Source: Chloroflexota bacterium (lineage in GTDB: Bacteria; Chloroflexota; UBA11872; VXNJ01). Taken from it: 64,000 nucleotides of DNA. Below, one piece after another: positions 1-64,000 of this stretch. The notes beneath the pieces are model-generated. The model did no database searches. It was given only the letters and a program-made list of their open reading frames with translations, and had not been told where the DNA came from. The position numbers and the translations under genes were made by a program. Where the stretch lies: assembly GCA_026707405.1 (NCBI GenBank), contig JAPOWW010000007.1:19749-83748 (forward strand), read 5' to 3'. Every line of letters begins with the position of its first letter. Within the stretch, counting starts at the first letter, position 1.

Positions 1-1157
1 ACCGACTGACCGGATGCCGAACGGAAATCTCGCCCGCTCGACCTCACGCCCGCTGCGTTCGAATCTCCAAAGGGGACGCCAAATCCCGGCGCCTCGATCA
101 TTCGCGACCGGCGCTCTACCAGACCCTTGAGCGTCGCGGCCAGGTTCTCCAGAGGTGCCTTGCGTTCGGCGATCTCTCTCGCTTCCGACTCGAATCGGCT
201 CGCTTCCTCCAGACACCTTCGGGCCTCATTCAGCACGGCAAGCCTGCGGCGCATCGCGGCCCCGTCGTCAACGGAATCGCGCTGGGCGTCCATTTCCGTT
301 TCAATTGAGACCAGACTTCCCGCGGCCTCCGCGTCGGCCTCCAGGGACCCGCGCAATGCCTCCACCAGCGTGCGCGTGGCCGCCAGCCGCTCGGCCTGCC
401 GAAGCTCTTCCCGCAATGCGGCCCGGTCGTCTTCCAGTTCGGCGGCGGCTCGACGGACTGACTCTACGTCGGCCTCCGCCGAGCGAAGATTGACCAGCGC
501 CTTGTGTATCCGCACCAGATCGAGCATGCGTTGCAGCGCCGCGACTTCATCCTCGGCCGATGCCAGCCTTCCGCCCGCTTGAACCAGGTCCAGCCGCTCC
601 CGCGCTGCCTCTAAATCGTCTTCGAAATCCGAGACTTCTCCCAGGCTGTCCGCCACCCGGCGCAATTCGTAACGCCGCGGCGGACTCCATCCTCGACCGC
701 CTGTCGACTGCCTGCTGCCCGGGGAGGTATACGTATCGTCGACGCCGACGAAGCAGGCCTCGTTGAGGTTCTCCGCGCTCAGTCCAAACGCGCGCTCTAG
801 GCGGTCGGCGGCTTCGTCTTCCGATTCCGTCGTAGACCGGGCAAGCCCATCCCGCATCGCAACGCGGACCACATTCCGTTTCGATCTCGAAATGACCCGT
901 TCCAGTTCGATGGAATGGCGGTCGCCCACAAGCTCGACGCACACGGTTGACTCTGAAGCCCCGGTCCGTACTAGCGATTCGGGCGTGCCCCCGGCAGGAG
1001 TCAGCCCCGTTACCGCAAACCGGACGGCGTCCAGCACACTGGACTTCCCGGCCTCGTTCGGACCTTCAACCAAGATACAGCCGGACGCTTGCATCCTCAG
1101 GTCGAGGTACGCCAGCCCCTTGAAATTGGTGCAGCGGATCGAGCGGATGACTAGCAA
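1..1157 (-). CDS. SbcC/Rad50-like AAA ATPase (N-terminal part; truncated by window edge)
   Basis: Reverse-strand reading from a TTG near 1157: LLVIRSIRCTNFKGLAYLDLRMQASGCILVEGPNEAGKSSVLDAVRFAV..., with Walker A GPNEAGKSS followed by a long charged coiled-coil-like region. Open to the window edge. Directly downstream of an SbcD-like ORF. Confidence 0.8.
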   Translation of the reverse strand, partial: MLVIRSIRCTNFKGLAYLDLRMQASGCILVEGPNEAGKSSVLDAVRFAVTGLTPAGGTPESLVRTGASESTVCVELVGDRHSIELERVISRSKRNVVRVAMRDGLARSTTESEDEAADRLERAFGLSAENLNEACFVGVDDTYTSPGSRQSTGGRGWSPPRRYELRRVADSLGEVSDFEDDLEAARERLDLVQAGGRLASAEDEVAALQRMLDLVRIHKALVNLRSAEADVESVRRAAAELEDDRAALREELRQAERLAATRTLVEALRGSLEADAEAAGSLVSIETEMDAQRDSVDDGAAMRRRLAVLNEARRCLEEASRFESEAREIAERKAPLENLAATLKGLVERRSRMIEAPGFGVPFGDSNAAGVRSSGRDFRSASGQS

Positions 1158-1175
1158 TGCAAACTCCGCAAAACG

Positions 1176-2330
1176 TTACGACCCGAATTCGGCTCGAAGG
1201 GACTTTAGGAGCAACTCGGCTGCTTCCGTGAAAGTGCCGTTCCCCGCTCCGCCCGCGTCCGTAAGCGCCTCGGCAGTGTTATGCACCTCGTCGAACGGCG
1301 AGATGCTCTCCCCCGAGTTCACGCCGTTGCTGCCCGACTGGACTCGAAGCCCGCCGAGGTCTACCGTGAACCGCGCGCAGCGTTTCGACGCCCACCGCGA
1401 GAGCTCGGCCAGCCCGGATTCTCGGAACGACTCGATATCCAACCGCCCTGCTATTGACACTCGCACTTCCGCGCCCGTCGCTAGCTTGGGTTCGACCTCC
1501 CGCTTCAGCGCGGTCAATCCGCCTTCCGACAGCTTGCTCGCGGGAATCCGGATTTCGATGGGCTCGCGCGCCAGACCCTGTATGACCGCAACGTCTTCGA
1601 TCCCCTTCGCCGAAACGTCCAGCCTTACGAAACCGCACTCGGACGGCGCGCCAAAGGGGCTCCCGGGCATCACAACGGCCGTATCGCCGATCATCGCGCT
1701 GCTCGTGGTGTGCGACCGTCCACATACCAGCACGTTCACGCCGATCAGCGCGCGAATCGCATCGATGTTGATGGCGGACTCCGTCGCACGCGCCCCGACC
1801 GCCCCCTCCATCGCCGCGTGGGTCATCAAGACGTGGATATCAGCCGGCTTACGTCGGTCCAGCCCGTCTAAAACTGGGCCATTAGACCCATTCTTAGCTG
1901 CGCGCGGAAGACATGAAATCGCGACCGTCAGCGGCCCCGCTCGCAGCGGGAAATGGTCGCTCACCGCAATCCTGTCGAGGTCGACAAGCAGTCCCAGCCG
2001 CGCGAACAAATCTACTGCGGAAGCCGTCCCCGCCGGTGGTAGATCGCCGTCTCCGCATATCGCGCCGACAAATACTCCCGCCTTTCTCAAGTCGGCAAAC
2101 GCCCCCGCAACGAACAAGAGACAGTCGGGAGACGGCGCGGGTGAATCGAATAGGTTTCCGGCGATAAGCAGGGCATCCGCGGCAATGCCGGTGCAGTATT
2201 CCGAGACCATTCGGAGGGCCTCGCGGTCAATCGAATTTGCGGAGGAATCTCCGGTCCAACCGGCGCCAATGCGGTTGTTGGCGACTATAACGATTCGGGC
2301 GTGGTTGCTGTCGTTTCTAGGACTTGTCAT
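1176..2330 (-). CDS. SbcD/Mre11-like metallophosphoesterase-fold protein, predicted catalytically degenerate
   Basis: 384 aa ORF. ADALLIAGNLFDSPAPSP...FADLRKAGVFVGAICGDGD...VVMPGSPFGAPSE follows the SbcD layout, but the metal-ligand motifs are substituted. Upstream of the SbcC-like gene on the same strand. Confidence 0.7.
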   Translation of the reverse strand: MTSPRNDSNHARIVIVANNRIGAGWTGDSSANSIDREALRMVSEYCTGIAADALLIAGNLFDSPAPSPDCLLFVAGAFADLRKAGVFVGAICGDGDLPPAGTASAVDLFARLGLLVDLDRIAVSDHFPLRAGPLTVAISCLPRAAKNGSNGPVLDGLDRRKPADIHVLMTHAAMEGAVGARATESAINIDAIRALIGVNVLVCGRSHTTSSAMIGDTAVVMPGSPFGAPSECGFVRLDVSAKGIEDVAVIQGLAREPIEIRIPASKLSEGGLTALKREVEPKLATGAEVRVSIAGRLDIESFRESGLAELSRWASKRCARFTVDLGGLRVQSGSNGVNSGESISPFDEVHNTAEALTDAGGAGNGTFTEAAELLLKSLRAEFGS

Positions 2331-2527
2331 GCCGGGAAGCAGCCGCCTTCAAGAAGCCTCCCAGCTTTTGCGCCTGAAAAATGTTATCAACGGTCGACCG
2401 CCTGCACAATAAGCGGCACGCGGGCGTTTGTGACTAGCCGAGGGTCGAAACTAGACTGAATGGGTAACCGCGCTCGAAACGTCTGATCGAAGGCCGCTCC
2501 AACCTGCTCTATCGTGGCTAACCGAAC

Positions 2528-3583
2528 ATGGTAACCATCCGCAAGAATGTCGCCGAAATGAGCGGCTACGTCCCGGGCGAGCAGCCCAGAAGCGGCGGCT
2601 GGATTAAGCTCAACACCAACGAGAACGTCGAGTGCTCGCCCGCCGCGCTCGAGGCGATCCACTCAATCGACCCGGCCGCGCTCCGCCTCTATCCCGATGC
2701 CTCGTCGAGCGCCCTGCGTAACGAGCTTGCCCGGCGGTTCAACGCCGAGCCGGACCAATTTGTAGTTGGAAATGGGTCCGACGACATCCTCAATCTGCTC
2801 ATAAGAGTTACCTGCGAGCCCGGCGACAGCGTTGTTTACACCGTTCCCAGCTATTCGCTCTATCCGGTCCTGTCCCAGATCCAGGGCGCGCGAAATGTGG
2901 AGGTGCCGCTCGCAGACGATTTTTCACTGCCCGTCCGTAAGCTCTGCTCCACGCGCGGCGCGATCCTCTTCATCACCAATCCCAACAATCCCGCCGGCAC
3001 GTGGTACCCCGTCGAACAGATCGCCGAGATATGCGAGTCCGGACAGAACCTGGTAGTGCTCGACGAAGCCTACGCCGACTTTTCCGGCGAAGGCTGCTCC
3101 GAGCTCGTCGGGCAATACCCCAACGTCTGCGTGGCCCGTTCCCTTTCCAAGGCATACGGTCTCGCCGGCCTGCGCGTGGGATACATGTTCGCGTCCAGGG
3201 AGCTGGCCTCCAACGTGATGAAAGTCAAGGATTCCTACAACGTAAGTAGCGCCGCTCAGATCGCCGCCGTCGCGGCGCTCGACGATGAGGCTTGGGCCGC
3301 TAAATCATGGGCCGACGCGGCCCGGCGTAGAGACCGTCTTTCTCAACGGCTCAGCAGCGAATTGGGGTTGAAAGTCTATCCGTCGCAGGCGAATTTCATT
3401 CTCGTCGACTTCGGCATCCATTCGGCCGTAGGCACCTTGGACTATCTCCGCGAACGCGGGATCCTTGTCAGGCACTTCTCGGACAATCCAATGGTCAGCA
3501 ACGCCCTTCGAATATCCATAGGAAGCCAGGCAGAGTTGGACACACTCTTCGATGCCATTCAAGAGGCTCTGAAAGAGTCCTAA
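2528..3583 (+). CDS. hisC: Histidinol-phosphate aminotransferase
   Basis: 351 aa class I/II aminotransferase: LNTNENVECSPAALEAI, FITNPNNPAGTWYP, VLDEAYADFSG, RSLSKAYGLAGLRVGY (PLP lysine). Confidence 0.93.
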   Translation: MVTIRKNVAEMSGYVPGEQPRSGGWIKLNTNENVECSPAALEAIHSIDPAALRLYPDASSSALRNELARRFNAEPDQFVVGNGSDDILNLLIRVTCEPGDSVVYTVPSYSLYPVLSQIQGARNVEVPLADDFSLPVRKLCSTRGAILFITNPNNPAGTWYPVEQIAEICESGQNLVVLDEAYADFSGEGCSELVGQYPNVCVARSLSKAYGLAGLRVGYMFASRELASNVMKVKDSYNVSSAAQIAAVAALDDEAWAAKSWADAARRRDRLSQRLSSELGLKVYPSQANFILVDFGIHSAVGTLDYLRERGILVRHFSDNPMVSNALRISIGSQAELDTLFDAIQEALKES

Positions 3584-3696
3584 CGGATCGCGTCCGAACG
3601 TCTTAGCTACCGGGCGGCCATTCAAGTAGACTATTGCGTTAATTTGCGTGATTGCCCGGCACCGTCTCATACCGCCAGCCTTTGCTTGAGGAGAAC

Positions 3697-5820
3697 ATGA
3701 TCTGGATAGTTCCCGGTTCGATTTTGCTCGCCCTGCTGTTCGTCGCATACCTGACTTGGGACATGCTTCGGCGTGATCAAGGCAGCGAGCGGATGCGCGA
3801 GGTTGGCGGCTTCATCTACGAAGGAGCGGTCGCGTTCCTCAACCGTCAGTACCGAACTATCGCGATTCTGGCCGTGCTCGGAGCGCTTATCCTCGCGGCC
3901 ATCGTGGGCATATTCGGAGCAGAAACGCCTCCGGGTGAGGACGTCGAGGAGATCAGCGGCTTCAACCTCGCCTGGCACACCGGCGTCGCCTTCATAATCG
4001 GCGCGTTCAGCTCCGGGCTGGCGGGAGTCATAGGAATGCTGGCTGCGGTCAAGGCCAACGTCCGCACCGCCCGCGCCGCCGAATCTTCGCTCGGCGACGC
4101 GCTGACCGTGGCGCTTCGCGGCGGCGCGATCTCGGGGATCCTTGTCGTCGCTCTGAGTCTGCTCGGGGTTTACGTGCTCTTCCTCCTCTTTGGCGGACTC
4201 GACAATCCCGCTCTCGCCCCGTTCCTCATCGTCGGCTACGGGTTCGGAGCCAGCTTCGTAGCCCTGTTCGCCCAGCTTGGCGGCGGAATCTACACCAAGG
4301 CCGCTGACGTCGGAGCCGACATCATCGGCAAGGTTGAGGCCGGCATTCCCGAAGACGACCCCCGCAACGCCGCGGTAGTCGCAGACCTCGTCGGTGACAA
4401 CGTCGGCGACTGTGCCGGACGCGGTGCCGACCTCTTCGAATCGACCGCCGCCGAGAACATCGGCGCGATGATCCTCGGAGTCGCCCTCTACATAGCCACC
4501 GGAAGCCAGAACGAAGCCTGGATCCTCTTCCCGCTGGTCGTCCGCGGTCTCGGTCTCATCGCCTCGCTCGTCGGGCTGATCGCCATCCGCCCTTCGATGG
4601 TCAAGGACCCGCAGCGCGCGTTGGACATCGGGTACTGGATTACCGCCGGTCTCTCGACGCTCGGCATGTTGTTCGCCACCCTCGTAATGCTCGACAGCAT
4701 CTGGTTCTTCCTCGCCGGGATGGTCGGAATCCTGACCAGCATCGCGTTCGTCTACATCACCCAGTACTACACCGCCGGCACCTGGCGGCCCGTCCGCGAC
4801 ATCGCCGAGGCTTCCAGAACCGGTCCCGCGACCAACATCATTTCCGGGATCGCCGTCGGATTCGAGACGACCGCGGCGCCCATCATCGTTATCGCCGTAG
4901 CGCTGGGAGCCTCCTTCATCTGCGGTCGTGAGGGTGTCGAAGCTCTCGGGCTAGTCACCGACAACCCGGTCGCCGGCGGCATCTTCGGCACTGCCGTCGC
5001 CACCATGGGCATGTTGATGAGCGCCGCTTATATCCTCGCGATGGACACCTTCGGCCCCATCACCGATAACGCCGGCGGAATAACCGAGTTCTCCGGCGCG
5101 GGCGAGGATGCTCGACGCATAACCGATGACCTCGACGCCGTCGGCAACACCACCAAGGCCCTCACCAAGGGCTACGCAGTCGGCTCCGCCGCGCTGGCCG
5201 CGTTCCTCCTCTTCAGCGCCTACCTCGAAAAGGCCGGACTCCACTCGGTGGACATCGCCAAGGTAGAAGTCTTCATCGGCGCCATGCTCGGCGCCATGTT
5301 GGTCTTCCTCTTCAGCGCTCTGGCCATACGGGCCGTCGGAATAGCTTCGAGTGCAATCATCCAGGAAGTGCGCCGTCAGTTTCGGGAGCATCCCGGGATC
5401 ATGGACGGCTCCGAGAAGCCCGACTATCAGGCCGCCGTTGACATAGCCACCCGCTCCGCGCTCAAAAACATGATCGCTCCGGGTCTCCTGGTCGTGATCG
5501 CTCCGGTCGTCGTGGGAGTAATCCTGCGCGCCGAAGCCGAGGCTGCCTTGCTTATGGTGGGCACCATCGCCGGCGTGATCCTCGGAACCGTAATGAACAA
5601 CGGCGGTGGAGCCTGGGACAATGCCAAGAAGTTCATCGAAGCAGGCGAAATGAAGGAAGCTGACGGCACGACCGTCCAGAAAGGCTCCGAGACTCACGCC
5701 GCCGCCGTAGTCGGCGACACGGTGGGCGATCCCTTCAAGGACACCGCTGGACCGTCGCTGCACGTACTCGTCAAGCTCCTGAGCACGATCACGTTGGTGC
5801 TGGCGCCGATCTTCATCTAG
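3697..5820 (+). CDS. hppA: Membrane-bound K+-independent H+-translocating pyrophosphatase
   Basis: About 16 TM protein with DVGADIIGKVEAGIPEDDPRNAAVVADLVGDNVGDCAGRGADLFES and GNTTKALTKG. ATG at 3697 follows GAGGAG; the listed ORF start at 3652 is an upstream TTG. Confidence 0.96.
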   Translation: MIWIVPGSILLALLFVAYLTWDMLRRDQGSERMREVGGFIYEGAVAFLNRQYRTIAILAVLGALILAAIVGIFGAETPPGEDVEEISGFNLAWHTGVAFIIGAFSSGLAGVIGMLAAVKANVRTARAAESSLGDALTVALRGGAISGILVVALSLLGVYVLFLLFGGLDNPALAPFLIVGYGFGASFVALFAQLGGGIYTKAADVGADIIGKVEAGIPEDDPRNAAVVADLVGDNVGDCAGRGADLFESTAAENIGAMILGVALYIATGSQNEAWILFPLVVRGLGLIASLVGLIAIRPSMVKDPQRALDIGYWITAGLSTLGMLFATLVMLDSIWFFLAGMVGILTSIAFVYITQYYTAGTWRPVRDIAEASRTGPATNIISGIAVGFETTAAPIIVIAVALGASFICGREGVEALGLVTDNPVAGGIFGTAVATMGMLMSAAYILAMDTFGPITDNAGGITEFSGAGEDARRITDDLDAVGNTTKALTKGYAVGSAALAAFLLFSAYLEKAGLHSVDIAKVEVFIGAMLGAMLVFLFSALAIRAVGIASSAIIQEVRRQFREHPGIMDGSEKPDYQAAVDIATRSALKNMIAPGLLVVIAPVVVGVILRAEAEAALLMVGTIAGVILGTVMNNGGGAWDNAKKFIEAGEMKEADGTTVQKGSETHAAAVVGDTVGDPFKDTAGPSLHVLVKLLSTITLVLAPIFI

Positions 5821-5899
5821 GACACGCCCCGTTCGCAGATCCGAAACGATGAAATCGCCGCTTGAGCGCAGCCCGCCGCCGCCTCGATAGGAGGAAAAC

Positions 5900-6721
5900 C
5901 TGACCGTAAGCGACTGGCTGGCAGCGGTCCTTGCGGCAATCGTTCAGGGCATTACCGAGTTTCTCCCGATCAGCAGCTCGGGACATCTTGTAATCGTCCC
6001 ATGGGGCGCAGGCATCGAGTCGCCGATCGTGACCGGACTCACCTTCGCGGTCGCGGTGCACCTGGGCACCGGATTGGCCGCGATATCGACGATGCGTCTC
6101 GAATGGCGCGACCTGCTCGTCTCCGCTCGATCATGCCCGTCGCAAATGCGGTCCGGCGCTAGGCGCAAGCTCGTCGCCATCGTCGCCGGTACGGTCGTGT
6201 TGTCTATCGCCGGCTTGGCACTTGAGTCCATCGTCGAAACGGTCCTGCGGGAGCCTTGGATCGTCGCCCTTGCCCTGATCGCCGGCGGCGCGGCACTTTA
6301 CACCGCCGACCGCCTCGGCGGCGTAAAGACTGCCGACAGCCGGTCTCTGGCTGTCTGGACTTCCATAGCGGTGGTGCAGGTGGGTGCGCTGGTGCCCGGT
6401 GTATCCCGGTCCGGTCTGGCGATGACCGCGGGCAGGGCGTTGGGTGTGGGACGGCTCGAAGCAACGAAGTTCTCGTTTCTGCTCATGGCGCCAGCAATCT
6501 TGGGGGCCGCGGCGCTGAGAGGTTTTCGCTTGGCCCAATCCGGTGCCGCTCCCGACGAGCTAGCCATCCTCGGCCTCGGGTTGGTCCTCTCCGCCGTGTC
6601 CGGCTTCTTCGCGGCGCGATGGCTCCTCAGCTACGTCAGCAACAACGGATTCGGCGCCTTCGCCGTCTACCGGACCGCCCTCGGCATAGCCGTCCTCATA
6701 CTCTTCGCAACCCGCGCCTAA
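5900..6721 (+). CDS. uppP: Undecaprenyl-diphosphatase UppP, apparent CTG start
   Basis: In-frame extension upstream of the listed ORF gives (L)TVSDWLAAVLAAIVQGITEFLPISSSGHLVIVPWG, the conserved UppP N-terminus. Also GVSRSGLAMTAGRALGVGR. AGGAGG at 5889-5894 and CTG at 5900. Confidence 0.92.
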   Translation: MTVSDWLAAVLAAIVQGITEFLPISSSGHLVIVPWGAGIESPIVTGLTFAVAVHLGTGLAAISTMRLEWRDLLVSARSCPSQMRSGARRKLVAIVAGTVVLSIAGLALESIVETVLREPWIVALALIAGGAALYTADRLGGVKTADSRSLAVWTSIAVVQVGALVPGVSRSGLAMTAGRALGVGRLEATKFSFLLMAPAILGAAALRGFRLAQSGAAPDELAILGLGLVLSAVSGFFAARWLLSYVSNNGFGAFAVYRTALGIAVLILFATRA

Positions 6722-7197
6722 TCCGCGCGCGTTACCCTCCGGATGCCAGCATCCAGTCACCCCATCCGTCATTACCGCATCCCTCACTCCCCCAAACACA
6801 TCCCCACTCAGACATGAAAAGAGGATTTCACAACCGCGACATAACCCCCTTACTCACCGCCAAACGACACCCATTCCCTTGAAAGTCCACAGGCCATTTC
6901 AAAATAAGGCCCTTTCAGTCTCAACAGGCCGCCTCTCCGCCTCGCCACACCGAATGGACCAGCCTTCTGCCACATTCACCCGTTACCCTCCCCACGACAC
7001 TCGAATCCAGGCTCATCGCGAGACGATCGCCACATGTCGAGATACGGTTAAGAGGAATCCAAATGAGATGGCGGGCAAAGAAAGGAACGTTCGGCAAATC
7101 CCCATGAGAAGCTACTCAGGCCCATTGGCGATGAGGCAGTCGTACCCAAGCCTCCTAATCGACGTGGTACGCCCCTTCCTTCATTCCTGCACTCTGT

Positions 7198-7227
7198 CGT
7201 CATTTGGGTGGAAGCCGGAATCCAGGC
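7198..7227. repeat. REP-like element CGTCATTTGGGTGGAAGCCGGAATCCAGG
   Basis: Shares CGTCATT..GG.GGAAGCCGGAATCCAG with 9105-9133. Confidence 0.55.
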
Positions 7228-7254
7228 TTCCAGACATAAGGCCGGCATCGAGCA

Positions 7255-7280
7255 CGTCATCCCAAGCGAAGCGAGGAATC
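7255..7280. repeat. REP-like element CGTCATCCCAAGCGAAGCGAGGAATC
   Basis: Resembles the widespread GTCATTGCGAGCGAAGCGAAGCAATC dispersed repeat type. Confidence 0.5.
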
Positions 7281-7760
7281 TTACGCTTCATAATTGCGAC
7301 ACGTTCACCCGTCCTTCCCACAAAAGGCTCATCCCGTATCGGGTTACGGGGCGATAATCAACAGCGAAGCGCAGCCGCCAACCACTCCATGCGCCTAAGG
7401 CCCGTCGACGGGGCCAGGACGTGCGAAGTATGTCCTCATCCCCCGCGAGTGAGCATCCATATCACGCTTCCCCCCACTCCCCTTATCCCATACACCAACT
7501 TGCCCACTGTCAAACACCCCAATTTTCAAAGTTCACAGGGTAATTTTCAAAGACTTTCATGAAAATGCGATTCTTCCGATCTGGACTGCCATTCTCCCCA
7601 CCTTCTCGTCGAAGCACGTCCCCGAGACGTCACGCTTGCTCCTTACCCATGCCCAGGATCCCGTTCGCCACAAGACGACCGCTCACGCATCGAGATACCC
7701 TTAGTCGCGATTGCAGCCAATCCGCAAAAGCCCAAGCGACCACCGTAAAGGGAGCCGAAA

Positions 7761-8981
7761 ATGCTGATCGCTGACGCGAAGACGTGGGCTGTTGCCAATC
7801 CCCCGCCGCACTACGGCGGCACGTTCTGGGTATTTCTCAAGCTGACCACCAACGACGGCATCTCCGGTTACGGCGAGGCTTACGGAGTCCCCTTTGCGCC
7901 CAGCAAGACTTGCATGCTCATCGAAGACGTGGCCGAGCGTTGCGCCTTCGGCCAAAGCCCTTTCGACATCGAGACCATCTGGCGGCGCATGTATTCCAGC
8001 GGCTATGCCCAGCACCCCGAGCTGACGATGGGCGGCGTCATGAGCGCCATCGAAATAGCGTGCTGGGATATCGTCGGCAAGGCGCTTGACCAGCCCGTCT
8101 ACAACCTGCTCGGCGGCCAGGTCAACGAGAGGCTGCGCTCCTACACTTACCTGTACCCGTCCGTCGCGTCCGCCGGCCAACTCTCGGTAACCGAAATCCA
8201 CGCCGACCCCGACGCTGCCCCCAGGCGGGCCGAGCACTACATCGAGCTCGGATTCACGGCGTTGGGCTACGACCCCGTCATGCCCATGGGAACGTTCGAC
8301 CCCCGCCAGCTTTCGCTTGAGTCGCTCGACAACGCCGAGCTTGTGACGAAAAACATGCGCGAGGCCGCCGGAAGCGCCTGCGACTTGCTCATCAAGACTC
8401 ACGGACAGATGACTACATCCAGCGCCATCCGCCTCGCCAGCCGGCTCGAAAAGTACGATCCCCTCTGGTTCGAAGAACCGACCCCGCCCGAAAACCGCGA
8501 CGAGATGGCCCGCGTCGCCCGCTCGACCAGCATCCCGGTCGCCACCGGCGAGCGACTGGTGAGCAAGTACGAGTTCGCCGACGTGCTCTCGAAACAAGCC
8601 GCCGCGATACTTCAGCCCGCGCTGGCGAGAGTCGGCGGCATCCTCGAAGCCAAGAAGATCGCCGGCATGGCCGAAGCCCACTACGCCCAAATGGCCCCGC
8701 ACCTCTACGCCGGCCCCATCGAAGCCGCTGCCAACATCCAGCTCGCCACGTGCTCGCCCAACTTCCTGATCCAGGAAAGCATCGAGACCTTCGGCGGCTT
8801 CTACGCCGAAATCCTCAAGGAGCCGATCGAATGGCAAGACGGCTACATCATTCCCTCGGCCAGACCCGGCATCGGCATCGAGCTCGACGAGTCAGTCGCC
8901 GAGGCGCACCCGTGCCTCGACGATGATGTGTTCCCCCCGCTCGACGAGCACCCGTTCGTCCACGAACTGGAAGGCCGCTAG
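7761..8981 (+). CDS. Mandelate racemase/muconate lactonizing enzyme family (enolase superfamily)
   Basis: 406 aa: GYGEAYGVPF, MSAIEIACWDIVGKALDQPVYNLLGG, DPLWFEEPTPPEN, PVATGERL, PHLYAGPIEAAANIQLA. Confidence 0.88.
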   Translation: MLIADAKTWAVANPPPHYGGTFWVFLKLTTNDGISGYGEAYGVPFAPSKTCMLIEDVAERCAFGQSPFDIETIWRRMYSSGYAQHPELTMGGVMSAIEIACWDIVGKALDQPVYNLLGGQVNERLRSYTYLYPSVASAGQLSVTEIHADPDAAPRRAEHYIELGFTALGYDPVMPMGTFDPRQLSLESLDNAELVTKNMREAAGSACDLLIKTHGQMTTSSAIRLASRLEKYDPLWFEEPTPPENRDEMARVARSTSIPVATGERLVSKYEFADVLSKQAAAILQPALARVGGILEAKKIAGMAEAHYAQMAPHLYAGPIEAAANIQLATCSPNFLIQESIETFGGFYAEILKEPIEWQDGYIIPSARPGIGIELDESVAEAHPCLDDDVFPPLDEHPFVHELEGR

Positions 8982-9031
8982 GCCGACTAGATAACCAAAA
9001 CCAGACCCAATCACTCACCGCCGCTTCCACC

Positions 9032-9054
9032 CCCTCTCCCTTGACGGGAGAGGG
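9032..9054. repeat. Palindromic repeat CCCTCTCCC-TTGAC-GGGAGAGGG
   Basis: Perfect 9-bp stem just after the enolase-superfamily gene, followed by GTCGGGGGTGAGGGTG. Confidence 0.65.
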
Positions 9055-9104
9055 TCGGGGGTGAGGGTGTACTCCAATTCGTCATTACCGCTAAGGGTCG
9101 CAAT

Positions 9105-9135
9105 CGTCATTCCGGCGGAAGCCGGAATCCAGAGG
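9105..9135. repeat. REP-like palindrome CGTCATTCCGGCGGAAGCCGGAATCCAGAGG
   Basis: Contains TTCCGGC-GGAA-GCCGGAA perfect stem; diverged copy at 7198. Confidence 0.65.
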
Positions 9136-9240
9136 GGAGCGGGGACCGTGGCTCAAATAAGAGACGTGACTCCCCCGAATAGCCTGCCCCGCACTCGATA
9201 CGGGGCGGGAATCCAGAGACCACCCGCCCAGCCCTAGTCC

Positions 9241-9273
9241 CCATTCGTGGTGAGGCTGTCGAACCATGAACGG
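9241..9273. repeat. REP-like inverted repeat CCATTCGTGGT...ACCATGAACGG
   Basis: Same family as 29621-29678 (GTCGAACCATG-ACGGGA core). Confidence 0.55.
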
Positions 9274-9319
9274 GAGGCGAAACCAGCTGCGGCGCCCCGC
9301 GCCCTTATACGGTGCTATC

Positions 9320-10621
9320 GTGCCGTCAAGCACATTCCAAGTACATAGGGCCCTTCCAATACCAAACCCAGCCAAACTGCCGCAGTGGTCCCTCATCGAG
9401 AACGCGACCAGCGTCGTCGAGTCCGACCAGCGGGTCCTCTGCGCGTGGCTCGGCGGCAGCTTCGGCGAAGCTACAGCCGATAGATGGTCTGACGTCGACT
9501 TCCGGCTTGTCATCGGCGACGGCGATTTCCAAGACTTCGTCGACGCCGACCTGGGCCTGCTTGAACGAATATCCCCCGTCGTCGGCGCGCGAGCGCGGCG
9601 AACCGCGGGCGGTGAGACGCTCCGGGTCGTTCTCTTCGAGGGGGCCGCTAGAGCCGACTTCCTGTACATAACCGAGTCCGGCGCGACATCCCGCCCCGGG
9701 GAGCGGTCCCACCTCCTCCTCGACAGAGCGGGCATCCACCCCACCATCGCCCGCCTGCCCGCCGAGCGGCCCGCCTCTAGAAACGAGATACTCCGCCGAT
9801 TGGAAAACGATATCCCGGCAGCTCTGGCCCGGCACCGCAATGCGATAGCCGTCGGATCGCTCATCGCCGCCTTCGAGGAGCATGTAGTTCTATTGGGATG
9901 CGTCGAAAGCCTGTTCGCGCTGCTTCGGGACCCCGCAAAGGCAGGCAGGCTCGGAAACAAGCACAAGGGGTCTGCCCTAACCGTGGACGACCAGGACAGG
10001 CTCCTGGCAACGCTCACACCCTGGAGCGACCCGGTTGCCGCGTGTTCTTCGCAAGCGCTCGATCCCCTCCTCTCGCTGCTGGGCGAGCTTGCCGAGCGCT
10101 GCGACTGGCTCGAACAGAGTCACACATTCCTCCCAGCCTCGCATGAACCAACCGCTCCCGGTCTCTTCGCCCCGCCGATCTGGACGTCCATCCCCGCCAT
10201 CCTCAAGATGCTCGTTCACGCTCCCGTGCACGCCACCTATTTCAACCGGGGCCATTGGCAGGGAGTCCTCACCGGTGATCGCATTGCGCTCCGGGCCATC
10301 GTGAACCTGTCCTATGCAAGTGAAAACGACGATCTCGAAGGCCCCACCGAGTTCCCCGAGCTGCATCTGACCGGTGAATCCAGCAAGTCGTTAGTCGAGT
10401 GTCTGACCCCCCTCGGAGAATGCACGCCCCGGGCGCTCCTCGAATCGCAGAGCCGCATGTTCGAAGTCTTTGCCGCGGTGGGCCGCGCCGCGGCCCGTCG
10501 GCACTCGCACGCCTATCCGTTCCACCTCGAATCCGAGGTCTTCGACTACCTTGAACGCGAGGGAGCGCTCGTTCGCACGGACATCTGCAATCGCCACAGG
10601 CTCCCGGATGTCCCGCCCTGA
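9320..10621 (+). CDS. Nucleotidyltransferase-like protein (MNT/Pol-beta fold)
   Basis: ORF listed from 9266. GGSFGEATADRWSDVDFRLV matches the GG[SG]-x9-DxD nucleotidyltransferase signature. The ATG at 9266 lies inside a REP-like repeat, so a downstream GTG at 9320 is a more likely start. Confidence 0.7.
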   Translation: MPSSTFQVHRALPIPNPAKLPQWSLIENATSVVESDQRVLCAWLGGSFGEATADRWSDVDFRLVIGDGDFQDFVDADLGLLERISPVVGARARRTAGGETLRVVLFEGAARADFLYITESGATSRPGERSHLLLDRAGIHPTIARLPAERPASRNEILRRLENDIPAALARHRNAIAVGSLIAAFEEHVVLLGCVESLFALLRDPAKAGRLGNKHKGSALTVDDQDRLLATLTPWSDPVAACSSQALDPLLSLLGELAERCDWLEQSHTFLPASHEPTAPGLFAPPIWTSIPAILKMLVHAPVHATYFNRGHWQGVLTGDRIALRAIVNLSYASENDDLEGPTEFPELHLTGESSKSLVECLTPLGECTPRALLESQSRMFEVFAAVGRAAARRHSHAYPFHLESEVFDYLEREGALVRTDICNRHRLPDVPP

Positions 10622-10645
10622 TACTCCGCAAAAGACCTGAGCAGT

Positions 10646-11878
10646 TTGGCCATCATCCTCTCAGACCAGGAAATCCGGTGGCTGCGCCTCCGCGCCCAGC
10701 GGCTTTACCCCAAGCCGGCTGGTCCGAGCCAATCGGTCGCCGAGGCAGTAGGCGCGCTCTGCGCCGTCCAGGCCCAGTACCCGCCTGCCGCCGCTCTGGC
10801 GCTGCGCCCGCGCGCGAGTGGTTTCGTAGCGGCAGACGTCGAGCGCGCTCGCCTGCGCGAACGCTCGGTCATGCGGACCTGGTGTATGCGCGGCACGCTT
10901 CATTTGCTTGCGACAGAGGACGTATCTTGGCTCCTCGCCTTGCATGGGCCTGTCTTCGCCGCGGCCGGCCGCCGGCGCCGCCGTCAAGTGGGACTGGACG
11001 ACGAGTCCTCCGCGAAAGGCCTTGAAGCGCTCGGGGAAATCCTCTCGGGCGGCAAACCGAAAACGCGAGCCGAGATCGCCTGCCTGTTAAAGCGTCGCGA
11101 CATACTCACCAAAGGCCAGGCCGTCTATCACCTCCTGCGACTTGCCGGCCTGGAGCGGGTGGTCTGCTTCGGCCCTGACCTGGACGGCGAACCTACCTAT
11201 GTCCTGTTCGAAGATTGGGTACCGTCCGGCAGCCAGGCCCGTCCGGAACAGCCGCAGGCGGAGCTGGCGCGCCGATATCTGTCGGCTCACGGCCCCGCCG
11301 GACCGGACGATCTGGCCGCTTGGTCGGGACTTCGTAAGACGAGCGTTCGGACCGCCTGGAACCAGATCGAAGACGACTTGATCGAGGTGCGCACCGATAC
11401 TTCCTCGTTTTCGATGCTTCAGTCGCAGCTCCCTTGGCTCAAGAAAACGCCCCCGGACGATCGCGTCGTCCACCTGCTGCCCGCCTACGACCCATATCTT
11501 CTCGGCTATCGCAAGCGGGAGCTCGCAGTCCCCGCCAGACACGCCAGGCGGATCCATCCTGGCGGCGGCCTGCTGCGTCCTGTGATGCTCGTCGACGGCG
11601 TCGCCCATGCCACCTGGAAGACACAACGGATGAAGGACGGCCTGGGCCTTGTCGTCGAGCCGTTCGAGAAGCTCACCGAGGCCGTCGAGCGCGCCCTGGA
11701 AGCTGAATTTGCGGATCTCGAACGGTACCTGGAGGTCCCCGATCAAGCCACGCCTCGCCGCCCCAGACTGAATCCGGTCTCGACGGTCCCGATGCGACCG
11801 TCCCGGACCACATCCCGACCTCGCCCGCAACCGCCGGAGCCTCTCGTCTCTTCCAGATGCCGGGCAGGTTCCGGTTGA
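10646..11878 (+). CDS. Winged-helix DNA-binding protein (HTH_42, AlkZ/YcaQ-like family)
   Basis: 410 aa ORF from a TTG: LSDQEIRWLRLRAQRLYP, AVGALCAVQAQYPPAAALALRPR, MRTWCMRGTLHLLATED, HLLPAYDPYLLGYRKRE, GGGLLRPVMLVDG. Confidence 0.82.
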   Translation: MAIILSDQEIRWLRLRAQRLYPKPAGPSQSVAEAVGALCAVQAQYPPAAALALRPRASGFVAADVERARLRERSVMRTWCMRGTLHLLATEDVSWLLALHGPVFAAAGRRRRRQVGLDDESSAKGLEALGEILSGGKPKTRAEIACLLKRRDILTKGQAVYHLLRLAGLERVVCFGPDLDGEPTYVLFEDWVPSGSQARPEQPQAELARRYLSAHGPAGPDDLAAWSGLRKTSVRTAWNQIEDDLIEVRTDTSSFSMLQSQLPWLKKTPPDDRVVHLLPAYDPYLLGYRKRELAVPARHARRIHPGGGLLRPVMLVDGVAHATWKTQRMKDGLGLVVEPFEKLTEAVERALEAEFADLERYLEVPDQATPRRPRLNPVSTVPMRPSRTTSRPRPQPPEPLVSSRCRAGSG

Positions 11879-11892
11879 AAGTCCCAATACGG

Positions 11893-14022
11893 TTACCCGT
11901 CGGCCGGCGGTTCCAATACCGTGTCCTGTTTGCCCGAGATGCCCAGGTTCTGAACGCGCAGGTCCGCCGCCGGAGGAGTTTCGGCAACATCGAACGGATT
12001 CTCGGCGAAGAAGTGCGCCAGGTACTCAGCCAGCGCATCCTGTTCCGTGCCCGGTTCGGTGAAACGCGCCAGGCCTGCGTTCGTCAAAGCCGCCTCGTCG
12101 ATAACCCCGTTTCCGTTGGTATCGGGAAAATCCGGGTTGGGCGCATTGATCTGCCCGGCCTCGCCCGGTAGATCGACTCGGCCCGGGGCCGGGAGCGGGA
12201 ACGGATAGCCATCGCCTCCGTTCGCCAGGAAGTTCAACGTGACCATCTTTATCTCGCGTCCGGAATCGCCGGCTAGATTCCCCGCCCGCACCACGACGTC
12301 AACCACCGCTCCGCCGTCATCAACGATCGCAAGCGAGCGTAATCGCTCACCCGGCGGCGCTGCGGGATCGAAGCTGAAGCGCATTCCGCCTATCTGCGGG
12401 AACCTGCCTACGGTCGCCTCGCCAACCCCATCGAAGCCGATTGCATGTTCCATGATCTCGCGAAGCTGCTGCGCGGTCAGCGGGACGATCACGAGTCCAT
12501 TGTTGAAACGCAGGGCGCCCTCGATGTCGAACTGGGAAACGCCTCCTTCCGTCTTGTCGGCGCTGGGGTTCGCCTGCGGCGGCAAGAAATTCACGTCCTC
12601 TGGCTCCGTCGTGCCGGGCGGCTGGACGGTCATTCCGATCTGATCTCGGATCCCTCCACCATTCTTCAGCGCAACCGCCACGTCCGGGTCCACCTGCCGG
12701 GCCACCCAGAGAAAGGCGTCGGCTGTCAGATTACCCAGGTTCGTCTCCTGGGTGCGCACGTCTCGCCGCCTGCCTGCTAGGTAGACGCTCGTCCTCCCCA
12801 CGACATTCCCGTCGCGGCTCCGCAGTACACTTCTCAATGAGTCGGCGATCCGGCTCACGTCCGGGATCGGTCGCGCCCCTAGCGCCTCCACCGCTTGCTC
12901 GTTCGCGGCATAGGCGCCGCTCGTGGCTGCGTCCACGCTCTCGGGGCTCACCACTCCCCGATCGTCGAAGCCGACCACCAGCCGCCCCAGGTATCGGTAA
13001 TCGCCGTCGGTGTTGACCAGGAGCAGCGGCTCCGCCGAAGCCGACTCCAGCAGGAGCGGATACATGTCGGCGGCCTCGTCCCCGGAGCGCAAACGGTCGT
13101 TCTCGTCGGCGAGAAGTGTGTTCGAGCCGCCCCCCACCACGATATCCACGTCCACCAGCTTGGAGGCCAGCTCCTTTTCGAGCGCAAGTCGCTGCATGTG
13201 CGCCAGCAAGATGACTTTGTTGACGCCCTTGCCAACGACTTGGTCCACCGCCCGCTGCACGATTGACGCCAGCTCATCCATGTCCGTGCTGTCTGCGGGT
13301 GCAACGCTGATGCCGCCGACGCCCGTGAGTCTCGTCAGGTGCGGAGTGGTCACCCCGACCACTCCGATGCGCTCGCCGCCTACCGCGATAATCACGCTCG
13401 CCGCAAGGCTCCCGGGCGGCCGCGGTGCCTCCTGCGCATCTTCAACTACCAGTGGCTGTAAGTTCTCGTCGTCGGCGAATCCAAGATTGCTCGACAGGTA
13501 AGGGAAGGCGGCCCCCGGATAAGTCCCGCTGTCTCCCGACTCTGCGCCGATTGCGGCCGCGAATGCCCCGGTGCCGCGGTCCAGCTCGTGGTTGCCCAGT
13601 GCGGACGCCTGGAAGCCCATCGCGTTCAGTAAGGCGATATCCCCACGCCCATTACCCGAAACGCCCAGCACCGCGTCGTTGGCCTTGTCCCCCGCCGCAT
13701 AGAACCGCGGACCTGGAACGAAGTTGTCCCCCGAGCTCAGTACGAGCGTATTGTCGGGAAATTGCTTCCGAAAGCCGTCCAGTAGGGCCGAGAAGTTCTC
13801 GACGTTTTCTAGCGCCCCCACCGCCCCGTCCATGTCCCCGGCGTGAAGCAGTTGCAGGGTAAAGGCCGGCTGGTCGGTCCTGTCGCCGCCGGTGGATCGC
13901 GCCCCATCCACCCACCACCTCACCGCGACCAGCGCCGCAACGGTCCCCAGCAGAACCACCGCCAGGCTGACAGTGACCGTCAGTCTCCTGGATCGGCGCA
14001 TCCGGGTCGGCCCCCTGTTCAT
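11893..14022 (-). CDS. Secreted bifunctional 5'-nucleotidase/2',3'-cyclic phosphodiesterase-like metallophosphoesterase
   Basis: 709 aa with N-terminal TM/signal, LQLLHAGDMDGA, LVLSSGDNFVPGP, ALGNHELDRG, VILLAHMQ, KNGGGIRDQIG, FNNGLVIVPLTAQQLREIMEHAIG; C-terminal EF-hand-like DTNGNGVIDEA. Confidence 0.88.
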   Translation of the reverse strand: MNRGPTRMRRSRRLTVTVSLAVVLLGTVAALVAVRWWVDGARSTGGDRTDQPAFTLQLLHAGDMDGAVGALENVENFSALLDGFRKQFPDNTLVLSSGDNFVPGPRFYAAGDKANDAVLGVSGNGRGDIALLNAMGFQASALGNHELDRGTGAFAAAIGAESGDSGTYPGAAFPYLSSNLGFADDENLQPLVVEDAQEAPRPPGSLAASVIIAVGGERIGVVGVTTPHLTRLTGVGGISVAPADSTDMDELASIVQRAVDQVVGKGVNKVILLAHMQRLALEKELASKLVDVDIVVGGGSNTLLADENDRLRSGDEAADMYPLLLESASAEPLLLVNTDGDYRYLGRLVVGFDDRGVVSPESVDAATSGAYAANEQAVEALGARPIPDVSRIADSLRSVLRSRDGNVVGRTSVYLAGRRRDVRTQETNLGNLTADAFLWVARQVDPDVAVALKNGGGIRDQIGMTVQPPGTTEPEDVNFLPPQANPSADKTEGGVSQFDIEGALRFNNGLVIVPLTAQQLREIMEHAIGFDGVGEATVGRFPQIGGMRFSFDPAAPPGERLRSLAIVDDGGAVVDVVVRAGNLAGDSGREIKMVTLNFLANGGDGYPFPLPAPGRVDLPGEAGQINAPNPDFPDTNGNGVIDEAALTNAGLARFTEPGTEQDALAEYLAHFFAENPFDVAETPPAADLRVQNLGISGKQDTVLEPPADG

Positions 14023-14251
14023 CTGCCCGGCAAACGGGCCCGGCTCGTCTTTTCCTTTAGGAGTCTAGGCAAAAAGGAACCCCCCGAAGCCCCCCGTGTT
14101 CACCACGCCTGCATCGCAATCTAAAAGTACGCGTATGCGCGTTGGAACGTTTTCTCCGCAGGCCCGCCATCGTGCGGAGTTTCTGACTACTTAGACGCCG
14201 CCAGCTTGCGCGCCCTGAGCAACACGACGGGGCAGATGACGGTCTTCCGCT

Positions 14252-15013
14252 TCAGCCCGAATACCGCGAGAAAAGCTCCTCCATGAAGCCGGTCCGAAGG
14301 GATTCCGCCCATTCGTTCGCCTTTGCAAGCCCCGACCGCTCGATCTCGTCCGCCACCGCCTCCACGTCATACGCGACGCGCCGATGTTCTAGATTCCAGT
14401 CCGCGCCGTCCCAGGTCGCAAGCGCGTATCCCGCGCGTGGGTCGCCGTCGACGGAAAAGCTCACCGGCGAAATCGTCGCGAATCCCTGCCGGTCGATCAC
14501 GCCCCGTTGCTTGAAATGCACGTGACCGCCGACTATGAGATTCGCTCGCGCGCCGCCCAGCAAACGACGCGCCTCGGCAACCGGCGTCAATGGATTCTGA
14601 TACAGCGGATTTCTCTCAAACAAAATGAGCGTTCCGATCTCCTGCGGCGTTGCGTGAACTATCAGCAGGTCGTCATTCGGTGACTCTCCTCCAGGAGGAG
14701 TGACGCGGTGCTCACGGGGCAGGCTGGCAAGGAAATGAATCCGCTCAGGACCGATCCGTTCGCGTATCTCGACTGCTTCTGGAGCATCGCTCGTAGCTGC
14801 CCAGATATCGGAGTTGCCCATGACGGCCGCGCACCCCAGTTCGCGAAGAAGATCGATGCATTCAGCTTCGTGAAGGCCGCGGACGACGATGTCCCCCGCG
14901 ACGACTAGTTCGTCGTACGACTCTCCCTCGAGCTCTCCCAATACCGCCCTGAGAGCCTGGATGTTGCCGTGGATGTCCGACAGTATTGCGATGACGGGTG
15001 CCGCCCGGTTCAC
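14252..15013 (-). CDS. Calcineurin-like metallophosphoesterase (YfcE-type)
   Basis: VIAILSDIHGNIQALRAVL, ELVVAGDIVV, AVMGNSDIW, LIVHATPQE, VGGHVHFKQ; all metal motifs intact. Listed ORF extends to 15064; GTG near 15013 is a plausible start. Confidence 0.85.
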   Translation of the reverse strand: MNRAAPVIAILSDIHGNIQALRAVLGELEGESYDELVVAGDIVVRGLHEAECIDLLRELGCAAVMGNSDIWAATSDAPEAVEIRERIGPERIHFLASLPREHRVTPPGGESPNDDLLIVHATPQEIGTLILFERNPLYQNPLTPVAEARRLLGGARANLIVGGHVHFKQRGVIDRQGFATISPVSFSVDGDPRAGYALATWDGADWNLEHRRVAYDVEAVADEIERSGLAKANEWAESLRTGFMEELFSRYSG

Positions 15014-15073
15014 CCACCGCCTCCATATTCCGTGCACACGTAAAGGCCCCCGAACTCGTACCAAGGCCCTGGA

Positions 15074-15409
15074 TCAGCCGCGCGGCCCTGTCAAACGCAG
15101 GCGCTGCGGCTTCGACCGTGGTATCCGCTCGATCAGCCCCCGCGCCTCCAAATCCAACTTTACCGTAGTCGTGTACCACCCCACGCTCGACTTCTCCCAC
15201 ATGCTGGCCGGCGTGCGCCGTTCGACCTCATCGCGCAAGTCCTTGAAGGCGAGCTCCCCCGCTTCCTCGATAGCTTGCAGGATCGCCTCTCGCACTGGCT
15301 CGTAAATACGGCGGAGGATTCGAGTGTCGTCCCGACCGGTGTTCGGATTCTTGACCGTTATCCGCTCGCCGCTCCCGGCCATGAATGCTCCTATATCGTC
15401 CATCTGCAA
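15074..15409 (-). CDS. DUF6958-like small protein
   Basis: 111 aa: ITVKNPNTGRDDTRILRRIYEPVREAILQAIEEAGELAFKDLRDEV...VGWYTTTVKLDLEARGLIERIP; fits my recollection of the DUF6958 family and has a winged-helix-like C-terminus. Confidence 0.6.
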   Translation of the reverse strand: MQMDDIGAFMAGSGERITVKNPNTGRDDTRILRRIYEPVREAILQAIEEAGELAFKDLRDEVERRTPASMWEKSSVGWYTTTVKLDLEARGLIERIPRSKPQRLRLTGPRG

Positions 15410-15526
15410 TCAGGGGTTGCAATCATAATTTATCCACCCGCCGCGATCGGGCCTGCGACCAAAGCCGCGTGCGGCGGCATTTCGGGTTCCGTCATCCAAA
15501 GCCGCTCCGGTCGAGACCTGTTTCGC

Positions 15527-15946
15527 CTACGCTCGACTCATTGGCGCATCCCGTGGCGGTACCGGCCACCGGCCTGCGACCCGATAAGCCTCGTCCGGTC
15601 CCGGCCACGGCGGCATCGTGACGATCAGGATGCGCAGCGGACGGTCTCCTATCGCCCTGAACTGGAAGTGGGCGCCAACGGGGATCGACAGGCTCCCGCC
15701 CGGAGACACTTCCACGACCCGATCCTCGTCCCCCTGCCGCCTCCACACTTGTCCCGTGCCGTCGAGTACGTACCAGACCTCTTCGACCGTCCTGTGCGCG
15801 ACCGCCACCGACACCTCTCCAGGATTCAGCGTGCAGTGCACCATGCTGCCGCGGCTCGTGGCCGAAAGTAGCCGAATCTCCGATCCGTCCGGCGCCAGCG
15901 TGTCAAAGTCCCTGGCAAGCCGTTTGTAGTCCAGGTCCTGACTCAT
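15527..15946 (-). CDS. Cupin domain-containing protein
   Basis: MSQDLDYKRLARDFDTLAPDGSEIRLL...EVSVAVAHRTVEEVWYVLDGTGQVWRR...VEVSPGGSLSIPVGAHFQFRAIG. Start placed at the ATG at 15946 rather than the ORF start at 16108. Confidence 0.8.
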   Translation of the reverse strand: MSQDLDYKRLARDFDTLAPDGSEIRLLSATSRGSMVHCTLNPGEVSVAVAHRTVEEVWYVLDGTGQVWRRQGDEDRVVEVSPGGSLSIPVGAHFQFRAIGDRPLRILIVTMPPWPGPDEAYRVAGRWPVPPRDAPMSRA

Positions 15947-16166
15947 ACAGTCGACCCTATACCTCATCAGTGCAGAAAGCCTCACCGAACGAGACCCTTG
16001 AACAACGGCGGGCGCGCTGAAAGCAGCCTGCCCATCCCGTCCGGGATTTTCAACATAAAGCGTTCCCAGGTTCAATGCACGGCCTGAACGAGCTGCCGGT
16101 GATTGCATTGAGCCGCCCTATGCCCTGTTGCGCCTGCCGGTCGACGTGACCGGCAGGCGCGGGCTG

Positions 16167-18189
16167 CTACGGGCTGTAGCCGCTGGGCGTGGCCGGGGGA
16201 GCCTGCGCACTGGCGGTCTCAACCATGCGCCCGAGCAGGAAGGAGAAGTCGCGGTAGGCGTCCAATCCGCCCAAGCGGCTTCGGAGCGTTCCTAGAAGAT
16301 CAGCCAGCTTGGACAGGTCTGCTAAAGCGTCGACGTCCTCGCCTTCATAGCCGTCAGGCAGAACGCTGTACCGGTCAGCCGCGAGCGCCACGATCGCGCC
16401 GAACTGAAGCAGCGGGTCTGCATCGAACCAAATAGGCCTGAGTGCCTGGTCAGCGCCGATCCGACCTATTACCTCGGCCTGTTGTCCTCGTGACTGCCCG
16501 GTGTCCGGCACCACCCAGCGCAGCTCGACCTTGCCCAGCTTGAAGTCTCCAGTCTCCAACACACCTTCGTGCAGTTCAAGCTCATAGAAGACCGTCGTGG
16601 CCGCGCCTGAGTGAATCTCCGCGAACTCCTTGCGGTCCTGGGCAAAGCTCTCGTCCGAGGTCACCCGGTTCTCGTAGCCGATTATGCGCCAGTACTTCAC
16701 CGCTTCCGGGTCCCAGGTTACCTGGGCGCGCGTCTGGTCGGCGAACGGCGTCGACAGCACCAGCCAGTTGTCGCGGCTGAAGGTCGCCCGCGCCTGATCA
16801 GTGCTGTCTAGATAGCGGTACCAGCCGTTGCCGTGTTGGGCGAGTTGCTCCAGCAACACGTCGTTGTAGTTGCTAATCCCCACGCCTATGGTGATGAGCC
16901 GCAGCGGATTGCTCGCGTCCCGGTCGTAAGCCGACTCCAGGATCGCAAACGGGTTGGTCGCGTCCACGTTGGCTACGCCGTCCGACATCAGGATGAAGTA
17001 GTTGTACGCGTCCGGACGTTCGAGACGCGCCTCGTTTGCCAGACGCACTCCAAGATTGAGACCGGCTTGGACGTTCGTGCTCTCCCGCGGCCGGAGCTGC
17101 TCGATGGAGCTTCGCACCGCCGGGGCGTCAGGTTCACGGTGTGTGACGGTCAGATCGTGCACCACGTCCTGCGTGAACTGAACGACGGCAATGCGGTCTC
17201 CCGGTCGCAGGCTCTGTCTTACCGCCTCCGCAGCGGCCCGGGCGATAGCCACCCGGTTTCCCTCCTCCATCGAGCCCGATGCGTCCAGCACCAGCGTGAC
17301 GTTTAGCGGCCGGTCGTCGACGACCCTGGCCGCCTGGAACCCGATGCGCGCCAGATTCTTTCGATTGTCCAGCGGGTGCGCCAGTACGTCGGTCGATATC
17401 GCGAATCCCCACCTGTCCGACGGCGGATCGTACTGGTAGTCGAAGGCGTTGACCCACTCTTCCGCCCTCACCGAATCCGGCTCGATATCGTGGCCCTGCC
17501 GCGCCCAGGCAAGCGCCAGTTGGTACGAGGTGCGATCGATATCCAGGCTGAAGGTCGAGACGGCGTCTTCTGACGTCGCAACCTGTGGCTGCCGCGGTTG
17601 ATCCCGAAACCTCGTGTCGGCGGGCCGTGCGGCGGCGGTAGCTGCCGGTGCCGGCGTCGGCTCTGCTCTCGCCATCGCCTCCACCGTCTTTGTCACTACC
17701 TTTTCGACAACCTTCTCGACTACCCGCTCGACCTCGACCTCAACCGTCCGCTGCTTCATGGCAGGTTCTTCGGCCCGTCGAGCCGGAGTTGCCACCTTCT
17801 CGACTTCCACCTCTTGGATTACGACTTTTTCAACCGGGGCTTCCACTACCTTCTCGACCGGCGCTTGCGCCATCTGGGGTACGGCCTTCTCGACTGGGAC
17901 TTCTTGCATAACCTCCGCGATCTGCTCGCCGCCGCCCCGCGAAGTCAGCAAGATCGCCAGGATGGCCACCACAGCCGCTCCAGACGCGCTCACCGTCAGC
18001 AAAGGCGTCCGTATGCGGCCGATCGCATCGATGAGCTTTCGCCAGCCCCGCGGCACGTCTGGATCCTCCAGGCGACCTTCCAGGGACTCCCAAAGGTTCA
18101 CGGGAGCGCGAAGCTCGTTTGCTTCCGCCGCGAAGTGCTGCTTCAGGGCCCGTTCGATGTCCTGGTCTGACAAATAGTTAGTAGCCATC
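16167..18189 (-). CDS. YfbK-like VWA-domain protein with N-terminal anti-sigma-like cytoplasmic segment, one TM and a repetitive linker
   Basis: MATNYLSDQDIERALKQHF..., TM TVSASGAAVVAILAILL, Glu/Lys/Val-rich linker (VEKVVEAPVEKVVIQEVEVEKVA...), TFSLDIDRTSYQLALAWARQG, MIDAS LVLDASGSMEEGNR. Listed ORF to 18206. Confidence 0.88.
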
Positions 18190-18735
18190 GCCGTCATCCT
18201 CTCCATCGGCGTCGGTCGTTAGCTCATCTCTTAGCTGGCCCAGCGCCCGGTGCAGCCTCGACTTGGCCGTCCCCAACGGCACGCCGATTGTTTCCGCCAG
18301 CTCCGGGACCGTCAGATCGGCGAAGTAGCGCAACACGATCACTTCCCGGTGGTCCGGCGTCAGCTTGGCCAGCGCCCGCCTGATCGTCTGGCGGTCGAAC
18401 TGTGCCTCCACCGCCTCCTCCGGCTGCGGCAGCTCGTCCGAAGGGTCCTGATCTTCCAGGGATACCGTGGGATGTGACCGAGTTCTGCTCAGCGACACGA
18501 TTTTGTTCACCAGGATGCGCACAACCCAGGGCTTGAACGGACGGCCCGGCTTGAATCCCTTGATTCCCCGCCATGCCGCGAGGAACGCTTCCTGCACCTG
18601 CTCCTCGGCCAGCGCCGGATTCCTCATCATCAGCAGCGCCGTGCCGTACAGGACGTCTTTGTACCGCTCTACGAGATGACGGAATGCTTCCCGCTCGCCG
18701 CCTTGGCAGCGCAGGATGGCTTGTTCATCCGTCAT
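18178..18735 (-). CDS. RNA polymerase sigma factor, ECF/sigma-70 family
   Basis: 185 aa: ILRCQGGEREAFRHLVERYKDVLYGTALLMMRN...EEQVQEAFLAAWRGIKGF...PWVVRILVNKIVSLSR...LTPDHREVIVLRYFADLTVPELAETIGVPLGTAKSRLHRALGQLR. Confidence 0.95.
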   Translation of the reverse strand: MTDEQAILRCQGGEREAFRHLVERYKDVLYGTALLMMRNPALAEEQVQEAFLAAWRGIKGFKPGRPFKPWVVRILVNKIVSLSRTRSHPTVSLEDQDPSDELPQPEEAVEAQFDRQTIRRALAKLTPDHREVIVLRYFADLTVPELAETIGVPLGTAKSRLHRALGQLRDELTTDADGEDDGDGY

Positions 18736-19032
18736 ACGCTGCCCTCACGGCCGGTGTTATTCGGGGACTCTAATAACAACTACGCTCGTTCGAGCCAAAT
18801 CGTTCCATCGCCCCAAGCAAAACCCCGAAACCGCTTGCGGAACGAATCACAGGCAAACCACCGTATTGCTAACAGGCTGAGCGATACAGGTTGTGGATTG
18901 GTTGGCTGTACCGAGCTTCCGAAGGCGTCTACCCGTCTCTCATGCGATTGACATCACGGGGCGCCGACCGGCGAACGGCCCTAACGGCTAACGGTCTGGC
19001 ATCTCGCGGCAAGCAGCACTAGGCGGCTCGCT

Positions 19033-20223
19033 TCACTCCACCACGAAAAGACCGCGGTCGACGCCGCAGACCCGCTCGCCGCCGTTTTCCGTGACAATGA
19101 TCGACTCGGATATCGCCGCGCCAAAATCGTCGAGCCAGATGCCTGATTGAAAGTGAAAGCACATGCCTGCTTGCAGGACGGTGTTGTCGCCGGGGCGAAG
19201 ACTCGCCGTCCGCTCGCCCCAATCGGGCGGGAACCCCACACCGATGGGATATCCGACCCGGCTGTCCTTGCTGTAACCGTGGCGGTTGATCGTCTTCTGC
19301 CAGATTGCTTCGACCTCCGCACACGTCGCTCCAGGTCTGGCGGCCTCGATTGCCGTGTCGCCGCCCTCGACGATTGCCGCCGCGAGCTTCAACACTTCGG
19401 AAGGAGGAGCGCCGATATAGGCGGTTCTCACCAGGGGCGCGTGATAGTGCCGCCGCGCCGCCGCCAGTTCTATGACGACCAGCCCCTCGTCGGGCAACGG
19501 CTCATCGGTCCAAGTCAGGTGAGGCGTGCTCGTGCCCTCAGACACCTGGATCAGCGGACAAAGGCTCGTATAGTCACCATATCCATCGTCGAGTCCAATG
19601 ATTTGCTCGTAATAGATGTCCGCCGCCATCTCATGCTGCCTGACGCCCGGCGCAAGCTTCGCAAGCGCGCGATTCATCACCCTGGTCGTTAGCTCACCCG
19701 CCTCTCGCATATAGGCCAGCTCGGCTTCCGACTTGACCAGGCGCGCCCAGTTCACAAGCTCTTTGCTGTCCGAAATGCTCGCGTCGGGGAGGCCGCTCGC
19801 AAGATGCTGATGTGCCCTGGCGGTGTAGTAAGGGGCGTCGAAGTCGACGCCAATCTGGGTAGCGCCCCAACCCCGTTGCGTGATCAGGTCGCTCAGCTCA
19901 TCGTAAGGATGATCGACGGGATGATTAACTAGGGGTTCGGAATACGCGACGATGTTGGGTCCCGGAAGGCCGGTCGTGATGTGGGCCGACTTGGCATCCT
20001 GTGCGCGACCAAACCAGATCGGAGCCGTTTCCTCGACGTGAACGAGGACGGCCTGCGGCATGTAGAACGACCACCCGTCGAAACCCGTTAGCCAGTTCAT
20101 GTTGGCCGGGTCCTGGCAGACGAGTAGCTCGAAGCCTGCGGCTTCCATGCGGCGCTTTACGTCCGACACGCGCCTTTCGTAGTCGGCTGCTTCGAATGGT
20201 TTCACATACGCCATGGGACCCAA
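19033..20223 (-). CDS. M24-fold creatinase/ectoine hydrolase (DoeA)-like protein
   Basis: 396 aa: CQDPANMNWLTGFDGWSFYMPQAVLVHVEETAPIWFGRAQDAKSAH, ELAAARRHYHAPLVRTAYIG, GFPPDWGERTASLRPGDNTVLQAGMCFHFQSGIWLDDFGAAISES; pattern matches DoeA-type proteins. Confidence 0.78.
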   Translation of the reverse strand: MGPMAYVKPFEAADYERRVSDVKRRMEAAGFELLVCQDPANMNWLTGFDGWSFYMPQAVLVHVEETAPIWFGRAQDAKSAHITTGLPGPNIVAYSEPLVNHPVDHPYDELSDLITQRGWGATQIGVDFDAPYYTARAHQHLASGLPDASISDSKELVNWARLVKSEAELAYMREAGELTTRVMNRALAKLAPGVRQHEMAADIYYEQIIGLDDGYGDYTSLCPLIQVSEGTSTPHLTWTDEPLPDEGLVVIELAAARRHYHAPLVRTAYIGAPPSEVLKLAAAIVEGGDTAIEAARPGATCAEVEAIWQKTINRHGYSKDSRVGYPIGVGFPPDWGERTASLRPGDNTVLQAGMCFHFQSGIWLDDFGAAISESIIVTENGGERVCGVDRGLFVVE

Positions 20224-20387
20224 TCATAGATCGGTTCCCGCCCGTGGAGAGGCGGGGCATCGCCTCAAACTTGGGGGGCGGGCGCTGGATGGCTCGGATC
20301 ACCATGGCGCGACTAGTCTCGTCGAGCACCAAAAGCTGCGGTGCCGCGGCTGACGCGCCGAACCGTCGGCGGACTGCCCGCCTGTAG

Positions 20388-20464
<77 letters not shown>

Positions 20465-20523
20465 ATTGCTCTGATGATATCGACGATCCGCGATTTAGTC
20501 TCTATGAAAGCCCGCTGCGCGCC

Positions 20524-21640
20524 CTACACCAGCACCATGTTCGGATCGAACGCCCTGCGAAACTCCTCGAACCCCGGAATGCCCGACACGCCCCCGGCGC
20601 CGCAATCCGGCGGCCATTGCGACGCCTCGCCTCCGTTCCCCGTGATCAGTTCATCGAGCGCATCCAAATCGGATCCCAAGGCGATGCCCCAGCGCCCCAG
20701 CGGCAAGGCCAGCGCGGAGCAGACCGGCAGATCCCCCGCTATCCGAGTCAGAATCCGTGCGCACACCGCCGGACCCGCCGTCCACTTGACACCTTCCCGG
20801 TCCTCGTCGGCCAAGTCGGAATCGATACCCGCCAGCGTCCCAGTGCCCGCGTCCTCCCATTCGACGTCAAACTCCCAAAGACCATCCAACGCGGCATCGA
20901 CATCCGCCTCGCGACCCGCGATCGAGACTTGCATAGTTGCTTGGCCATCTCCTTTGACAACTAGCAAAAGCGACTCGACGCCACGCGGCCTCCCCAATGC
21001 CTCGTCCAAGAGCCTCGAGTCAAGACTCCCAATCCCGGTCACCCACCTCTCGGGAATCGTCTCCACCCTCAACTGAAGCTCCACCGGAATCGCAAAAAAC
21101 CCAAGCGCCCCCACCAGCGCGCGGGTGATGTCGTACCCGGCGGAGTTCTTGATCGTCTTCCCGCCCGAACCCAGAAACGTTCCATCCCCGAGCAACCACC
21201 GGCCCCCCAGAATCCAGTGACGCAGGTCGGGCAGTCCGGCGGACTGGACCTGGGATAGTCCCGTCACGACCGTCTCCGCAACGGACCTATGTCCGCACAG
21301 CGGTCCAACCGGCCATCGAAGACCCTCTCGCTCCAGTGCGGATGCGAGCGACGCGTGGCTCACCCCCGGTTCGACCCGCGCTACGCGATTGGGCGGGTCG
21401 ATCTCGAGAATCCCGTTCATCCGCGCCAGCGACACGCCCGCAATCTCCGGAGATGGCGCCTCCCGCCCCAGCGCGTTCGCGGACGCCTCGATCAGGTGAA
21501 GCCTCTCCGCGTTCGCCGCACACGACGCGACCACCGCCCGCAGCTCTTCAGGAGTCGATGGCGCGACAACCAGACGGCCCGATCCGGTTCGGGACAAGCT
21601 GTCAGAGCCTACAATCGCGGATAGAAAGCCGTTTCCCATT
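20524..21640 (-). CDS. FAD-binding oxidoreductase, glycolate oxidase GlcE-like
   Basis: MGNGFLSAIVGSDSLSRTGSGRLVVAPSTPEELRAVVASC...NGILEIDPPNRVARVEPGVSHASLASAL...GGRWLLGDGTFLGSGGKTIKNSAGYDITRALVGALG. Start at the ATG at 21640. Confidence 0.85.
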
Positions 21641-21713
21641 AGTCCCTCGCGGAAGGCGGAGATGCCGCGCGAATGTCCCACCCACTTAATAGCAGAATCG
21701 GCGCCCCCACATA

Positions 21714-23090
21714 ATGCGTGACCGGCTGGCAATAGCCTTGGGAAAGATCGCCGGAGGCCTGACGAGGGTCCTGCGGCTGGGCGGCGGGACCGCGATCCCC
21801 GGACTTGCGGCTCTCAAGCTAAGTCCCGGCATTCTGGAGCGGCTGCTCGAAGCGATTCCCCAGGGATTCGTATTTGTGACCGGAACCAACGGTAAGACGA
21901 CGACTGCGGCCATGCTGAGCCGCATACTCTCGGCAGCGGGTAACGACGTTCTGACTAACCGGACTGGATCGAACCTCTCTAGGGGCCTTGTATCTCACCT
22001 GATTCAACGCACTAATTCTCTGGGTAGCTTGACAGTGCAGCCAAACAGCATCGGAGTGTTCGAGGTCGACGAAGCGGCGCTGATCGCAATTCTCCCTGAC
22101 ACGCGTCCGCGCGTGGTATTGCTGACAAATCTATTCCGCGATCAGCTCGACCGATACGGGGAGATCGATTCGATTTCAAAAGAGTGGGCGCGCGTAATCC
22201 ACGCCTCCGGCAAAGGCTTGCACGTTGTCCTGAATGCCGACGATCCCGCGGTCGTTCACGCCGGCGCGCGGGGGCAAGGCGAGATTTCAACGTATCGCGT
22301 AGAAGTTGCACGCGATGCGCGCGCGCCGGACGAATGGGCCGATTCTGTTTCGTGTCCGTTGTGCAGCGCTCGGCTCGACTATCGTGGTTTGACCTATTCC
22401 CACCTCGGAGATTACGTGTGTCCAGACTGCGGCTTCGAACGTCCGGCCCTCGGCTTGGCCGCAACCGAGGTCCACGCCGTCGGCCTGAGTCCCGCGCGCT
22501 TCACCTTGAGCCACGGGGACTCGCTCGACCGCATCGATCTCGATCTCCCCGGCCTCTTCAACGTCTACAACGCCCTGGCGGCCGCTGCGGCGGCATTCGC
22601 CCTAGGCATTTCCGCGGACGACGTAAAAACAGGCCTCGAACGATTCAGGCCCGCTTTCGGTCGAGCCGAGCGCACGTTGGTCGATGGAGTCGAGCTGGTT
22701 TTTCTCCTGGTCAAGAATCCCGCCGGGGCCAACGAAGTCCTGCGATCGCTCCGGCAAGACCCCGAACCGGCAAACTATCTGATGGCGCTAAACGACCGGG
22801 CCGCCGACGGAGAAGACGTGTCGTGGATCTGGGACATTGACTTCGACGGGCTTCAAGCAACCAGCATCGTCGTGACCGGTGACCGCGCCGAAGACCTTGC
22901 GCTCCGGTTGAAATATGCCGGGCTCTCCGGAGCGCAATTGGTCACCGTCGACGCTGACCGTCAAAGTGCCCTCTCGCGCATACTCCGGGGCAAAGGCAAG
23001 GTCAACGTTCTCGCCACCTACACCGCTATGCTGGAGCTGCGGAAGCTGCTCGTTGAGCGTGGCGTTCTAACCCCTTATTGGACCGAATGA
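21714..23090 (+). CDS. murT: Lipid II isoglutaminyl synthase, Mur ligase subunit MurT
   Basis: 458 aa: FVTGTNGKTTTAAMLSRIL, VFEVDEAALIAILPDTRPRVVLLTNLFRDQLDRYGE, Cys4 insert CPLC...CPDC, followed directly by gatD. Confidence 0.93.
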   Translation: MRDRLAIALGKIAGGLTRVLRLGGGTAIPGLAALKLSPGILERLLEAIPQGFVFVTGTNGKTTTAAMLSRILSAAGNDVLTNRTGSNLSRGLVSHLIQRTNSLGSLTVQPNSIGVFEVDEAALIAILPDTRPRVVLLTNLFRDQLDRYGEIDSISKEWARVIHASGKGLHVVLNADDPAVVHAGARGQGEISTYRVEVARDARAPDEWADSVSCPLCSARLDYRGLTYSHLGDYVCPDCGFERPALGLAATEVHAVGLSPARFTLSHGDSLDRIDLDLPGLFNVYNALAAAAAAFALGISADDVKTGLERFRPAFGRAERTLVDGVELVFLLVKNPAGANEVLRSLRQDPEPANYLMALNDRAADGEDVSWIWDIDFDGLQATSIVVTGDRAEDLALRLKYAGLSGAQLVTVDADRQSALSRILRGKGKVNVLATYTAMLELRKLLVERGVLTPYWTE

Positions 23091-23824
23091 AACTTCGCCT
23101 CGGATATTTGTATCCCGATCTAATGAATATCTACGCCGACCGTGGCAACATCGACTGCCTTAGGAAGCGCTGCGAATGGCGCGGGATCGTGTTGGAGATC
23201 GAGCGCATCGGCCTGAACTACGAATTCAACCCAAACGAAACGGACCTGCTGTTCGTCGGCGGCGGGCAAGATCGGCAACAGCAAGCCGCTAGCAAGGACC
23301 TCACCGAGCGGACCGGGACGCTCGTCCGGGAGGCCGTAGATCAGGGGGCTGCGCTGCTCGCGGTTTGCGGCGGTTATCAGTTAATGGGCAATCGCTACGT
23401 CGCTGCCGACGGGTCCGAGCTGGCCGGAATCGGTCTCTTCGACGCCGAAACCCGGCATCCTGGACCTAACGTCCCGCGCTGTATCGGCAACGTGGCGGCT
23501 GAGTGGGAAGGCGGTTTGCTCGTCGGATTCGAGAATCATGGAGGGCGAACCTATCTAGGTCCCCAATCGGAGCCGCTCGCCCGAGTCGTTGCGGGAGTCG
23601 GAAACAACGGCGAGGATGGCACCGAGGGCGCGCGCAGCGGACTGGCCTTCGGGACTTACCTTCATGGTTCGCTGCTGCCCAAGAACCCCCATTTCGCCGA
23701 CTTCCTCTTGCAGTCGGCTCTGCAGCGGAACTATTCGGGTGTCACATTGGAGCCACTCGACGACTCCGAGGAATGGGCCGCGCATCGAGCGGCGCTGGCG
23801 AAAGCAGGCGCAAAACCCCGATAA
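23087..23824 (+). CDS. gatD: Lipid II isoglutaminyl synthase, glutamine amidotransferase subunit GatD
   Basis: LGYLYPDLMNIYADRGNIDCLRKRCEWRGI, LFVGGGQDRQQ, LAVCGGYQLMG, LAFGTYLHGSLLPKNPHFADFLL. ATG at 23087 overlaps the murT stop (ATGA). Confidence 0.93.
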   Translation: MKLRLGYLYPDLMNIYADRGNIDCLRKRCEWRGIVLEIERIGLNYEFNPNETDLLFVGGGQDRQQQAASKDLTERTGTLVREAVDQGAALLAVCGGYQLMGNRYVAADGSELAGIGLFDAETRHPGPNVPRCIGNVAAEWEGGLLVGFENHGGRTYLGPQSEPLARVVAGVGNNGEDGTEGARSGLAFGTYLHGSLLPKNPHFADFLLQSALQRNYSGVTLEPLDDSEEWAAHRAALAKAGAKPR

Positions 23825-23848
23825 CCCAACCTGTTTCGACCGGGTTGA

Positions 23849-24766
23849 TCAGCTCAGTTCCTCGATAGATCGCTCGATCAGCGCGGCCACGCGTTCGGGG
23901 GCTTGTAGCTCGATCATGTGCCCGCACCGAGACAAAACGGTCACCGAAACATCTCCGCCAAGTCTGTCGGGGAAATTGCGGTCGAGCAGCCCGGCAAGCG
24001 GGTCTCTGCCGCCGACCACCACCCGGATGGGAACCTCAATCTCGCCAATTCCCGCCATTCCTTCCCCGTTTAGCAACGTGCCGATAGCGCGGTCCAAAGC
24101 CGCGACACGGCCCGGCGTCCGACCCTCCATGTAAATCGACTCCGCCACGCTCGCGGCGGCGCGCGAGCTTCCCGACAACCAGCGAATCAGAAGGCGGAGT
24201 AGCCGGCGGCTCGAGAGGACAGTCTCCAGCATCCGCACTCTGAGCGCCGGAGCCAGTGAGTCCCAATCGAACGGCAAATTCAATCCCAGCACCGGCGACA
24301 GCAGCACAATGAGCTTGAGTTTTGCCCCGCCAACCGACGCGGCATGCAGGGCCGCAGGGGCGCTAGCGGACGATGCGACCAGCACCACAGGCTCAGGGCA
24401 AGTCTCCTCGATGAACCTGGCCAGCACCCGACCTTGCGACTGGGGAGAATAGTCGAAGTCATGGGGCTTGCCGGAGAGGCCCGATCCGGGTAAGTCGACG
24501 GATGTCACACTCAGTTTCTCTGAAAGTGCGGTCGACACCGTCCGCCAGGTCTGGGTCGAGCCGAGAAGTCCATGTGCCAGCACTACCGGCGATCCCGCGC
24601 CCTCTTGCCGGTAGTGAACGTCTATCCCTTCTATCTGCAGGAGTCGGCCATCCGTGATCAGAGCGGCCTCCGGGATCGGTCTGCGATCCTGGCGAAGCCC
24701 CCGGAACAGCCACCTCACAGTCAGGGCGAGCAACACCCCGGCAAAGATTCGAAGCATGTATCTCAT
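23849..24766 (-). CDS. Alpha/beta hydrolase
   Basis: 305 aa: DVHYRQEGAGSPVVLAHGLLGSTQTWRTV, DLPGSGLSGKPHDFDYSPQSQGRVLARFIE, VVGGRDPLAG, LSRCGHMIELQAPERV. Confidence 0.85.
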   Translation of the reverse strand: MRYMLRIFAGVLLALTVRWLFRGLRQDRRPIPEAALITDGRLLQIEGIDVHYRQEGAGSPVVLAHGLLGSTQTWRTVSTALSEKLSVTSVDLPGSGLSGKPHDFDYSPQSQGRVLARFIEETCPEPVVLVASSASAPAALHAASVGGAKLKLIVLLSPVLGLNLPFDWDSLAPALRVRMLETVLSSRRLLRLLIRWLSGSSRAAASVAESIYMEGRTPGRVAALDRAIGTLLNGEGMAGIGEIEVPIRVVVGGRDPLAGLLDRNFPDRLGGDVSVTVLSRCGHMIELQAPERVAALIERSIEELS

Positions 24767-24884
24767 AAGATTGGAAATTACTTAACAGACTAGAGTTCCG
24801 CCGCCAGCTCGACCGGAAGCACAAAACTCGCCCCGCATCATATTCGGCTGAACAAACGCGGATATTGTAAAAATGCAATTCGCC

Positions 24885-24906
24885 TACGGTCGGAATTGCG
24901 ACCGTA
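24885..24906. promoter_or_regulatory. Inverted repeat TACGGTC-N8-GACCGTA upstream of the bc-type operon
   Basis: Perfect 7-bp palindromic arms, 59 nt upstream of the ATG at 24965. Confidence 0.4.
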
Positions 24907-24964
24907 AGCATTGGGACTTTACAATCCTCGCTGGGTCACCCCACGAAATCCAGAAAAGAGGCTA

Positions 24965-26881
24965 ATGGCAACGATTCAGGCAAGTCCCGATCTGGCCGCC
25001 GTCGACTTGCCTCGATTCACCGTCCAGCTTCCGGATATCGACTACTACCGATCCAACGTCGACTGCGCGGCTGCATGCCCCGTTCACACCGACGCGCGCG
25101 GCTATGTCACCGCCATCGAGCGCGGCGACTACGAAGAGGCGTGGTGGATAGCCAGGCAGCCGAACCCCTTCGCTTCTATATGCGGGTGGATCTGCGCGGC
25201 GCCGTGTGAGTCGGCCTGCCGGCGCGGCAGGATCGACGAGCCTATCGGCATAAGAGGGCTCAAGCGGTTCGCAAACCAAATGCACGGAGTGCTGCGGAAC
25301 CCGCTCGACCTCGGAAACGACCTCAAGACCCCGCAAAACTCAAAGACTGCGGGATCTATCTCCGCGATCCTGGAATACGCCCGCAAGTTCGCCGACGAGC
25401 GAAAGACCGGCGCCAGCGTTGCCATTGTCGGAGCCGGTCCCGCGGGACTAACCGCCGCGCACGACCTCTCGCTCATGGGGCATCGCAGCACGATATTCGA
25501 AGCGTCGTCCGCGCCCGGCGGCGCAATGTATCTGGCCGTGCCGGAACATCGCGTCGACCGGCAAATTGTGGCCGCCGAATGTCAGGCAATTCTGGAGATG
25601 CCCGGTGTCGATATTCACTACAAAACCAGGATCGGCGAGGACATCGGGCTGTCCGAGTTGCGCGCCCGCTTCGACGCGGTGGTGCTGACCACCGGACTAT
25701 GGAGGCTGGATCGACCGGCCATTCCGGGAGCGAATCTCGCTGGGGTGGTGGATACCACAAGCTTCGTCGCTGACGGCCTCATGGGAGAAAAACCGGCGGT
25801 CGGGGAACATGTCATCGTCATCGGTGACGACGATTCCGCTTTCGACGCCGCGCGCTCGGCTGTCCGCTTGCAGCTCGCGGCGGGCAAGACTATCGACGTA
25901 AAGCTATTCAGCGCCTCCACTACCAAGGCGACGCTCGGCGAGAACCAGCAGCGCGAAGCGGAGCTCGAAGGCATTTCGGTCTATACGGGCTGGGAGTTGG
26001 TGGAATGCCTCGGCAATGGCCACGCCCAATCCGTCAAGTGCAGACCGACGGTGCGCAACCCGGAAGGGATGGCTGACCTAGGTGTCGAGCGAGACCGAGT
26101 CCGCGGGACCTGGGAGGCCGAGCTGCCGGCCGATACCGTGATTCTCTCCAGCCTGCGAGGCGGAGATCTCGGCTACCTCGAAGGAATACCAGGCATCAAA
26201 GTGGATCAGGTCATCAAGGCTGACGCTTCGACCGGTAGAACCGGCGCAACCGGCCTTTACTCCGGTGGCGATGTCGTTTCCGGTCCGGCGACGATAATCG
26301 ACGCCGTCCAGGCCGGTCACGTGATCGCCCGAAGCGTGGAAGAGGACTTTCAGGAACAAAAGCTCGTTGTCAGACGCAGCGGCCGGATGACCGTGATCCC
26401 TCCCAGCGACTATCTCGTCGACGGATATCTGGACATTCCGCGGCAGACTCCTGACAGCCTGGAAACCTTCGAGCGAACGAGCGACACGCCCGTTGAGCTC
26501 GCATATGACGAGCGACAGGCGCGCACCGAAGCGGCGCGCTGCCTCAAATGCAACGTCAACACAGTATTTAGCTCCGACATGTGCATACTCTGCAATCTGT
26601 GCGTCGACGTTTGTCCCTACGATTGCCTTCAGCTGGTCGGGCTGGACAGCCTCAAAGGTCACGGGCTGGACTCGGCAGTTAAGGGGCGCTATGGTCTCGG
26701 ACTAGACTTCTTCCGTGCGAATTCCTACGACATGCAGGAAGTTGGAACCGCCCTCATGAAAGACGATGACGTTTGCACGAGATGCGGTCTTTGTGTGGAA
26801 CGCTGTCCGACCGACGTAATAACGATGGAGTGGTTCTCGTTTGACGAAAGCCTTGAGCTTGCGGGTGCGGGCGCAATCTAG
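24965..26881 (+). CDS. GltD/NfnB-like FAD-dependent oxidoreductase fused to a C-terminal 2x[4Fe-4S] ferredoxin domain
   Basis: CAAACPVHTDARGYVTAIERGDYEEAW...ICGWICAAPCESACRRG; FAD motif VAIVGAGPAGLTAAHDLSLMGH; second Rossmann motif VIVIGDDDSAFDAARSAV; C-terminal CILCNLCVDVCP and CTRCGLCVERCP. ATG at 24965. Confidence 0.9.
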   Translation: MATIQASPDLAAVDLPRFTVQLPDIDYYRSNVDCAAACPVHTDARGYVTAIERGDYEEAWWIARQPNPFASICGWICAAPCESACRRGRIDEPIGIRGLKRFANQMHGVLRNPLDLGNDLKTPQNSKTAGSISAILEYARKFADERKTGASVAIVGAGPAGLTAAHDLSLMGHRSTIFEASSAPGGAMYLAVPEHRVDRQIVAAECQAILEMPGVDIHYKTRIGEDIGLSELRARFDAVVLTTGLWRLDRPAIPGANLAGVVDTTSFVADGLMGEKPAVGEHVIVIGDDDSAFDAARSAVRLQLAAGKTIDVKLFSASTTKATLGENQQREAELEGISVYTGWELVECLGNGHAQSVKCRPTVRNPEGMADLGVERDRVRGTWEAELPADTVILSSLRGGDLGYLEGIPGIKVDQVIKADASTGRTGATGLYSGGDVVSGPATIIDAVQAGHVIARSVEEDFQEQKLVVRRSGRMTVIPPSDYLVDGYLDIPRQTPDSLETFERTSDTPVELAYDERQARTEAARCLKCNVNTVFSSDMCILCNLCVDVCPYDCLQLVGLDSLKGHGLDSAVKGRYGLGLDFFRANSYDMQEVGTALMKDDDVCTRCGLCVERCPTDVITMEWFSFDESLELAGAGAI

Positions 26882-26907
26882 TGGCCGCGCGATCTAGGCG
26901 TATCTAA

Positions 26908-28509
26908 TTGATCGCGTTGCGTAACAGACTGCTCAGATCAATCGGGAGACCCGACGATCCGGAAGACGTGACCGGCCAGGCGCGGGCCGCCGTTGGCAAC
27001 TTCCTCCTGCAAATCCATTCGGTCAAGGTCAGCCGCAATAGCCTCACCTGGAAAAGCCCGTATGGGCTCGGGCTGATCGCCCTCTACATGTTCATAATCC
27101 ATTTCGTTTCTGGTCTTGCTCTGACGTTCTATTACGTGCCCAGCGTCGAGCGGGCCTACTTGAGCATGATCGAACTGCAGTCGGAGGTCACCTTCGGCGC
27201 GTTCATCACGAGCCTGCACAGATGGTCGGCGCACGGAATGATCATCTTCCTAGTCCTCCACATGCTTAGAGTCTTCTATACCGGCGGTTACAAGCCTCCG
27301 CGGCAGCTTAGCTGGATTATTGGAGTGCTGTTGCTGATCGTGACCGGTAAGCTGGCGTTCTCAGGCTATTTGTTGCCCTGGGACCAGCAGGCGCTCTGGT
27401 CAGTGCAAGTCGCGAGTGAGGTCATCCGATCCGGACCCATCTTCGGAGAGCATGTGCAGCGGGTCGTCTTCGGCGGACCTGACATCGGTCAGGCGACGTT
27501 GACGCGCTTCTACACCATGCACATGACGGTGCTGCCGCTACTCTCGCTGGGACTCATAGGGGCCTATATTTGGAGCCTGCGTCAGCACGGAGGCTTCGCC
27601 GCCCCCGCTGACGAAAAGCTGAACGGAGCTCAGACGGCGACCAGCCGCTACCAGACCGGGGGCGGTCTCCAGGGCGAGGGCGCATTCCCGCGAAACTCCG
27701 ACAAGACCTATGCGCTGGTGGGTTTGGTAAGAGGTTCGTCCGCCGCGGCCGGTTCCGGTCCGCGCGGCACGGTCATGGCCTGGCCTGCCGTATTCCTGCT
27801 TGAACTGGCGGTCCTGGCCGGCGTGGTACTCGTAATGGCCGCGATAAGCGCGTTCGCCCACGCGCCGCTCGGACCGCACGCCGACCCGGCGATTCCCCGG
27901 AATCCCGCCCTAATGCCGTGGTTCCTGTCAAGCATTCAGGAACTCACGCTCCACATGCATCCCGTCTTCGGCGGAATCATGATTCCCACCCTGTTTGTCA
28001 CCGGACTGTTCGCAATCCCGTTTATCGACTGGGACCGTTCCGGCTCCGGAGAATGGTTCGGCGGCAGAAGGGGAGTCATAGCCGCATTCGGGTCCGCCCT
28101 GGCGGCCGGTTTTATCTGGATAGTCCTCGAGTGGCTGGACCTGGGACGTAACCTCGCCTTCCGGTTGAAAGAGGCCCTCGACCTGACCAAGCTCACCGGC
28201 GGAGAAACGCCCAAGTCATGGCCTGAGTCATTCGGTTTCTTCGGACTCTACGATCTGACCGAATGGTCCTCGTTCCTTTGGGCCGGACTGATCCCGTTTC
28301 TCATCGTCATGACCCTGCTGCTCGTCATTGGAGCCGCCGCAAAGTTCGTGTTCGGCGGCAATCGCCGCGAGGTCATGATCTCGATATTTACGGCCACGAT
28401 CGTGTCGATAATGGTGCTGACGTTTATAGGGTCGGCGATGCGCGGGACCGACATGAATCTATATGCCCCTTGGGACCGGCCGAACATAATTGAACTTGAC
28501 AGGCAGTAG
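26908..28509 (+). CDS. Cytochrome b (b6 plus subunit IV-like fused), quinol:cytochrome c reductase-type
   Basis: 533 aa: LTFYYVPSVERAY, LHRWSAHGMIIFLVLHMLRVFYTGGYKPPRQLSW, GYLLPWDQQALW, QATLTRFYTMHMTVLPLLSLGLIGAYIW, NPALMPWFLSSIQEL, C-terminal MRGTDMNLYAPW. Confidence 0.93.
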   Translation: MIALRNRLLRSIGRPDDPEDVTGQARAAVGNFLLQIHSVKVSRNSLTWKSPYGLGLIALYMFIIHFVSGLALTFYYVPSVERAYLSMIELQSEVTFGAFITSLHRWSAHGMIIFLVLHMLRVFYTGGYKPPRQLSWIIGVLLLIVTGKLAFSGYLLPWDQQALWSVQVASEVIRSGPIFGEHVQRVVFGGPDIGQATLTRFYTMHMTVLPLLSLGLIGAYIWSLRQHGGFAAPADEKLNGAQTATSRYQTGGGLQGEGAFPRNSDKTYALVGLVRGSSAAAGSGPRGTVMAWPAVFLLELAVLAGVVLVMAAISAFAHAPLGPHADPAIPRNPALMPWFLSSIQELTLHMHPVFGGIMIPTLFVTGLFAIPFIDWDRSGSGEWFGGRRGVIAAFGSALAAGFIWIVLEWLDLGRNLAFRLKEALDLTKLTGGETPKSWPESFGFFGLYDLTEWSSFLWAGLIPFLIVMTLLLVIGAAAKFVFGGNRREVMISIFTATIVSIMVLTFIGSAMRGTDMNLYAPWDRPNIIELDRQ

Positions 28510-28569
28510 TCACCGAAAAAGCAATGGGATTGGCCCTTTGAATAGTCGTTCTGGATCGGAGTTCGCCAC

Positions 28570-29067
28570 GTGCTGAACGTCGAGCGGGCTGCTGGTACCG
28601 ATCCCATCCAGCGGAACCTCTTCCGGCTCCTGTTCGTTTCGGTAGCCGGGGTGCTGGCTCCAGTTACGATCGCCGTTGCGGCAATCGCCTTCCTCTGGAC
28701 GCCGCAGACGTCGGTAGGCAGCGTCAACGCCGGTCCGGTCGAGGACTACAACCTCCTCGATATGGTCCTGTTCGAGGAAGGCGAGTTTTACCTAACCCGG
28801 CTGCCCGACAGATTCCTAGCAATCAACCAGCGGTCCACGCACATGCGCTGCAAGGTCGCCTGGGATGCCCCATCCCGACAGTTCATAAGCCCTTGCGATG
28901 GGTCCGTATTCGACGACAAGGGAGAGGTCGTTCGCGGCCCTGCGCCCAGACCTCTCGGGACCCATGCGATCACCATCGAGAACGGCGAGCTGATTATCGA
29001 AGTCGGAGACGAAAACGTGCGCAAGCGTGACAAGTACGATCCTGGGCAGGGCGCTGAAATTGGTTAG
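28570..29067 (+). CDS. Rieske-fold subunit lacking canonical [2Fe-2S] ligands
   Basis: N-terminal TM, then STHMRC (for CTHLGC), SPCDGSVFD (for CPCHGS), then RGPAPRPLGTHAITIENGELIIEVG. Lies between cytochrome b and cytochrome c genes. Confidence 0.8.
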   Translation: MLNVERAAGTDPIQRNLFRLLFVSVAGVLAPVTIAVAAIAFLWTPQTSVGSVNAGPVEDYNLLDMVLFEEGEFYLTRLPDRFLAINQRSTHMRCKVAWDAPSRQFISPCDGSVFDDKGEVVRGPAPRPLGTHAITIENGELIIEVGDENVRKRDKYDPGQGAEIG

Positions 29068-29563
29068 GCTGAGTACATCCGAGTTTCTAATGGGAGCGGT
29101 GGCGATCCTCGGCGTCGCCGTTGTCGGGGTGGTGATCGCGGCGTGGACTATGGAGCCGTCCCGCATGGCCGGCGCCCAGACCGATTTTCAACCCGTCCGC
29201 CAGCAAATGATGCAGCGGATGGTGGCAGGAACCGGAGCCGTGGCCGAGGTCCCGCAGGCGACGCCTGCGCCGGTCGCCAGTACCGGCGAGTTCGCCGAAG
29301 CTCACGCGCTGTTCCGGTCCAAGGGTTGCATCGCCTGCCATATAGCCCCAGGAATCCCGGAAGCGGTCGGGACCATTGGGCCTGACCTGAATGGTCTCGC
29401 TTCGCGAGCGATGATCGCCGACGTAATGGAGCTCACCGAAGAAAACCTCGCCAAGTGGATCCACGATCCCGTGGGCATGAAGCCCGATACCGTGATGCTC
29501 AACGTCGGCCTCAGCGACCCCGAGGTCGAAACGCTCGTTACCTGGCTACTGTCGCTCAAATAG
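29027..29563 (+). CDS. Membrane-anchored monoheme c-type cytochrome
   Basis: N-terminal TM, FRSKGCIACHIAPGIPEAVGTIGPDLNGLASR, KWIHDPVGMKPDTVMLNVGLSDPEVETLVTWLLSLK. Exact start uncertain (overlaps the Rieske-like ORF). Confidence 0.87.
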   Translation: MTSTILGRALKLVRLSTSEFLMGAVAILGVAVVGVVIAAWTMEPSRMAGAQTDFQPVRQQMMQRMVAGTGAVAEVPQATPAPVASTGEFAEAHALFRSKGCIACHIAPGIPEAVGTIGPDLNGLASRAMIADVMELTEENLAKWIHDPVGMKPDTVMLNVGLSDPEVETLVTWLLSLK

Positions 29564-29620
29564 CTTCCAGACCCGCCGCGCAGCCACACTCACCAGCCGC
29601 GGTTCACCGCCGGCCCACTA

Positions 29621-29678
29621 CCGTGCGTGGTGAGCTTGGCCTGCCCTGAGCCTGTCGAAGGGTCGAACCATGCACGGG
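29621..29678. repeat. REP-like inverted repeat CCGTGCGTGGT...ACCATGCACGG with internal GAGCCTGTCGAAGGGTCGAAC
   Basis: 11-bp arms (one mismatch). The related copy at 9241-9273 has the same GTCGAACCAT-ACGGGA core. Confidence 0.6.
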
Positions 29679-29788
29679 AAATACAGTCGCCCCATCTATG
29701 CGGGACCCTGTAGGCGGACCTGAACGAGCCAACCAGACTCACCCGAAACACGAGGCCGGCTACCCGCTAGTCCAGAGTTTTCCCCAGC

Positions 29789-31084
29789 CTAAGCACCCGG
29801 AAACACCGCCAAAAGGTCGTCGTACGTCTCGCGCCGCCGAGACAGAGTTGCCTGCCCATCCTTAACGAAGACCACGGCCGGGCGCAAGGCCATGTTGTAG
29901 TTGCTGGACATAGCCAGGTTGTAAGCGCCCGATGTGGCGGCGGCGACTATATCCCCGTTCCTGAGTTCCGGTAGGGAAACATCCTTGAACAGTATGTCGC
30001 CCGATTCGCAATATCTGCCGGCGATTGTGACCGTCGAGCATTCCCCATCCGCCTCGCGGCTGGCTATATCGACCTTGTATTCCGACCCGTAGAGAGCGGG
30101 CCTGATGTTGTCCGCCATTCCCCCGTCCACCGCAACGTATTTCCGAATGCCGGGAATCTCTTTCAATGTCCCCACCGAGTAGAGAGCCACTCCCGCGTTC
30201 GCCACTATCGAGCGGCCCGGCTCCAGCGCCAGCTCCGGCTCGACACCGGCGGGCAAACCGTCCTTGAATGTGCGGCAAATCACCTTGACGAGCCGTTCGA
30301 TCTCAAGACCGTCGTCCTCCTCGACGTATTGGACTCCGCATCCTCCACCGGGCGATAGGACCTCGGGACATACCCCGTACTTGTCGTGCATTTGCTCCGC
30401 AAAACCCAGCAGCACTTCGACCGTCTGTGCATACGGCTCCGTGTCGAAAATCTGGGAACCGATATGCGCGTGATAGCCGATCAGCGAGACTCCGCTCGAT
30501 TCGAGCGCGAGCCTTACCGCCTCCTCAGCCTGACCGGTGCTGATGGGTAGGCCGAACTTGGAGTCCAGCGCGCCGGTGCGGATGTAGTCGTGCGTGTGCG
30601 CTGAGATGCCCGGCGTGAGCCGCAGCATGACGTTTGCCGTGGTCTGTCGGTCCGACGCGACCTGCGAAATCAGGCGAAGATCATCCAAGCCGTCGACCAT
30701 GAATCGGCCTATCCCCGCCGACAGGCCAAGCTCGATCTCGTCGGGCAGCTTGTTATTGCCGTGGAAAATCACTCGCTCCATGGGAAACTCCGCGGCGACC
30801 GCGCACTGGATTTCCCCCCCGCTCACGGCGTCAAGGCCGAATCCCTCGTCGGCGACTATTCGCAGCACTGCCAGATCGATATATGCCTTCCCGGCATACG
30901 TGACGCTGAAGTTCGGATAATTCTCAGCCAGGACGTCGACGTACGACCGGCACATTGCGCGGATCGTCGCTTCGTCATAGACGTATAGTGGCGATCCAAA
31001 TTCCTGAACAAGGTCGACCACGTCGCAGCCGCCGATCACCAGATGTCCAGCTTCATTTCTGTGTGTGTCTAACGGATATATCAA
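29789..31084 (-). CDS. lysA: Diaminopimelate decarboxylase
   Basis: 431 aa PLP fold III decarboxylase: GSPLYVYDEATIR, VTYAGKAYIDLAVL, GLDAVSGGEIQ, IGSQIFDTEPY, LSPGGGCGVQY, EPGRSIVANAG, AVDGGMADNIRPALYGSEY, CESGDIL. Confidence 0.94.
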   Translation of the reverse strand: MIYPLDTHRNEAGHLVIGGCDVVDLVQEFGSPLYVYDEATIRAMCRSYVDVLAENYPNFSVTYAGKAYIDLAVLRIVADEGFGLDAVSGGEIQCAVAAEFPMERVIFHGNNKLPDEIELGLSAGIGRFMVDGLDDLRLISQVASDRQTTANVMLRLTPGISAHTHDYIRTGALDSKFGLPISTGQAEEAVRLALESSGVSLIGYHAHIGSQIFDTEPYAQTVEVLLGFAEQMHDKYGVCPEVLSPGGGCGVQYVEEDDGLEIERLVKVICRTFKDGLPAGVEPELALEPGRSIVANAGVALYSVGTLKEIPGIRKYVAVDGGMADNIRPALYGSEYKVDIASREADGECSTVTIAGRYCESGDILFKDVSLPELRNGDIVAAATSGAYNLAMSSNYNMALRPAVVFVKDGQATLSRRRETYDDLLAVFPGA

Positions 31085-31312
31085 TTCACTAGCTCGCTTG
31101 TTGAGGCCGTTTCACAATGGGCATCGCCAATAATACGATTCTTGCCCGTCCCGTAAGCACCGGCGCTTAGCCGCTCATGAGGCACATGGCATCCGCCATC
31201 CGTGCTCTTGTCTGCATACGGCTCCTGAGAGTCGCAGGCTTCACCCTCCACTTCCCACGTACGATGCTATGGTGCGGCCTCGAAGCTGCATCATGCAAAC
31301 CGCGAGAAGACT

Positions 31313-32065
31313 ATGAATCTCAATGGCGCGGGAGTGCTCGTTACCGGCGCGAGCTCGGGCATCGGACTGGCGACGGCAAGAGCTCTGTTCAGCAAGGGCG
31401 CGCGGCTGGCCGTGGCCGGCCGCGACCGCCAGCGTCTGGCAGATCTGGCTGCGGAGGTCGGCGGTACGGCCATAGTCGCGGATCTCACGGCTGACGAGTC
31501 AATAACGAGGTGCGTCGACGAAGCGGCGAACCATCTCGGAGCAATCGACATTCTGGTGAACAACGCCGGAGTTGGCTGGACAGGAGCCTTCGCGCACATG
31601 CCGGCGATAGATATCGACCATCTCATCCGACTCAACCTGCGTGCCGCGATACTGCTGGCCCGTGAGCTTACGCCTCCGATGATCGCCCGCGGCCGGGGGC
31701 ACATAGTCAACGTGGCGTCGATTGCCGGCCACTTGGGTGTCGGCGGCGAAGCCGTCTATTCCGCCACCAAGGCGGCGCTCATCAACTTCAGCGAAGGCCT
31801 CCGGCAAGAAGTCGCGGACTCCGGCGTCGGGGTTGCGGTTGTCAGTCCGGGAGTGGTCGCCACAGAGTTCTTCAACCGGCACGGTTCCCCTTATTTGAGG
31901 TCATGGCCGCGCCCCATTACGCCCGAAGCGGTGGCCGATGTTATCGTCCGATCTATCGAAACCAACCGCCCGGAGGCCATAGTGCCGAAATGGCTCGGCC
32001 TCGTGGCAAGGCTCAAAGGTAGCTTGCCGGGCGTGTATCGAGCTTTGAACCGCCGGTTTGGCTAG
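31313..32065 (+). CDS. SDR family oxidoreductase
   Basis: 250 aa: VLVTGASSGIGLATARALFSKGARLAVAGRD, ILVNNAGVGWTG, VNVASIAGHLGVGGEAVYSATKAALINFSEGL. Confidence 0.92.
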   Translation: MNLNGAGVLVTGASSGIGLATARALFSKGARLAVAGRDRQRLADLAAEVGGTAIVADLTADESITRCVDEAANHLGAIDILVNNAGVGWTGAFAHMPAIDIDHLIRLNLRAAILLARELTPPMIARGRGHIVNVASIAGHLGVGGEAVYSATKAALINFSEGLRQEVADSGVGVAVVSPGVVATEFFNRHGSPYLRSWPRPITPEAVADVIVRSIETNRPEAIVPKWLGLVARLKGSLPGVYRALNRRFG

Positions 32066-33120
32066 CCGGCGATGCTCTCGAACATCGCTCTGACGGAGTG
32101 CCGAAGCGAGCTTGTCGTTTCCAGCACGGCCGTGGGTTCGTATCCGCAGTGAGCCATGCAGTTGTCGCAGCGGGGATCTCGCCCGCGACCGTATTTTTCC
32201 CAATCGGTCGTTTCGACCAGCTCCTGGTAAGTCTCGACATAGCCGTCAGCCATCAGGTAGCAGGGACGCTGCCAGCCGAAAATCGAGTAGCTGGGAATCC
32301 CCCACGCCGTGCACTGGAAGTCAATTTTCCCTTCGAGAAAATCGAGGAACAGCGGCGAGTGATTGAGCCTCCACTGGCGGCGCTTGCCGTCCGCGAACGC
32401 TTCGCTAAACAGCTTGCGCGCCTGCTCCACCGGTAGAAAGTGCTCCTGATCAGGCGCTTTCCAGTAAGCGTAGCCCGGAGAAATCATCATCGCGTCAACT
32501 TCAAGCTCATTGTTCAGGAAGTCCATCACCGCACGGACGTCTTTCACGGAGTCGTGCGTGAAGATGGTCGTGTTGGTGGTTACGCGGAATCCTTTTTCCT
32601 TCGCCATCTTGATCGCGTCCACCGCAACGTCGAATACTCCCTCCCTGTCCACCGACTGGTCGTGGCGCTCCCGGAGACCGTCAACGTGCACCGCCCACGC
32701 AAAGTAAGGCGACGGTTCGAACAGGTCTATCTTCCTCTTCATCAAGAGTGCGTTCGTGCACAGGTATACGAATTTCTTTCTCGCAATCAGCTCACGCGCT
32801 ATCAGGTGGATCTCCGGGTGAATTAGCGGTTCCCCGCCTGCGATCGAAACCATGGGAGCGCCGCTCTCCTCGATCGCCGCCACGGCAGCCTCCACGGTCA
32901 TCCGCTTCTTAAGGATTTCGACGGGATACTGGATCTTGCCGCAGCCCGTACATGCCAGATTGCAGGCGAACAAAGGCTCTAGCTCGACGATGAGCGGATA
33001 TTTTTCGCGGCCTGCTAGCTTCTGTCTGAGCAGATAGGTAGCGAGCCTCGCTGTCTGCCTTAAAGGTACGCCCATTAACTTCCCTGCAACATCAAACCAG
33101 CGGTGACTGCTCACGCTCAT
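32062..33120 (-). CDS. hpnH: Adenosyl-hopene transferase HpnH (radical SAM)
   Basis: PLIVELEPLFACNLACTGCGKIQYPVEILKKRMTVEAAVAAIEESGAPMVSIAGGEPLIHPEI; next to hpnG and shc. Confidence 0.95.
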   Translation of the reverse strand: MSVSSHRWFDVAGKLMGVPLRQTARLATYLLRQKLAGREKYPLIVELEPLFACNLACTGCGKIQYPVEILKKRMTVEAAVAAIEESGAPMVSIAGGEPLIHPEIHLIARELIARKKFVYLCTNALLMKRKIDLFEPSPYFAWAVHVDGLRERHDQSVDREGVFDVAVDAIKMAKEKGFRVTTNTTIFTHDSVKDVRAVMDFLNNELEVDAMMISPGYAYWKAPDQEHFLPVEQARKLFSEAFADGKRRQWRLNHSPLFLDFLEGKIDFQCTAWGIPSYSIFGWQRPCYLMADGYVETYQELVETTDWEKYGRGRDPRCDNCMAHCGYEPTAVLETTSSLRHSVRAMFESIAG

Positions 33121-33171
33121 AGTAATGATTCAGGGCCAAACAGTCGAACCTGCCGAACTTGCTTTGATGCT

Positions 33172-33780
33172 TCAAGCCCCGACCCGATCTCGCTGGTGCA
33201 ATGCCCAATTCCTCAACGCCGGTCCTAAGCGTGTCAGTGTTCGAAGCCCCTTCACGCCGCCGCCTATTGTTTTGATAGGATCAAATAGTTCCCTGCCCGG
33301 CGTATCCACCACCACCCTCACTACGGCCAAGGGTCGACACCGTGCCGTCCGCGCAAGCCAGGCCGATTCCATGTCCACCGCCATCCCACCCGCGCGGTAC
33401 AGCGTTTTGCGCTCGCCACCCCGCACCAGGTGCTCCGACGAAACGATTAGCCCCGACCTGACCCTGATTTCATCACCCCGCAGTGCCAATACTAGGGATT
33501 CCGATTCGAGCGTCAGACAAGAGCCGTCCGGCCCCCGCACTCCGCTCGCGACGACAAGATCACCCGGTTCTAGAGACGGATCCAGCGCCCCGCAAAACCC
33601 GGCAATTACGAGAACCTTTGGATCAATTCTATCGACCATTGACAGCGCTTCTATGGATTTCTCCCTGCCAAGTCCGGTCTTGAGCACGGTAACGCCGGGA
33701 AGTCCTCGTCGCATGGCCCACGCCTCGATGGCCAGCGGCGTGAGAACCAGAAGCCCCTCCGGAACCGAGCGGCTAACCAT
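33172..33780 (-). CDS. hpnG: HpnG-like nucleoside phosphorylase (adenosylhopane nucleosidase)
   Basis: 202 aa: LLVLTPLAIEAWAMRRG, KTGLGREKSIEAL, VLVIAGFCGALDPSLEPGDLVVAS, AVDMESAWLART; lies between hpnH and shc. Confidence 0.85.
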   Translation of the reverse strand: MVSRSVPEGLLVLTPLAIEAWAMRRGLPGVTVLKTGLGREKSIEALSMVDRIDPKVLVIAGFCGALDPSLEPGDLVVASGVRGPDGSCLTLESESLVLALRGDEIRVRSGLIVSSEHLVRGGERKTLYRAGGMAVDMESAWLARTARCRPLAVVRVVVDTPGRELFDPIKTIGGGVKGLRTLTRLGPALRNWALHQRDRVGA

Positions 33781-33801
33781 CAGCCGGCTTTCGTTGCGAT
33801 T

Positions 33802-35682
33802 TCAGCCCTGAACGCTGACGAACCGGCCAAGGGCCATCAACGGAAATACGATTCGATAGAGGTGATATTTAACGTAGAAATCGCCGGGAAAGCCTGTTCC
33901 CGTGTACCACGGTTCATCCCACCCGCCGTCCGGTCGCTGGGTCTCGATCAGAAAGCGTGCGCCGCGAGCCACCGAATAGCCCCGCTCGCCAGCCGCCAGC
34001 AGTGCTACCAGCGCCCAGGCAGTCTGGGAAGCTGTGCTATCCCCTTTACCGACCCATGAACGATCTCGATACGAACGCAGGTCCTCGCCCCAACCGCCAT
34101 CGGCGTTCTGATGCCGCTGCAGCCAGTGAACCGCGCGCCGGATCGCCGGATCCCTGGTCGGCACGTCAGCGGCCACCAAAGCCGTCACAACCGCTCCGGT
34201 GCCATAGACGTGATTGGACCCCCAGCGTCCAAACCAGGAACCGTCGGGTTCCTGCTCGCTCCTTAGCCACTCAATTCCATGTTGCGCCGCATACTCGTCC
34301 TGCCGCCCCACGGCGGCCAGCATTTCGATCGCGTGCGCGGTGACGTCGGCGCTTGGTGGGTCTACCACTGCTCCAAAATCGCAGAACGGCAGCTGGGCAG
34401 CCACGTCTCTATCGTTGTCGGCGTCGAATGCGGCCCAGCCTCCTTCGAGCGACTGCATGCCGATGGTCCATCTGATGCCCCGCTCAATTGCCGGTTCGAT
34501 CCCAAGTACGGAATCGGCACTTACTTGCTTTAGAGCCAGCACTACTTCGGCGGTATCGTCCACGTCGGGATAGTTGACGTTTGCGAACTCGAATGCCCAG
34601 CCGCCCGGTTCGAGGTCTGGCCGTTTAATCTGCCAGTCGCCGGGCACGCGCACCTCGTTCTTCACCAGCCAGTCCGCCCCTCTGTGGATCGAGCTATGGC
34701 CGCCGTCGACACCAGCGTCGGAGAGAGCGATCATAGCCAGAGCCGTATCCCATACCGGCGATTGACACGCCTCGAGCCTCCTCGCGTCACCCTCCCAGAT
34801 AGTGAAGCGGTCGATCCCTTCGAGACCCGCAGCCATAACTGGGTGGTCGAGGCCGTAGCCGCGAAGCGACAACGCGATCAACGAGTAAACCCACGGCGGC
34901 TGTATACCGCCCCACGACCCATCAGCCTCCTGCCGTCTGACTATCCATTGCTCGGCCCTCTCAAGCGCCAGTTGCCGCAACGGTCTGAGAGCACGGTTTT
35001 CGTAGAGCTGAAGACCTTGATCCAGGAGTTGAAACGCGCCGAGACCGGACGCCAAAGGCGGACGCGGCGGATCGGGCGCTCCCGAGCGAATCTCGTCCAG
35101 ATCGAACTCGATGGGGCGGACCGGGCGGTACGCCGATACTACGCTCAAGGCCACGATGGTCTGTCTGGCCCAGCACGCGAAATCGTAGATATTCAGAGGC
35201 GCCCACTTCGGCAGGAAGATCTGCTCCGGGGGCAGCACGGGCACTCGTTCCCAGGACCAGAGGCCGAACAATGCCAGCCATATGCGCGTGAACACGCGAG
35301 TGCGTTCAACGCCGCCGGCATCCAGAATGTAAGCTGCCGCCTTCTTCATGTGGTCCGCGTCGGGACTATCGCCCGCGAGCTTCAGAGCCGTATAGGCCTC
35401 GGTCGTCGTCGAGTGCTCCGGAGGTCCGCCGTAGAAGTTCGCCCACGTTCCGTCAACTCGCTGCTTCGCGCGAATCCAGTTGGCCGTCGCCTGAGTCTCA
35501 CGGCGACCGCGGATACCCAGGAACTCGCGAAGCAGCAAGTCCTCCGCCTCGATCGAGACGTTGGTTTCCAGCTCGCCCTTCCAGTAGCCGTCCGAATGCT
35601 GAAGTCCCAGGAGGTAGTCGCGAGCCCTCTCCATCGCTTCGGCGGCGGTCTGAATCAGGTTAGGGGTTGATTTGGTAATCAT
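33802..35682 (-). CDS. shc: Squalene-hopene cyclase
   Basis: 626 aa with repeated QW motifs (QRVDGTW, QEADGSWGG, QSLEGGW, QEPDGSWFGRWG, QNADGGWGED, QRPDGGWDE) and the catalytic YPDVDDTAEV. Confidence 0.97.
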   Translation of the reverse strand: MITKSTPNLIQTAAEAMERARDYLLGLQHSDGYWKGELETNVSIEAEDLLLREFLGIRGRRETQATANWIRAKQRVDGTWANFYGGPPEHSTTTEAYTALKLAGDSPDADHMKKAAAYILDAGGVERTRVFTRIWLALFGLWSWERVPVLPPEQIFLPKWAPLNIYDFACWARQTIVALSVVSAYRPVRPIEFDLDEIRSGAPDPPRPPLASGLGAFQLLDQGLQLYENRALRPLRQLALERAEQWIVRRQEADGSWGGIQPPWVYSLIALSLRGYGLDHPVMAAGLEGIDRFTIWEGDARRLEACQSPVWDTALAMIALSDAGVDGGHSSIHRGADWLVKNEVRVPGDWQIKRPDLEPGGWAFEFANVNYPDVDDTAEVVLALKQVSADSVLGIEPAIERGIRWTIGMQSLEGGWAAFDADNDRDVAAQLPFCDFGAVVDPPSADVTAHAIEMLAAVGRQDEYAAQHGIEWLRSEQEPDGSWFGRWGSNHVYGTGAVVTALVAADVPTRDPAIRRAVHWLQRHQNADGGWGEDLRSYRDRSWVGKGDSTASQTAWALVALLAAGERGYSVARGARFLIETQRPDGGWDEPWYTGTGFPGDFYVKYHLYRIVFPLMALGRFVSVQG

Positions 35683-35697
35683 CCGGAACGTAAGTGG

Positions 35698-37053
35698 TCA
35701 TGCATATATCGGCGTATCTCGGCTCGGAAGATTGAGACTCCTCAGCGCTTCACGAGCTGCGGAGAGTCCGCTCCGTACCGCCCCTTCCATGGTTGCCGGC
35801 CAGCCGGTGTCGGTCCAGGCTCCGGCCAAGAACAGACCGGGCATTCGAGTGACAGGACCCGGCCTCAGAGCGGCGCTTCCCGGCGATTGCAGAAACGTAG
35901 CGGCGTACTCCCGAGTCACGAAGAAAGATTCTACAGAAGCCCCGCGTGCTTTTGGAAACACCGAGGCCAGCGCATCCAGGAACTTCCTCTTCAGCGCTGA
36001 ATTGCTCTCGCCCACGTATTCGTCGGCGGCAGAGAGCGAAACGGCGAGATATTGTCCGCGCTCACATCCCGCGATATTTGTCCTGTCGAACACCCACTGC
36101 ACGGGTCCGTCGATACCTGCCGCGTGTGGCCAGTCCATGACCTTCCTGTCGTAAATCACGTGTAGATTCACGATAGGAGAAGTTCCCAGACGCTGAAATT
36201 GCGGCGGATCGCCGACCGCTTCCCGCGGCACGATCTGCGCGGCCGATTCGTGTGGAACGGCAACCACGACCGCGTCCGCGCTAAAGGAATCCCCGCCATG
36301 AACGGCGACTTGAAAACCGCCCGAACTGGCGCCTATCGATCTGACCCGCACGCCCTTTAGCACCCGCGAGCCGCGCTTGTGTAGCAGTTCTTCTGCCGGA
36401 TCGGCGTGGAGTTCCGACAGCGGCACTGCTGAGTAGCCCAGGTCCGCGGCGCTCCCGTCTTCGAGCAGTCCTGTCTGAAAGACCTTGGCCGCGAGCGTCA
36501 GCGAGGCGCGTGAGCTGGGTACGTTCAGGGTTGGAAGGACGATCAGGTCCCAAAACGAGTCTATCGAACGCTCGGACTGCCCATGCTGCCGCAGCCAGTC
36601 GTGAAAGGAATGCTCGTCCTGCTCCGAGTCCGAGAGATCGACCGCGGCGAGCTTTCTCGCTGCAAAGGCGACGCGAAGACGCTCGACGAGTTTCAGGAAC
36701 TTGAATCGCGCTAGCGATGGTCCGAGCTGGAGGGGGGCCGGTAATCGACTGCTCTTCAACCAGGCAGTCTCCCCCGTGGGACCCACCACTGGGATTTCCA
36801 ATCTCGACTGGAGCGTCACCTTGTCGGCAACTCCCACCCGTTCCAGGAACCACATATACGCTTCACAGCAGCGCAGGAACACGTGCTGCCCGTTGTCGAC
36901 CATCAGCCCGTCGCGCTCGAACGAGTACGTAGCGCCGCCCAAATGCCGCTTGCCTTCCAGCAGAGTCACCCGTGCTCCTCCGTCGACGCACGCGATGGCC
37001 GCGGTCAGTCCGGCAAGTCCTCCACCCGCAACGACCACATGGGGCCGGCTCAT
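35698..37053 (-). CDS. hpnE: Hydroxysqualene dehydroxylase HpnE (FAD-dependent)
   Basis: MSRPHVVVAGGGLAGLTAAIACVDGGARVTLLEGKRHLGGATYSFERDGLMVDNGQHVFLRCCEAYMWFLERVG; start overlaps the hpnD stop by 4 nt. Confidence 0.93.
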   Translation of the reverse strand: MSRPHVVVAGGGLAGLTAAIACVDGGARVTLLEGKRHLGGATYSFERDGLMVDNGQHVFLRCCEAYMWFLERVGVADKVTLQSRLEIPVVGPTGETAWLKSSRLPAPLQLGPSLARFKFLKLVERLRVAFAARKLAAVDLSDSEQDEHSFHDWLRQHGQSERSIDSFWDLIVLPTLNVPSSRASLTLAAKVFQTGLLEDGSAADLGYSAVPLSELHADPAEELLHKRGSRVLKGVRVRSIGASSGGFQVAVHGGDSFSADAVVVAVPHESAAQIVPREAVGDPPQFQRLGTSPIVNLHVIYDRKVMDWPHAAGIDGPVQWVFDRTNIAGCERGQYLAVSLSAADEYVGESNSALKRKFLDALASVFPKARGASVESFFVTREYAATFLQSPGSAALRPGPVTRMPGLFLAGAWTDTGWPATMEGAVRSGLSAAREALRSLNLPSRDTPIYA

Positions 37054-37892
37054 GCCATCCCGCCGGCAATCGACCGGACGGCTACCCAGGCTTTCTCCCA
37101 AACCGGCAAAGATATCCGTCGGTGCAACACCTGTTCCGGATTCTTCGCTATTCGGCGAAGTATTCGGCTGTAGATACCCGCCATCGCAGCGGCGCACGCG
37201 TAACTGCGCCCCTCCAGCAACGGCAAGAGACTCAGCCCACGCGCAAACCACTCCCTGGCGCGCTCCGCCTCGAACGCGATGGCGTCGACCAGCCCGTCGT
37301 GGTTCGCCTTATCAAGATCTACCTCGGTTCCAAACATGTCTAGGTCTTCAGCCGGAATATAGACCCGGCCCCGCTCGTAGTCCTCCCTAACGTCTCGCAG
37401 AATGTTCGTAATCTGCAAAGCCACTCCCAGGGCCTCAGCTCTCGACCCGGCAAGCTCGGGATACGTCGAACCGAAAATCGCGAGCGACAGCCGTCCGATC
37501 GAGCCGGCGACCCTCTTGCAGTACAAGTGCAGATCATTAAAGGTCTGGTACGTCACCTCGCGCACATCCATTTCCACGCCATCGACTAGGTCGTGAAAAG
37601 CGCTGATCTGTATCGGGAACCGGCTCGACGTATCGGTCAGGGCCACGGTGATTGGATCGTCCGTGATTAAGCTCATCCGGTCCAGGCGTTCACGCACGTC
37701 ATCCAAACCCGATAGCTTTTCGCTCGCGGGCAGATCCCCGTCGCCTATGTCATCCACGCGGCGCGCAAGCGCATAGACCGCGCTGAGCGCGCGGCGCTTT
37801 TCCAGGGGCAGCAGGCGGATCCCGTAGAAGAAGTTGGCGGCCTCCCGCCGCGTCACGTCCTGGCAGTAGTCATACGCGAGATCGACTTGCAT
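37050..37892 (-). CDS. hpnD: Presqualene diphosphate synthase HpnD
   Basis: 280 aa: FFYGIRLLPLEKRRALSAVYALARRVDDIGD, YCKRVAGSIGRLSLAIFG, ALQITNILRDVREDYERGRVYIPAEDL. Confidence 0.93.
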   Translation of the reverse strand: MQVDLAYDYCQDVTRREAANFFYGIRLLPLEKRRALSAVYALARRVDDIGDGDLPASEKLSGLDDVRERLDRMSLITDDPITVALTDTSSRFPIQISAFHDLVDGVEMDVREVTYQTFNDLHLYCKRVAGSIGRLSLAIFGSTYPELAGSRAEALGVALQITNILRDVREDYERGRVYIPAEDLDMFGTEVDLDKANHDGLVDAIAFEAERAREWFARGLSLLPLLEGRSYACAAAMAGIYSRILRRIAKNPEQVLHRRISLPVWEKAWVAVRSIAGGMA

Positions 37893-37896
37893 AAGA

Positions 37897-38757
37897 CTAT
37901 TGCCCGCGAAGCCCCCAAAGTGTCCGCCGTAACTCCAGCAGATAGCTCGCTTTGGATGGCCGGGGCGAACGCGAGAGAACGTCGAAGTCGGCCTTTTGGA
38001 TGGCGTCTAGAGCCGCCCGCCCGCCGGCCACAAATGCCGCGATCGCCAGCCGCTGACGTCCCCGCAAGGTGTTGGCGAGCGGCGCTCCGGCGGTCAGCAT
38101 TTCGTGAGCGCGCTGGACTTCAAAGTCCATCAGGCGGCGGAACTCCGCGCTCGCCTGTCCGCCGCCCAACTCCTTCTCCGAGACGGCGAACCGCTCCATG
38201 TCATCGCCCGGCAAATAGATCCGACCGGCCGCGTAGTCTTCCGCAACGTCCTGCCAGTGCTCCACGAGCTGCAATCCTGTGCACACGGCGTCGGATAGCT
38301 CAAACCGATCTTCCGTAGGCGCGGAGAATACGTACAAGACCAGCCGGCCCACCGGATTTGCCGAATACGAGCAGTATTCGATTAACCCCTCGACAGTCGC
38401 ATACCTTTTGATCGATTGGTCCCGCCGGTTGGCTTCGATCAGATCGAGGAACGGTTGCCGCGGAATCGCAAACTCGCCAACCGTCACGACCAGCCTCCGC
38501 ATCAGCGGATGATGCGGAGAGCCGCTATACGTACGGTCAACCTCGCTTTCCAGCCAGTTCAGGTGCGCCAATCGGTCGCCCTCGACCTCATCCCCCAAGT
38601 CGTCGACGAGACGGGCGAATCCATAGATATTGAGCAAGTGTCGTCGGATCTTCCCCGGAAGAAAGAACGCGGCTACCGGAAAATTCTCGCTCCCGGCCTG
38701 CGCCATGACCTCGGCTTGACCTGGGACGGCGCCCCCGGCGTCTTTAACCGCAGTCAT
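37897..38757 (-). CDS. hpnC: Squalene synthase HpnC
   Basis: 286 aa: ENFPVAAFFLPGKIRRHLLNIYGFARLVDDLGDE, YCSYSANPVGRLVLYVF, TGLQLVEHWQDVAEDYAAGRIYLPGDDMERF. Confidence 0.93.
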   Translation of the reverse strand: MTAVKDAGGAVPGQAEVMAQAGSENFPVAAFFLPGKIRRHLLNIYGFARLVDDLGDEVEGDRLAHLNWLESEVDRTYSGSPHHPLMRRLVVTVGEFAIPRQPFLDLIEANRRDQSIKRYATVEGLIEYCSYSANPVGRLVLYVFSAPTEDRFELSDAVCTGLQLVEHWQDVAEDYAAGRIYLPGDDMERFAVSEKELGGGQASAEFRRLMDFEVQRAHEMLTAGAPLANTLRGRQRLAIAAFVAGGRAALDAIQKADFDVLSRSPRPSKASYLLELRRTLWGLRGQ

Positions 38758-39097
38758 AGGCGCCGCATGTGGGGAATCGTGGTTGCGCGTTCAATATTCC
38801 AAGGTTCCAACTGGGAGAGGGCGCATGTCAACAGGAACACGCCGAATTTCGACAGCCCGGCAGGGATCGGAATCCCCAAAACGAGCCTAGGGTATCACGC
38901 GCTCCCACCCCCAAATTCGGCACGGGCCGGGCCTATGACTTGACCACGTGAGTCACGGTAACGAACTATGCGTGGCGCGCTCCGGGCCCCGGCCCCATAT
39001 ACAAAGGTGACGGCAGGAACGCCAACCGTAAATTAGTCCATACTGTCTCAAGCATCTGAGTCCAGACAACTACGGAAGACCGAGGAGCGCTTGCACA

Positions 39098-39856
39098 ATG
39101 AAACTCGATGGCCGGGTGGCTGGAATAACAGGCGGAGGCGCCGGATTTGGGCGGGCGATGGCTCAGGCTTTCTCCCGAAACGGCGCCGACGTCGCGATTT
39201 GCGACCTGAACCTCGACGACGCGGAGGAGACCGCCCGGATGGTCGCCGCGAATGGCCGCCGCGCTCTGGCGCGCAAGCTCGACGTGACCGATACGCCGCG
39301 TCTACGGTCGTTCATCGACGAGATCGTTCACGAGTTCGGCAAGATCGACATCTGGGTGGGCAACGCCGGCATGGTCGGCGGTCTGCTCGCCGAGGACGAA
39401 GACGAAGGATTCTGGCGGCAGTTGCTGGACCTCAACCTCAGCGCCGTGTTTCTTGGCGCGCAGGCCGCTGGCCGCCACATGCTTCGGCAAGGCTCCGGCT
39501 CGATTATCAATATCGCATCTATGTACGGCACGCGCGCTTCCGCCGGAAGAGTCGCCTATTGCACCGCCAAGGCCGGCGTCATCATGCTCAGTCAGGTACT
39601 CGCGGTCGAGTGGGGTGCGCGCGGCGTCCGGGTCAACTCCATCGGACCGGGTTACTCCGATACTCAGCTCTTCCGCAAGGGCAGGTCGGCTCATTCGCCA
39701 GGGGTGGACGAGCTTTTGGAGCGGGTGCCGATGGAGCGGTTCGTCACCGTCGACGAAGTTGCCGCCGCCGCAACATTCCTGGCTTCCGATGACGCGTCGT
39801 TCGTCAACGGACACTGCCTGCTAGTCGACGGTGGATGGAGTCCCAGAGGAGCTTAG
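39098..39856 (+). CDS. SDR family oxidoreductase
   Basis: 252 aa: RVAGITGGGAGFGRAMAQAFSRNGADVAICDLN, WVGNAGMVGG, INIASMYGTRASAGRVAYCTAKAGVIMLSQVLAVEW, RVNSIGPGY. Confidence 0.92.
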   Translation: MKLDGRVAGITGGGAGFGRAMAQAFSRNGADVAICDLNLDDAEETARMVAANGRRALARKLDVTDTPRLRSFIDEIVHEFGKIDIWVGNAGMVGGLLAEDEDEGFWRQLLDLNLSAVFLGAQAAGRHMLRQGSGSIINIASMYGTRASAGRVAYCTAKAGVIMLSQVLAVEWGARGVRVNSIGPGYSDTQLFRKGRSAHSPGVDELLERVPMERFVTVDEVAAAATFLASDDASFVNGHCLLVDGGWSPRGA

Positions 39857-39942
39857 GGAACGCTCACCACCCGGCAAACCGACGCCCCAAAAGACTTAAT
39901 CGAACCGCCGGCTAGCCCGATCCGACTATCGTGAGCGCACTC

Positions 39943-41337
39943 CTAGCCGACCACGCCCGACGCTACCTCATACTTGCCCTGAACACCCTTGAAGTCGTGC
40001 GCATGCCTCCCACTTCTAACAGAGCCCCCTCTGCCGAAGTAGATCGAGCCGAACTCGCTGCGAAGCCGCTCGGCCTCCTCCGGATGCTCGAGAATCAGGT
40101 TGTTTCGCTCGGTCGGATCGGCTTTCAAATCGTACAGCTCGTCCTGCTCACCCTCCGGACGGGCCACCAGGCTCCATTTACTGTCGCGGATGCAGCGGTC
40201 CAGGCCCTCGTAATAGCCGACGATCACCGACTCGCGGGCGGTGTCTGAGTCTCCCTCGATGACGCCTCGAAGCGTATACCCGTGCATGTCGTGTACCACG
40301 TTCGTAAAGCCCATGTAGTCGAATACGGTCGGCAGGAGATCGTGGAACTGGGCGACGGCCTCGTTATGCGCTCCGGCGCCTTTCAGGTCGGGCATGCGCA
40401 GCATGCACGGCACCTTGAGAAGCTCGTTGTACATGCGGTCCGGTCCCTTCAAAAACTTGCCATGGTCGGCAAGCGGGTGACCGTGGTCCGCGATCAGAAG
40501 AATCATGGAGTCTTCGTAGTAACCAAGCTCCTCGAGCACCTCCAAAAGCTCGCCTAAAGCATGATCGACCGCCGCGACTTCGCCGGCGTATAGACCCCGG
40601 ACGTGGTCGACCTCATTGGCGCTTGCCCACGATTCGGCCGGACCGCCCATCGGCATAACCAACCTCGCACCCGAGTAGTTGGGATCGGTATAGGTGTCGA
40701 ACTGTTCTGGCGGGTCCCAAGGCTCGTGTGGATCGAAGCTGTCTATCCACAGGAAGATCTTCTCGTAATTCCGGTTACGCCTGAGCCAATCGGCGGCGGT
40801 GCGGAACACCTGCGGCGCAAACCAGTCGTCGGCCTTCTTGAAGCCGTCAGTGTTGGCCAGAAACTGGCCTACCAGCGCCCGCCACCGTTCGGGAAATGCC
40901 TCGTTTACGTAATCGTCGAGACTCCGCTCGACCGGCGACGAAACGTAAGGATCGTATTCCTGGCCTCTTATCCAGTGATAGGACTGAAAGCCGCGATGGA
41001 AATTCATGCCCGGAGCGCGATAGTGATACGTGTCCGAGACCAGCCCGCAAACGTAGCCCTCCGCGCTCAGTATCTCCGCCATGGTGACGTCCGATTCGTG
41101 GAGCGGCTGCCACGGGCGATTAGGCAGGGTCCGCTGACCGGTCATCAAAGCCGTTCTCACGGGAATGGTCGGCAGAGCTTCGGGATATACGTTGTCGAAG
41201 ACTATGGATTCCCTGGCTAGCTTGTCCATGTTGGGCGTCTCGCAGGCGCGAATGCCCTCGTACAGCGGTACGCCTCGGTTGTAAGCGCCTACGTGGTCCT
41301 GACGCAGGCTGTCCATCATGATGACAATCAGATTCAT
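39943..41337 (-). CDS. Sulfatase-fold hydrolase (alkaline phosphatase superfamily) with Thr at the nucleophile position
   Basis: 464 aa: NLIVIMMDSLRQDHVGAY, TPNMDKLARESIVFDNVYPEALPTIPVRTALMTGQRTLPNR, WIDSFDPHEPW, MILLIADHGHPLADHGKFLKGPDRMYNELLKVPCMLR, ELYDLKADPTERNNL. Confidence 0.88.
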   Translation of the reverse strand: MNLIVIMMDSLRQDHVGAYNRGVPLYEGIRACETPNMDKLARESIVFDNVYPEALPTIPVRTALMTGQRTLPNRPWQPLHESDVTMAEILSAEGYVCGLVSDTYHYRAPGMNFHRGFQSYHWIRGQEYDPYVSSPVERSLDDYVNEAFPERWRALVGQFLANTDGFKKADDWFAPQVFRTAADWLRRNRNYEKIFLWIDSFDPHEPWDPPEQFDTYTDPNYSGARLVMPMGGPAESWASANEVDHVRGLYAGEVAAVDHALGELLEVLEELGYYEDSMILLIADHGHPLADHGKFLKGPDRMYNELLKVPCMLRMPDLKGAGAHNEAVAQFHDLLPTVFDYMGFTNVVHDMHGYTLRGVIEGDSDTARESVIVGYYEGLDRCIRDSKWSLVARPEGEQDELYDLKADPTERNNLILEHPEEAERLRSEFGSIYFGRGGSVRSGRHAHDFKGVQGKYEVASGVVG

Positions 41338-41426
41338 CGAAGCTCGTGTCCTTCTTGCAAGACGCTGCCGCCCATCAAGCTCGGGCTACAGCCGCCCAAT
41401 GCTCAAACTGAGTCCGCCGCGCGGAC

Positions 41427-41981
41427 TTAGTTGCCGGCGTATTCCAGTCCGCGGGGGCCGCCGTAGCGTTCCGTGTCAAAGGTGTCCACCTCGACCGGAT
41501 TGATCACGGGACCGTCGTCGACGTAGTCGGCCGAGCGCATGATCACTTCCAGGATCACAAGCTCGTCCTCGCCGATGTTCTCGATGTAGTGATAACCGCC
41601 GATCGGCGCGTCGACTATGTCCCCCGGACCTACCTCTTCCTGCCGCTCGCCCATTTGCGACCCGATGTCGGCTCGGCCTGTGCCGCTCATGATGTACCAG
41701 ATCGCGTGGTCCTTGTGGTGCTGGTGAAGCGCGACGCCGCCGCCGCCCGGACCCACGGAAACGTGATGCCAGTTCATTCCGACTATCGGGCGGGTTGGGG
41801 TGATGATCCCAATAGGCTCGTTCCACACAATCGTCGTGTAACCGTCGGGCGCCCGTTTCTGCCTCTCGCCTACGTGCAGAATCTGGCTATCCTGACCGTC
41901 GCCCGGGCTGTCCGCGAGCTTTCCAGTCGCTTCCATTCGTTCTACCGCCATTCCGGCCTCCCGTGGAGAATCGGATCCCAA
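41427..41981 (-). CDS. Cupin domain-containing protein
   Basis: 184 aa: MNWHHVSVGPGGGGVALHQHHKDHAIWYIMSGTGRADIG...EVGPGDIVDAPIGGYHYIENIGEDELVILEVI. Confidence 0.85.
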   Translation of the reverse strand: MGSDSPREAGMAVERMEATGKLADSPGDGQDSQILHVGERQKRAPDGYTTIVWNEPIGIITPTRPIVGMNWHHVSVGPGGGGVALHQHHKDHAIWYIMSGTGRADIGSQMGERQEEVGPGDIVDAPIGGYHYIENIGEDELVILEVIMRSADYVDDGPVINPVEVDTFDTERYGGPRGLEYAGN

Positions 41982-42117
41982 TCACCATAAGTATGAACCC
42001 CACCGGGTTCCTCGCCAAACGCCGCAGGAAAGCGATGGGAATCGAAGCGGAAAATGCCGAAGATCGTGCTCACCAACGAGAACCGAGCCTTTACGACGGC
42101 TATGTACTTGAAGCTAA

Positions 42118-42148
42118 ACAGGCGCGGCGCAAAATGCGCCGCGCCTGT
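42118..42148. terminator. Hairpin terminator-like element downstream of hsp20
   Basis: Perfect 13-bp stem ACAGGCGCGGCGC-AAAAT-GCGCCGCGCCTGT, about 57 nt past the hsp20 stop. T-tract is short on the minus strand. Confidence 0.6.
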
Positions 42149-42204
42149 GGGAGGGGAATTAACGATCGGGCGTGGACGAACCCTGCCCGCGCCGCCGAGA
42201 ATGC

Positions 42205-42645
42205 CTAGTTATGGACCTTCACGTCGATCACCCTGGACTTCCTCGACTCCTCCTTGGGCAAGGTGATCGTGAGCACGCCGTTGCGGTACTCACTCTCCGC
42301 CCCGTCCGGGTCGACGCCCTTGGGCAGCCGGACCGACCGGGCGAAGGATCCGGATCGCCGCTCACGCAAGAGGTAACCCGAGTTCCCCGACTCGTTGTCC
42401 TCGTTCGAGCCGCCCGCGATCGTCAAGATCCCGTCCTCGACCGTTACCTTGATGTCCTCCGGCGAAACGCCGGGAATCGACGCGCTGACGACCAGGCTGT
42501 CATCGTTGCCCACCACGTCCAGCGGCAGCGTCCACCGCCCGGCGGCGTGACCAAAATGCCTCGGCCCAAAGCCTCTGAAAAAGACCCTTGGCGTGCTGGC
42601 GATCTGCCGGAGCTCCTGAAACGGGTCCCATCGCTGTATCTGCAT
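42205..42645 (-). CDS. Hsp20/alpha-crystallin family small heat shock protein
   Basis: 146 aa: RWDPFQELRQI, LPLDVVGNDDSLVVSASIPGVSPEDIKVTVEDGILTIAG, RRSGSFARSVRLPKGVD, GVLTITLPKEE. Confidence 0.93.
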   Translation of the reverse strand: MQIQRWDPFQELRQIASTPRVFFRGFGPRHFGHAAGRWTLPLDVVGNDDSLVVSASIPGVSPEDIKVTVEDGILTIAGGSNEDNESGNSGYLLRERRSGSFARSVRLPKGVDPDGAESEYRNGVLTITLPKEESRKSRVIDVKVHN

Positions 42646-42877
42646 CGTCTATCTCCTCGCATTCTGAGCCATACAGGCTCCGATTACTTATACGATCAGA
42701 AATATATCAGTTGAGTGTGTACATGTCAAGTCTTATGAAGACGGATCGTTAGGTCGTTCGCTGGGTGGGACTTCAGCCACAATCGACCACGCGAGATGCC
42801 CAAATCGTTGCTCTTGAGTGCACGCTGCTGTTACCAGAGGTCTGCGGTGTTATGGATTATGAGCGGGAGTCGCTCAA

Positions 42878-43747
42878 CTAAGACGAAGCTGATTCTTCCA
42901 GCAGTGCGCTCAGTAATTCGTGCTTTGCGCGTACAAACTCGCCTTCTACGATCATTTCGCGAGTACGCGGCCGGGGCAGGTCGATCTTGGATTCGAGCTT
43001 TACGGTCCCCGGCCTTCTGGTCATTACATAGACCCGGTCCGACAGGAACACGGCCTCTTCTACGTCGTGGGTGATGAAGACGATGGTCTTTCTGAACCGC
43101 CCCCAGATGGAAAGCAGCCATTCCTGCATTTCTAGGCGGGTGAGCGCGTCGAGCGCCCCAAACGGTTCGTCGAGCAGCATTACGTCGTGACCGGTGAGTA
43201 TGGTCCGCAACAGGGCCGCCCGCTGTCTCATCCCCCCCGAAAGCTCCGCGGGATAGCGGCTCTCGAACCCCTCCAGACCGAACTGGGGAAACAGCTCCAA
43301 CGCTTCGGCCCTGGCGGCGTGCTTGTCGCCGCCCCGAAGTTCGACCCCCAGCACGACGTTGTTCAAGATTGTCCGCCACGGCAGCAACAGGTCACGCTGC
43401 GGCATGTACCCCACGACCCCGGTCTGACCCGCCAGCCGTTCGCCCCGCAGAAGCACTTCCCCCCCATTCGCCATCTCGAGGCCGGAAACTACGTTGAAGA
43501 TTGTGCTCTTGCCGCATCCGCTCGGACCGATGATGGTCACGAACTCACCGTCGAACGCTTTCATCGACAAGGACTCCAGCGCGCTTACGGCGCCGGGACC
43601 TTCGCCGAAGACTTTGCACACGCCCCGCATCTCCAGCACGCAGCCGGACGGGGCGGGCGGGCTGTCTACGATTCGCTCAGCCCGGTTACCGCTTGGGGAG
43701 GAAGTCATTGGAAAAAGCGGACTCCCAATCGAGCAGCTCCTCGACAA
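42878..43747 (-). CDS. ABC transporter ATP-binding protein (ThiZ-like, thiamine precursor/NitT-TauT family)
   Basis: 289 aa: Walker A GPSGCGKSTIFN, YMPQRDLLLPWRTILNNV, signature LSGGMRQRAALLRTIL, Walker B VMLLDEPFGALDALTR. In an operon with ThiY-like SBP and permease downstream of a TPP riboswitch. Confidence 0.9.
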   Translation of the reverse strand: MSRSCSIGSPLFPMTSSPSGNRAERIVDSPPAPSGCVLEMRGVCKVFGEGPGAVSALESLSMKAFDGEFVTIIGPSGCGKSTIFNVVSGLEMANGGEVLLRGERLAGQTGVVGYMPQRDLLLPWRTILNNVVLGVELRGGDKHAARAEALELFPQFGLEGFESRYPAELSGGMRQRAALLRTILTGHDVMLLDEPFGALDALTRLEMQEWLLSIWGRFRKTIVFITHDVEEAVFLSDRVYVMTRRPGTVKLESKIDLPRPRTREMIVEGEFVRAKHELLSALLEESASS

Positions 43748-44681
43748 GCTCGTTATCGACCATCCACTCGGACATTTGCTGCCAGATTCCGGGGTCCTGG
43801 TATCCCCATTGAGACGCTTCGGCCTGGTATTGCGGACTCAGCCAATCCTGTGACGGGCCCACCAGTTCGGCATCGGTCTCCGGCGCTGCCGCGACAAGTA
43901 TCTCGGCCGCATCGGCTGGATTCTCGATGGCGAATTCATAGCCTCGCGCAATCGCTGCGACCGTCCCGGCTACGACGTCGGGATTATTCTCAATCAGCGA
44001 CTCGTTGGTCATCAGCAATGGCGTGTAGTAGTCCGGGACTCCCCAGTCGCGCAGAAACACTGTGTTTATCTCGATCCCTTCGAGGCCGGCCTTGACTCCC
44101 TGCCACGCAAAGAAAATCCAGTAAAGATCAACGTCTCGCTGAATGATGGTTAGGAAGTCAGCGGCTCCGGCGTCCACGGTCTTTAGAGATTCGTGGTCAG
44201 CCCCGTCAGCCTCCATCATGGTTCTGAGGAAGGCCAGCTCCAGCGGCGACCCGAATCCCCCATAAGTTTTGCCCTCGAAGTCTCGCGGACGGGTGATGCC
44301 TCTATCGGCGTGACTGGCGAATCCGGAAGTGTTGTGCTGGATGATGGCCGCGATGGAAACGACCGGAATGCCCTCCAGCCTTGCCGGAGTCATGAACTCC
44401 TGGAACCCGATGCCGAACTCCACTTTGCCCGCGCCCACGACCTGCGGGCCGCCGCCCTCGGCAGGCTCGATGATTTCGAAATCGAGGTTCTCATCCTCGA
44501 AAAAGCCGTTCTCCCGCGCCACGTACAGGCCTGTGTGATTGGTGTTGGGCACCCAATCGAGCATCAGCTTGGCCGAAGTCCGCTTGGCGACGGAGCGTCC
44601 TCCAGACTCCTCGCAACCCGCAAGAGCGGCCAGCGCCGCACCCGCTCCCATTAGGGCAAGAAAACGTCGTCTTGTCATCAT
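43686..44681 (-). CDS. ABC transporter substrate-binding lipoprotein, NMT1/THI5 (ThiY)-like
   Basis: MMTRRRFLALMGAGAALAALAGCEESGG lipobox, then LMLDWVPNTNHTGLYVARENGFFEDENLDFEIIEPAEGGGPQVVGAGKVEFGIGFQEFM. Start at 44681. Confidence 0.9.
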   Translation of the reverse strand: MMTRRRFLALMGAGAALAALAGCEESGGRSVAKRTSAKLMLDWVPNTNHTGLYVARENGFFEDENLDFEIIEPAEGGGPQVVGAGKVEFGIGFQEFMTPARLEGIPVVSIAAIIQHNTSGFASHADRGITRPRDFEGKTYGGFGSPLELAFLRTMMEADGADHESLKTVDAGAADFLTIIQRDVDLYWIFFAWQGVKAGLEGIEINTVFLRDWGVPDYYTPLLMTNESLIENNPDVVAGTVAAIARGYEFAIENPADAAEILVAAAPETDAELVGPSQDWLSPQYQAEASQWGYQDPGIWQQMSEWMVDNELVEELLDWESAFSNDFLPKR

Positions 44682-45472
44682 CCCATCTCCTTTCGACTGT
44701 AATGCCACGGCATCGACCAGCGAGCCAGTAGATCGATCAAAACGAAAAGCCCGATCGCTAGCGCCGAAACGAGCACGATTACCACGAACGCCCGGTCGGC
44801 CCTGAACGAGTTCTGCGATCTGATCAGGAAGACGCCAAGCCCCCGGCTCGCTCCCAGCCACTCGACGATCACGGCCCCGATTACGCTGTAAGTCGCGGCA
44901 ATCTTCGCGCCCGCTGCCAGCGAGGGCAGCGCCGCGGGCAAGCGTCCGATTCGAAACATCTGCCACTTGCTCGCGCCCATCGCCTTAAGCAGACTCAGAA
45001 TCTCGCTATCGGCGGCACGTAATCCGTCGAGGAACGAAATACAAATAGGAAAAAAGCAAACGAGCACTATCAGCGCGATCTTGGGCGTGATTCCGAATCC
45101 GAACCAGATCACCAGCAGCGGCGCCAGTACTATCACCGGAACCGACTGGGATATCACCAGAAGCGGATATATCGTCCGCCAGATTATCGAGAACATATGG
45201 CTCGCCACCGCCGTGGCGATACCCAATACGAGCGCGATGCCGAAGCCGGAAGCAACTTCTATCAGCGTGATGTCCGCGTGATGCCAGATGAGGTCTGCGG
45301 ACTCGACAAAAGCCTTGACGATGTCGGCCGGTGACGGCAATAGCCAGCGGGGTGTCTCCCGCCACTCCACGACGATCTGCCAAGTTGCGATAAGCGACAG
45401 CAACAAGATCCCAGGCAGCAGAGTCGCACCCAGCGCGGGCTGGCGGCGACCCGTATTCGCGGGTTTATCCAA
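44678..45472 (-). CDS. ABC transporter permease (ThiX-like)
   Basis: 264 aa hydrophobic: PAALPSLAAGAKIAATYSVIGAVIVEWLGASRGLGVFLIRSQNSF (EAA-loop region); overlaps the ThiY-like start. Confidence 0.9.
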   Translation of the reverse strand: MDKPANTGRRQPALGATLLPGILLLSLIATWQIVVEWRETPRWLLPSPADIVKAFVESADLIWHHADITLIEVASGFGIALVLGIATAVASHMFSIIWRTIYPLLVISQSVPVIVLAPLLVIWFGFGITPKIALIVLVCFFPICISFLDGLRAADSEILSLLKAMGASKWQMFRIGRLPAALPSLAAGAKIAATYSVIGAVIVEWLGASRGLGVFLIRSQNSFRADRAFVVIVLVSALAIGLFVLIDLLARWSMPWHYSRKEMG

Positions 45473-45510
45473 AGTTCGTCCTCAAGCGGCAGGATTGTTG
45501 CCTGTGCGCC

Positions 45511-45804
45511 TCAGGCAGACCGGAACGGGGCCGTCTTTTCGCCCATCGTCATAACGCCGGTCTGACTTTCCAGCAGCCGGATGTTCGACTGCACGGCGCC
45601 GGAAGTCGCCAGCGCGGCGCGGTGAGCGGCGACCGCCACTTCGACAAGCCGATCGAGATCGTCGCCTTCAAGCGCCGTCTCCATCGGCCCCACTTCGTGG
45701 ACGACTCCGCTCTCCTTTATCGCCGCAATCGCCGCGTTGACCGCCTCGAGCGGTTCGTCCGACTGCAGAGGCATCACCTGAATCGCCAGACTTGCTTTTG
45801 GCAT
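45511..45804 (-). CDS. YkoF/MTH1187 family thiamine-binding protein
   Basis: MPKASLAIQVMPLQSDEPLEAVNAAIAAIKESGVVHEVGPMETALEGDDLDRLVEVAVAAHRAAL; first gene after the TPP riboswitch. Confidence 0.88.
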   Translation of the reverse strand: MPKASLAIQVMPLQSDEPLEAVNAAIAAIKESGVVHEVGPMETALEGDDLDRLVEVAVAAHRAALATSGAVQSNIRLLESQTGVMTMGEKTAPFRSA

Positions 45805-45818
45805 CTCTTCCCCCAAAC

Positions 45819-45853
45819 AAAAAAACCGCAGGCTTTGTCCTGAACCTGCGGTT
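45819..45853 (-). terminator. Intrinsic terminator (expression platform of the TPP riboswitch)
   Basis: Minus strand AACCGCAGG-N12-CCTGCGGTT followed by TTTTTTTG, between the aptamer and the first ATG at 45804. Confidence 0.85.
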
Positions 45854-45864
45854 GTCAGCTAAAT

Positions 45865-45960
45865 GACTATCCCTACGCTGGCATTACCCAGATCAGGTTC
45901 CAAGGGTCGGCGGCGTCACGACCGCCATCTCAGCCGGGCACATCCCAGCTCCCCTCTGTG
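45865..45960 (-). promoter_or_regulatory. TPP riboswitch (THI element)
   Basis: Reverse complement CACAGAGGGGAGCTGGGATGTGCCCGGCTGAGATGG...GACCCTTGGAACCTGATCTGGGTAATGCCAGCGTAGGGATAGTC contains the conserved GCTGAGA, ACCCTT-GAACCTGATCTGG-TAAT-CCAGCG-AGGGA core. Confidence 0.97.
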
Positions 45961-46078
45961 ATTAAGTCGATCCCTAGATAGGCGCTCCGTTGTTTTTCCG
46001 TCTACCAGATCGCTTGCGTATTGATATTACATTCCGTGGAGCAGTTTTTCGAAATCGATTCACGTGGTCATACGCGGA

Positions 46079-46708
46079 TCACTCCGCTAGCAGCGGTTCG
46101 ACGAGTGCCGCGATTCGCTCATCGTCCAGCGGACCGATCCAGCGGCGCACCAGGACGTTCTTGCGATCCACTACGAACGTCTCCGGCAGACCCGTAACCC
46201 CATACTCCACGGCGACCGAGCTTACGCCCTGCAAACCATTTGGATAGGAGACGTTCATTGCTTTCACGAAGTCGATTGCGTCGTCTGGCTCGTCCCACAC
46301 GTCTAGCCCGAACACAACCAGGCCGCGTTCTCGATATTTTTGCCAAGCCCTCTCCAGCACAGGCGCCTCAGCCCGGCACGGCGGGCACCAGGAGGCCCAG
46401 AAATTCAGCAGGACGACCTTGCCCCGGTGACGTGAGAGTTGAAACGTCGCCCCGTCAAACTGCTCGACCAAGAAGTCGGGCGCCGGACGGCTGCGGACAA
46501 AACCCTCACCGCCGGTCGCATTGACGCCAAAACCACCAAAATCCTCGCCGCGCGACAGTCTGACTCCGACTAGAGCAAGGAAGGCTCCCGCAAGCCCTAG
46601 CGCTCCCACCGAAACCGCGGCGCGGCGTGAAAGATAGCGGCGCACGAAGCGCTGCGGTTTTGAAATCCGCGGGGATTCGGCGGGAGGGATCAGACCAATT
46701 GACTCCAA
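46079..46708 (-). CDS. TlpA/ResA-like thiol-disulfide oxidoreductase, membrane-anchored
   Basis: 209 aa with TM and GKVVLLNFWASWCPPCRAEAPVLERAWQKYRERGLVVFGLDV...GVTGLPETFVVDRK. Confidence 0.92.
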   Translation of the reverse strand: MESIGLIPPAESPRISKPQRFVRRYLSRRAAVSVGALGLAGAFLALVGVRLSRGEDFGGFGVNATGGEGFVRSRPAPDFLVEQFDGATFQLSRHRGKVVLLNFWASWCPPCRAEAPVLERAWQKYRERGLVVFGLDVWDEPDDAIDFVKAMNVSYPNGLQGVSSVAVEYGVTGLPETFVVDRKNVLVRRWIGPLDDERIAALVEPLLAE

Positions 46709-46788
46709 TTCGCCATGGCGATCCAGAGTTTAGCCGTCGGAAACACGCACCGACGCATTCGGTTCCAAGACAGACCACCTCATCGCGG

Positions 46789-49266
46789 CTATCCGGTAAT
46801 ACGCGTCCGTCCTAGTCTCAACGAGTTCAAGACAACCGATAGCGAACTGAGCGCCATAGCGCCGGCGGCCAGCGCCGGCGTCAGTTGAATCTCGAACACC
46901 GGAAAGAGCACTCCGGCAGCGACAGGTATTAAGGCTACGTTGTACCCGAAAGCCCAAAAGAGATTCTGCCGGATCGTTCTCAGCGTCGACCTGCTTAGCT
47001 GAATAGCGTCGGCAACACCATGCAGGTCGCTGCGGATTAGGGTCACGTCGGACGTCTCGATGGCGATATCGGTCCCGCTGCCCATTGCGATTCCAACGTC
47101 GGCCTTGGCGAGCGCCGGCGCGTCGTTTATGCCGTCTCCAGCCATTGCGACCCGCAGCCCCTCTTTCTGCAACTCCTCGACAATTTGCGACTTCCCTTCA
47201 GGGGCAACCTCGGACCGCACCGCGTCGACCCCTACTTGATCGGCAATCATCCTGGCGGTACCGGCCCTGTCGCCGGTCACCAATTCCACGTGCAATCCCA
47301 TGCTGCGCAGACGGCTGACGGCATCGCGAGCCTCGGGCCTGGGAACATCCGCTACCGCCAGAACGCCGGAAACCCTGCCATCGATTGCGGCGAACACGGG
47401 AGTCTTACCCTCTTCCTCGAATCGGCCGGCTATGGCTGCGGAACCGTCAAGCACCGCGTTCCGCTGAGCCAGGAGACGCTCGGTCCCTATAAGTACATTC
47501 TCTCCATCGACCCTTGCCTCCACCCCCATGCCGGTTAACGAACGAAAACTCGAGGCGTCACGAAGTTCGATTCCTCGCTGGCGCGCCGCCTCCACGATTG
47601 CCTGGCCTAGCGGATGCTCGGAATCCCCCTCGGCGGCGGCCACCACCCCCAGCAGATCGGATTCGGTAAGACCATTCAGCGGCGTGATATCCGTCAATTC
47701 AGGTGTCCCCCGGGTAATCGTGCCCGTCTTGTCGAGGATCACCGCGTCGATCTTTCCAGCCGCCTCCAACGCTTCGCCGCCTCGCATCAAGATTCCCGAC
47801 TCCGCCCCCTTGCCGGCTCCAACCATGATCGCGGTCGGAGTCGCCAGTCCCAGGGCGCATGGGCAGGCGACCACGAGCACGGCCACGGCGCTCATCAGAG
47901 CGTGGGTCACTGCCGGGTACGGACCAACCGCAAGCCAAACTCCCAAAGTAACCAGCGCTATGAGCAGGACCGCCGGTACGAAGCGCGCGGCAACCCGGTC
48001 AGCGAGCCGCTGAACGGGAGCCTTGCTCGACTGGGCTTGCTCCACAAGGCCGATCATCCGTGAAAGAAACGTATCTCGACCGACGCTTACCGTGCCCACC
48101 CGAAGGCTGCCGGTCGTATTCACGGTCGCGCCGACAACCCGGTCGCCGACGCCTTTGTCGACCGGAATGCTCTCACCCGTAATCATCGACTCGTCCACCG
48201 AAGACTCGCCTTCAAGCACTTCGCCGTCGACGGGGATCCTCTCGCCCGGACGCACCGCGACCACGTCCCCGACGATCACGTCGGCAGTTGGAATGGTCGT
48301 CTCGGTCCCATCGCGGATCACGCGCGCCGTGTCGGGACGCAGTCCTATGAGACGCTTGATCGCAAGCGAAGTCCGTCCCTTCGCTCGCGCCTCGAGAAAC
48401 CGGCCCAGCAAGATCAGGCCAATGATTATCGCCGCGGTGTCGTAGTAGTAGGCGACGTCCGCTGCCGAGCCTGTCAGGACCTGCGGCCACAAGGTCAGGA
48501 CGACGCTGTAGAAATACGCTGCGCTAGTGCCAATGGAGATCAGCGTGTTCATGTCCGCGCTCAATCCGCGCGCCGCCTTCCATGCTCCTTTATGGAAACG
48601 CCACCCGGCCCAAAACTGAACCGGCGTCACGATTGCGAGCAGGAAAAACGGCTCCCCCAGCAGTCCTGGTGCCGGAATAAACTCCATCGATCCCCACAAG
48701 GCCACCAGCCCCACCGCTAGGGCAATCACCGACTTGACTGGCAGGTCGCGAAAATCGCCACCACGCGCGGCGACCATCCGCCCGTTCGCCTCGTCTGATT
48801 CAGCCGGACGGTCTTCCGACGGATCGTCGACAAGCTCATATCCGGCCTGCCCGATCACGTTTTTCAGATCGGTTCTTGAGGCGGTTCCCCGTATCAGCCG
48901 CACGTTTGCTCGTTCCGTGGCAAGATTCACAGCCGCTTCGACCACGCCCGGAACACTGGCGACCGCCCGCTCGACCGTCCCAACGCATGACGCGCAGCTC
49001 ATGCCCGCCACTTGTAGATGGATCGACTCGATAGGAACGTCGTAGCCGGCTTCCTCGACCCGTTCGACGACCTCAGGCAATGTCACCGAATCAACGTCGA
49101 ACCGAACGCTAAGAGTCCCTTGGACGAGGTTGACGGTCGCCTCGCTCACGCCCTCGGCCGACAGGGCGCTCCGCTCAACACGGTTCACGCACGAAGCGCA
49201 GTGCATCCCCGTTACCGGCAGCGTAAGCGTCTGTGAGTGGGCCGCGCGGTCTGTTTTCGCCTGCAT
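46789..49266 (-). CDS. copA: Copper-translocating P-type ATPase
   Basis: 825 aa: two HMA domains ([22 protein letters not shown]), CPC motif [74 protein letters not shown]. Confidence 0.96.
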
Positions 49267-49640
49267 CAGGAATCCCTACTCGAACTACCGGCGGCGGCAG
49301 GACCCAGCATCGAGCTTGCGACCTGCTCGATTACCTCACCCGTCGAAGCCACCCGGCGAAGATGGCCTGTGCCCTTGAATACATCCATCAATTCACCGAT
49401 CACCCGCTGTCGCTCCATCGCATCCGTTCCCCGAATGGCGGTGGTCACGCAACTGTGCAGATGCTTCTCCAAGATGGCCGCATTTACTCGCTCGATAGCC
49501 CCCTGGATCGCAAGCGTCTGCTTGAGTATGTCGACGCAATACCTGTCGTCTGCGATCATCCTCTCGACCGCCGAGGCGTGGCCTTCGATCGATTTCCACC
49601 GGTTGAGAATCTTCTTGGTCTCATCGTCCAACTTGATCAA
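49266..49640 (-). CDS. csoR: CsoR-type metal-sensing transcriptional repressor
   Basis: [61 protein letters not shown] (Cys-His-Cys sensor). Probable TTG start near 49640, since the longer ORF would span the operator-like palindrome. Confidence 0.88.
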
Positions 49641-49664
49641 ATCTCCACTATGGAACTTGCCGGC

Positions 49665-49683
49665 ACCCCACCTGGGGTGGGGT
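49665..49683. promoter_or_regulatory. CsoR operator-like palindrome
   Basis: ACCCCAC-CTGGG-GTGGGGT perfect 7-bp arms, GC-tract palindrome of CsoR-operator type, directly upstream of csoR-copA. Confidence 0.65.
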
Positions 49684-49909
49684 ATGACTCTCACAATACC
49701 TTATACCTTCTGTCAATCCATTGGAGATAGTTGCCCGAACGGCGGTGGGAATGCGTGGATCACCGAGCGCCTACTCTCCTTGAACGGGTCTCGGCAATCT
49801 GCAGACCACTCCGTGATACTGTTGCACGATAAACGGACCTATCGTCAGGACGCCAAACGTTTGCGGGGTAGATCGGTTCGCTACTACTTGGGGTGCAGAG
49901 GAGGTAGGG

Positions 49910-50563
49910 ATGCCGAGAACTGAATATGAGAATCAACTACAGAGTATTCAAGACGAGCTCCTGCAAATCGGCGCCCTGGTGGAATCCAGCATCACCAAGG
50001 CCCTTGATGCTCTAAAAAACCGCGACCTTGAAGTATCGCGCCAGGTCGTCAAGGATGACGACGTGATCGACTTCAGGCATCAGGCGCTTGAGGAGCAATG
50101 CATCGACGTGCTGGCTCTTCAGCAACCAATGGGTGGCGATCTGCGGACTCTCGTGAGCGTGCTCCTGATTGCCTCCGAGCTCGAGAGGATGGGGGACTAC
50201 GCTGAGGGTATAGCCAAAATTAGCCTCCGCATGGGCGACGATCCACTGCTCAAACCGCTGATCGACATCCCCCGGATGGGCGAGATAGCTATACAAATGC
50301 TCCGCAACAGTCTGCGCGCGTTCGTGAATCACGACAACGAAGCCGCTATGCAGGTCGCGGCAGACGACGATGAGGTTGACGCTCTATACGAACAGGTGTT
50401 CAGAGAGCTGCTTGTCTACATGATCGAGAATCCCGGGACCATTCGCCGCGCGACCTATCTGATCTGGGTGGCCCACGATCTGGAACGAATTGCCGACCGC
50501 GCGACCAACATCGCCGAACGGGTTATTTACGTGACCACTGGCGTGCTCCCAAGATCGGTCTGA
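49910..50563 (+). CDS. phoU: Phosphate transport system regulator PhoU
   Basis: 217 aa: YENQLQSIQDELLQIGALVESSITKALDALKNRDLEVSRQVVKDDDVID...LRTLVSVLLIASELERMGDYAEGIAKI...IWVAHDLERIADRATNIAERVIYVTTG. Confidence 0.95.
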   Translation: MPRTEYENQLQSIQDELLQIGALVESSITKALDALKNRDLEVSRQVVKDDDVIDFRHQALEEQCIDVLALQQPMGGDLRTLVSVLLIASELERMGDYAEGIAKISLRMGDDPLLKPLIDIPRMGEIAIQMLRNSLRAFVNHDNEAAMQVAADDDEVDALYEQVFRELLVYMIENPGTIRRATYLIWVAHDLERIADRATNIAERVIYVTTGVLPRSV

Positions 50564-50615
50564 GCCGGCACACAAGTCTGGCCGCCTCGCTTACACTCGC
50601 CGCGGAACGCCTGTG

Positions 50616-51620
50616 CTAGTGGTGATTTGACTCCGAGTAGTGGTCCGAGAGCAGGTCTTCGCCCCAGTCGTGCTCGAAGTCCCGCCAAACGGCGTGAATG
50701 TGATTCCCATCGTTCTGGGTGTTGTCGTACTCGATCATGAAATGTGGACCGACCACCGAGTAGTAGTGCTTCTTGCCTTTTTCCTCAGGACCCGCCCACG
50801 CGAATGTGGTGGTTTCCAGTCCTGCCGACTCGATCTTCCTCCACTCGTTGCGGGCTACTTCTTGTGCCGCTCGGTCCACGTAGTACCGAATCAGCTCGAC
50901 CATGCGGTCCCGCTGAACGCCCGACATTTTCGAAAACGCCAAGCCCCGTAGAGGCATTTCCGGTGACACCGTCCGGTAGTTCTTCGTGAGAATGTCGTCC
51001 GGCGCGACCGGATCGACAATCGCCTGTTTCTTCAGGCCATAGTCCAGACTGCCAAGGACCGCCCTCGCCAGGTCCTCTTCCTGCGACAGAATTCTCTTGC
51101 CCTTCTCCGGTCCGTGTCTGACTTCAGCGGGGTTGGCTCCCAGGAAAAACGGAAGCGGCGAGACGACTTCCCGGTCGATCACCGCAAAGTGCAGGCCTAT
51201 GTGATGACCACCGGCCCGCCACGCCCACGGCTCGGGTCCCGCCGGATCGCCGAAGACGCTGTAGTAGTAAAGCTCGGGGTCCCGCCTCCAGTGCGTCGCG
51301 ACGTTCTGCATCCTCTCCCAAACGTTCAGAATGCTCTCCAGGTCGATTATTTGTCTCGCCTGGTCCGCGCTCCTGACGCTCAAGCCGCTCGCCATCAACT
51401 CGAATGCGAGGACTCGCTGCGACGCGTCCATGTCCTTCAATCGCAGCCCCTTGCGACCCACCGGAACGTAGTTCCACTCATAGCGCTCATCGCCCTCGAA
51501 GTCGAACGTTGCCGCGCCGCGCTGCTCGTCGGTAAGCGAATCGAGAAACCGGAGTGCCGCCTCCCGCATTCTCCGCGCCGTCACCGGCGCGTGATGGGCC
51601 GTCCTTAGCTCGGTCGTCAC
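50616..51620 (-). CDS. DUF3500 family protein
   Basis: 334 aa: LRFLDSLTDEQRGAATFDFEGDERYEWNYVPVGRKGLRLKDMDASQRVLAFELMASGLS...HIGLHFAVID...YDNTQNDGNHIHAVWRDFEHDWGEDLLSDHY. Confidence 0.85.
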   Translation of the reverse strand: MTTELRTAHHAPVTARRMREAALRFLDSLTDEQRGAATFDFEGDERYEWNYVPVGRKGLRLKDMDASQRVLAFELMASGLSVRSADQARQIIDLESILNVWERMQNVATHWRRDPELYYYSVFGDPAGPEPWAWRAGGHHIGLHFAVIDREVVSPLPFFLGANPAEVRHGPEKGKRILSQEEDLARAVLGSLDYGLKKQAIVDPVAPDDILTKNYRTVSPEMPLRGLAFSKMSGVQRDRMVELIRYYVDRAAQEVARNEWRKIESAGLETTTFAWAGPEEKGKKHYYSVVGPHFMIEYDNTQNDGNHIHAVWRDFEHDWGEDLLSDHYSESNHH

Positions 51621-51648
51621 CTCTCCCCCTCCAGTCCCCGAGAGCTCC

Positions 51649-52059
51649 TCAGGAAACTCCGGAAAGCTCCTCCACGTCCGCGTCCTCTTCCAAAAGCTCG
51701 ATCTCGTACCCGTCGGGGTCGTCTATGAAACCCATCTTCGTTCCGGAGACGAATTCCTCTCGCCACTCGTCCGGCCAGATTTCTATTCCCCGTCCCTCGA
51801 GTTCGGCGCAAAACGAGGTCAGATCCGGCACGCCTATCGCCATGTGCATCAGGTCTTCCGGCACGTTCAGGTCGTAATCGTCCGAATACGTAAGCTCCAG
51901 CGTGTGCTTGTTTCCAGGCAGCTCCAGATGCGCGATCTCGTTGCCCTGCGGCGACTTCTCGCTGCGGCTCATTACGCGGAAACCGAGATTGTCGCAGTAG
52001 AAATTGATCGACGCGTCGAGATCGCTGACGCGGATCCGTGTGTGCAAGAAAACTGCCAT
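51649..52059 (-). CDS. VOC family (glyoxalase I-like) protein
   Basis: MAVFLHTRIRVSDLDASINFYCDNLGFRVMSR...NKHTLELTYSDDYDLNVPEDLMHMAIGVPDL...KMGFIDDPDGYEIELLEED. ATG at 52059. Confidence 0.88.
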   Translation of the reverse strand: MAVFLHTRIRVSDLDASINFYCDNLGFRVMSRSEKSPQGNEIAHLELPGNKHTLELTYSDDYDLNVPEDLMHMAIGVPDLTSFCAELEGRGIEIWPDEWREEFVSGTKMGFIDDPDGYEIELLEEDADVEELSGVS

Positions 52060-52249
52060 ATCGTCTACCTCTCCCGTGAGCTCGGCTTCGCTTCGCCCTG
52101 CATCTGCCGTGCATGTTCTGCAGTGGCTAGATTGATTGTTTGAAAGCCTACCGACTATTGCCCCAGGCCGCATCCCCGCCATATCTGTCTAGGTGTCCCA
52201 CCACAGGGCGATTAAGGTTAGAAAGTTACTCCGACCGGGAGGTTCCTAA

Positions 52250-52753
52250 ATGAAGAAAGTCTGTGTAGCGGGTGCGATTGTCCTCATCGTCTCCGTTGTC
52301 GCGCTTGGCTGCAGTCCCAACGGCTCCGGGATTTCCCCGGCAATGGAAAAGAGAGCTTCTGATCACATGGTGGCGGAAGCCCTGCTGACCGCCCACTTCA
52401 TCGCGGCGGCACAGAAAGCCGGAATGAGCGATGCGGAAATAAACGCCGTTTTGAATCAGGTCGCGGACGTAACGATCATCTCAGAGTTCTGGATCAGTGA
52501 CGACCAGGGCAAAGTTGTCTTTACCAACATACCCGGTACAGGCTTTGCCTTTCCTACGTCCACCGACGCCGAAGGACAGGCCGCGCCCTTTGCGGCCTTG
52601 CTGACCGGGGAAAGGGACGTTGTAGTCCAGGAAGTGACGCCCCGGGTCCTGGACGACGTGGATTTCAAATACGTCGGCGTTTCCGGAGTAGACCAAAAGC
52701 GCATCGTCCAGGTCGGCATATCCGGCGCCACGCTCAAGGACTCTAGCCGCTAG
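52250..52753 (+). CDS. Lipoprotein with Cache-like extracytoplasmic sensor domain (tentative)
   Basis: Signal/lipobox MKKVCVAGAIVLIVSVVALGC, then ITIISEFWISDDQGKVVFTNIPGTGFAFPTSTDAEGQAAPFAALLTG...VQVGISGATL; no signalling output domain. Confidence 0.6.
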   Translation: MKKVCVAGAIVLIVSVVALGCSPNGSGISPAMEKRASDHMVAEALLTAHFIAAAQKAGMSDAEINAVLNQVADVTIISEFWISDDQGKVVFTNIPGTGFAFPTSTDAEGQAAPFAALLTGERDVVVQEVTPRVLDDVDFKYVGVSGVDQKRIVQVGISGATLKDSSR

Positions 52754-52960
52754 CCGCGGGCGGATCACCCGACTCTCATATCCCGGCGAATCGCTAAACA
52801 TAAACTCGACGGATCGCCCAACCGAGCGACACAAGGGACCTGAGCTAAGCCGCAAACGCCGAGCCTACACTGCAGGCTCTTATAGATATCTCCCCGGTCT
52901 GTTAGTTACCCTTGAGATAGTCACGGGACGTTCGGGTCTGAAAGTGAAAGGCGTTGCCAG

Positions 52961-54964
52961 ATGTTCCGGTTCCTGCGTATCAGACCGCTGATCCTGGCTT
53001 TGGGCGGGCTGCTGGCATTCACCGTGCTGGCCTGCGACAGAGAAGTCGCGCAAGAATCGCAGCCCACGGCACAGCCGGCAATCGAGGTTACCGCCGAACC
53101 AACAGTCGAGCCGGTGGCCGCGGCCGGACCGCCGATCTATCAGATGGGCATATTCGCCGAACCCATTTCCAGGAACTTCTGGAACTACTACGGAGGGCCC
53201 GCCGGCTCCGTGTGGACCGGATATGTACTGGCCGGCTGGAGCACGTCCCTCTACGGCTACTCAGACCAACGCTTCGAATGGGTTCCAGTAGCCGCGGCCG
53301 ACTTCCCGACAGACCTCAAGAAGGAGACCGTCGGAGGCACGGAATTCTGGACTACCGAAGTAACGATCAAAACAGGACTCGTGTGGAGCGACGGCGAGGA
53401 GATCACAGCCGAAGACTTCGTCTTTACCGTCAACACCGTGATGGATCTGGAGCTTGGTTCCAACTGGGCAAGCGCCGTCGATCCGGCTTTCGTCGATCGC
53501 GTGGAAGCTATCGATAGTCACGTGTTAAAGATCTTCTTTAAGGCCACCGACGATGAGGGCAATCCCCAAACACCCGGCCTAAGCGTCTGGCAGTTCGGAC
53601 TCGGCTTCATGCCGATTTTGCCGGAGCACTATTGGGCCCCTGTCGTCGAAGAGGCCAAGCAAGCCGGAGACGGCGCGCAGCAGATCGAGGCCCTCTTCGC
53701 ACACGTTCCCGAGGGCGAACCGACCGCCGGCGGCTTTACTTTCAGCAAGTGGGAACCGGGCGCATTCTTCGAAAACAAGACTTCGCCCGACTTCTTCGAT
53801 AAGGGCACAATCGTCACCCTCTACGAAAACGGCGCCATTACCGAATCCAACGAACGGCACGGATACGCGGCCGGCTACTACGGCGAGCCGCAGGGTGACA
53901 CGGTGCTCGAGTACGAGGTCGGCCCTCACGTCGACTCCGAGATATTCAGCATCTACGGCAACCAGGACGCCGCGGTACTTGCGCTCACCAACGGCGACAT
54001 AGATTTTGTGTTCAATCCGTTGGGGCTGGAAAAGGGCTTTCAAGACCGCATCATGGCCGCGGACGATGTGCAGATCATCACCAATCCCGACAACGGCATG
54101 TTTTATATGGGATTCAACGTCCGCAAGCCGCCTATGAGCATTCCGGAATTCAGACAGGCGGTGGCGACGGTTATCGACAAGGAATTCGTCGCGCAGACCA
54201 TTCTGCAGGGCGCGGCGATTCCCATGTACTCTCTGGTACCCGAGGGCAACACCGCATGGCACAACCCCAATGTCAGTAAGTTTGGTCAGGGGTTGTCTAG
54301 AGGCGAAAGGGTCCAGCAGGCCGTCGAGCTGCTGAAGAGCGCGGGATTCACCTACGAGCAGGAACCGCAAGTAGGCGAAGACGGCAGCTTCGTTGCCATG
54401 CCGGGCCAGGGTCTCAAGATGCCCGACGGCTCGGATGTGCCGCCGCTCGAGTTGATCGCCCCCAGCGCGGGCTACGATCCGCTCAGGGCGACGTTCGCCA
54501 TTTGGATCGAGCGCTGGCTGAACGACCTCGGTATCCCCATCCGAGCCAATCTCCTCGGCTTCAACTTGATAGTCGACAAGCTTTTCAGCGACACAGTCGC
54601 CCGGGACCTGGACCTCTGGATACTGGGCTGGAGCCTGAACCTCTTCCCCGACTATCTGGAAGCCTTTTTTCACAGCCGCAACGCGCCCGAGAACCAGGAG
54701 GGCGGAAACAACTGGGGCGGCTACGCCAACCCCGCATACGACGACCTCTCCTTCAAGCTGTTGTCCGAGACGACCATCGAAGGAGCGAAGGAAACAGTGT
54801 TCCGCCTGCAGGAATTCCTGGCCGACGATCTGCCATACGTCCCGCTGTTCACGATTCCCAAGCTCGACTCCTACAGGCCCTCTCGAGTCGAGTTCCCCTA
54901 CACTTCCGTGCTCGGTGGACTGGAAGGGCAAAGCGGTATGCAGCAAGTAGTGCTCGTCAAATAG
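52961..54964 (+). CDS. Peptide/oligopeptide ABC transporter substrate-binding protein (SBP_bac_5)
   Basis: 667 aa with lipobox LAFTVLACDRE, TGLVWSDGEEITAEDFVFTVNTVMD, YMGFNVRKPPMSIPEFRQAVATVIDKEFVAQTIL, DLDLWILGWSLNLFPDYLEAFFHS. Confidence 0.92.
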   Translation: MFRFLRIRPLILALGGLLAFTVLACDREVAQESQPTAQPAIEVTAEPTVEPVAAAGPPIYQMGIFAEPISRNFWNYYGGPAGSVWTGYVLAGWSTSLYGYSDQRFEWVPVAAADFPTDLKKETVGGTEFWTTEVTIKTGLVWSDGEEITAEDFVFTVNTVMDLELGSNWASAVDPAFVDRVEAIDSHVLKIFFKATDDEGNPQTPGLSVWQFGLGFMPILPEHYWAPVVEEAKQAGDGAQQIEALFAHVPEGEPTAGGFTFSKWEPGAFFENKTSPDFFDKGTIVTLYENGAITESNERHGYAAGYYGEPQGDTVLEYEVGPHVDSEIFSIYGNQDAAVLALTNGDIDFVFNPLGLEKGFQDRIMAADDVQIITNPDNGMFYMGFNVRKPPMSIPEFRQAVATVIDKEFVAQTILQGAAIPMYSLVPEGNTAWHNPNVSKFGQGLSRGERVQQAVELLKSAGFTYEQEPQVGEDGSFVAMPGQGLKMPDGSDVPPLELIAPSAGYDPLRATFAIWIERWLNDLGIPIRANLLGFNLIVDKLFSDTVARDLDLWILGWSLNLFPDYLEAFFHSRNAPENQEGGNNWGGYANPAYDDLSFKLLSETTIEGAKETVFRLQEFLADDLPYVPLFTIPKLDSYRPSRVEFPYTSVLGGLEGQSGMQQVVLVK

Positions 54965-55105
54965 TGGCGTCCATGCTCCCGATCACTATCGGGTCGAGCA
55001 TCGGGAAGCAGGCTTTTCTGGTACCAGTCTGAGCCGGATGCGGTTTTGCATGGCCTCAATGCGTCACGCCCTTTTCTTGGCGCGTGGTATTTCAGGTAGT
55101 TCTGA

Positions 55106-56254
55106 ATGGCTCGCTATCTAATAAAACGAACACTTCAGATACTGCTCACCCTCTTCATATTCCTCTCGATTGTCTTCTTTCTCGTAAACGCCCAGCCGGG
55201 TGATATCAGCCATGTCTACAGCCTCAATCCCGACCTTCCTCCGGAGACCAGAGCGAAACTCCAGGACCTCTTTGGCGTCAATGAACCCCTTTGGAAACAG
55301 TACCTGGTTTATGTCAAGAACACCCTGACCGGCAACTTCGGCGTTTCGTTCAGTCTCTATCCAAGAACCGTCGCCGACGTCATTGGCGAGCGCCTTCCCA
55401 GGACTCTCGTGCTCTTCCTGACCGCCACCGTGCTCTCGTTCTATCTCGGATTCGCCCTCGGCAAGATAGTCGCCTGGCGCAGGGGAGGGTGGGTCGAATA
55501 CGGCTCCACGATCGGTAGCGTAACGCTCTACACCGTGTTCACCCCCTGGTTTGCGCTCATGATGATCTGGCTATTTGCGTTCAGGGCTGGCTGGCTGCCA
55601 ATAGGCAAATTCCTGGATCCAGTTGAATGGAGAGAAGCCCCCACCAGCGCGAATGCCGTGTTCAATCAGATGATCATTACCATGATCGTGCTGTCCGTAG
55701 CGATATTTGCCGTCTTTTTATTCACGACCCGAAAACGTGTGGCGGGGGCGCGGTTGATCCAGGCGGGAAGCATCGTGCTGACCGCGGCCGTCGTGGCCGG
55801 CGTTTGGATTGCTTCCGGCGTCGCCCATCTCGCCTGGGACATCGTTGAACACATGATCCTGCCCGTAGGCACCCTGACGCTCATCAGTTTCGGGGGCGCC
55901 ATGCTGCTCACCCGAAACAGCATGTTGGAGACCATGCGCGAAGACTACGTGACCGCCGCCCGCGCCAAGGGACTTCCGGAAAAGCAGGTGCGCGACCGGC
56001 ATGTCGCTCGCAACGCCCTTCTCCCCGTAGTAACCAGTTTCGTATTCAGCTTGGCGTTCGCCGTTGACGGCGGAATTATCATCGAATCCGTCTTCTCATG
56101 GCCCGGCATGGGACAAACGCTCATCTCGGCGGCAACTACGGAAGACCTGCCCCTCGCCGTCGGCGCATTCGTCTTTGTCGGAATCTTCGTTCTGGTGGCC
56201 CATCTTGCCGCCGACGTTCTATACGTTTACCTCGACCCCAGGATCCGCTACTGA
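55106..56254 (+). CDS. ABC transporter permease (DppB-like)
   Basis: 382 aa: MARYLIKRTLQILLTLFIFLSIVFFLVNAQPGD, LTRNSMLETMREDYVTAARAKGLPEKQVRDRHVARNALLPVVTSF, FSWPGMGQ. Confidence 0.93.
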   Translation: MARYLIKRTLQILLTLFIFLSIVFFLVNAQPGDISHVYSLNPDLPPETRAKLQDLFGVNEPLWKQYLVYVKNTLTGNFGVSFSLYPRTVADVIGERLPRTLVLFLTATVLSFYLGFALGKIVAWRRGGWVEYGSTIGSVTLYTVFTPWFALMMIWLFAFRAGWLPIGKFLDPVEWREAPTSANAVFNQMIITMIVLSVAIFAVFLFTTRKRVAGARLIQAGSIVLTAAVVAGVWIASGVAHLAWDIVEHMILPVGTLTLISFGGAMLLTRNSMLETMREDYVTAARAKGLPEKQVRDRHVARNALLPVVTSFVFSLAFAVDGGIIIESVFSWPGMGQTLISAATTEDLPLAVGAFVFVGIFVLVAHLAADVLYVYLDPRIRY

Positions 56255-57204
56255 TGGCTGTTTCCGACTCGCCTCCGACAGCACCCCGATCACTATGGGC
56301 GGTGCGCGCCGCGTTGGCTGCGCGGAGTTTCAAACAAAGCTGGTCGATGTTTCGCGGTACGCGCATCGGGATAATCGGTCTCGCAATCATCCTCTTTTAC
56401 CTGTTGCTTGCTGCGGCTCATCCCATTCTGATGAACACCGTCTGGGACGAGAAGATCTACGATCCGGTAGTCGGATACGCATTCGACGAGACTCGACAGC
56501 CCGCCCCGCCAAGCTGGAGTCACCCACTCGGCACCGATCCTTTGGGACGGGACGTTTTGAGTCAGCTCATGTACAGCGCTAGGTCCGAGTTCATGCTCGG
56601 GCTGTTGGCAGCCCTCATAACGGTGTCCATCGGGACGACGGTAGGCGCCGTCGCCGCCTATTTCGGCGGGGTGGTCGATACCGTGCTGATGAGGCTGGCC
56701 GACATCATGATCATGCTGCCAGGGATAAGCGTGCTTATCGTGCTCAGCGCGCTCATCGGAGTCGAACACTTCGAGCTTGCCCTGATTATCGGAATACTCT
56801 CGGGGTTCGGCGGCACCGGCGTCGTGCTTAAATCCCAAGCGCTCTCCGTCGTCGTCAAGCCATACATCGAGGCGGCAAGGGCGGCCGGTGGTGGACCGGT
56901 TCATATCATCTTCGTCCACATCGTCCCGAACCTCCTGCCCCTCTCATTCCTCTACATGATGTTCACCGTCACCGGCGCCATATTCTCCGAAGCGGTCCTT
57001 AGTTTTCTCGGACTCCTCAACGTTCGCATGAGTTGGGGGCTGATGATCCACACCACCGAATCGGCCGGCTACCTGCTGCAGGTCGGTGAGTACTGGTGGC
57101 TCATTTTCCCAGCCAGTCTGTCCATAACGTTGCTGTGTTCGTCCTTCTATCTCGTCGGAAGGTCGCTTGACGAGGTAGTCAACCCGAGGCTGCGGCGCTC
57201 GTGA
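56254..57204 (+). CDS. ABC transporter permease (DppC-like)
   Basis: MAVSDSPPTAPRSLWAVRAALAARSFKQSWSMFRGTRIGIIGLAIILFY, HPLGTDPLGRDVLSQLMYSARSEFMLG, YIEAARAAGGGPVHIIFVHIVPNLLPL. ATG overlaps the preceding TGA. Confidence 0.93.
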   Translation: MAVSDSPPTAPRSLWAVRAALAARSFKQSWSMFRGTRIGIIGLAIILFYLLLAAAHPILMNTVWDEKIYDPVVGYAFDETRQPAPPSWSHPLGTDPLGRDVLSQLMYSARSEFMLGLLAALITVSIGTTVGAVAAYFGGVVDTVLMRLADIMIMLPGISVLIVLSALIGVEHFELALIIGILSGFGGTGVVLKSQALSVVVKPYIEAARAAGGGPVHIIFVHIVPNLLPLSFLYMMFTVTGAIFSEAVLSFLGLLNVRMSWGLMIHTTESAGYLLQVGEYWWLIFPASLSITLLCSSFYLVGRSLDEVVNPRLRRS

Positions 57205-58166
57205 GCGAACGCCCGGTTCTGGCCGTCGAAGACCTCACGATGCATTACTCGATTAAGGCTGGGGCCGTGCGAGCCGTCGACGGCGTTACTTTCTCGATAG
57301 AACGAGGTCAGGCGCTCGGACTGGTGGGCGAGTCGGGCTCGGGAAAGTCTTCCATCGCAATGACGTTGCTGCGGCTCCTGCCGGACAACGCGCAAATCCT
57401 TCGCGGCAAGATCCTGCTGGATGGCGTCGATATCGTCCCTCTCTCCGAAGAAAGGATGCGGGAATACCGCTGGAACCGCATATCCATGATCTTCCAGGCC
57501 GCCATGAACTCCCTCAACCCTGTTTACAAGGTCGGCGAACAGATAATCGAGGCTCTGGAAGCACACCTCGAGTCCGCCCGCGAGGAGTCTATCGAGCGCG
57601 TCCGTCGCCTCTACGACGTGGTGAACCTAGATCCCGGCCTGATCGTGCGTTATCCGCACGAATACAGCGGGGGAATGCGACAGCGGGCCATCATCGCCAT
57701 GGCCTTGGCCTGCGAACCCGATCTGATCATCGCCGACGAGCCGACCACGGCCCTCGACGTTATCGTCCAGGACCACATTCTCAGAGAGATGCGCAGTATC
57801 CAGGCCGAGCTCGACATGAGCATGATCTACATCTCGCACGACATGGCGGTCATAGCCGAAGTCAGCGACGTAGTCGGGGTGATGTACGCCGGCAAAATCG
57901 TCGAGTTGGGCGGTACCGCCGACGTATTTCATAGTCCTATCCATCCCTATACGCGGTCGCTGATGTCCGCCTTCCCGAGTGTTACCGGCAAGAAACGCGA
58001 ACTCGGGACTCTCACTGGTGAGCCGCCGAACCTGCTTGACCCGCCCGAAGGCTGCCGCTTCCATCCCCGCTGCCCATACGCCACAGACGTGTGCAGCAAT
58101 CAAGAGCCTCCCAAGGTTCGCCGTGGTAACCACTGGGCGGCCTGCTGGAATCCTCAGGGAGAGTAG
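57201..58166 (+). CDS. Peptide ABC transporter ATP-binding protein (DppD-like)
   Basis: 321 aa: Walker A GESGSGKSSIAMTLLRLLP, EYSGGMRQRAIIAMALACEPDLIIADEPTTALDVIVQ, C-terminal CRFHPRCPYATDVC. Confidence 0.94.
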   Translation: MSERPVLAVEDLTMHYSIKAGAVRAVDGVTFSIERGQALGLVGESGSGKSSIAMTLLRLLPDNAQILRGKILLDGVDIVPLSEERMREYRWNRISMIFQAAMNSLNPVYKVGEQIIEALEAHLESAREESIERVRRLYDVVNLDPGLIVRYPHEYSGGMRQRAIIAMALACEPDLIIADEPTTALDVIVQDHILREMRSIQAELDMSMIYISHDMAVIAEVSDVVGVMYAGKIVELGGTADVFHSPIHPYTRSLMSAFPSVTGKKRELGTLTGEPPNLLDPPEGCRFHPRCPYATDVCSNQEPPKVRRGNHWAACWNPQGE

Positions 58167-58167
58167 T

Positions 58168-59193
58168 GTGACGCTCGATATCGCTAAGCTCGTACCTTCC
58201 TTGGACAGCCGCATCCTCCTCAAGGTGGAAGGGCTGCGCAAGTACTATCGGGCGACCGCTAACCGCTTTCGGCGCAACCGCGGACTCATTCACGCTGTCG
58301 ACGGTATCGACTTCGAAGTGGCGAAAGACGAAAGCCTTGGACTGGTGGGAGAATCCGGATGCGGCAAGACGACCACCGGCAAGCTGCTTGTTCGCCTCAT
58401 TGATCCGACCGCCGGTCGCATCCTCCTCAATCCGGGCCAGCAACAACCAACCGACATTGCGACCCTAAAAGGAAAGCCGCTCAAGGCCTTCCGAAGGAAG
58501 GTCCAGATAATCTTCCAGGACCCGTACGAGTCGATGAATCCCCGTCGGACCATATTCGATACGGTCGCGGAGCCTCTGAAAGTTCAGAAGATGGGCGGGA
58601 CTCTCGAACATCTCGACCGGGTATCTCACATGCTTGAGCTCGTTGGGCTAACGCCGCCCTCTACCTTCCTCTTCAGATATCCCCACGAGTTGTCGGGCGG
58701 GCAGCGCCAGCGTGTGGCCATCGCTAGAGCTCTGATAGTAGAACCGGCGTTCGTCGTCGCCGACGAACCCACTTCCATGCTCGACGTATCGATCAGGACC
58801 GGCGTCATGCGTCTCATGGAGGAACTTGCCGCGCGCCTGGGGATAGGCTACCTGTACATCACGCACGACCTGGCCGTTGCGCGTTACGTGTGCGATCGCA
58901 TCGCCGTCATGTACCTCGGAAAAATAGTGGAGGTCGGTGAGACCGAAGAGCTGCTCCAGCGCCCGAAACACCCCTATACGCAGGCGCTCCTGTCGGCGGT
59001 GCCGGTACCGGACCCCACATTTACTCGCCCGCCGGTCAGGATTAAGGGAGGCGTATCGGTCCCCGTGGATCCTCCCGACCAGTGCCGATTCTATTCACGC
59101 TGTCCCCTCGCGGACGATTTCTGCCGCGACAACCCGCATCCGCCGCTGGAGGACAAAGGCGCGGGACAGCTCGCGGCCTGCTACAAGGCATAG
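58168..59193 (+). CDS. Peptide ABC transporter ATP-binding protein (DppF-like)
   Basis: GTG at 58168: LDIAKLVPSLDSRILLKVEGLRKYYR, Walker A GESGCGKTTTGKLLVRL, ELSGGQRQRVAIARALIVEPAFVVADEPTSMLDVSIR, CRFYSRCPLADDFC. Confidence 0.93.
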   Translation: MTLDIAKLVPSLDSRILLKVEGLRKYYRATANRFRRNRGLIHAVDGIDFEVAKDESLGLVGESGCGKTTTGKLLVRLIDPTAGRILLNPGQQQPTDIATLKGKPLKAFRRKVQIIFQDPYESMNPRRTIFDTVAEPLKVQKMGGTLEHLDRVSHMLELVGLTPPSTFLFRYPHELSGGQRQRVAIARALIVEPAFVVADEPTSMLDVSIRTGVMRLMEELAARLGIGYLYITHDLAVARYVCDRIAVMYLGKIVEVGETEELLQRPKHPYTQALLSAVPVPDPTFTRPPVRIKGGVSVPVDPPDQCRFYSRCPLADDFCRDNPHPPLEDKGAGQLAACYKA

Positions 59194-59265
59194 GTCGGCC
59201 GCCGCCGGGACGTTTCTAAGATCGGTGCTGCTCGCTGTTGCGCTCCTGCGGCGCCCATTACGACG

Positions 59266-60708
59266 ATGAAGCAGCGCCCCTCATTCTTGCGGACCGCCTT
59301 GCGCCAAGCTCCCTCAATCGGGGCGCTTGGCCTCGCCTTTGGAATTTCGCTCGGCCATCCGCTCGACGCCGACCTTTGGATTCATCTGAATACGGGTCGA
59401 TACCTCGCCGACTACGGTCGGCTCCCCATACCTGATCCGTTTACGTTCGGCGCGGAAGGAGCATCCTGGATTCCCCACGAATGGCTGTCCGAATGGATCA
59501 TCTATCAGCTTGTAAACGCGGTCGGCGTGGGAACCACGCAGGTGGCTTTCGCGCTTCTTTTCGCAGCTACCTGGTTCACCGTCGCTCGCACGCTCGCCGC
59601 TTGTGGCGCTCGAATCTGGGTCCAGGCGGCCACGGTCGTCGTCGGAGCGGTGGCCGCGGGAGCTTTCAGCGGAATCCGGCCGATGCAGTTCGGCCTGTTC
59701 TTTCTCGCGTTGACCGTCTGCATCCTGATACGTCACCGGCGTTCCGGCACGCGGGCAGTCTGGCTGTTGCCGGTCGCCTTCCTCGTTTGGGCCAACGTCC
59801 ATGGTTCGTTCCCTATTGGGTTCGGAGCCGCCCTGGCGGTTGTCGCCGACTCGATATGGAACAGAGTTGGTCTGCCATCATTCGGTGGTGAATCCCGTGC
59901 AAGCCTGCGGGCGCTCGTCTCGTCACTCGTCCTGAGCGCTGCGGCCATAGCACTCAACCCCTCTGGTCCGGCCCTATGGGCGCATCCGTTCTGGCAGCTT
60001 GTCACCCCGGCGAGGCAGTTCAACTCCGACTGGAATCCGCCCGAGCCGTTTTCGCAATCCTGGTGGGGACTCGCGATCCTGATCGCCGCCGCCATCACGG
60101 CGGCAGCTTGGGGACGTTTCCGAATCACGCCGGTAATGGCAGCGGCCGTAATTGTGCTGCTCGCGCTCTCGGCCACCGCACGCAAGACGATGGCATTCAG
60201 CTCGGTCGTGGTCCCCGCATTGCTGGAAGGCCCCCTCGCCGCTATCGGACAGCCCCGCTGGCAGCCCCCAGTCTCGGCGGGACGTACCGCCGCGATGCTG
60301 CTATTCGTCGTATCCATTGCCCTAGGCACTTGGCTGTCACCCCGGTCCCTGGACGGCCCTTACGTCACGCCCATGCCCAACGCCGCGCGCGATTACCTCG
60401 AAGCTAGGTCACCCGCCCGCGTCTGGAACACCTATCACTGGGGCGGCTTTCTCACGTGGACCCTTTGGCCGGAATCGCACGTGTTTATCGACGGCCGCTA
60501 CGACCCGTTCGCCGACCGGGCCTTGCCCGACTACGTTCAGATCGTCGGGCTCGGCCCTGAATGGCGCGAACTGTTGGCTGAAGGCGCCCTCGACGCAATC
60601 GTCATCCGGTCGGACTCGGCTCTGGCACGCGCCCTCACGTCGGAGCCGGGCTGGACTGTCGGCTACCACGATGCCGTGGCGACGGTCTTTCTGCCGTCAA
60701 CTAGATAA
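59266..60708 (+). CDS. Polytopic membrane protein, GT-C glycosyltransferase-like (function unknown)
   Basis: 480 aa, about 10 hydrophobic segments, DADLWIHLNTGRYLADYGRLPIPDPFTF, HEWLSEWIIYQLV, WANVHGSFPIGFG, YHWGGFLTWTLWPESHVFIDGRYDPF. Confidence 0.7.
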   Translation: MKQRPSFLRTALRQAPSIGALGLAFGISLGHPLDADLWIHLNTGRYLADYGRLPIPDPFTFGAEGASWIPHEWLSEWIIYQLVNAVGVGTTQVAFALLFAATWFTVARTLAACGARIWVQAATVVVGAVAAGAFSGIRPMQFGLFFLALTVCILIRHRRSGTRAVWLLPVAFLVWANVHGSFPIGFGAALAVVADSIWNRVGLPSFGGESRASLRALVSSLVLSAAAIALNPSGPALWAHPFWQLVTPARQFNSDWNPPEPFSQSWWGLAILIAAAITAAAWGRFRITPVMAAAVIVLLALSATARKTMAFSSVVVPALLEGPLAAIGQPRWQPPVSAGRTAAMLLFVVSIALGTWLSPRSLDGPYVTPMPNAARDYLEARSPARVWNTYHWGGFLTWTLWPESHVFIDGRYDPFADRALPDYVQIVGLGPEWRELLAEGALDAIVIRSDSALARALTSEPGWTVGYHDAVATVFLPSTR

Positions 60709-60830
60709 GTCAATCTGGAGACCAATATTTCGCCGCATGTACCGCCAAACCGATAAACTTCAATGTCGACGGATGCGGTTTCGATGTCGAATCCTGGACC
60801 GGAAGGCCGTCGAAAAGGGGGTTGTGACTA

Positions 60831-61688
60831 ATGGATCCGAGTTGCCTTCAATACAGACTTACCCAGGACGAGCGCGAAATCTTCGAGCGGGACGGCTATC
60901 TGATTATCGAAGGCGCGCTCGATCTGGACACGAACAACGCTCTCGTCGAGGTCGTTGACCGTCTCACCGGTGAAGACAAGCTCTCGGCCCGCGGCGACGT
61001 AGGCATCGCGCAGCGGACTAACACGCTGAATTTCATGGGCATGGACCCGAAATTCGTCGACATGGTCGACTACCCTACGACTTTACCCAAAGTGTGGGGC
61101 GTTCTGGGCTGGAACATCTCTCTGTACCACTCGCACATGGCCGTCTCGTTCCCAACCGACAGCACCTACAATCCCGACGGCCCCACCTTCCGCTGGCACC
61201 AGGACTCCGGACGCCTGAACCGCGAGATGGAGACCGACCCCGCGCCGCGACTTTCAGTCAAGGTGGCCTACTTCCTGACCGACGTATCCGAGGCGGGACG
61301 TGGCAATTTCTGGGTGCTTCCGGGGAGCCATCTCAAGAAGCACGTTGATATGCCCGCGAGCGGCATGGGCCAGCCCGAGGGCGCCACGCCCGTCATGGTC
61401 GCGCCGGGAACCGCCGTCATCTTCGACCGCCGCATCTGGCACACGGCCACGCCCAACTGCTCGTCGATCACCCGCAAGGTGCTGTTCTATGGCTACGGCT
61501 ACCGCTGGATTCGCACCCGTGACGAGATGACGATTCCCGAAGACCTCTACGAGGCCGCCGACCCTATTCGCAAGCAGATCTTCGGCCACGCGCCCAACGG
61601 CGAGTTCGGACGCTCCTCGCCGACCGACGAAGACGTGCCCCTGAGAGTCTGGCTCCGCGACCACGACCCCACCGCCGCGGTCGACTAG
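60831..61688 (+). CDS. Phytanoyl-CoA dioxygenase (PhyH) family protein
   Basis: 285 aa: FERDGYLIIEGALD, FRWHQDSGRLN (HxD), GRGNFWVLPGSHLKKH, VIFDRRIWHTATPNCS. Confidence 0.9.
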   Translation: MDPSCLQYRLTQDEREIFERDGYLIIEGALDLDTNNALVEVVDRLTGEDKLSARGDVGIAQRTNTLNFMGMDPKFVDMVDYPTTLPKVWGVLGWNISLYHSHMAVSFPTDSTYNPDGPTFRWHQDSGRLNREMETDPAPRLSVKVAYFLTDVSEAGRGNFWVLPGSHLKKHVDMPASGMGQPEGATPVMVAPGTAVIFDRRIWHTATPNCSSITRKVLFYGYGYRWIRTRDEMTIPEDLYEAADPIRKQIFGHAPNGEFGRSSPTDEDVPLRVWLRDHDPTAAVD

Positions 61689-61836
61689 CGACCTACGCCA
61701 ACCCTCTTCCCCTATCAGTTAGAGAGAGGGCTAGGCTGAGGGGATCTGCCAGCACCACGCCGGTGCTTTGTCATCGTAGGCTCTCCACTTAGATAAGCCC
61801 CATCTCCTAGTTGACGACACTTCTGCCAAGATCTCG

Positions 61837-62307
61837 TCAGCGCCCCGTAGATACAGGGGGACTCCACACTATGTTGCCGCTCTCGTCGAAAAAGGCCACT
61901 CGCGGCTTGCCATTCGGGTCCACGCCGATGTCAACCTGCAATTGCCCCGACTCGTCCGAAAATCCCAGCCCGGCAACGCCGTCAGGTCTCACGACTAACA
62001 CGCTTCGGGCCAGCCCGGACTCGTCGAATAGAGTCAGCGACGCGATGTCCTCCGCCACCCGCAGCCTCCCCCGCATATAGCCTTCGGCATCCTCCAGGCG
62101 AAACTCCTGGGCCGTAACGACCGGTGAGTCGATCTGCCCGCTGTCGGCCGGACGGCCTATGTCGCCCGTCGCGCCGAAGTAGATAGCCGCCCCAAAAACC
62201 ACCATCGCCGCGATCCCATAGGCCCACATTCGCCGGATCTGACCTTCGAGCTTTTGAATCCGCAGATTCACCGACTCGAACTCTTGCGCCGACTCAACCT
62301 CCACCAT
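61837..62307 (-). CDS. Membrane-anchored hypothetical protein
   Basis: 156 aa: coiled-coil-like N-terminus, TM MWAYGIAAMVVFGAAIYFG, then repeated DESG-containing beta units (LTLFDESGLARSVL, LGFSDESGQLQVDIGVD, VAFFDESGNIVW). Confidence 0.7.
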   Translation of the reverse strand: MVEVESAQEFESVNLRIQKLEGQIRRMWAYGIAAMVVFGAAIYFGATGDIGRPADSGQIDSPVVTAQEFRLEDAEGYMRGRLRVAEDIASLTLFDESGLARSVLVVRPDGVAGLGFSDESGQLQVDIGVDPNGKPRVAFFDESGNIVWSPPVSTGR

Positions 62308-62417
62308 CGTGCACGTCTCCCGCTATCCCAAGTTAACGCTTGCATCCTACCGGTCGATAACATTGAGCGACCGTCAGTGAAACGCCTCAATAGACATCAA
62401 CTCGCCGGAGTCCGCAA

Positions 62418-64000
62418 ATGCCCAACACTTACGACCTGATCTTCAAGAATGCAACCGTCATCGACGGTAGCGGCGGACTTAGAAGGCGCGCCAGCGTAGC
62501 CGTATCCGGTGGCCGCATCGCCTCGATCGGGCAGATCCCCGACCAGGCCGCCGCGGCGATCCTCGATATCTCGGGTAAGGTGCTCGCGCCGGGATTCATC
62601 GACCCGCACGGACACTCCGACCTGACGCTGCTCACGGAGCCTTCCGGCATGAGCAAGACGATGCAAGGCGTCACCACCGAAGTCTTTGGAAATTGCGGTC
62701 AGGCCGCCGCGCCGGTTACGGAGTTGAATCGCCGGGAGACGGGCCTGAAGCGCGTATTGCTAAGCGGAGGCGACGATCTCAGCCTTACTTGGTCGTCGAT
62801 GGGCGAATACACGGAGCGGCTAGGGGCTGCGGGTCTTGGCCTCAACGTGCTGCCGCTCGCCGGGCACAGCGAGATCAGGTCCGGCGCGATGGGGTACGAG
62901 GAACGCGCCCCGTCGCCCGACGAGCTGGAGCGCATGCGCAACCTGCTGCGGGAAGCCCTCGACGCCGGAGCGTTGGGCATGTCCACCGGTCTCATCTTCC
63001 CCCCAAGCGCCTACGCCGACACCGACGAGATCGTCGAGTTGGCCAAGGTCCTGGCGGAACACGGCGCGATGTACTTCAGCCACATCCGCGGAGAAGACGA
63101 CCGCCTTCTGACAGCGATTGAAGAGGCTATCGCGATTGGCGAGCGCTCCGGCGCGCCGGTCCAGATTGCCCATTTCAAGGCGTTCCAGAGCCCCAATTGG
63201 GGATCGGTCCGCGATGGTCTGAGGCTCGTAGACGACGCCGTCGAGCGCGGAGTGAACGTCGCCGTGGACGTATACCCGTACGTCGCGGGCATGGGCACCC
63301 TCACTCAACCCGTCCCCGATTGGGCCCAAGAGGGCGGTAAGGAAGATATGGTCAAGCGGATGAAAGATTCCGCGACGCGCCGCCGGATCGAATCCGAGCT
63401 AAGAGACGCGCGCTGGGAGTGGGACCGCTCCATCATCGCCCGCATGGTCACCCGCGACGAGGGTGGCGAGTTCGGGATGTCGATCGCCGAGGTCGCCGCC
63501 GAACGTGGTGTCGAGCCGGAGGCCGCTGCGGTCGACCTGCTGATCCGCGAGGGCGGCCAGGTCTCGATCGTCTGCTACGGAATGGATGAAGCCGACGTCC
63601 GCTACACCCTGCAACATCCCGCGTCGATGGTCTGCTCGGACGCCCTCGCCGTCACGCCCGACCATCCTCTCGGCTCCGGACTCTCGCATCCTCGTTTCTA
63701 TGGCACGTTCCCGCGCGTGCTGGGCCACTACGCCCGGGACGAAGGACTGTTCTCCATGGAAGAGGCCGTCCATCGCATGACCGGCAAGACCGCCGACCGG
63801 CTCGGACTCGCCCGCAAGGGCAAGATCGAGTCCGGCCGCGACGCCGACCTCGTCGTCTTCGATGAAAGCGAAATCATCGACCGGTCCACCTTTGAGGAAC
63901 CCCACCGGTACCCGGCGGGAATAGAGCACGTAATGGTCGGCGGACGCTTCGTCGTTCGGAACGGCCAGCCCACGCACCAGCTACCCGGCCAGGTCCTTCA
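62418..64000 (+). CDS. N-acyl-D-amino-acid deacylase (D-aminoacylase)-like amidohydrolase, truncated by window edge
   Basis: ATG at 62418: MPNTYDLIFKNATVIDGSGG, VLAPGFIDPHGHSDL, MSTGLIFPPSAYADTDEIVELAKVLAEHGAMYFSHIRGE, PVQIAHFKAFQ, CSDALAVTPDHP, DADLVVFDE. Open through the end of the window. Confidence 0.88.
   Translation, partial: MPNTYDLIFKNATVIDGSGGLRRRASVAVSGGRIASIGQIPDQAAAAILDISGKVLAPGFIDPHGHSDLTLLTEPSGMSKTMQGVTTEVFGNCGQAAAPVTELNRRETGLKRVLLSGGDDLSLTWSSMGEYTERLGAAGLGLNVLPLAGHSEIRSGAMGYEERAPSPDELERMRNLLREALDAGALGMSTGLIFPPSAYADTDEIVELAKVLAEHGAMYFSHIRGEDDRLLTAIEEAIAIGERSGAPVQIAHFKAFQSPNWGSVRDGLRLVDDAVERGVNVAVDVYPYVAGMGTLTQPVPDWAQEGGKEDMVKRMKDSATRRRIESELRDARWEWDRSIIARMVTRDEGGEFGMSIAEVAAERGVEPEAAAVDLLIREGGQVSIVCYGMDEADVRYTLQHPASMVCSDALAVTPDHPLGSGLSHPRFYGTFPRVLGHYARDEGLFSMEEAVHRMTGKTADRLGLARKGKIESGRDADLVVFDESEIIDRSTFEEPHRYPAGIEHVMVGGRFVVRNGQPTHQLPGQVL

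Follow-up and report, generated by a model that had tools for sequence, protein, structure and literature searches.

Four genes on the forward strand, closely spaced or overlapping, make up the locus at 24,965-29,563 of the window, the window being the whole 64,000-nucleotide stretch of DNA that was analysed; its host genome is 3.13 Mb in size and 94.5% complete, and those of its relatives that bear a name belong to Chloroflexota. Open reading frames and domain matches agreed with the initial annotation in identifying the products as a flavoprotein (FP), a fused cytochrome b, a Rieske-like protein and a monoheme cytochrome c (Table 1). The reading frames of the last two share 41 nt. Genes of hopanoid type were recognized by eye further along the window, namely a radical-SAM HpnH-like gene (32062-33120) and a squalene-hopene cyclase-like gene (33802-35682), with a phosphorylase-like gene (33172-33780) among them.

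Table 1. Genes and sequence features of the FP-Rieske/cytochrome b operon (positions in the window).
Feature	Position	Strand	Remarks
FP	24965-26881	+	638 aa; Fer4_20 + Pyr_redox_2 + two Fer4
Degenerate NAD(P) Rossmann motif GDDDSA in FP	25823-25840	+	GGGxxA-type in FP-bc relatives outside the family
Intact FAD motif SGGDVVSGPATIID in FP	26261-26302	+	eroded in both sister genera
Two C-terminal [4Fe-4S] motifs of FP, CILCNLCVDVCP and CTRCGLCVERCP	26582-26806	+	Fer4 matches, alignment
Fused cytochrome b (b6-like + subunit-IV-like)	26908-28509	+	533 aa
His104, heme b_L ligand, kept	27217-27219	+	alignment
His118, heme b_H ligand, kept	27259-27261	+	alignment
His205, heme b_L ligand, kept	27520-27522	+	alignment
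Tyr220 (TAT) replacing second heme b_H histidine	27565-27567	+	alignment
Rieske-fold protein lacking most cluster ligands, one N-terminal TM helix	28570-29067	+	165 aa
Gln14-Arg15 in place of Tat twin arginine, Rieske-like protein	28609-28614	+	compared with canonical relatives
Ser89-Thr-His91 (canonical Cys-Thr-His), Rieske-like protein	28834-28842	+	first Cys ligand lost, His kept
Ser107-Pro-Cys109-Asp110 (canonical Cys-Pro-Cys-His), Rieske-like protein	28888-28899	+	Cys and His ligands lost, disulfide Cys kept
Membrane-anchored monoheme cytochrome c	29027-29563	+	178 aa; Cytochrom_C E=3e-8
Heme c motif CIACH in cytochrome c	29327-29341	+	sequence

FP is a GltD/NfnB-like protein, in which Pfam and NCBIfam models delimited an N-terminal FeS domain, an FAD fold and a C-terminal ferredoxin domain with two clusters. 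NCBIfam NF009410 matched it with E=7e-98, under that model's own cut-off, and its matches in the PDB were Nfn- and formate dehydrogenase-type structures. It was clear from the alignment that all FeS cysteines and the FAD motifs are conserved with relatives; the FAD site, the two ferredoxin clusters and the N-terminal GltD cysteines had been annotated as intact, and they are. One alteration had been overlooked: the GxGxxA motif of NAD(P) type reads GDDDSA. The GGGxxA-type motif was found intact outside the family and degenerate in every family member.

The cytochrome b matched Cytochrome_B with E=1e-41, and its closest solved structures were those of b6f cytochrome b6 (E=5e-45). An AlphaFold model of the whole protein reached a mean pLDDT of 62, better in the N-terminal four-helix part, and was set aside. 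In the alignment both heme b_L ligands (H104 and H205) were kept, as had been noted from the sequence. The reported alteration of the heme b_H ligand was also found: position 220, 15 residues after H205, is His in 20 of 20 other aligned proteins and Tyr in both species of this genus, leaving the bis-histidine set for two b hemes incomplete with three of four histidines. R223 and D227, nearly invariant elsewhere, are changed as well. The cytochrome b of a sister genus (G002) served as a control; it differs at 17 otherwise invariant positions, and none of its heme histidines was lost. We infer from these positions that heme b_H is missing or strongly altered. The absence of the heme c_N cysteine is not a specific loss, since it is shared by all four aligned family members. 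Loss of the PEWY motif, which the initial annotation had counted among the alterations, was rejected because a PW[FY]...QE-type sequence stands in its place in all alignable relatives, including those whose Rieske and heme ligands are entirely canonical; it is the norm of the class and its ancestral Qo motif. In complexes of the Kuenenia type, an N-terminal histidine of cytochrome b binds an additional heme b where the two halves of the dimer meet. An N-terminal histidine (His37) is present here and in many relatives; the Kuenenia cytochrome b could not be aligned.

The Rieske-like protein gave only a sub-threshold match to the Pfam Rieske model (E=0.0096), but matched the b6f Rieske model with 3e-16, and among solved structures it matched the b6f Rieske protein (5e-11) and the two Kuenenia Rieske structures. 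An AlphaFold2 model of its head had pLDDT values mostly above 90; the best PDB match of this model was Kuenenia kuste4569 (E=5.5e-8, 1.4 A over 96 columns), with b6f Rieske proteins next. Alignment with relatives showed that the canonical C-T-H-L-G-C / C-P-C-H reads S-T-H-M-R-C / S-P-C-D (STHMRC...SPCDGS). Three of the four cluster ligands, annotated as altered, are thus absent in both species of the genus (C89 to S, C107 to S and H110 to D), H91 being the one kept, and the disulfide pair C94/C109 is retained. Identity of the head was 35-45% to most outgroups and 22-26% to family f13, compared with 36-47% and 32-34% for the heads of the canonical sisters, and by this measure it is not grossly more diverged than they are. 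A homologous cytochrome b, a Rieske fold and a c-type heme on the P side are what the operon shares with the Rieske/cytochrome b complexes.

Folded proteins are the cargo of the Tat pathway. The twin arginine precedes the TM helix in 50 of 50 Rieske proteins with canonical ligands, and QR was found in both proteins of this genus (52 rows, including close relatives and repeats; 47 of the RR pairs were counted by an automatic window and three more by reading the sequences). The change from RR to QR in this genus counts as one event. Loss of the twin arginine nevertheless supports a cluster-free Rieske-like protein and hints, separately, that export takes place without prior cofactor insertion; together with the ligand changes, it leads us to infer that the protein lacks a [2Fe-2S] cluster and crosses the membrane in an unfolded state. 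The TM helices of the genus, with hydrophobicities of 2.42 and 2.25 (2.27 in G039), were the most and third-most hydrophobic of ten, which may lend at most weak support to export by Sec. Rieske proteins of actinobacteria and of Paracoccus have been shown to depend on Tat (PMC5449189 and references therein). The loss of the Tat twin arginine alongside ligand loss is new in this analysis, and it may serve as a simple sequence marker of cluster-free Rieske proteins.

The genus is represented by two genomes only. In the second species (G001) the same operon was found on two contigs (loci L036 and L037) with identical ligand changes, at 88-91% nucleotide identity over the operon genes, that is, about 12% divergence. 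Between the two species, dN/dS was 0.12 for FP, 0.05 for one part of cytochrome b and 0.14 for the other, 0.05 for the Rieske gene and 0.02 for its head (all by YN00; 0.03 for the head by NG86) and 0.05-0.07 for cytochrome c, the lower value by YN00, with 0.07 for the flanking LysA gene as control in the same species pair. All four genes are under purifying selection. The expectation that the altered motifs would be co-conserved in open reading frames was borne out in both species, and neither a frameshifted sister copy nor canonical motifs in the close relative were encountered. Loss is concentrated, as initially proposed, in the parts that serve bifurcation: ligands of the Rieske cluster and of heme b_H are gone, and the sites of FP, heme b_L and heme c are conserved.

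Two sister genera of the family (G002 and G003, the latter from record CAJWLF010000010.1, an uncultured Chloroflexi MAG) have the operon in the same genomic position. There, FP, b6, subunit IV, Rieske and cytochrome c genes lie in the arrangement MurT-GatD-[operon]-LysA, b6 and IV being split, with canonical Rieske ligands and all four heme-b histidines. Trees of cytochrome b and FP joined the four family genomes with 100% bootstrap and the Rieske tree with 87%; these trees were rooted at the midpoint, and long branches were flagged. Because the sister operons at this locus have canonical Rieske and heme ligands, the losses are derived, and the branch leading to this genus is where they most likely took place. 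The ancestor of the family is shown by these sequences to have had a canonical Rieske protein and four heme-b histidines; three Rieske ligands, one b_H ligand and the Tat signal then disappeared in the genus, which has b6 fused to IV.

The FAD 'GD' motif of FP behaved differently. It is intact in this genus, reads GQ in G003 and is deleted in G002; the sister-genus FP genes (L038:8097-9956 and L039:7992-9767) lack it despite intact Rieske and heme ligands. General decay was rejected as the cause of FP erosion, the pattern being reciprocal between this genus and both sister genera. The flavin half is kept and the Q-cycle half lost here, with the reverse in the sister genera, and for this we have no firm explanation.

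A scan of genome contigs with FP as query found the gene beside cytochrome b, mostly together with a Rieske gene, in further Chloroflexota, Acidobacteriota and Actinomycetota, and all Rieske proteins at those loci had canonical ligands. Among these loci (L060-L121), the order is FP-Rieske-b6-IV in Acidobacteriota, and cytochrome b is fused in Acidimicrobiia and other Actinomycetota. In a survey of 400 genomes of the phylum, the 30 Rieske loci that were retrieved proved canonical except in this genus. One FP-bc operon that fell inside the Chloroflexota clade stood on a contig labelled Steroidobacteraceae (L077), by binning error or transfer. GltD-type FP with Rieske/cytochrome b operons is known from Kuenenia (PMC12954380) and occurs in several phyla here, and the earlier description of a candidate new system therefore fails at the level of the operon. 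In family f2 of the same order, no match to cytochrome b was obtained; the gene between GatD and LysA there (L174:6116-6679, L177:5428-5991 and L173:7365-7847) encodes a Rieske protein that is anchored in the membrane and has RR and canonical ligands, a Rieske protein without its complex at the same locus. One relative in family f1 is without both cytochrome b and Rieske genes.

A check for bc or ACIII complexes elsewhere in the host genome, recommended at the outset, revealed a set of alternative complex III (ACIII) type consisting of multiheme, molybdopterin-fold and FeS proteins, two NrfD-like membrane proteins, a small subunit and a cytochrome c (subunit names resting partly on reading of the sequences), followed by succinate dehydrogenase genes. 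By eye, an IS30-like transposase gene (L058:15723-16736) was seen right after this ACIII-succinate dehydrogenase cluster. A second canonical bc complex was rejected, the cytochrome b of the operon being the only one found in the genome. Rieske-domain matches elsewhere in the genome were four in number, a SUF-associated Rieske ferredoxin, a large non-bc protein and two proteins of 351-387 aa. The genome also encodes complex I, a 2-oxoacid:ferredoxin oxidoreductase domain and one oxidase, of aa3 type with a c-type CoxB. ACIII was present in G002, G003, G004 and 19 of 19 sampled f2 genomes; it was not found in the G001 assembly, which is 84% complete in 510 contigs. A SAR202 pangenome paper gave no information on complex III. 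The gene content of the host suggests that the normal job of complex III is done by another complex, ACIII.

Taken together, we lean towards the view that the operon probably encodes a derived variant of the b6f-type Rieske/cytochrome b complexes with a flavoprotein, one that selection maintains and that does not bifurcate. By the established bc1/b6f mechanism, a complex with neither the cluster nor a normal b_H heme should be unable to run Q-cycle bifurcation, and since FP, heme b_L and heme c are conserved, residual electron transfer of some kind seems more probable than a pure scaffold. As the most likely wiring, though one that we would not yet call probable, a linear quinone-linked path could lead from FP to quinone, with heme b_L and cytochrome c at its periplasmic end. 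Ferredoxin, not NAD(P)H, would supply FP, which would reduce quinone at the cytoplasmic face; the membrane-bound cytochrome c would stand with heme b_L at the periplasmic end, and the clusterless Rieske head would act as a docking or spacer subunit. However, if b_H is missing, the distance from FP to heme b_L would be too great for electrons to pass directly, and it would be unusual for b_L alone to oxidize quinol. Tyr220 could still ligate a heme, which weighs against a non-bifurcating variant as such, as do the small number of genomes in the genus and the lack of an ACIII match in G001, and a structural role would account for the conserved fold equally well. That role is the main rival of the linear wiring: the membrane part would be redox-poor or inactive, a scaffold that, for example, stabilizes another respiratory complex or holds FP or cytochrome c at the membrane. 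We consider this unlikely but deserving of serious attention, since the fold is conserved where cofactor sites are lost, complex I is encoded in the genome, and the 'deranged' bc1 complex (PMC10715153) offers a precedent with the same pairing of losses and a kept disulfide. On the other hand, the heme c motif, the b_L histidines, the FAD motif and the FeS cysteines are intact and under selection, and they would be superfluous in a pure scaffold.

Both species have Tyr220 at precisely the place of the ligand, and b_H might persist as a low-potential heme with His/Tyr ligation, so that electrons would reach cytochrome c from FP by way of b_H and b_L, or travel in the opposite direction, with quinone taking no part. 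To our knowledge, no natural His/Tyr b_H heme occurs in this family, and the changes at R223 and D227 are a better fit to a lost pocket; such a transmembrane wire seems improbable to us, even though the FP path proposed for Kuenenia requires a low-potential b_N heme (PMC12954380). Early decay of a complex made superfluous once ACIII took over respiration would agree with ACIII across the sampled order, with the missing cytochrome b of f2 and the missing cytochrome b and Rieske genes of the f1 relative, and with the eroded FP motifs of the sister genera. Open frames in both species and dN/dS values of 0.02-0.14, beside 0.07 for LysA, disfavour decay, as does a Rieske head whose divergence from most outgroups is little greater than that of the canonical sisters' heads, and we regard decay as very improbable. 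Each ligand change is one base away from the canonical codon, as a sequencing or assembly artefact would produce; every change recurs in the second genome, in which about 12% of bases differ, and an artefact is thereby refuted, with practically no probability left to it.

The non-bifurcating variant that we prefer shares features with several known systems. Kuenenia stuttgartiensis has two Rieske/cytochrome b complexes with an NAD(P)-oxidoreductase subunit (Kuste4569-4574 and Kustd1480-1485), which are proposed to make NAD(P)H by bifurcation and whose Rieske clusters have high potentials of +303 and +335 mV (PMC12954380). Likeness to them extends to a cytoplasmic-side oxidoreductase with FAD and FeS clusters encoded in the operon, a b6f-type cytochrome b, a subunit-IV-like part, a Rieske protein and a c-type cytochrome. 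The Kuenenia cytochrome c is multiheme, whereas that of the present operon is monoheme; here, moreover, cytochrome b is fused, and besides the NAD(P) motif of FP the complex lacks the cluster ligands, one ligand of heme b_H and the cysteine for heme c_N. The operons of other Chloroflexota, Acidobacteriota and Actinomycetota combine homologous FP, cytochrome b and Rieske genes but, unlike this genus, have canonical Rieske ligands, all alignable heme histidines and canonical NAD(P) and FAD motifs. Cytochrome b6f provides the closest solved cytochrome b and is among the closest solved Rieske sequences; it has no such flavoprotein in its operon, and it has cytochrome f, a Rieske cluster, heme c_N and two b hemes.

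In acidophilic Acetobacteraceae (Acidocella and Acidiphilium), the deranged bc1 has lost three or four Rieske ligands together with b_H ligands, while disulfide cysteines, an intact cytochrome c1 and the genes themselves were retained, and a structural role was suggested (PMC10715153). On the description given there, the present genus resembles it in the loss of most Rieske ligands, the kept disulfide, the loss of b_H ligands (one of two here) and the kept heme c (CIACH). Loss of a Tat motif is not mentioned in that description. The Rieske and b_H ligand losses annotated here are confirmed, and their pairing has this precedent. The deranged bc1 is of petABC type in alphaproteobacteria, whereas here the complex is of b6f type with a flavoprotein, in Chloroflexota and with ACIII in the genome. 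Given canonical sister genera at the same locus, the loss appears to have arisen separately from that in Acetobacteraceae. It is doubtful, though conceivable, that the cluster-free complex is a selected non-bifurcating unit (ferredoxin/FAD - quinone - heme b_L - cytochrome c) independent of the deranged bc1; if true, recurrent joint loss would be a general evolutionary route out of the Q-cycle. Both branches of quinol bifurcation were lost together in this apparently independent case, which concerns another subtype of the complex in a distant phylum, and selection kept the remainder. At one locus, sister genera with canonical ligands can be compared with the ligand-less genus and with a sister family that has the Rieske gene alone, which makes the role of a Rieske/cytochrome b complex without the Q-cycle testable. 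Judged on sequence, a Kuenenia-like architecture and the kind of loss seen in the deranged bc1 are combined here in an unrelated lineage, apparently as a convergent new variant.

Follow-up and report, generated by a model that had tools for sequence, protein, structure and literature searches.

Joint loss of a heme bH ligand and of Rieske cluster ligands in a flavoprotein-linked Rieske/cytochrome b operon under purifying selection in a Chloroflexota genus

In a genus of uncultured Chloroflexota, an operon for a Rieske/cytochrome b complex, a relative of respiratory complex III, encodes a cytochrome b that has lost one of the ligands of heme bH and a Rieske-type subunit that has lost most ligands of its [2Fe-2S] cluster, yet the cytochrome b core and the Rieske subunit are under strong purifying selection, and decay of the operon is disfavoured. 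It is very likely that the encoded complex is selected and does not bifurcate electrons. Complexes of this family are commonly defined by their bis-His bH heme and their Rieske cluster: A lineage that has lost a ligand of the former and the ligands of the latter and yet keeps the proteins under strong selection would show how a bifurcating complex can be converted to another use. No published report of the combined loss of bH and Rieske ligands was found in the open-access literature.

The operon is located on the + strand at positions 24911-29563 of the window, i. e. of the whole stretch of 64,000 nucleotides that was analysed. According to the open reading frames and to matches in Pfam and NCBIfam, the genes for a flavoprotein, a cytochrome b, a Rieske-type subunit and a cytochrome c lie together:

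24911..26881, + strand: flavoprotein with an FAD site, 4Fe-4S motifs (Fer4_20 and two C-terminal Fer4) and a degraded NAD(P) motif (Pfam/NCBIfam)
26908..28509, + strand: cytochrome b of 533 aa, a b6-like half fused to a subunit IV-like half (PF00033, E 1e-41; 1vf5 alignment)
28570..29067, + strand: Rieske-type subunit with an N-terminal transmembrane segment (phmmer to b6f Rieske proteins; NCBIfam)
29027..29563, + strand: monoheme cytochrome c with an N-terminal membrane segment (PF00034, E 3e-8; sequence)

The cytochrome c has a single CxxCH motif (CIACH at 29327-29341), and by Pfam and sequence a multiheme cytochrome c subunit is absent from the operon.

A preliminary description of the window had claimed, from an ungapped alignment to cytochrome b6, that both histidines of helix B and the first one of helix D are kept and that the second helix-D His, a ligand of heme bH, is replaced by Tyr. 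This proved to be exact, coordinates included: Residues 52-226 of the cytochrome b align without gaps to the PDB b6 1vf5 (phmmer, E 6e-45), and the ligand positions are occupied as follows:

27217..27219, + strand: His104 (b6 His86), heme bL ligand in helix B (alignment)
27259..27261, + strand: His118 (b6 His100), remaining heme bH ligand in helix B (alignment)
27520..27522, + strand: His205 (b6 His187), heme bL ligand in helix D, codon CAC (alignment and codon)
27565..27567, + strand: Tyr220 in place of b6 His202, the heme bH ligand in helix D, codon TAT (alignment and codon)

The two bis-His b hemes of the bc1/b6f type require four ligating histidines, of which only three are present. Residue 219, to which the spacing of bc1 would point, is Ala, and the next His of helix D is His227, two turns beyond Tyr220. 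A misalignment arising from the spacing of 14 in bc1 versus 15 in b6 was considered and rejected, since with Ala at residue 219 a His is found in neither register.

Among the sequences compared, the replacement is confined to the window's genus. The comparison, with cytochromes b of the same class and phylum, was widened stepwise from 31 rows to 76 and then to 103 distinct helix B-D cores, i. e. 102 relatives (Chloroflexota and one cyanobacterial b6) and the core of the genus itself, and in this sample, which was drawn from the sequences that match the window protein most closely and is not representative of all cytochromes b, position 202 is His in 102 cores and Tyr only in that of the genus, while positions 86, 100 and 187 are His in all 103. 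The same Tyr, likewise encoded by TAT, is found in an independent MAG of the other available species, G001 (also named MAG COS1_bin_21, JAPOVO). A sequencing error or a lone variant was rejected as well, as both the Tyr and the Rieske changes recur in that MAG. The preliminary description had named orthologs with His and a Tyr standing alone as a finding that would speak against it; other genera do have His, but the Tyr is shared by two species. Two further residues, Lys148 (helix C, b6 position 130; 27349-27351) and His65 (helix A, b6 position 47; 27100-27102), occur only in the window's genus among the compared sequences; by helix register, both are probably nearer to the level of bL than to that of bH. 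AlphaFold2 models built from two sequences were discarded (pLDDT 36 for the cytochrome b and 44 for the Rieske subunit); bH may be His/Tyr-ligated, five-coordinate or absent.

The changes in the Rieske subunit had been missed in the preliminary description. Both species have STHMRC...SPCDGS in place of CxHxxC...CPCHGS, and three of the four [2Fe-2S] ligands are lost:

28834..28836, + strand: Ser89 in place of the first box-1 ligand Cys (alignment to the b6f Rieske protein 7zxy)
28888..28890, + strand: Ser107 in place of the box-2 ligand Cys (same alignment)
28897..28899, + strand: Asp110 in place of the box-2 ligand His (same alignment)

The ligand set of two Cys and two His that is typical of bc1/b6f Rieske proteins is thus not found, whereas every other Rieske homologue of the compared set has canonical boxes. 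Replacement of one Rieske ligand abolishes the cluster. In the alignment to 7zxy, the ligand His91 is retained, and so are cysteines 94 and 109 of the disulfide. The codon of Asp110 differs between the species, GAT in one and GAC in the other. The Pfam Rieske model does not match the window's subunit but does match the proteins of G003 and G002.

These two genomes represent sister genera of the same family. They have the same operon with separate genes for cytochrome b and subunit IV, a His at b6 position 202 and intact Rieske boxes, and in the cytochrome b tree the two Tyr sequences are placed beside them with support of 100/99; the length of their stem is 1.92 changes per column. Since the sister-genus orthologues are intact and the tree groups them in this way, both the Tyr and the loss of the Rieske ligands are most simply explained as derived in the window's genus. 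Other losses appear to be older. The Cys that carries heme cn (b6 Cys35) is Gly across the family, and Cys in flavoprotein-linked cytochromes b outside it. Similarly, the NAD(P) motif of the flavoprotein, its second Rossmann motif, reads GDDDSAFD without YRR in the window versus GGG(Y/F)TAMD...YRR in 14 other Chloroflexota homologues, and it is degraded family-wide (GGAQDAID in G003, GGCNRSIY in G002). The losses would thus have been stepwise: The family as a whole would have lost the Cys of heme cn and the NAD(P) motif, and the genus a bH ligand and the Rieske ligands. This series provides a testable path of conversion. In the PEWY region of the Qo site, direct reading of the sequences gives LMPWFLSSIQELT for the window and KVPWFFANVQELL for G003, and the PEWY Glu is absent in both.

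The closest described complexes are the Rieske/cytochrome b complexes with NAD(P) oxidoreductase of anammox bacteria (Kuenenia Kuste4569-4574 and Kustd1480-1485; PMC12954380). They share with the window a b6-like cytochrome b, a subunit IV-like protein, a Rieske protein, a c-type cytochrome and, in the cytoplasm, an FAD/Fe-S oxidoreductase that has PDB 9bp5 as a relative: As in the anammox type, a cytoplasmic FAD/4Fe-4S oxidoreductase is encoded beside the cytochrome b, the best PDB relative of the window's flavoprotein is 9bov/9bp5, and the same entries have been reported as relatives of the anammox oxidoreductase subunit (PMC12954380). However, the Kuenenia cytochromes c are multiheme while that of the window has one heme motif, and the Kuenenia Rieske proteins ligate their cluster canonically, by two His and two Cys, with potentials above +300 mV (PMC12954380). 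Unlike in these complexes, the NAD(P) motif has been lost in the window together with cluster ligands, a bH ligand and the Cys of heme cn. The cytochrome b6f/bc1 complexes are related through the homologous cytochrome b (ungapped to 1vf5), the subunit IV half and the Rieske fold, but differ in three respects: In the window, b6 His202 is Tyr, three of the four Rieske ligands are replaced, and cytochrome b is fused to subunit IV. By homology and operon structure, the window's complex is a descendant of the Rieske/cytochrome b group; we do not file it as a bc1/b6f or an anammox-type member because the ligands and the NAD(P) motif that define these types were looked for and are not there. In many Chloroflexota (loci L039, L085, L088-L095, L101 and others), cytochrome b genes adjoin genes for flavoproteins whose NAD(P) motif is intact, and flavoprotein-linked Rieske/cytochrome b complexes are therefore not confined to anammox bacteria.

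As two genomes of the genus are available, the strength of selection is given by one pairwise comparison (Nei-Gojobori): dN/dS is 0.018 for residues 45-240 of the cytochrome b, 0.030 for the soluble domain of the Rieske subunit, 0.068 for the cytochrome c and 0.146 for the flavoprotein; a neighbouring decarboxylase-like gene has a value of 0.074. The gene-wide dS between the two species is 0.34-0.54. All reading frames of the operon are open in both. The purifying selection covers the subunits that keep both bL ligands, His118 and the c-heme motif as well as the FAD/4Fe-4S protein.

The genome, which is 94.5% complete, contains no further cytochrome b at E<=1. It encodes a caa3-type oxidase, and one NrfD gene adjoins genes for QrcB/QrcC-like proteins and cytochrome c, a cluster that resembles alternative complex III (ACIII) and may encode an ACIII-like quinol oxidase. 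At this locus (L078, G000:C3, 4231-11125), the gene after the QrcB/QrcC-like, NrfD and cytochrome c genes may encode a flavoprotein like that of succinate dehydrogenase. A pentaheme subunit was not seen in the cluster.

How might such a complex work? A Q-cycle is unlikely because the losses of the Rieske and bH ligands affect both branches of quinol bifurcation; both arms are affected together in both species, whereas the sister-genus orthologues are intact. We tentatively favour a genus-specific, flavoprotein-linked derivative that works as a one-track wire via an altered bH. The [2Fe-2S] cluster would be absent, and the role of the Rieske fold would be structural or that of a docking subunit. 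Heme bH would persist but be altered, with His118 as the ligand of one face while the other is bound by Tyr220 or left open, and electrons would pass from the cytoplasmic flavoprotein via the altered bH and bL to the periplasmic cytochrome c and on to the caa3 oxidase, while the ACIII-like complex would oxidize menaquinol alongside. His118 is unchanged in the genus, even though 12 of the 59 columns that are otherwise conserved are altered there. That this residue was retained over a long branch suggests continued use of the bH pocket, and for this reason we prefer, with modest confidence, a linear path on which electrons run from the flavoprotein over an altered bH to the cytochrome c. The degraded NAD(P) motif of the flavoprotein speaks against the wire, as it leaves the electron donor without an assignment, and we know of no precedent for direct transfer from bL to cytochrome c without the Rieske shuttle. 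The preliminary description had held that a Tyr-ligated or missing bH heme would break or rewire transmembrane electron transfer; given the Rieske losses in the genus and the NAD(P) and heme cn losses in the family, rewiring is better supported than breakage.

The altered His ligand of heme bH has a counterpart in the H212N and H212K mutants of Rhodobacter capsulatus bc1: H212K retains a low-spin heme, whereas H212N is a heme bH knock-out (PMC4807273; PMC4330944). These mutants were made in the laboratory and have an intact Rieske cluster, whereas the window combines a natural Tyr in two species with the loss of Rieske ligands. Pintscher et al. stated that no natural Met or Lys ligands are known for hemes within integral membrane proteins, and that natural variants are to be expected (PMC4807273). 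The full scenario of a natural His/Tyr-ligated or five-coordinate transmembrane heme b, a clusterless Rieske protein with a new role and a linear conduit with bifurcation abandoned is possible but, taken as a whole, rather unlikely.

The H212N phenotype weighs against the wire, as a Tyr may likewise mean that there is no heme, and it is an argument for a close rival that we regard as nearly as likely, i. e. that heme bH is absent. The complex would then be a scaffold: In the N-side pocket vacated by hemes cn and bH, electrons would be exchanged between menaquinone and the cytoplasmic flavoprotein, and on the P side bL, the cytochrome c and the clusterless Rieske protein would form a separate or structural module. 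The loss of the heme cn Cys in the family is in line with this idea, and the ACIII-like genes can take over the transfer from quinol to cytochrome c. However, His118, with which the missing ligand would have paired from helix D, is kept on the long branch, and the constraint on the bL ligands and the c-heme motif would be needless for a pure anchor.

It is improbable that unconventional ligands keep the cofactors in a complex that still bifurcates, with another residue binding bH and Ser, His, Ser and Asp holding a cluster or metal. His-Lys ligation works in Rhodobacter (PMC4807273), and the genus-specific Lys148 and His65 would be available, although their probable location close to bL speaks against them. 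The Rieske protein has retained its fold, both disulfide cysteines and one ligand His, and its loops are strongly constrained, but three of the four ligands differ where one replacement is enough to abolish the cluster.

The least probable reading, to which we give hardly any weight, is that the operon has been decaying since ACIII took over and that the losses are early pseudogenisation: The loss of multiple cofactor sites, the long stem branch and the lack of any cytochrome b match in genomes of family f2 of the same order could be read in this way, but the open frames in both species and dN/dS values of about 0.02-0.16, similar to the decarboxylase-like neighbour, argue against it. The two genomes of family f2 that were searched for NrfD, G005 and G006, have one such gene each. 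The family also has a Rieske protein of roughly 190-210 aa with a canonical box 1 (L135 in G005, 9149-9775).
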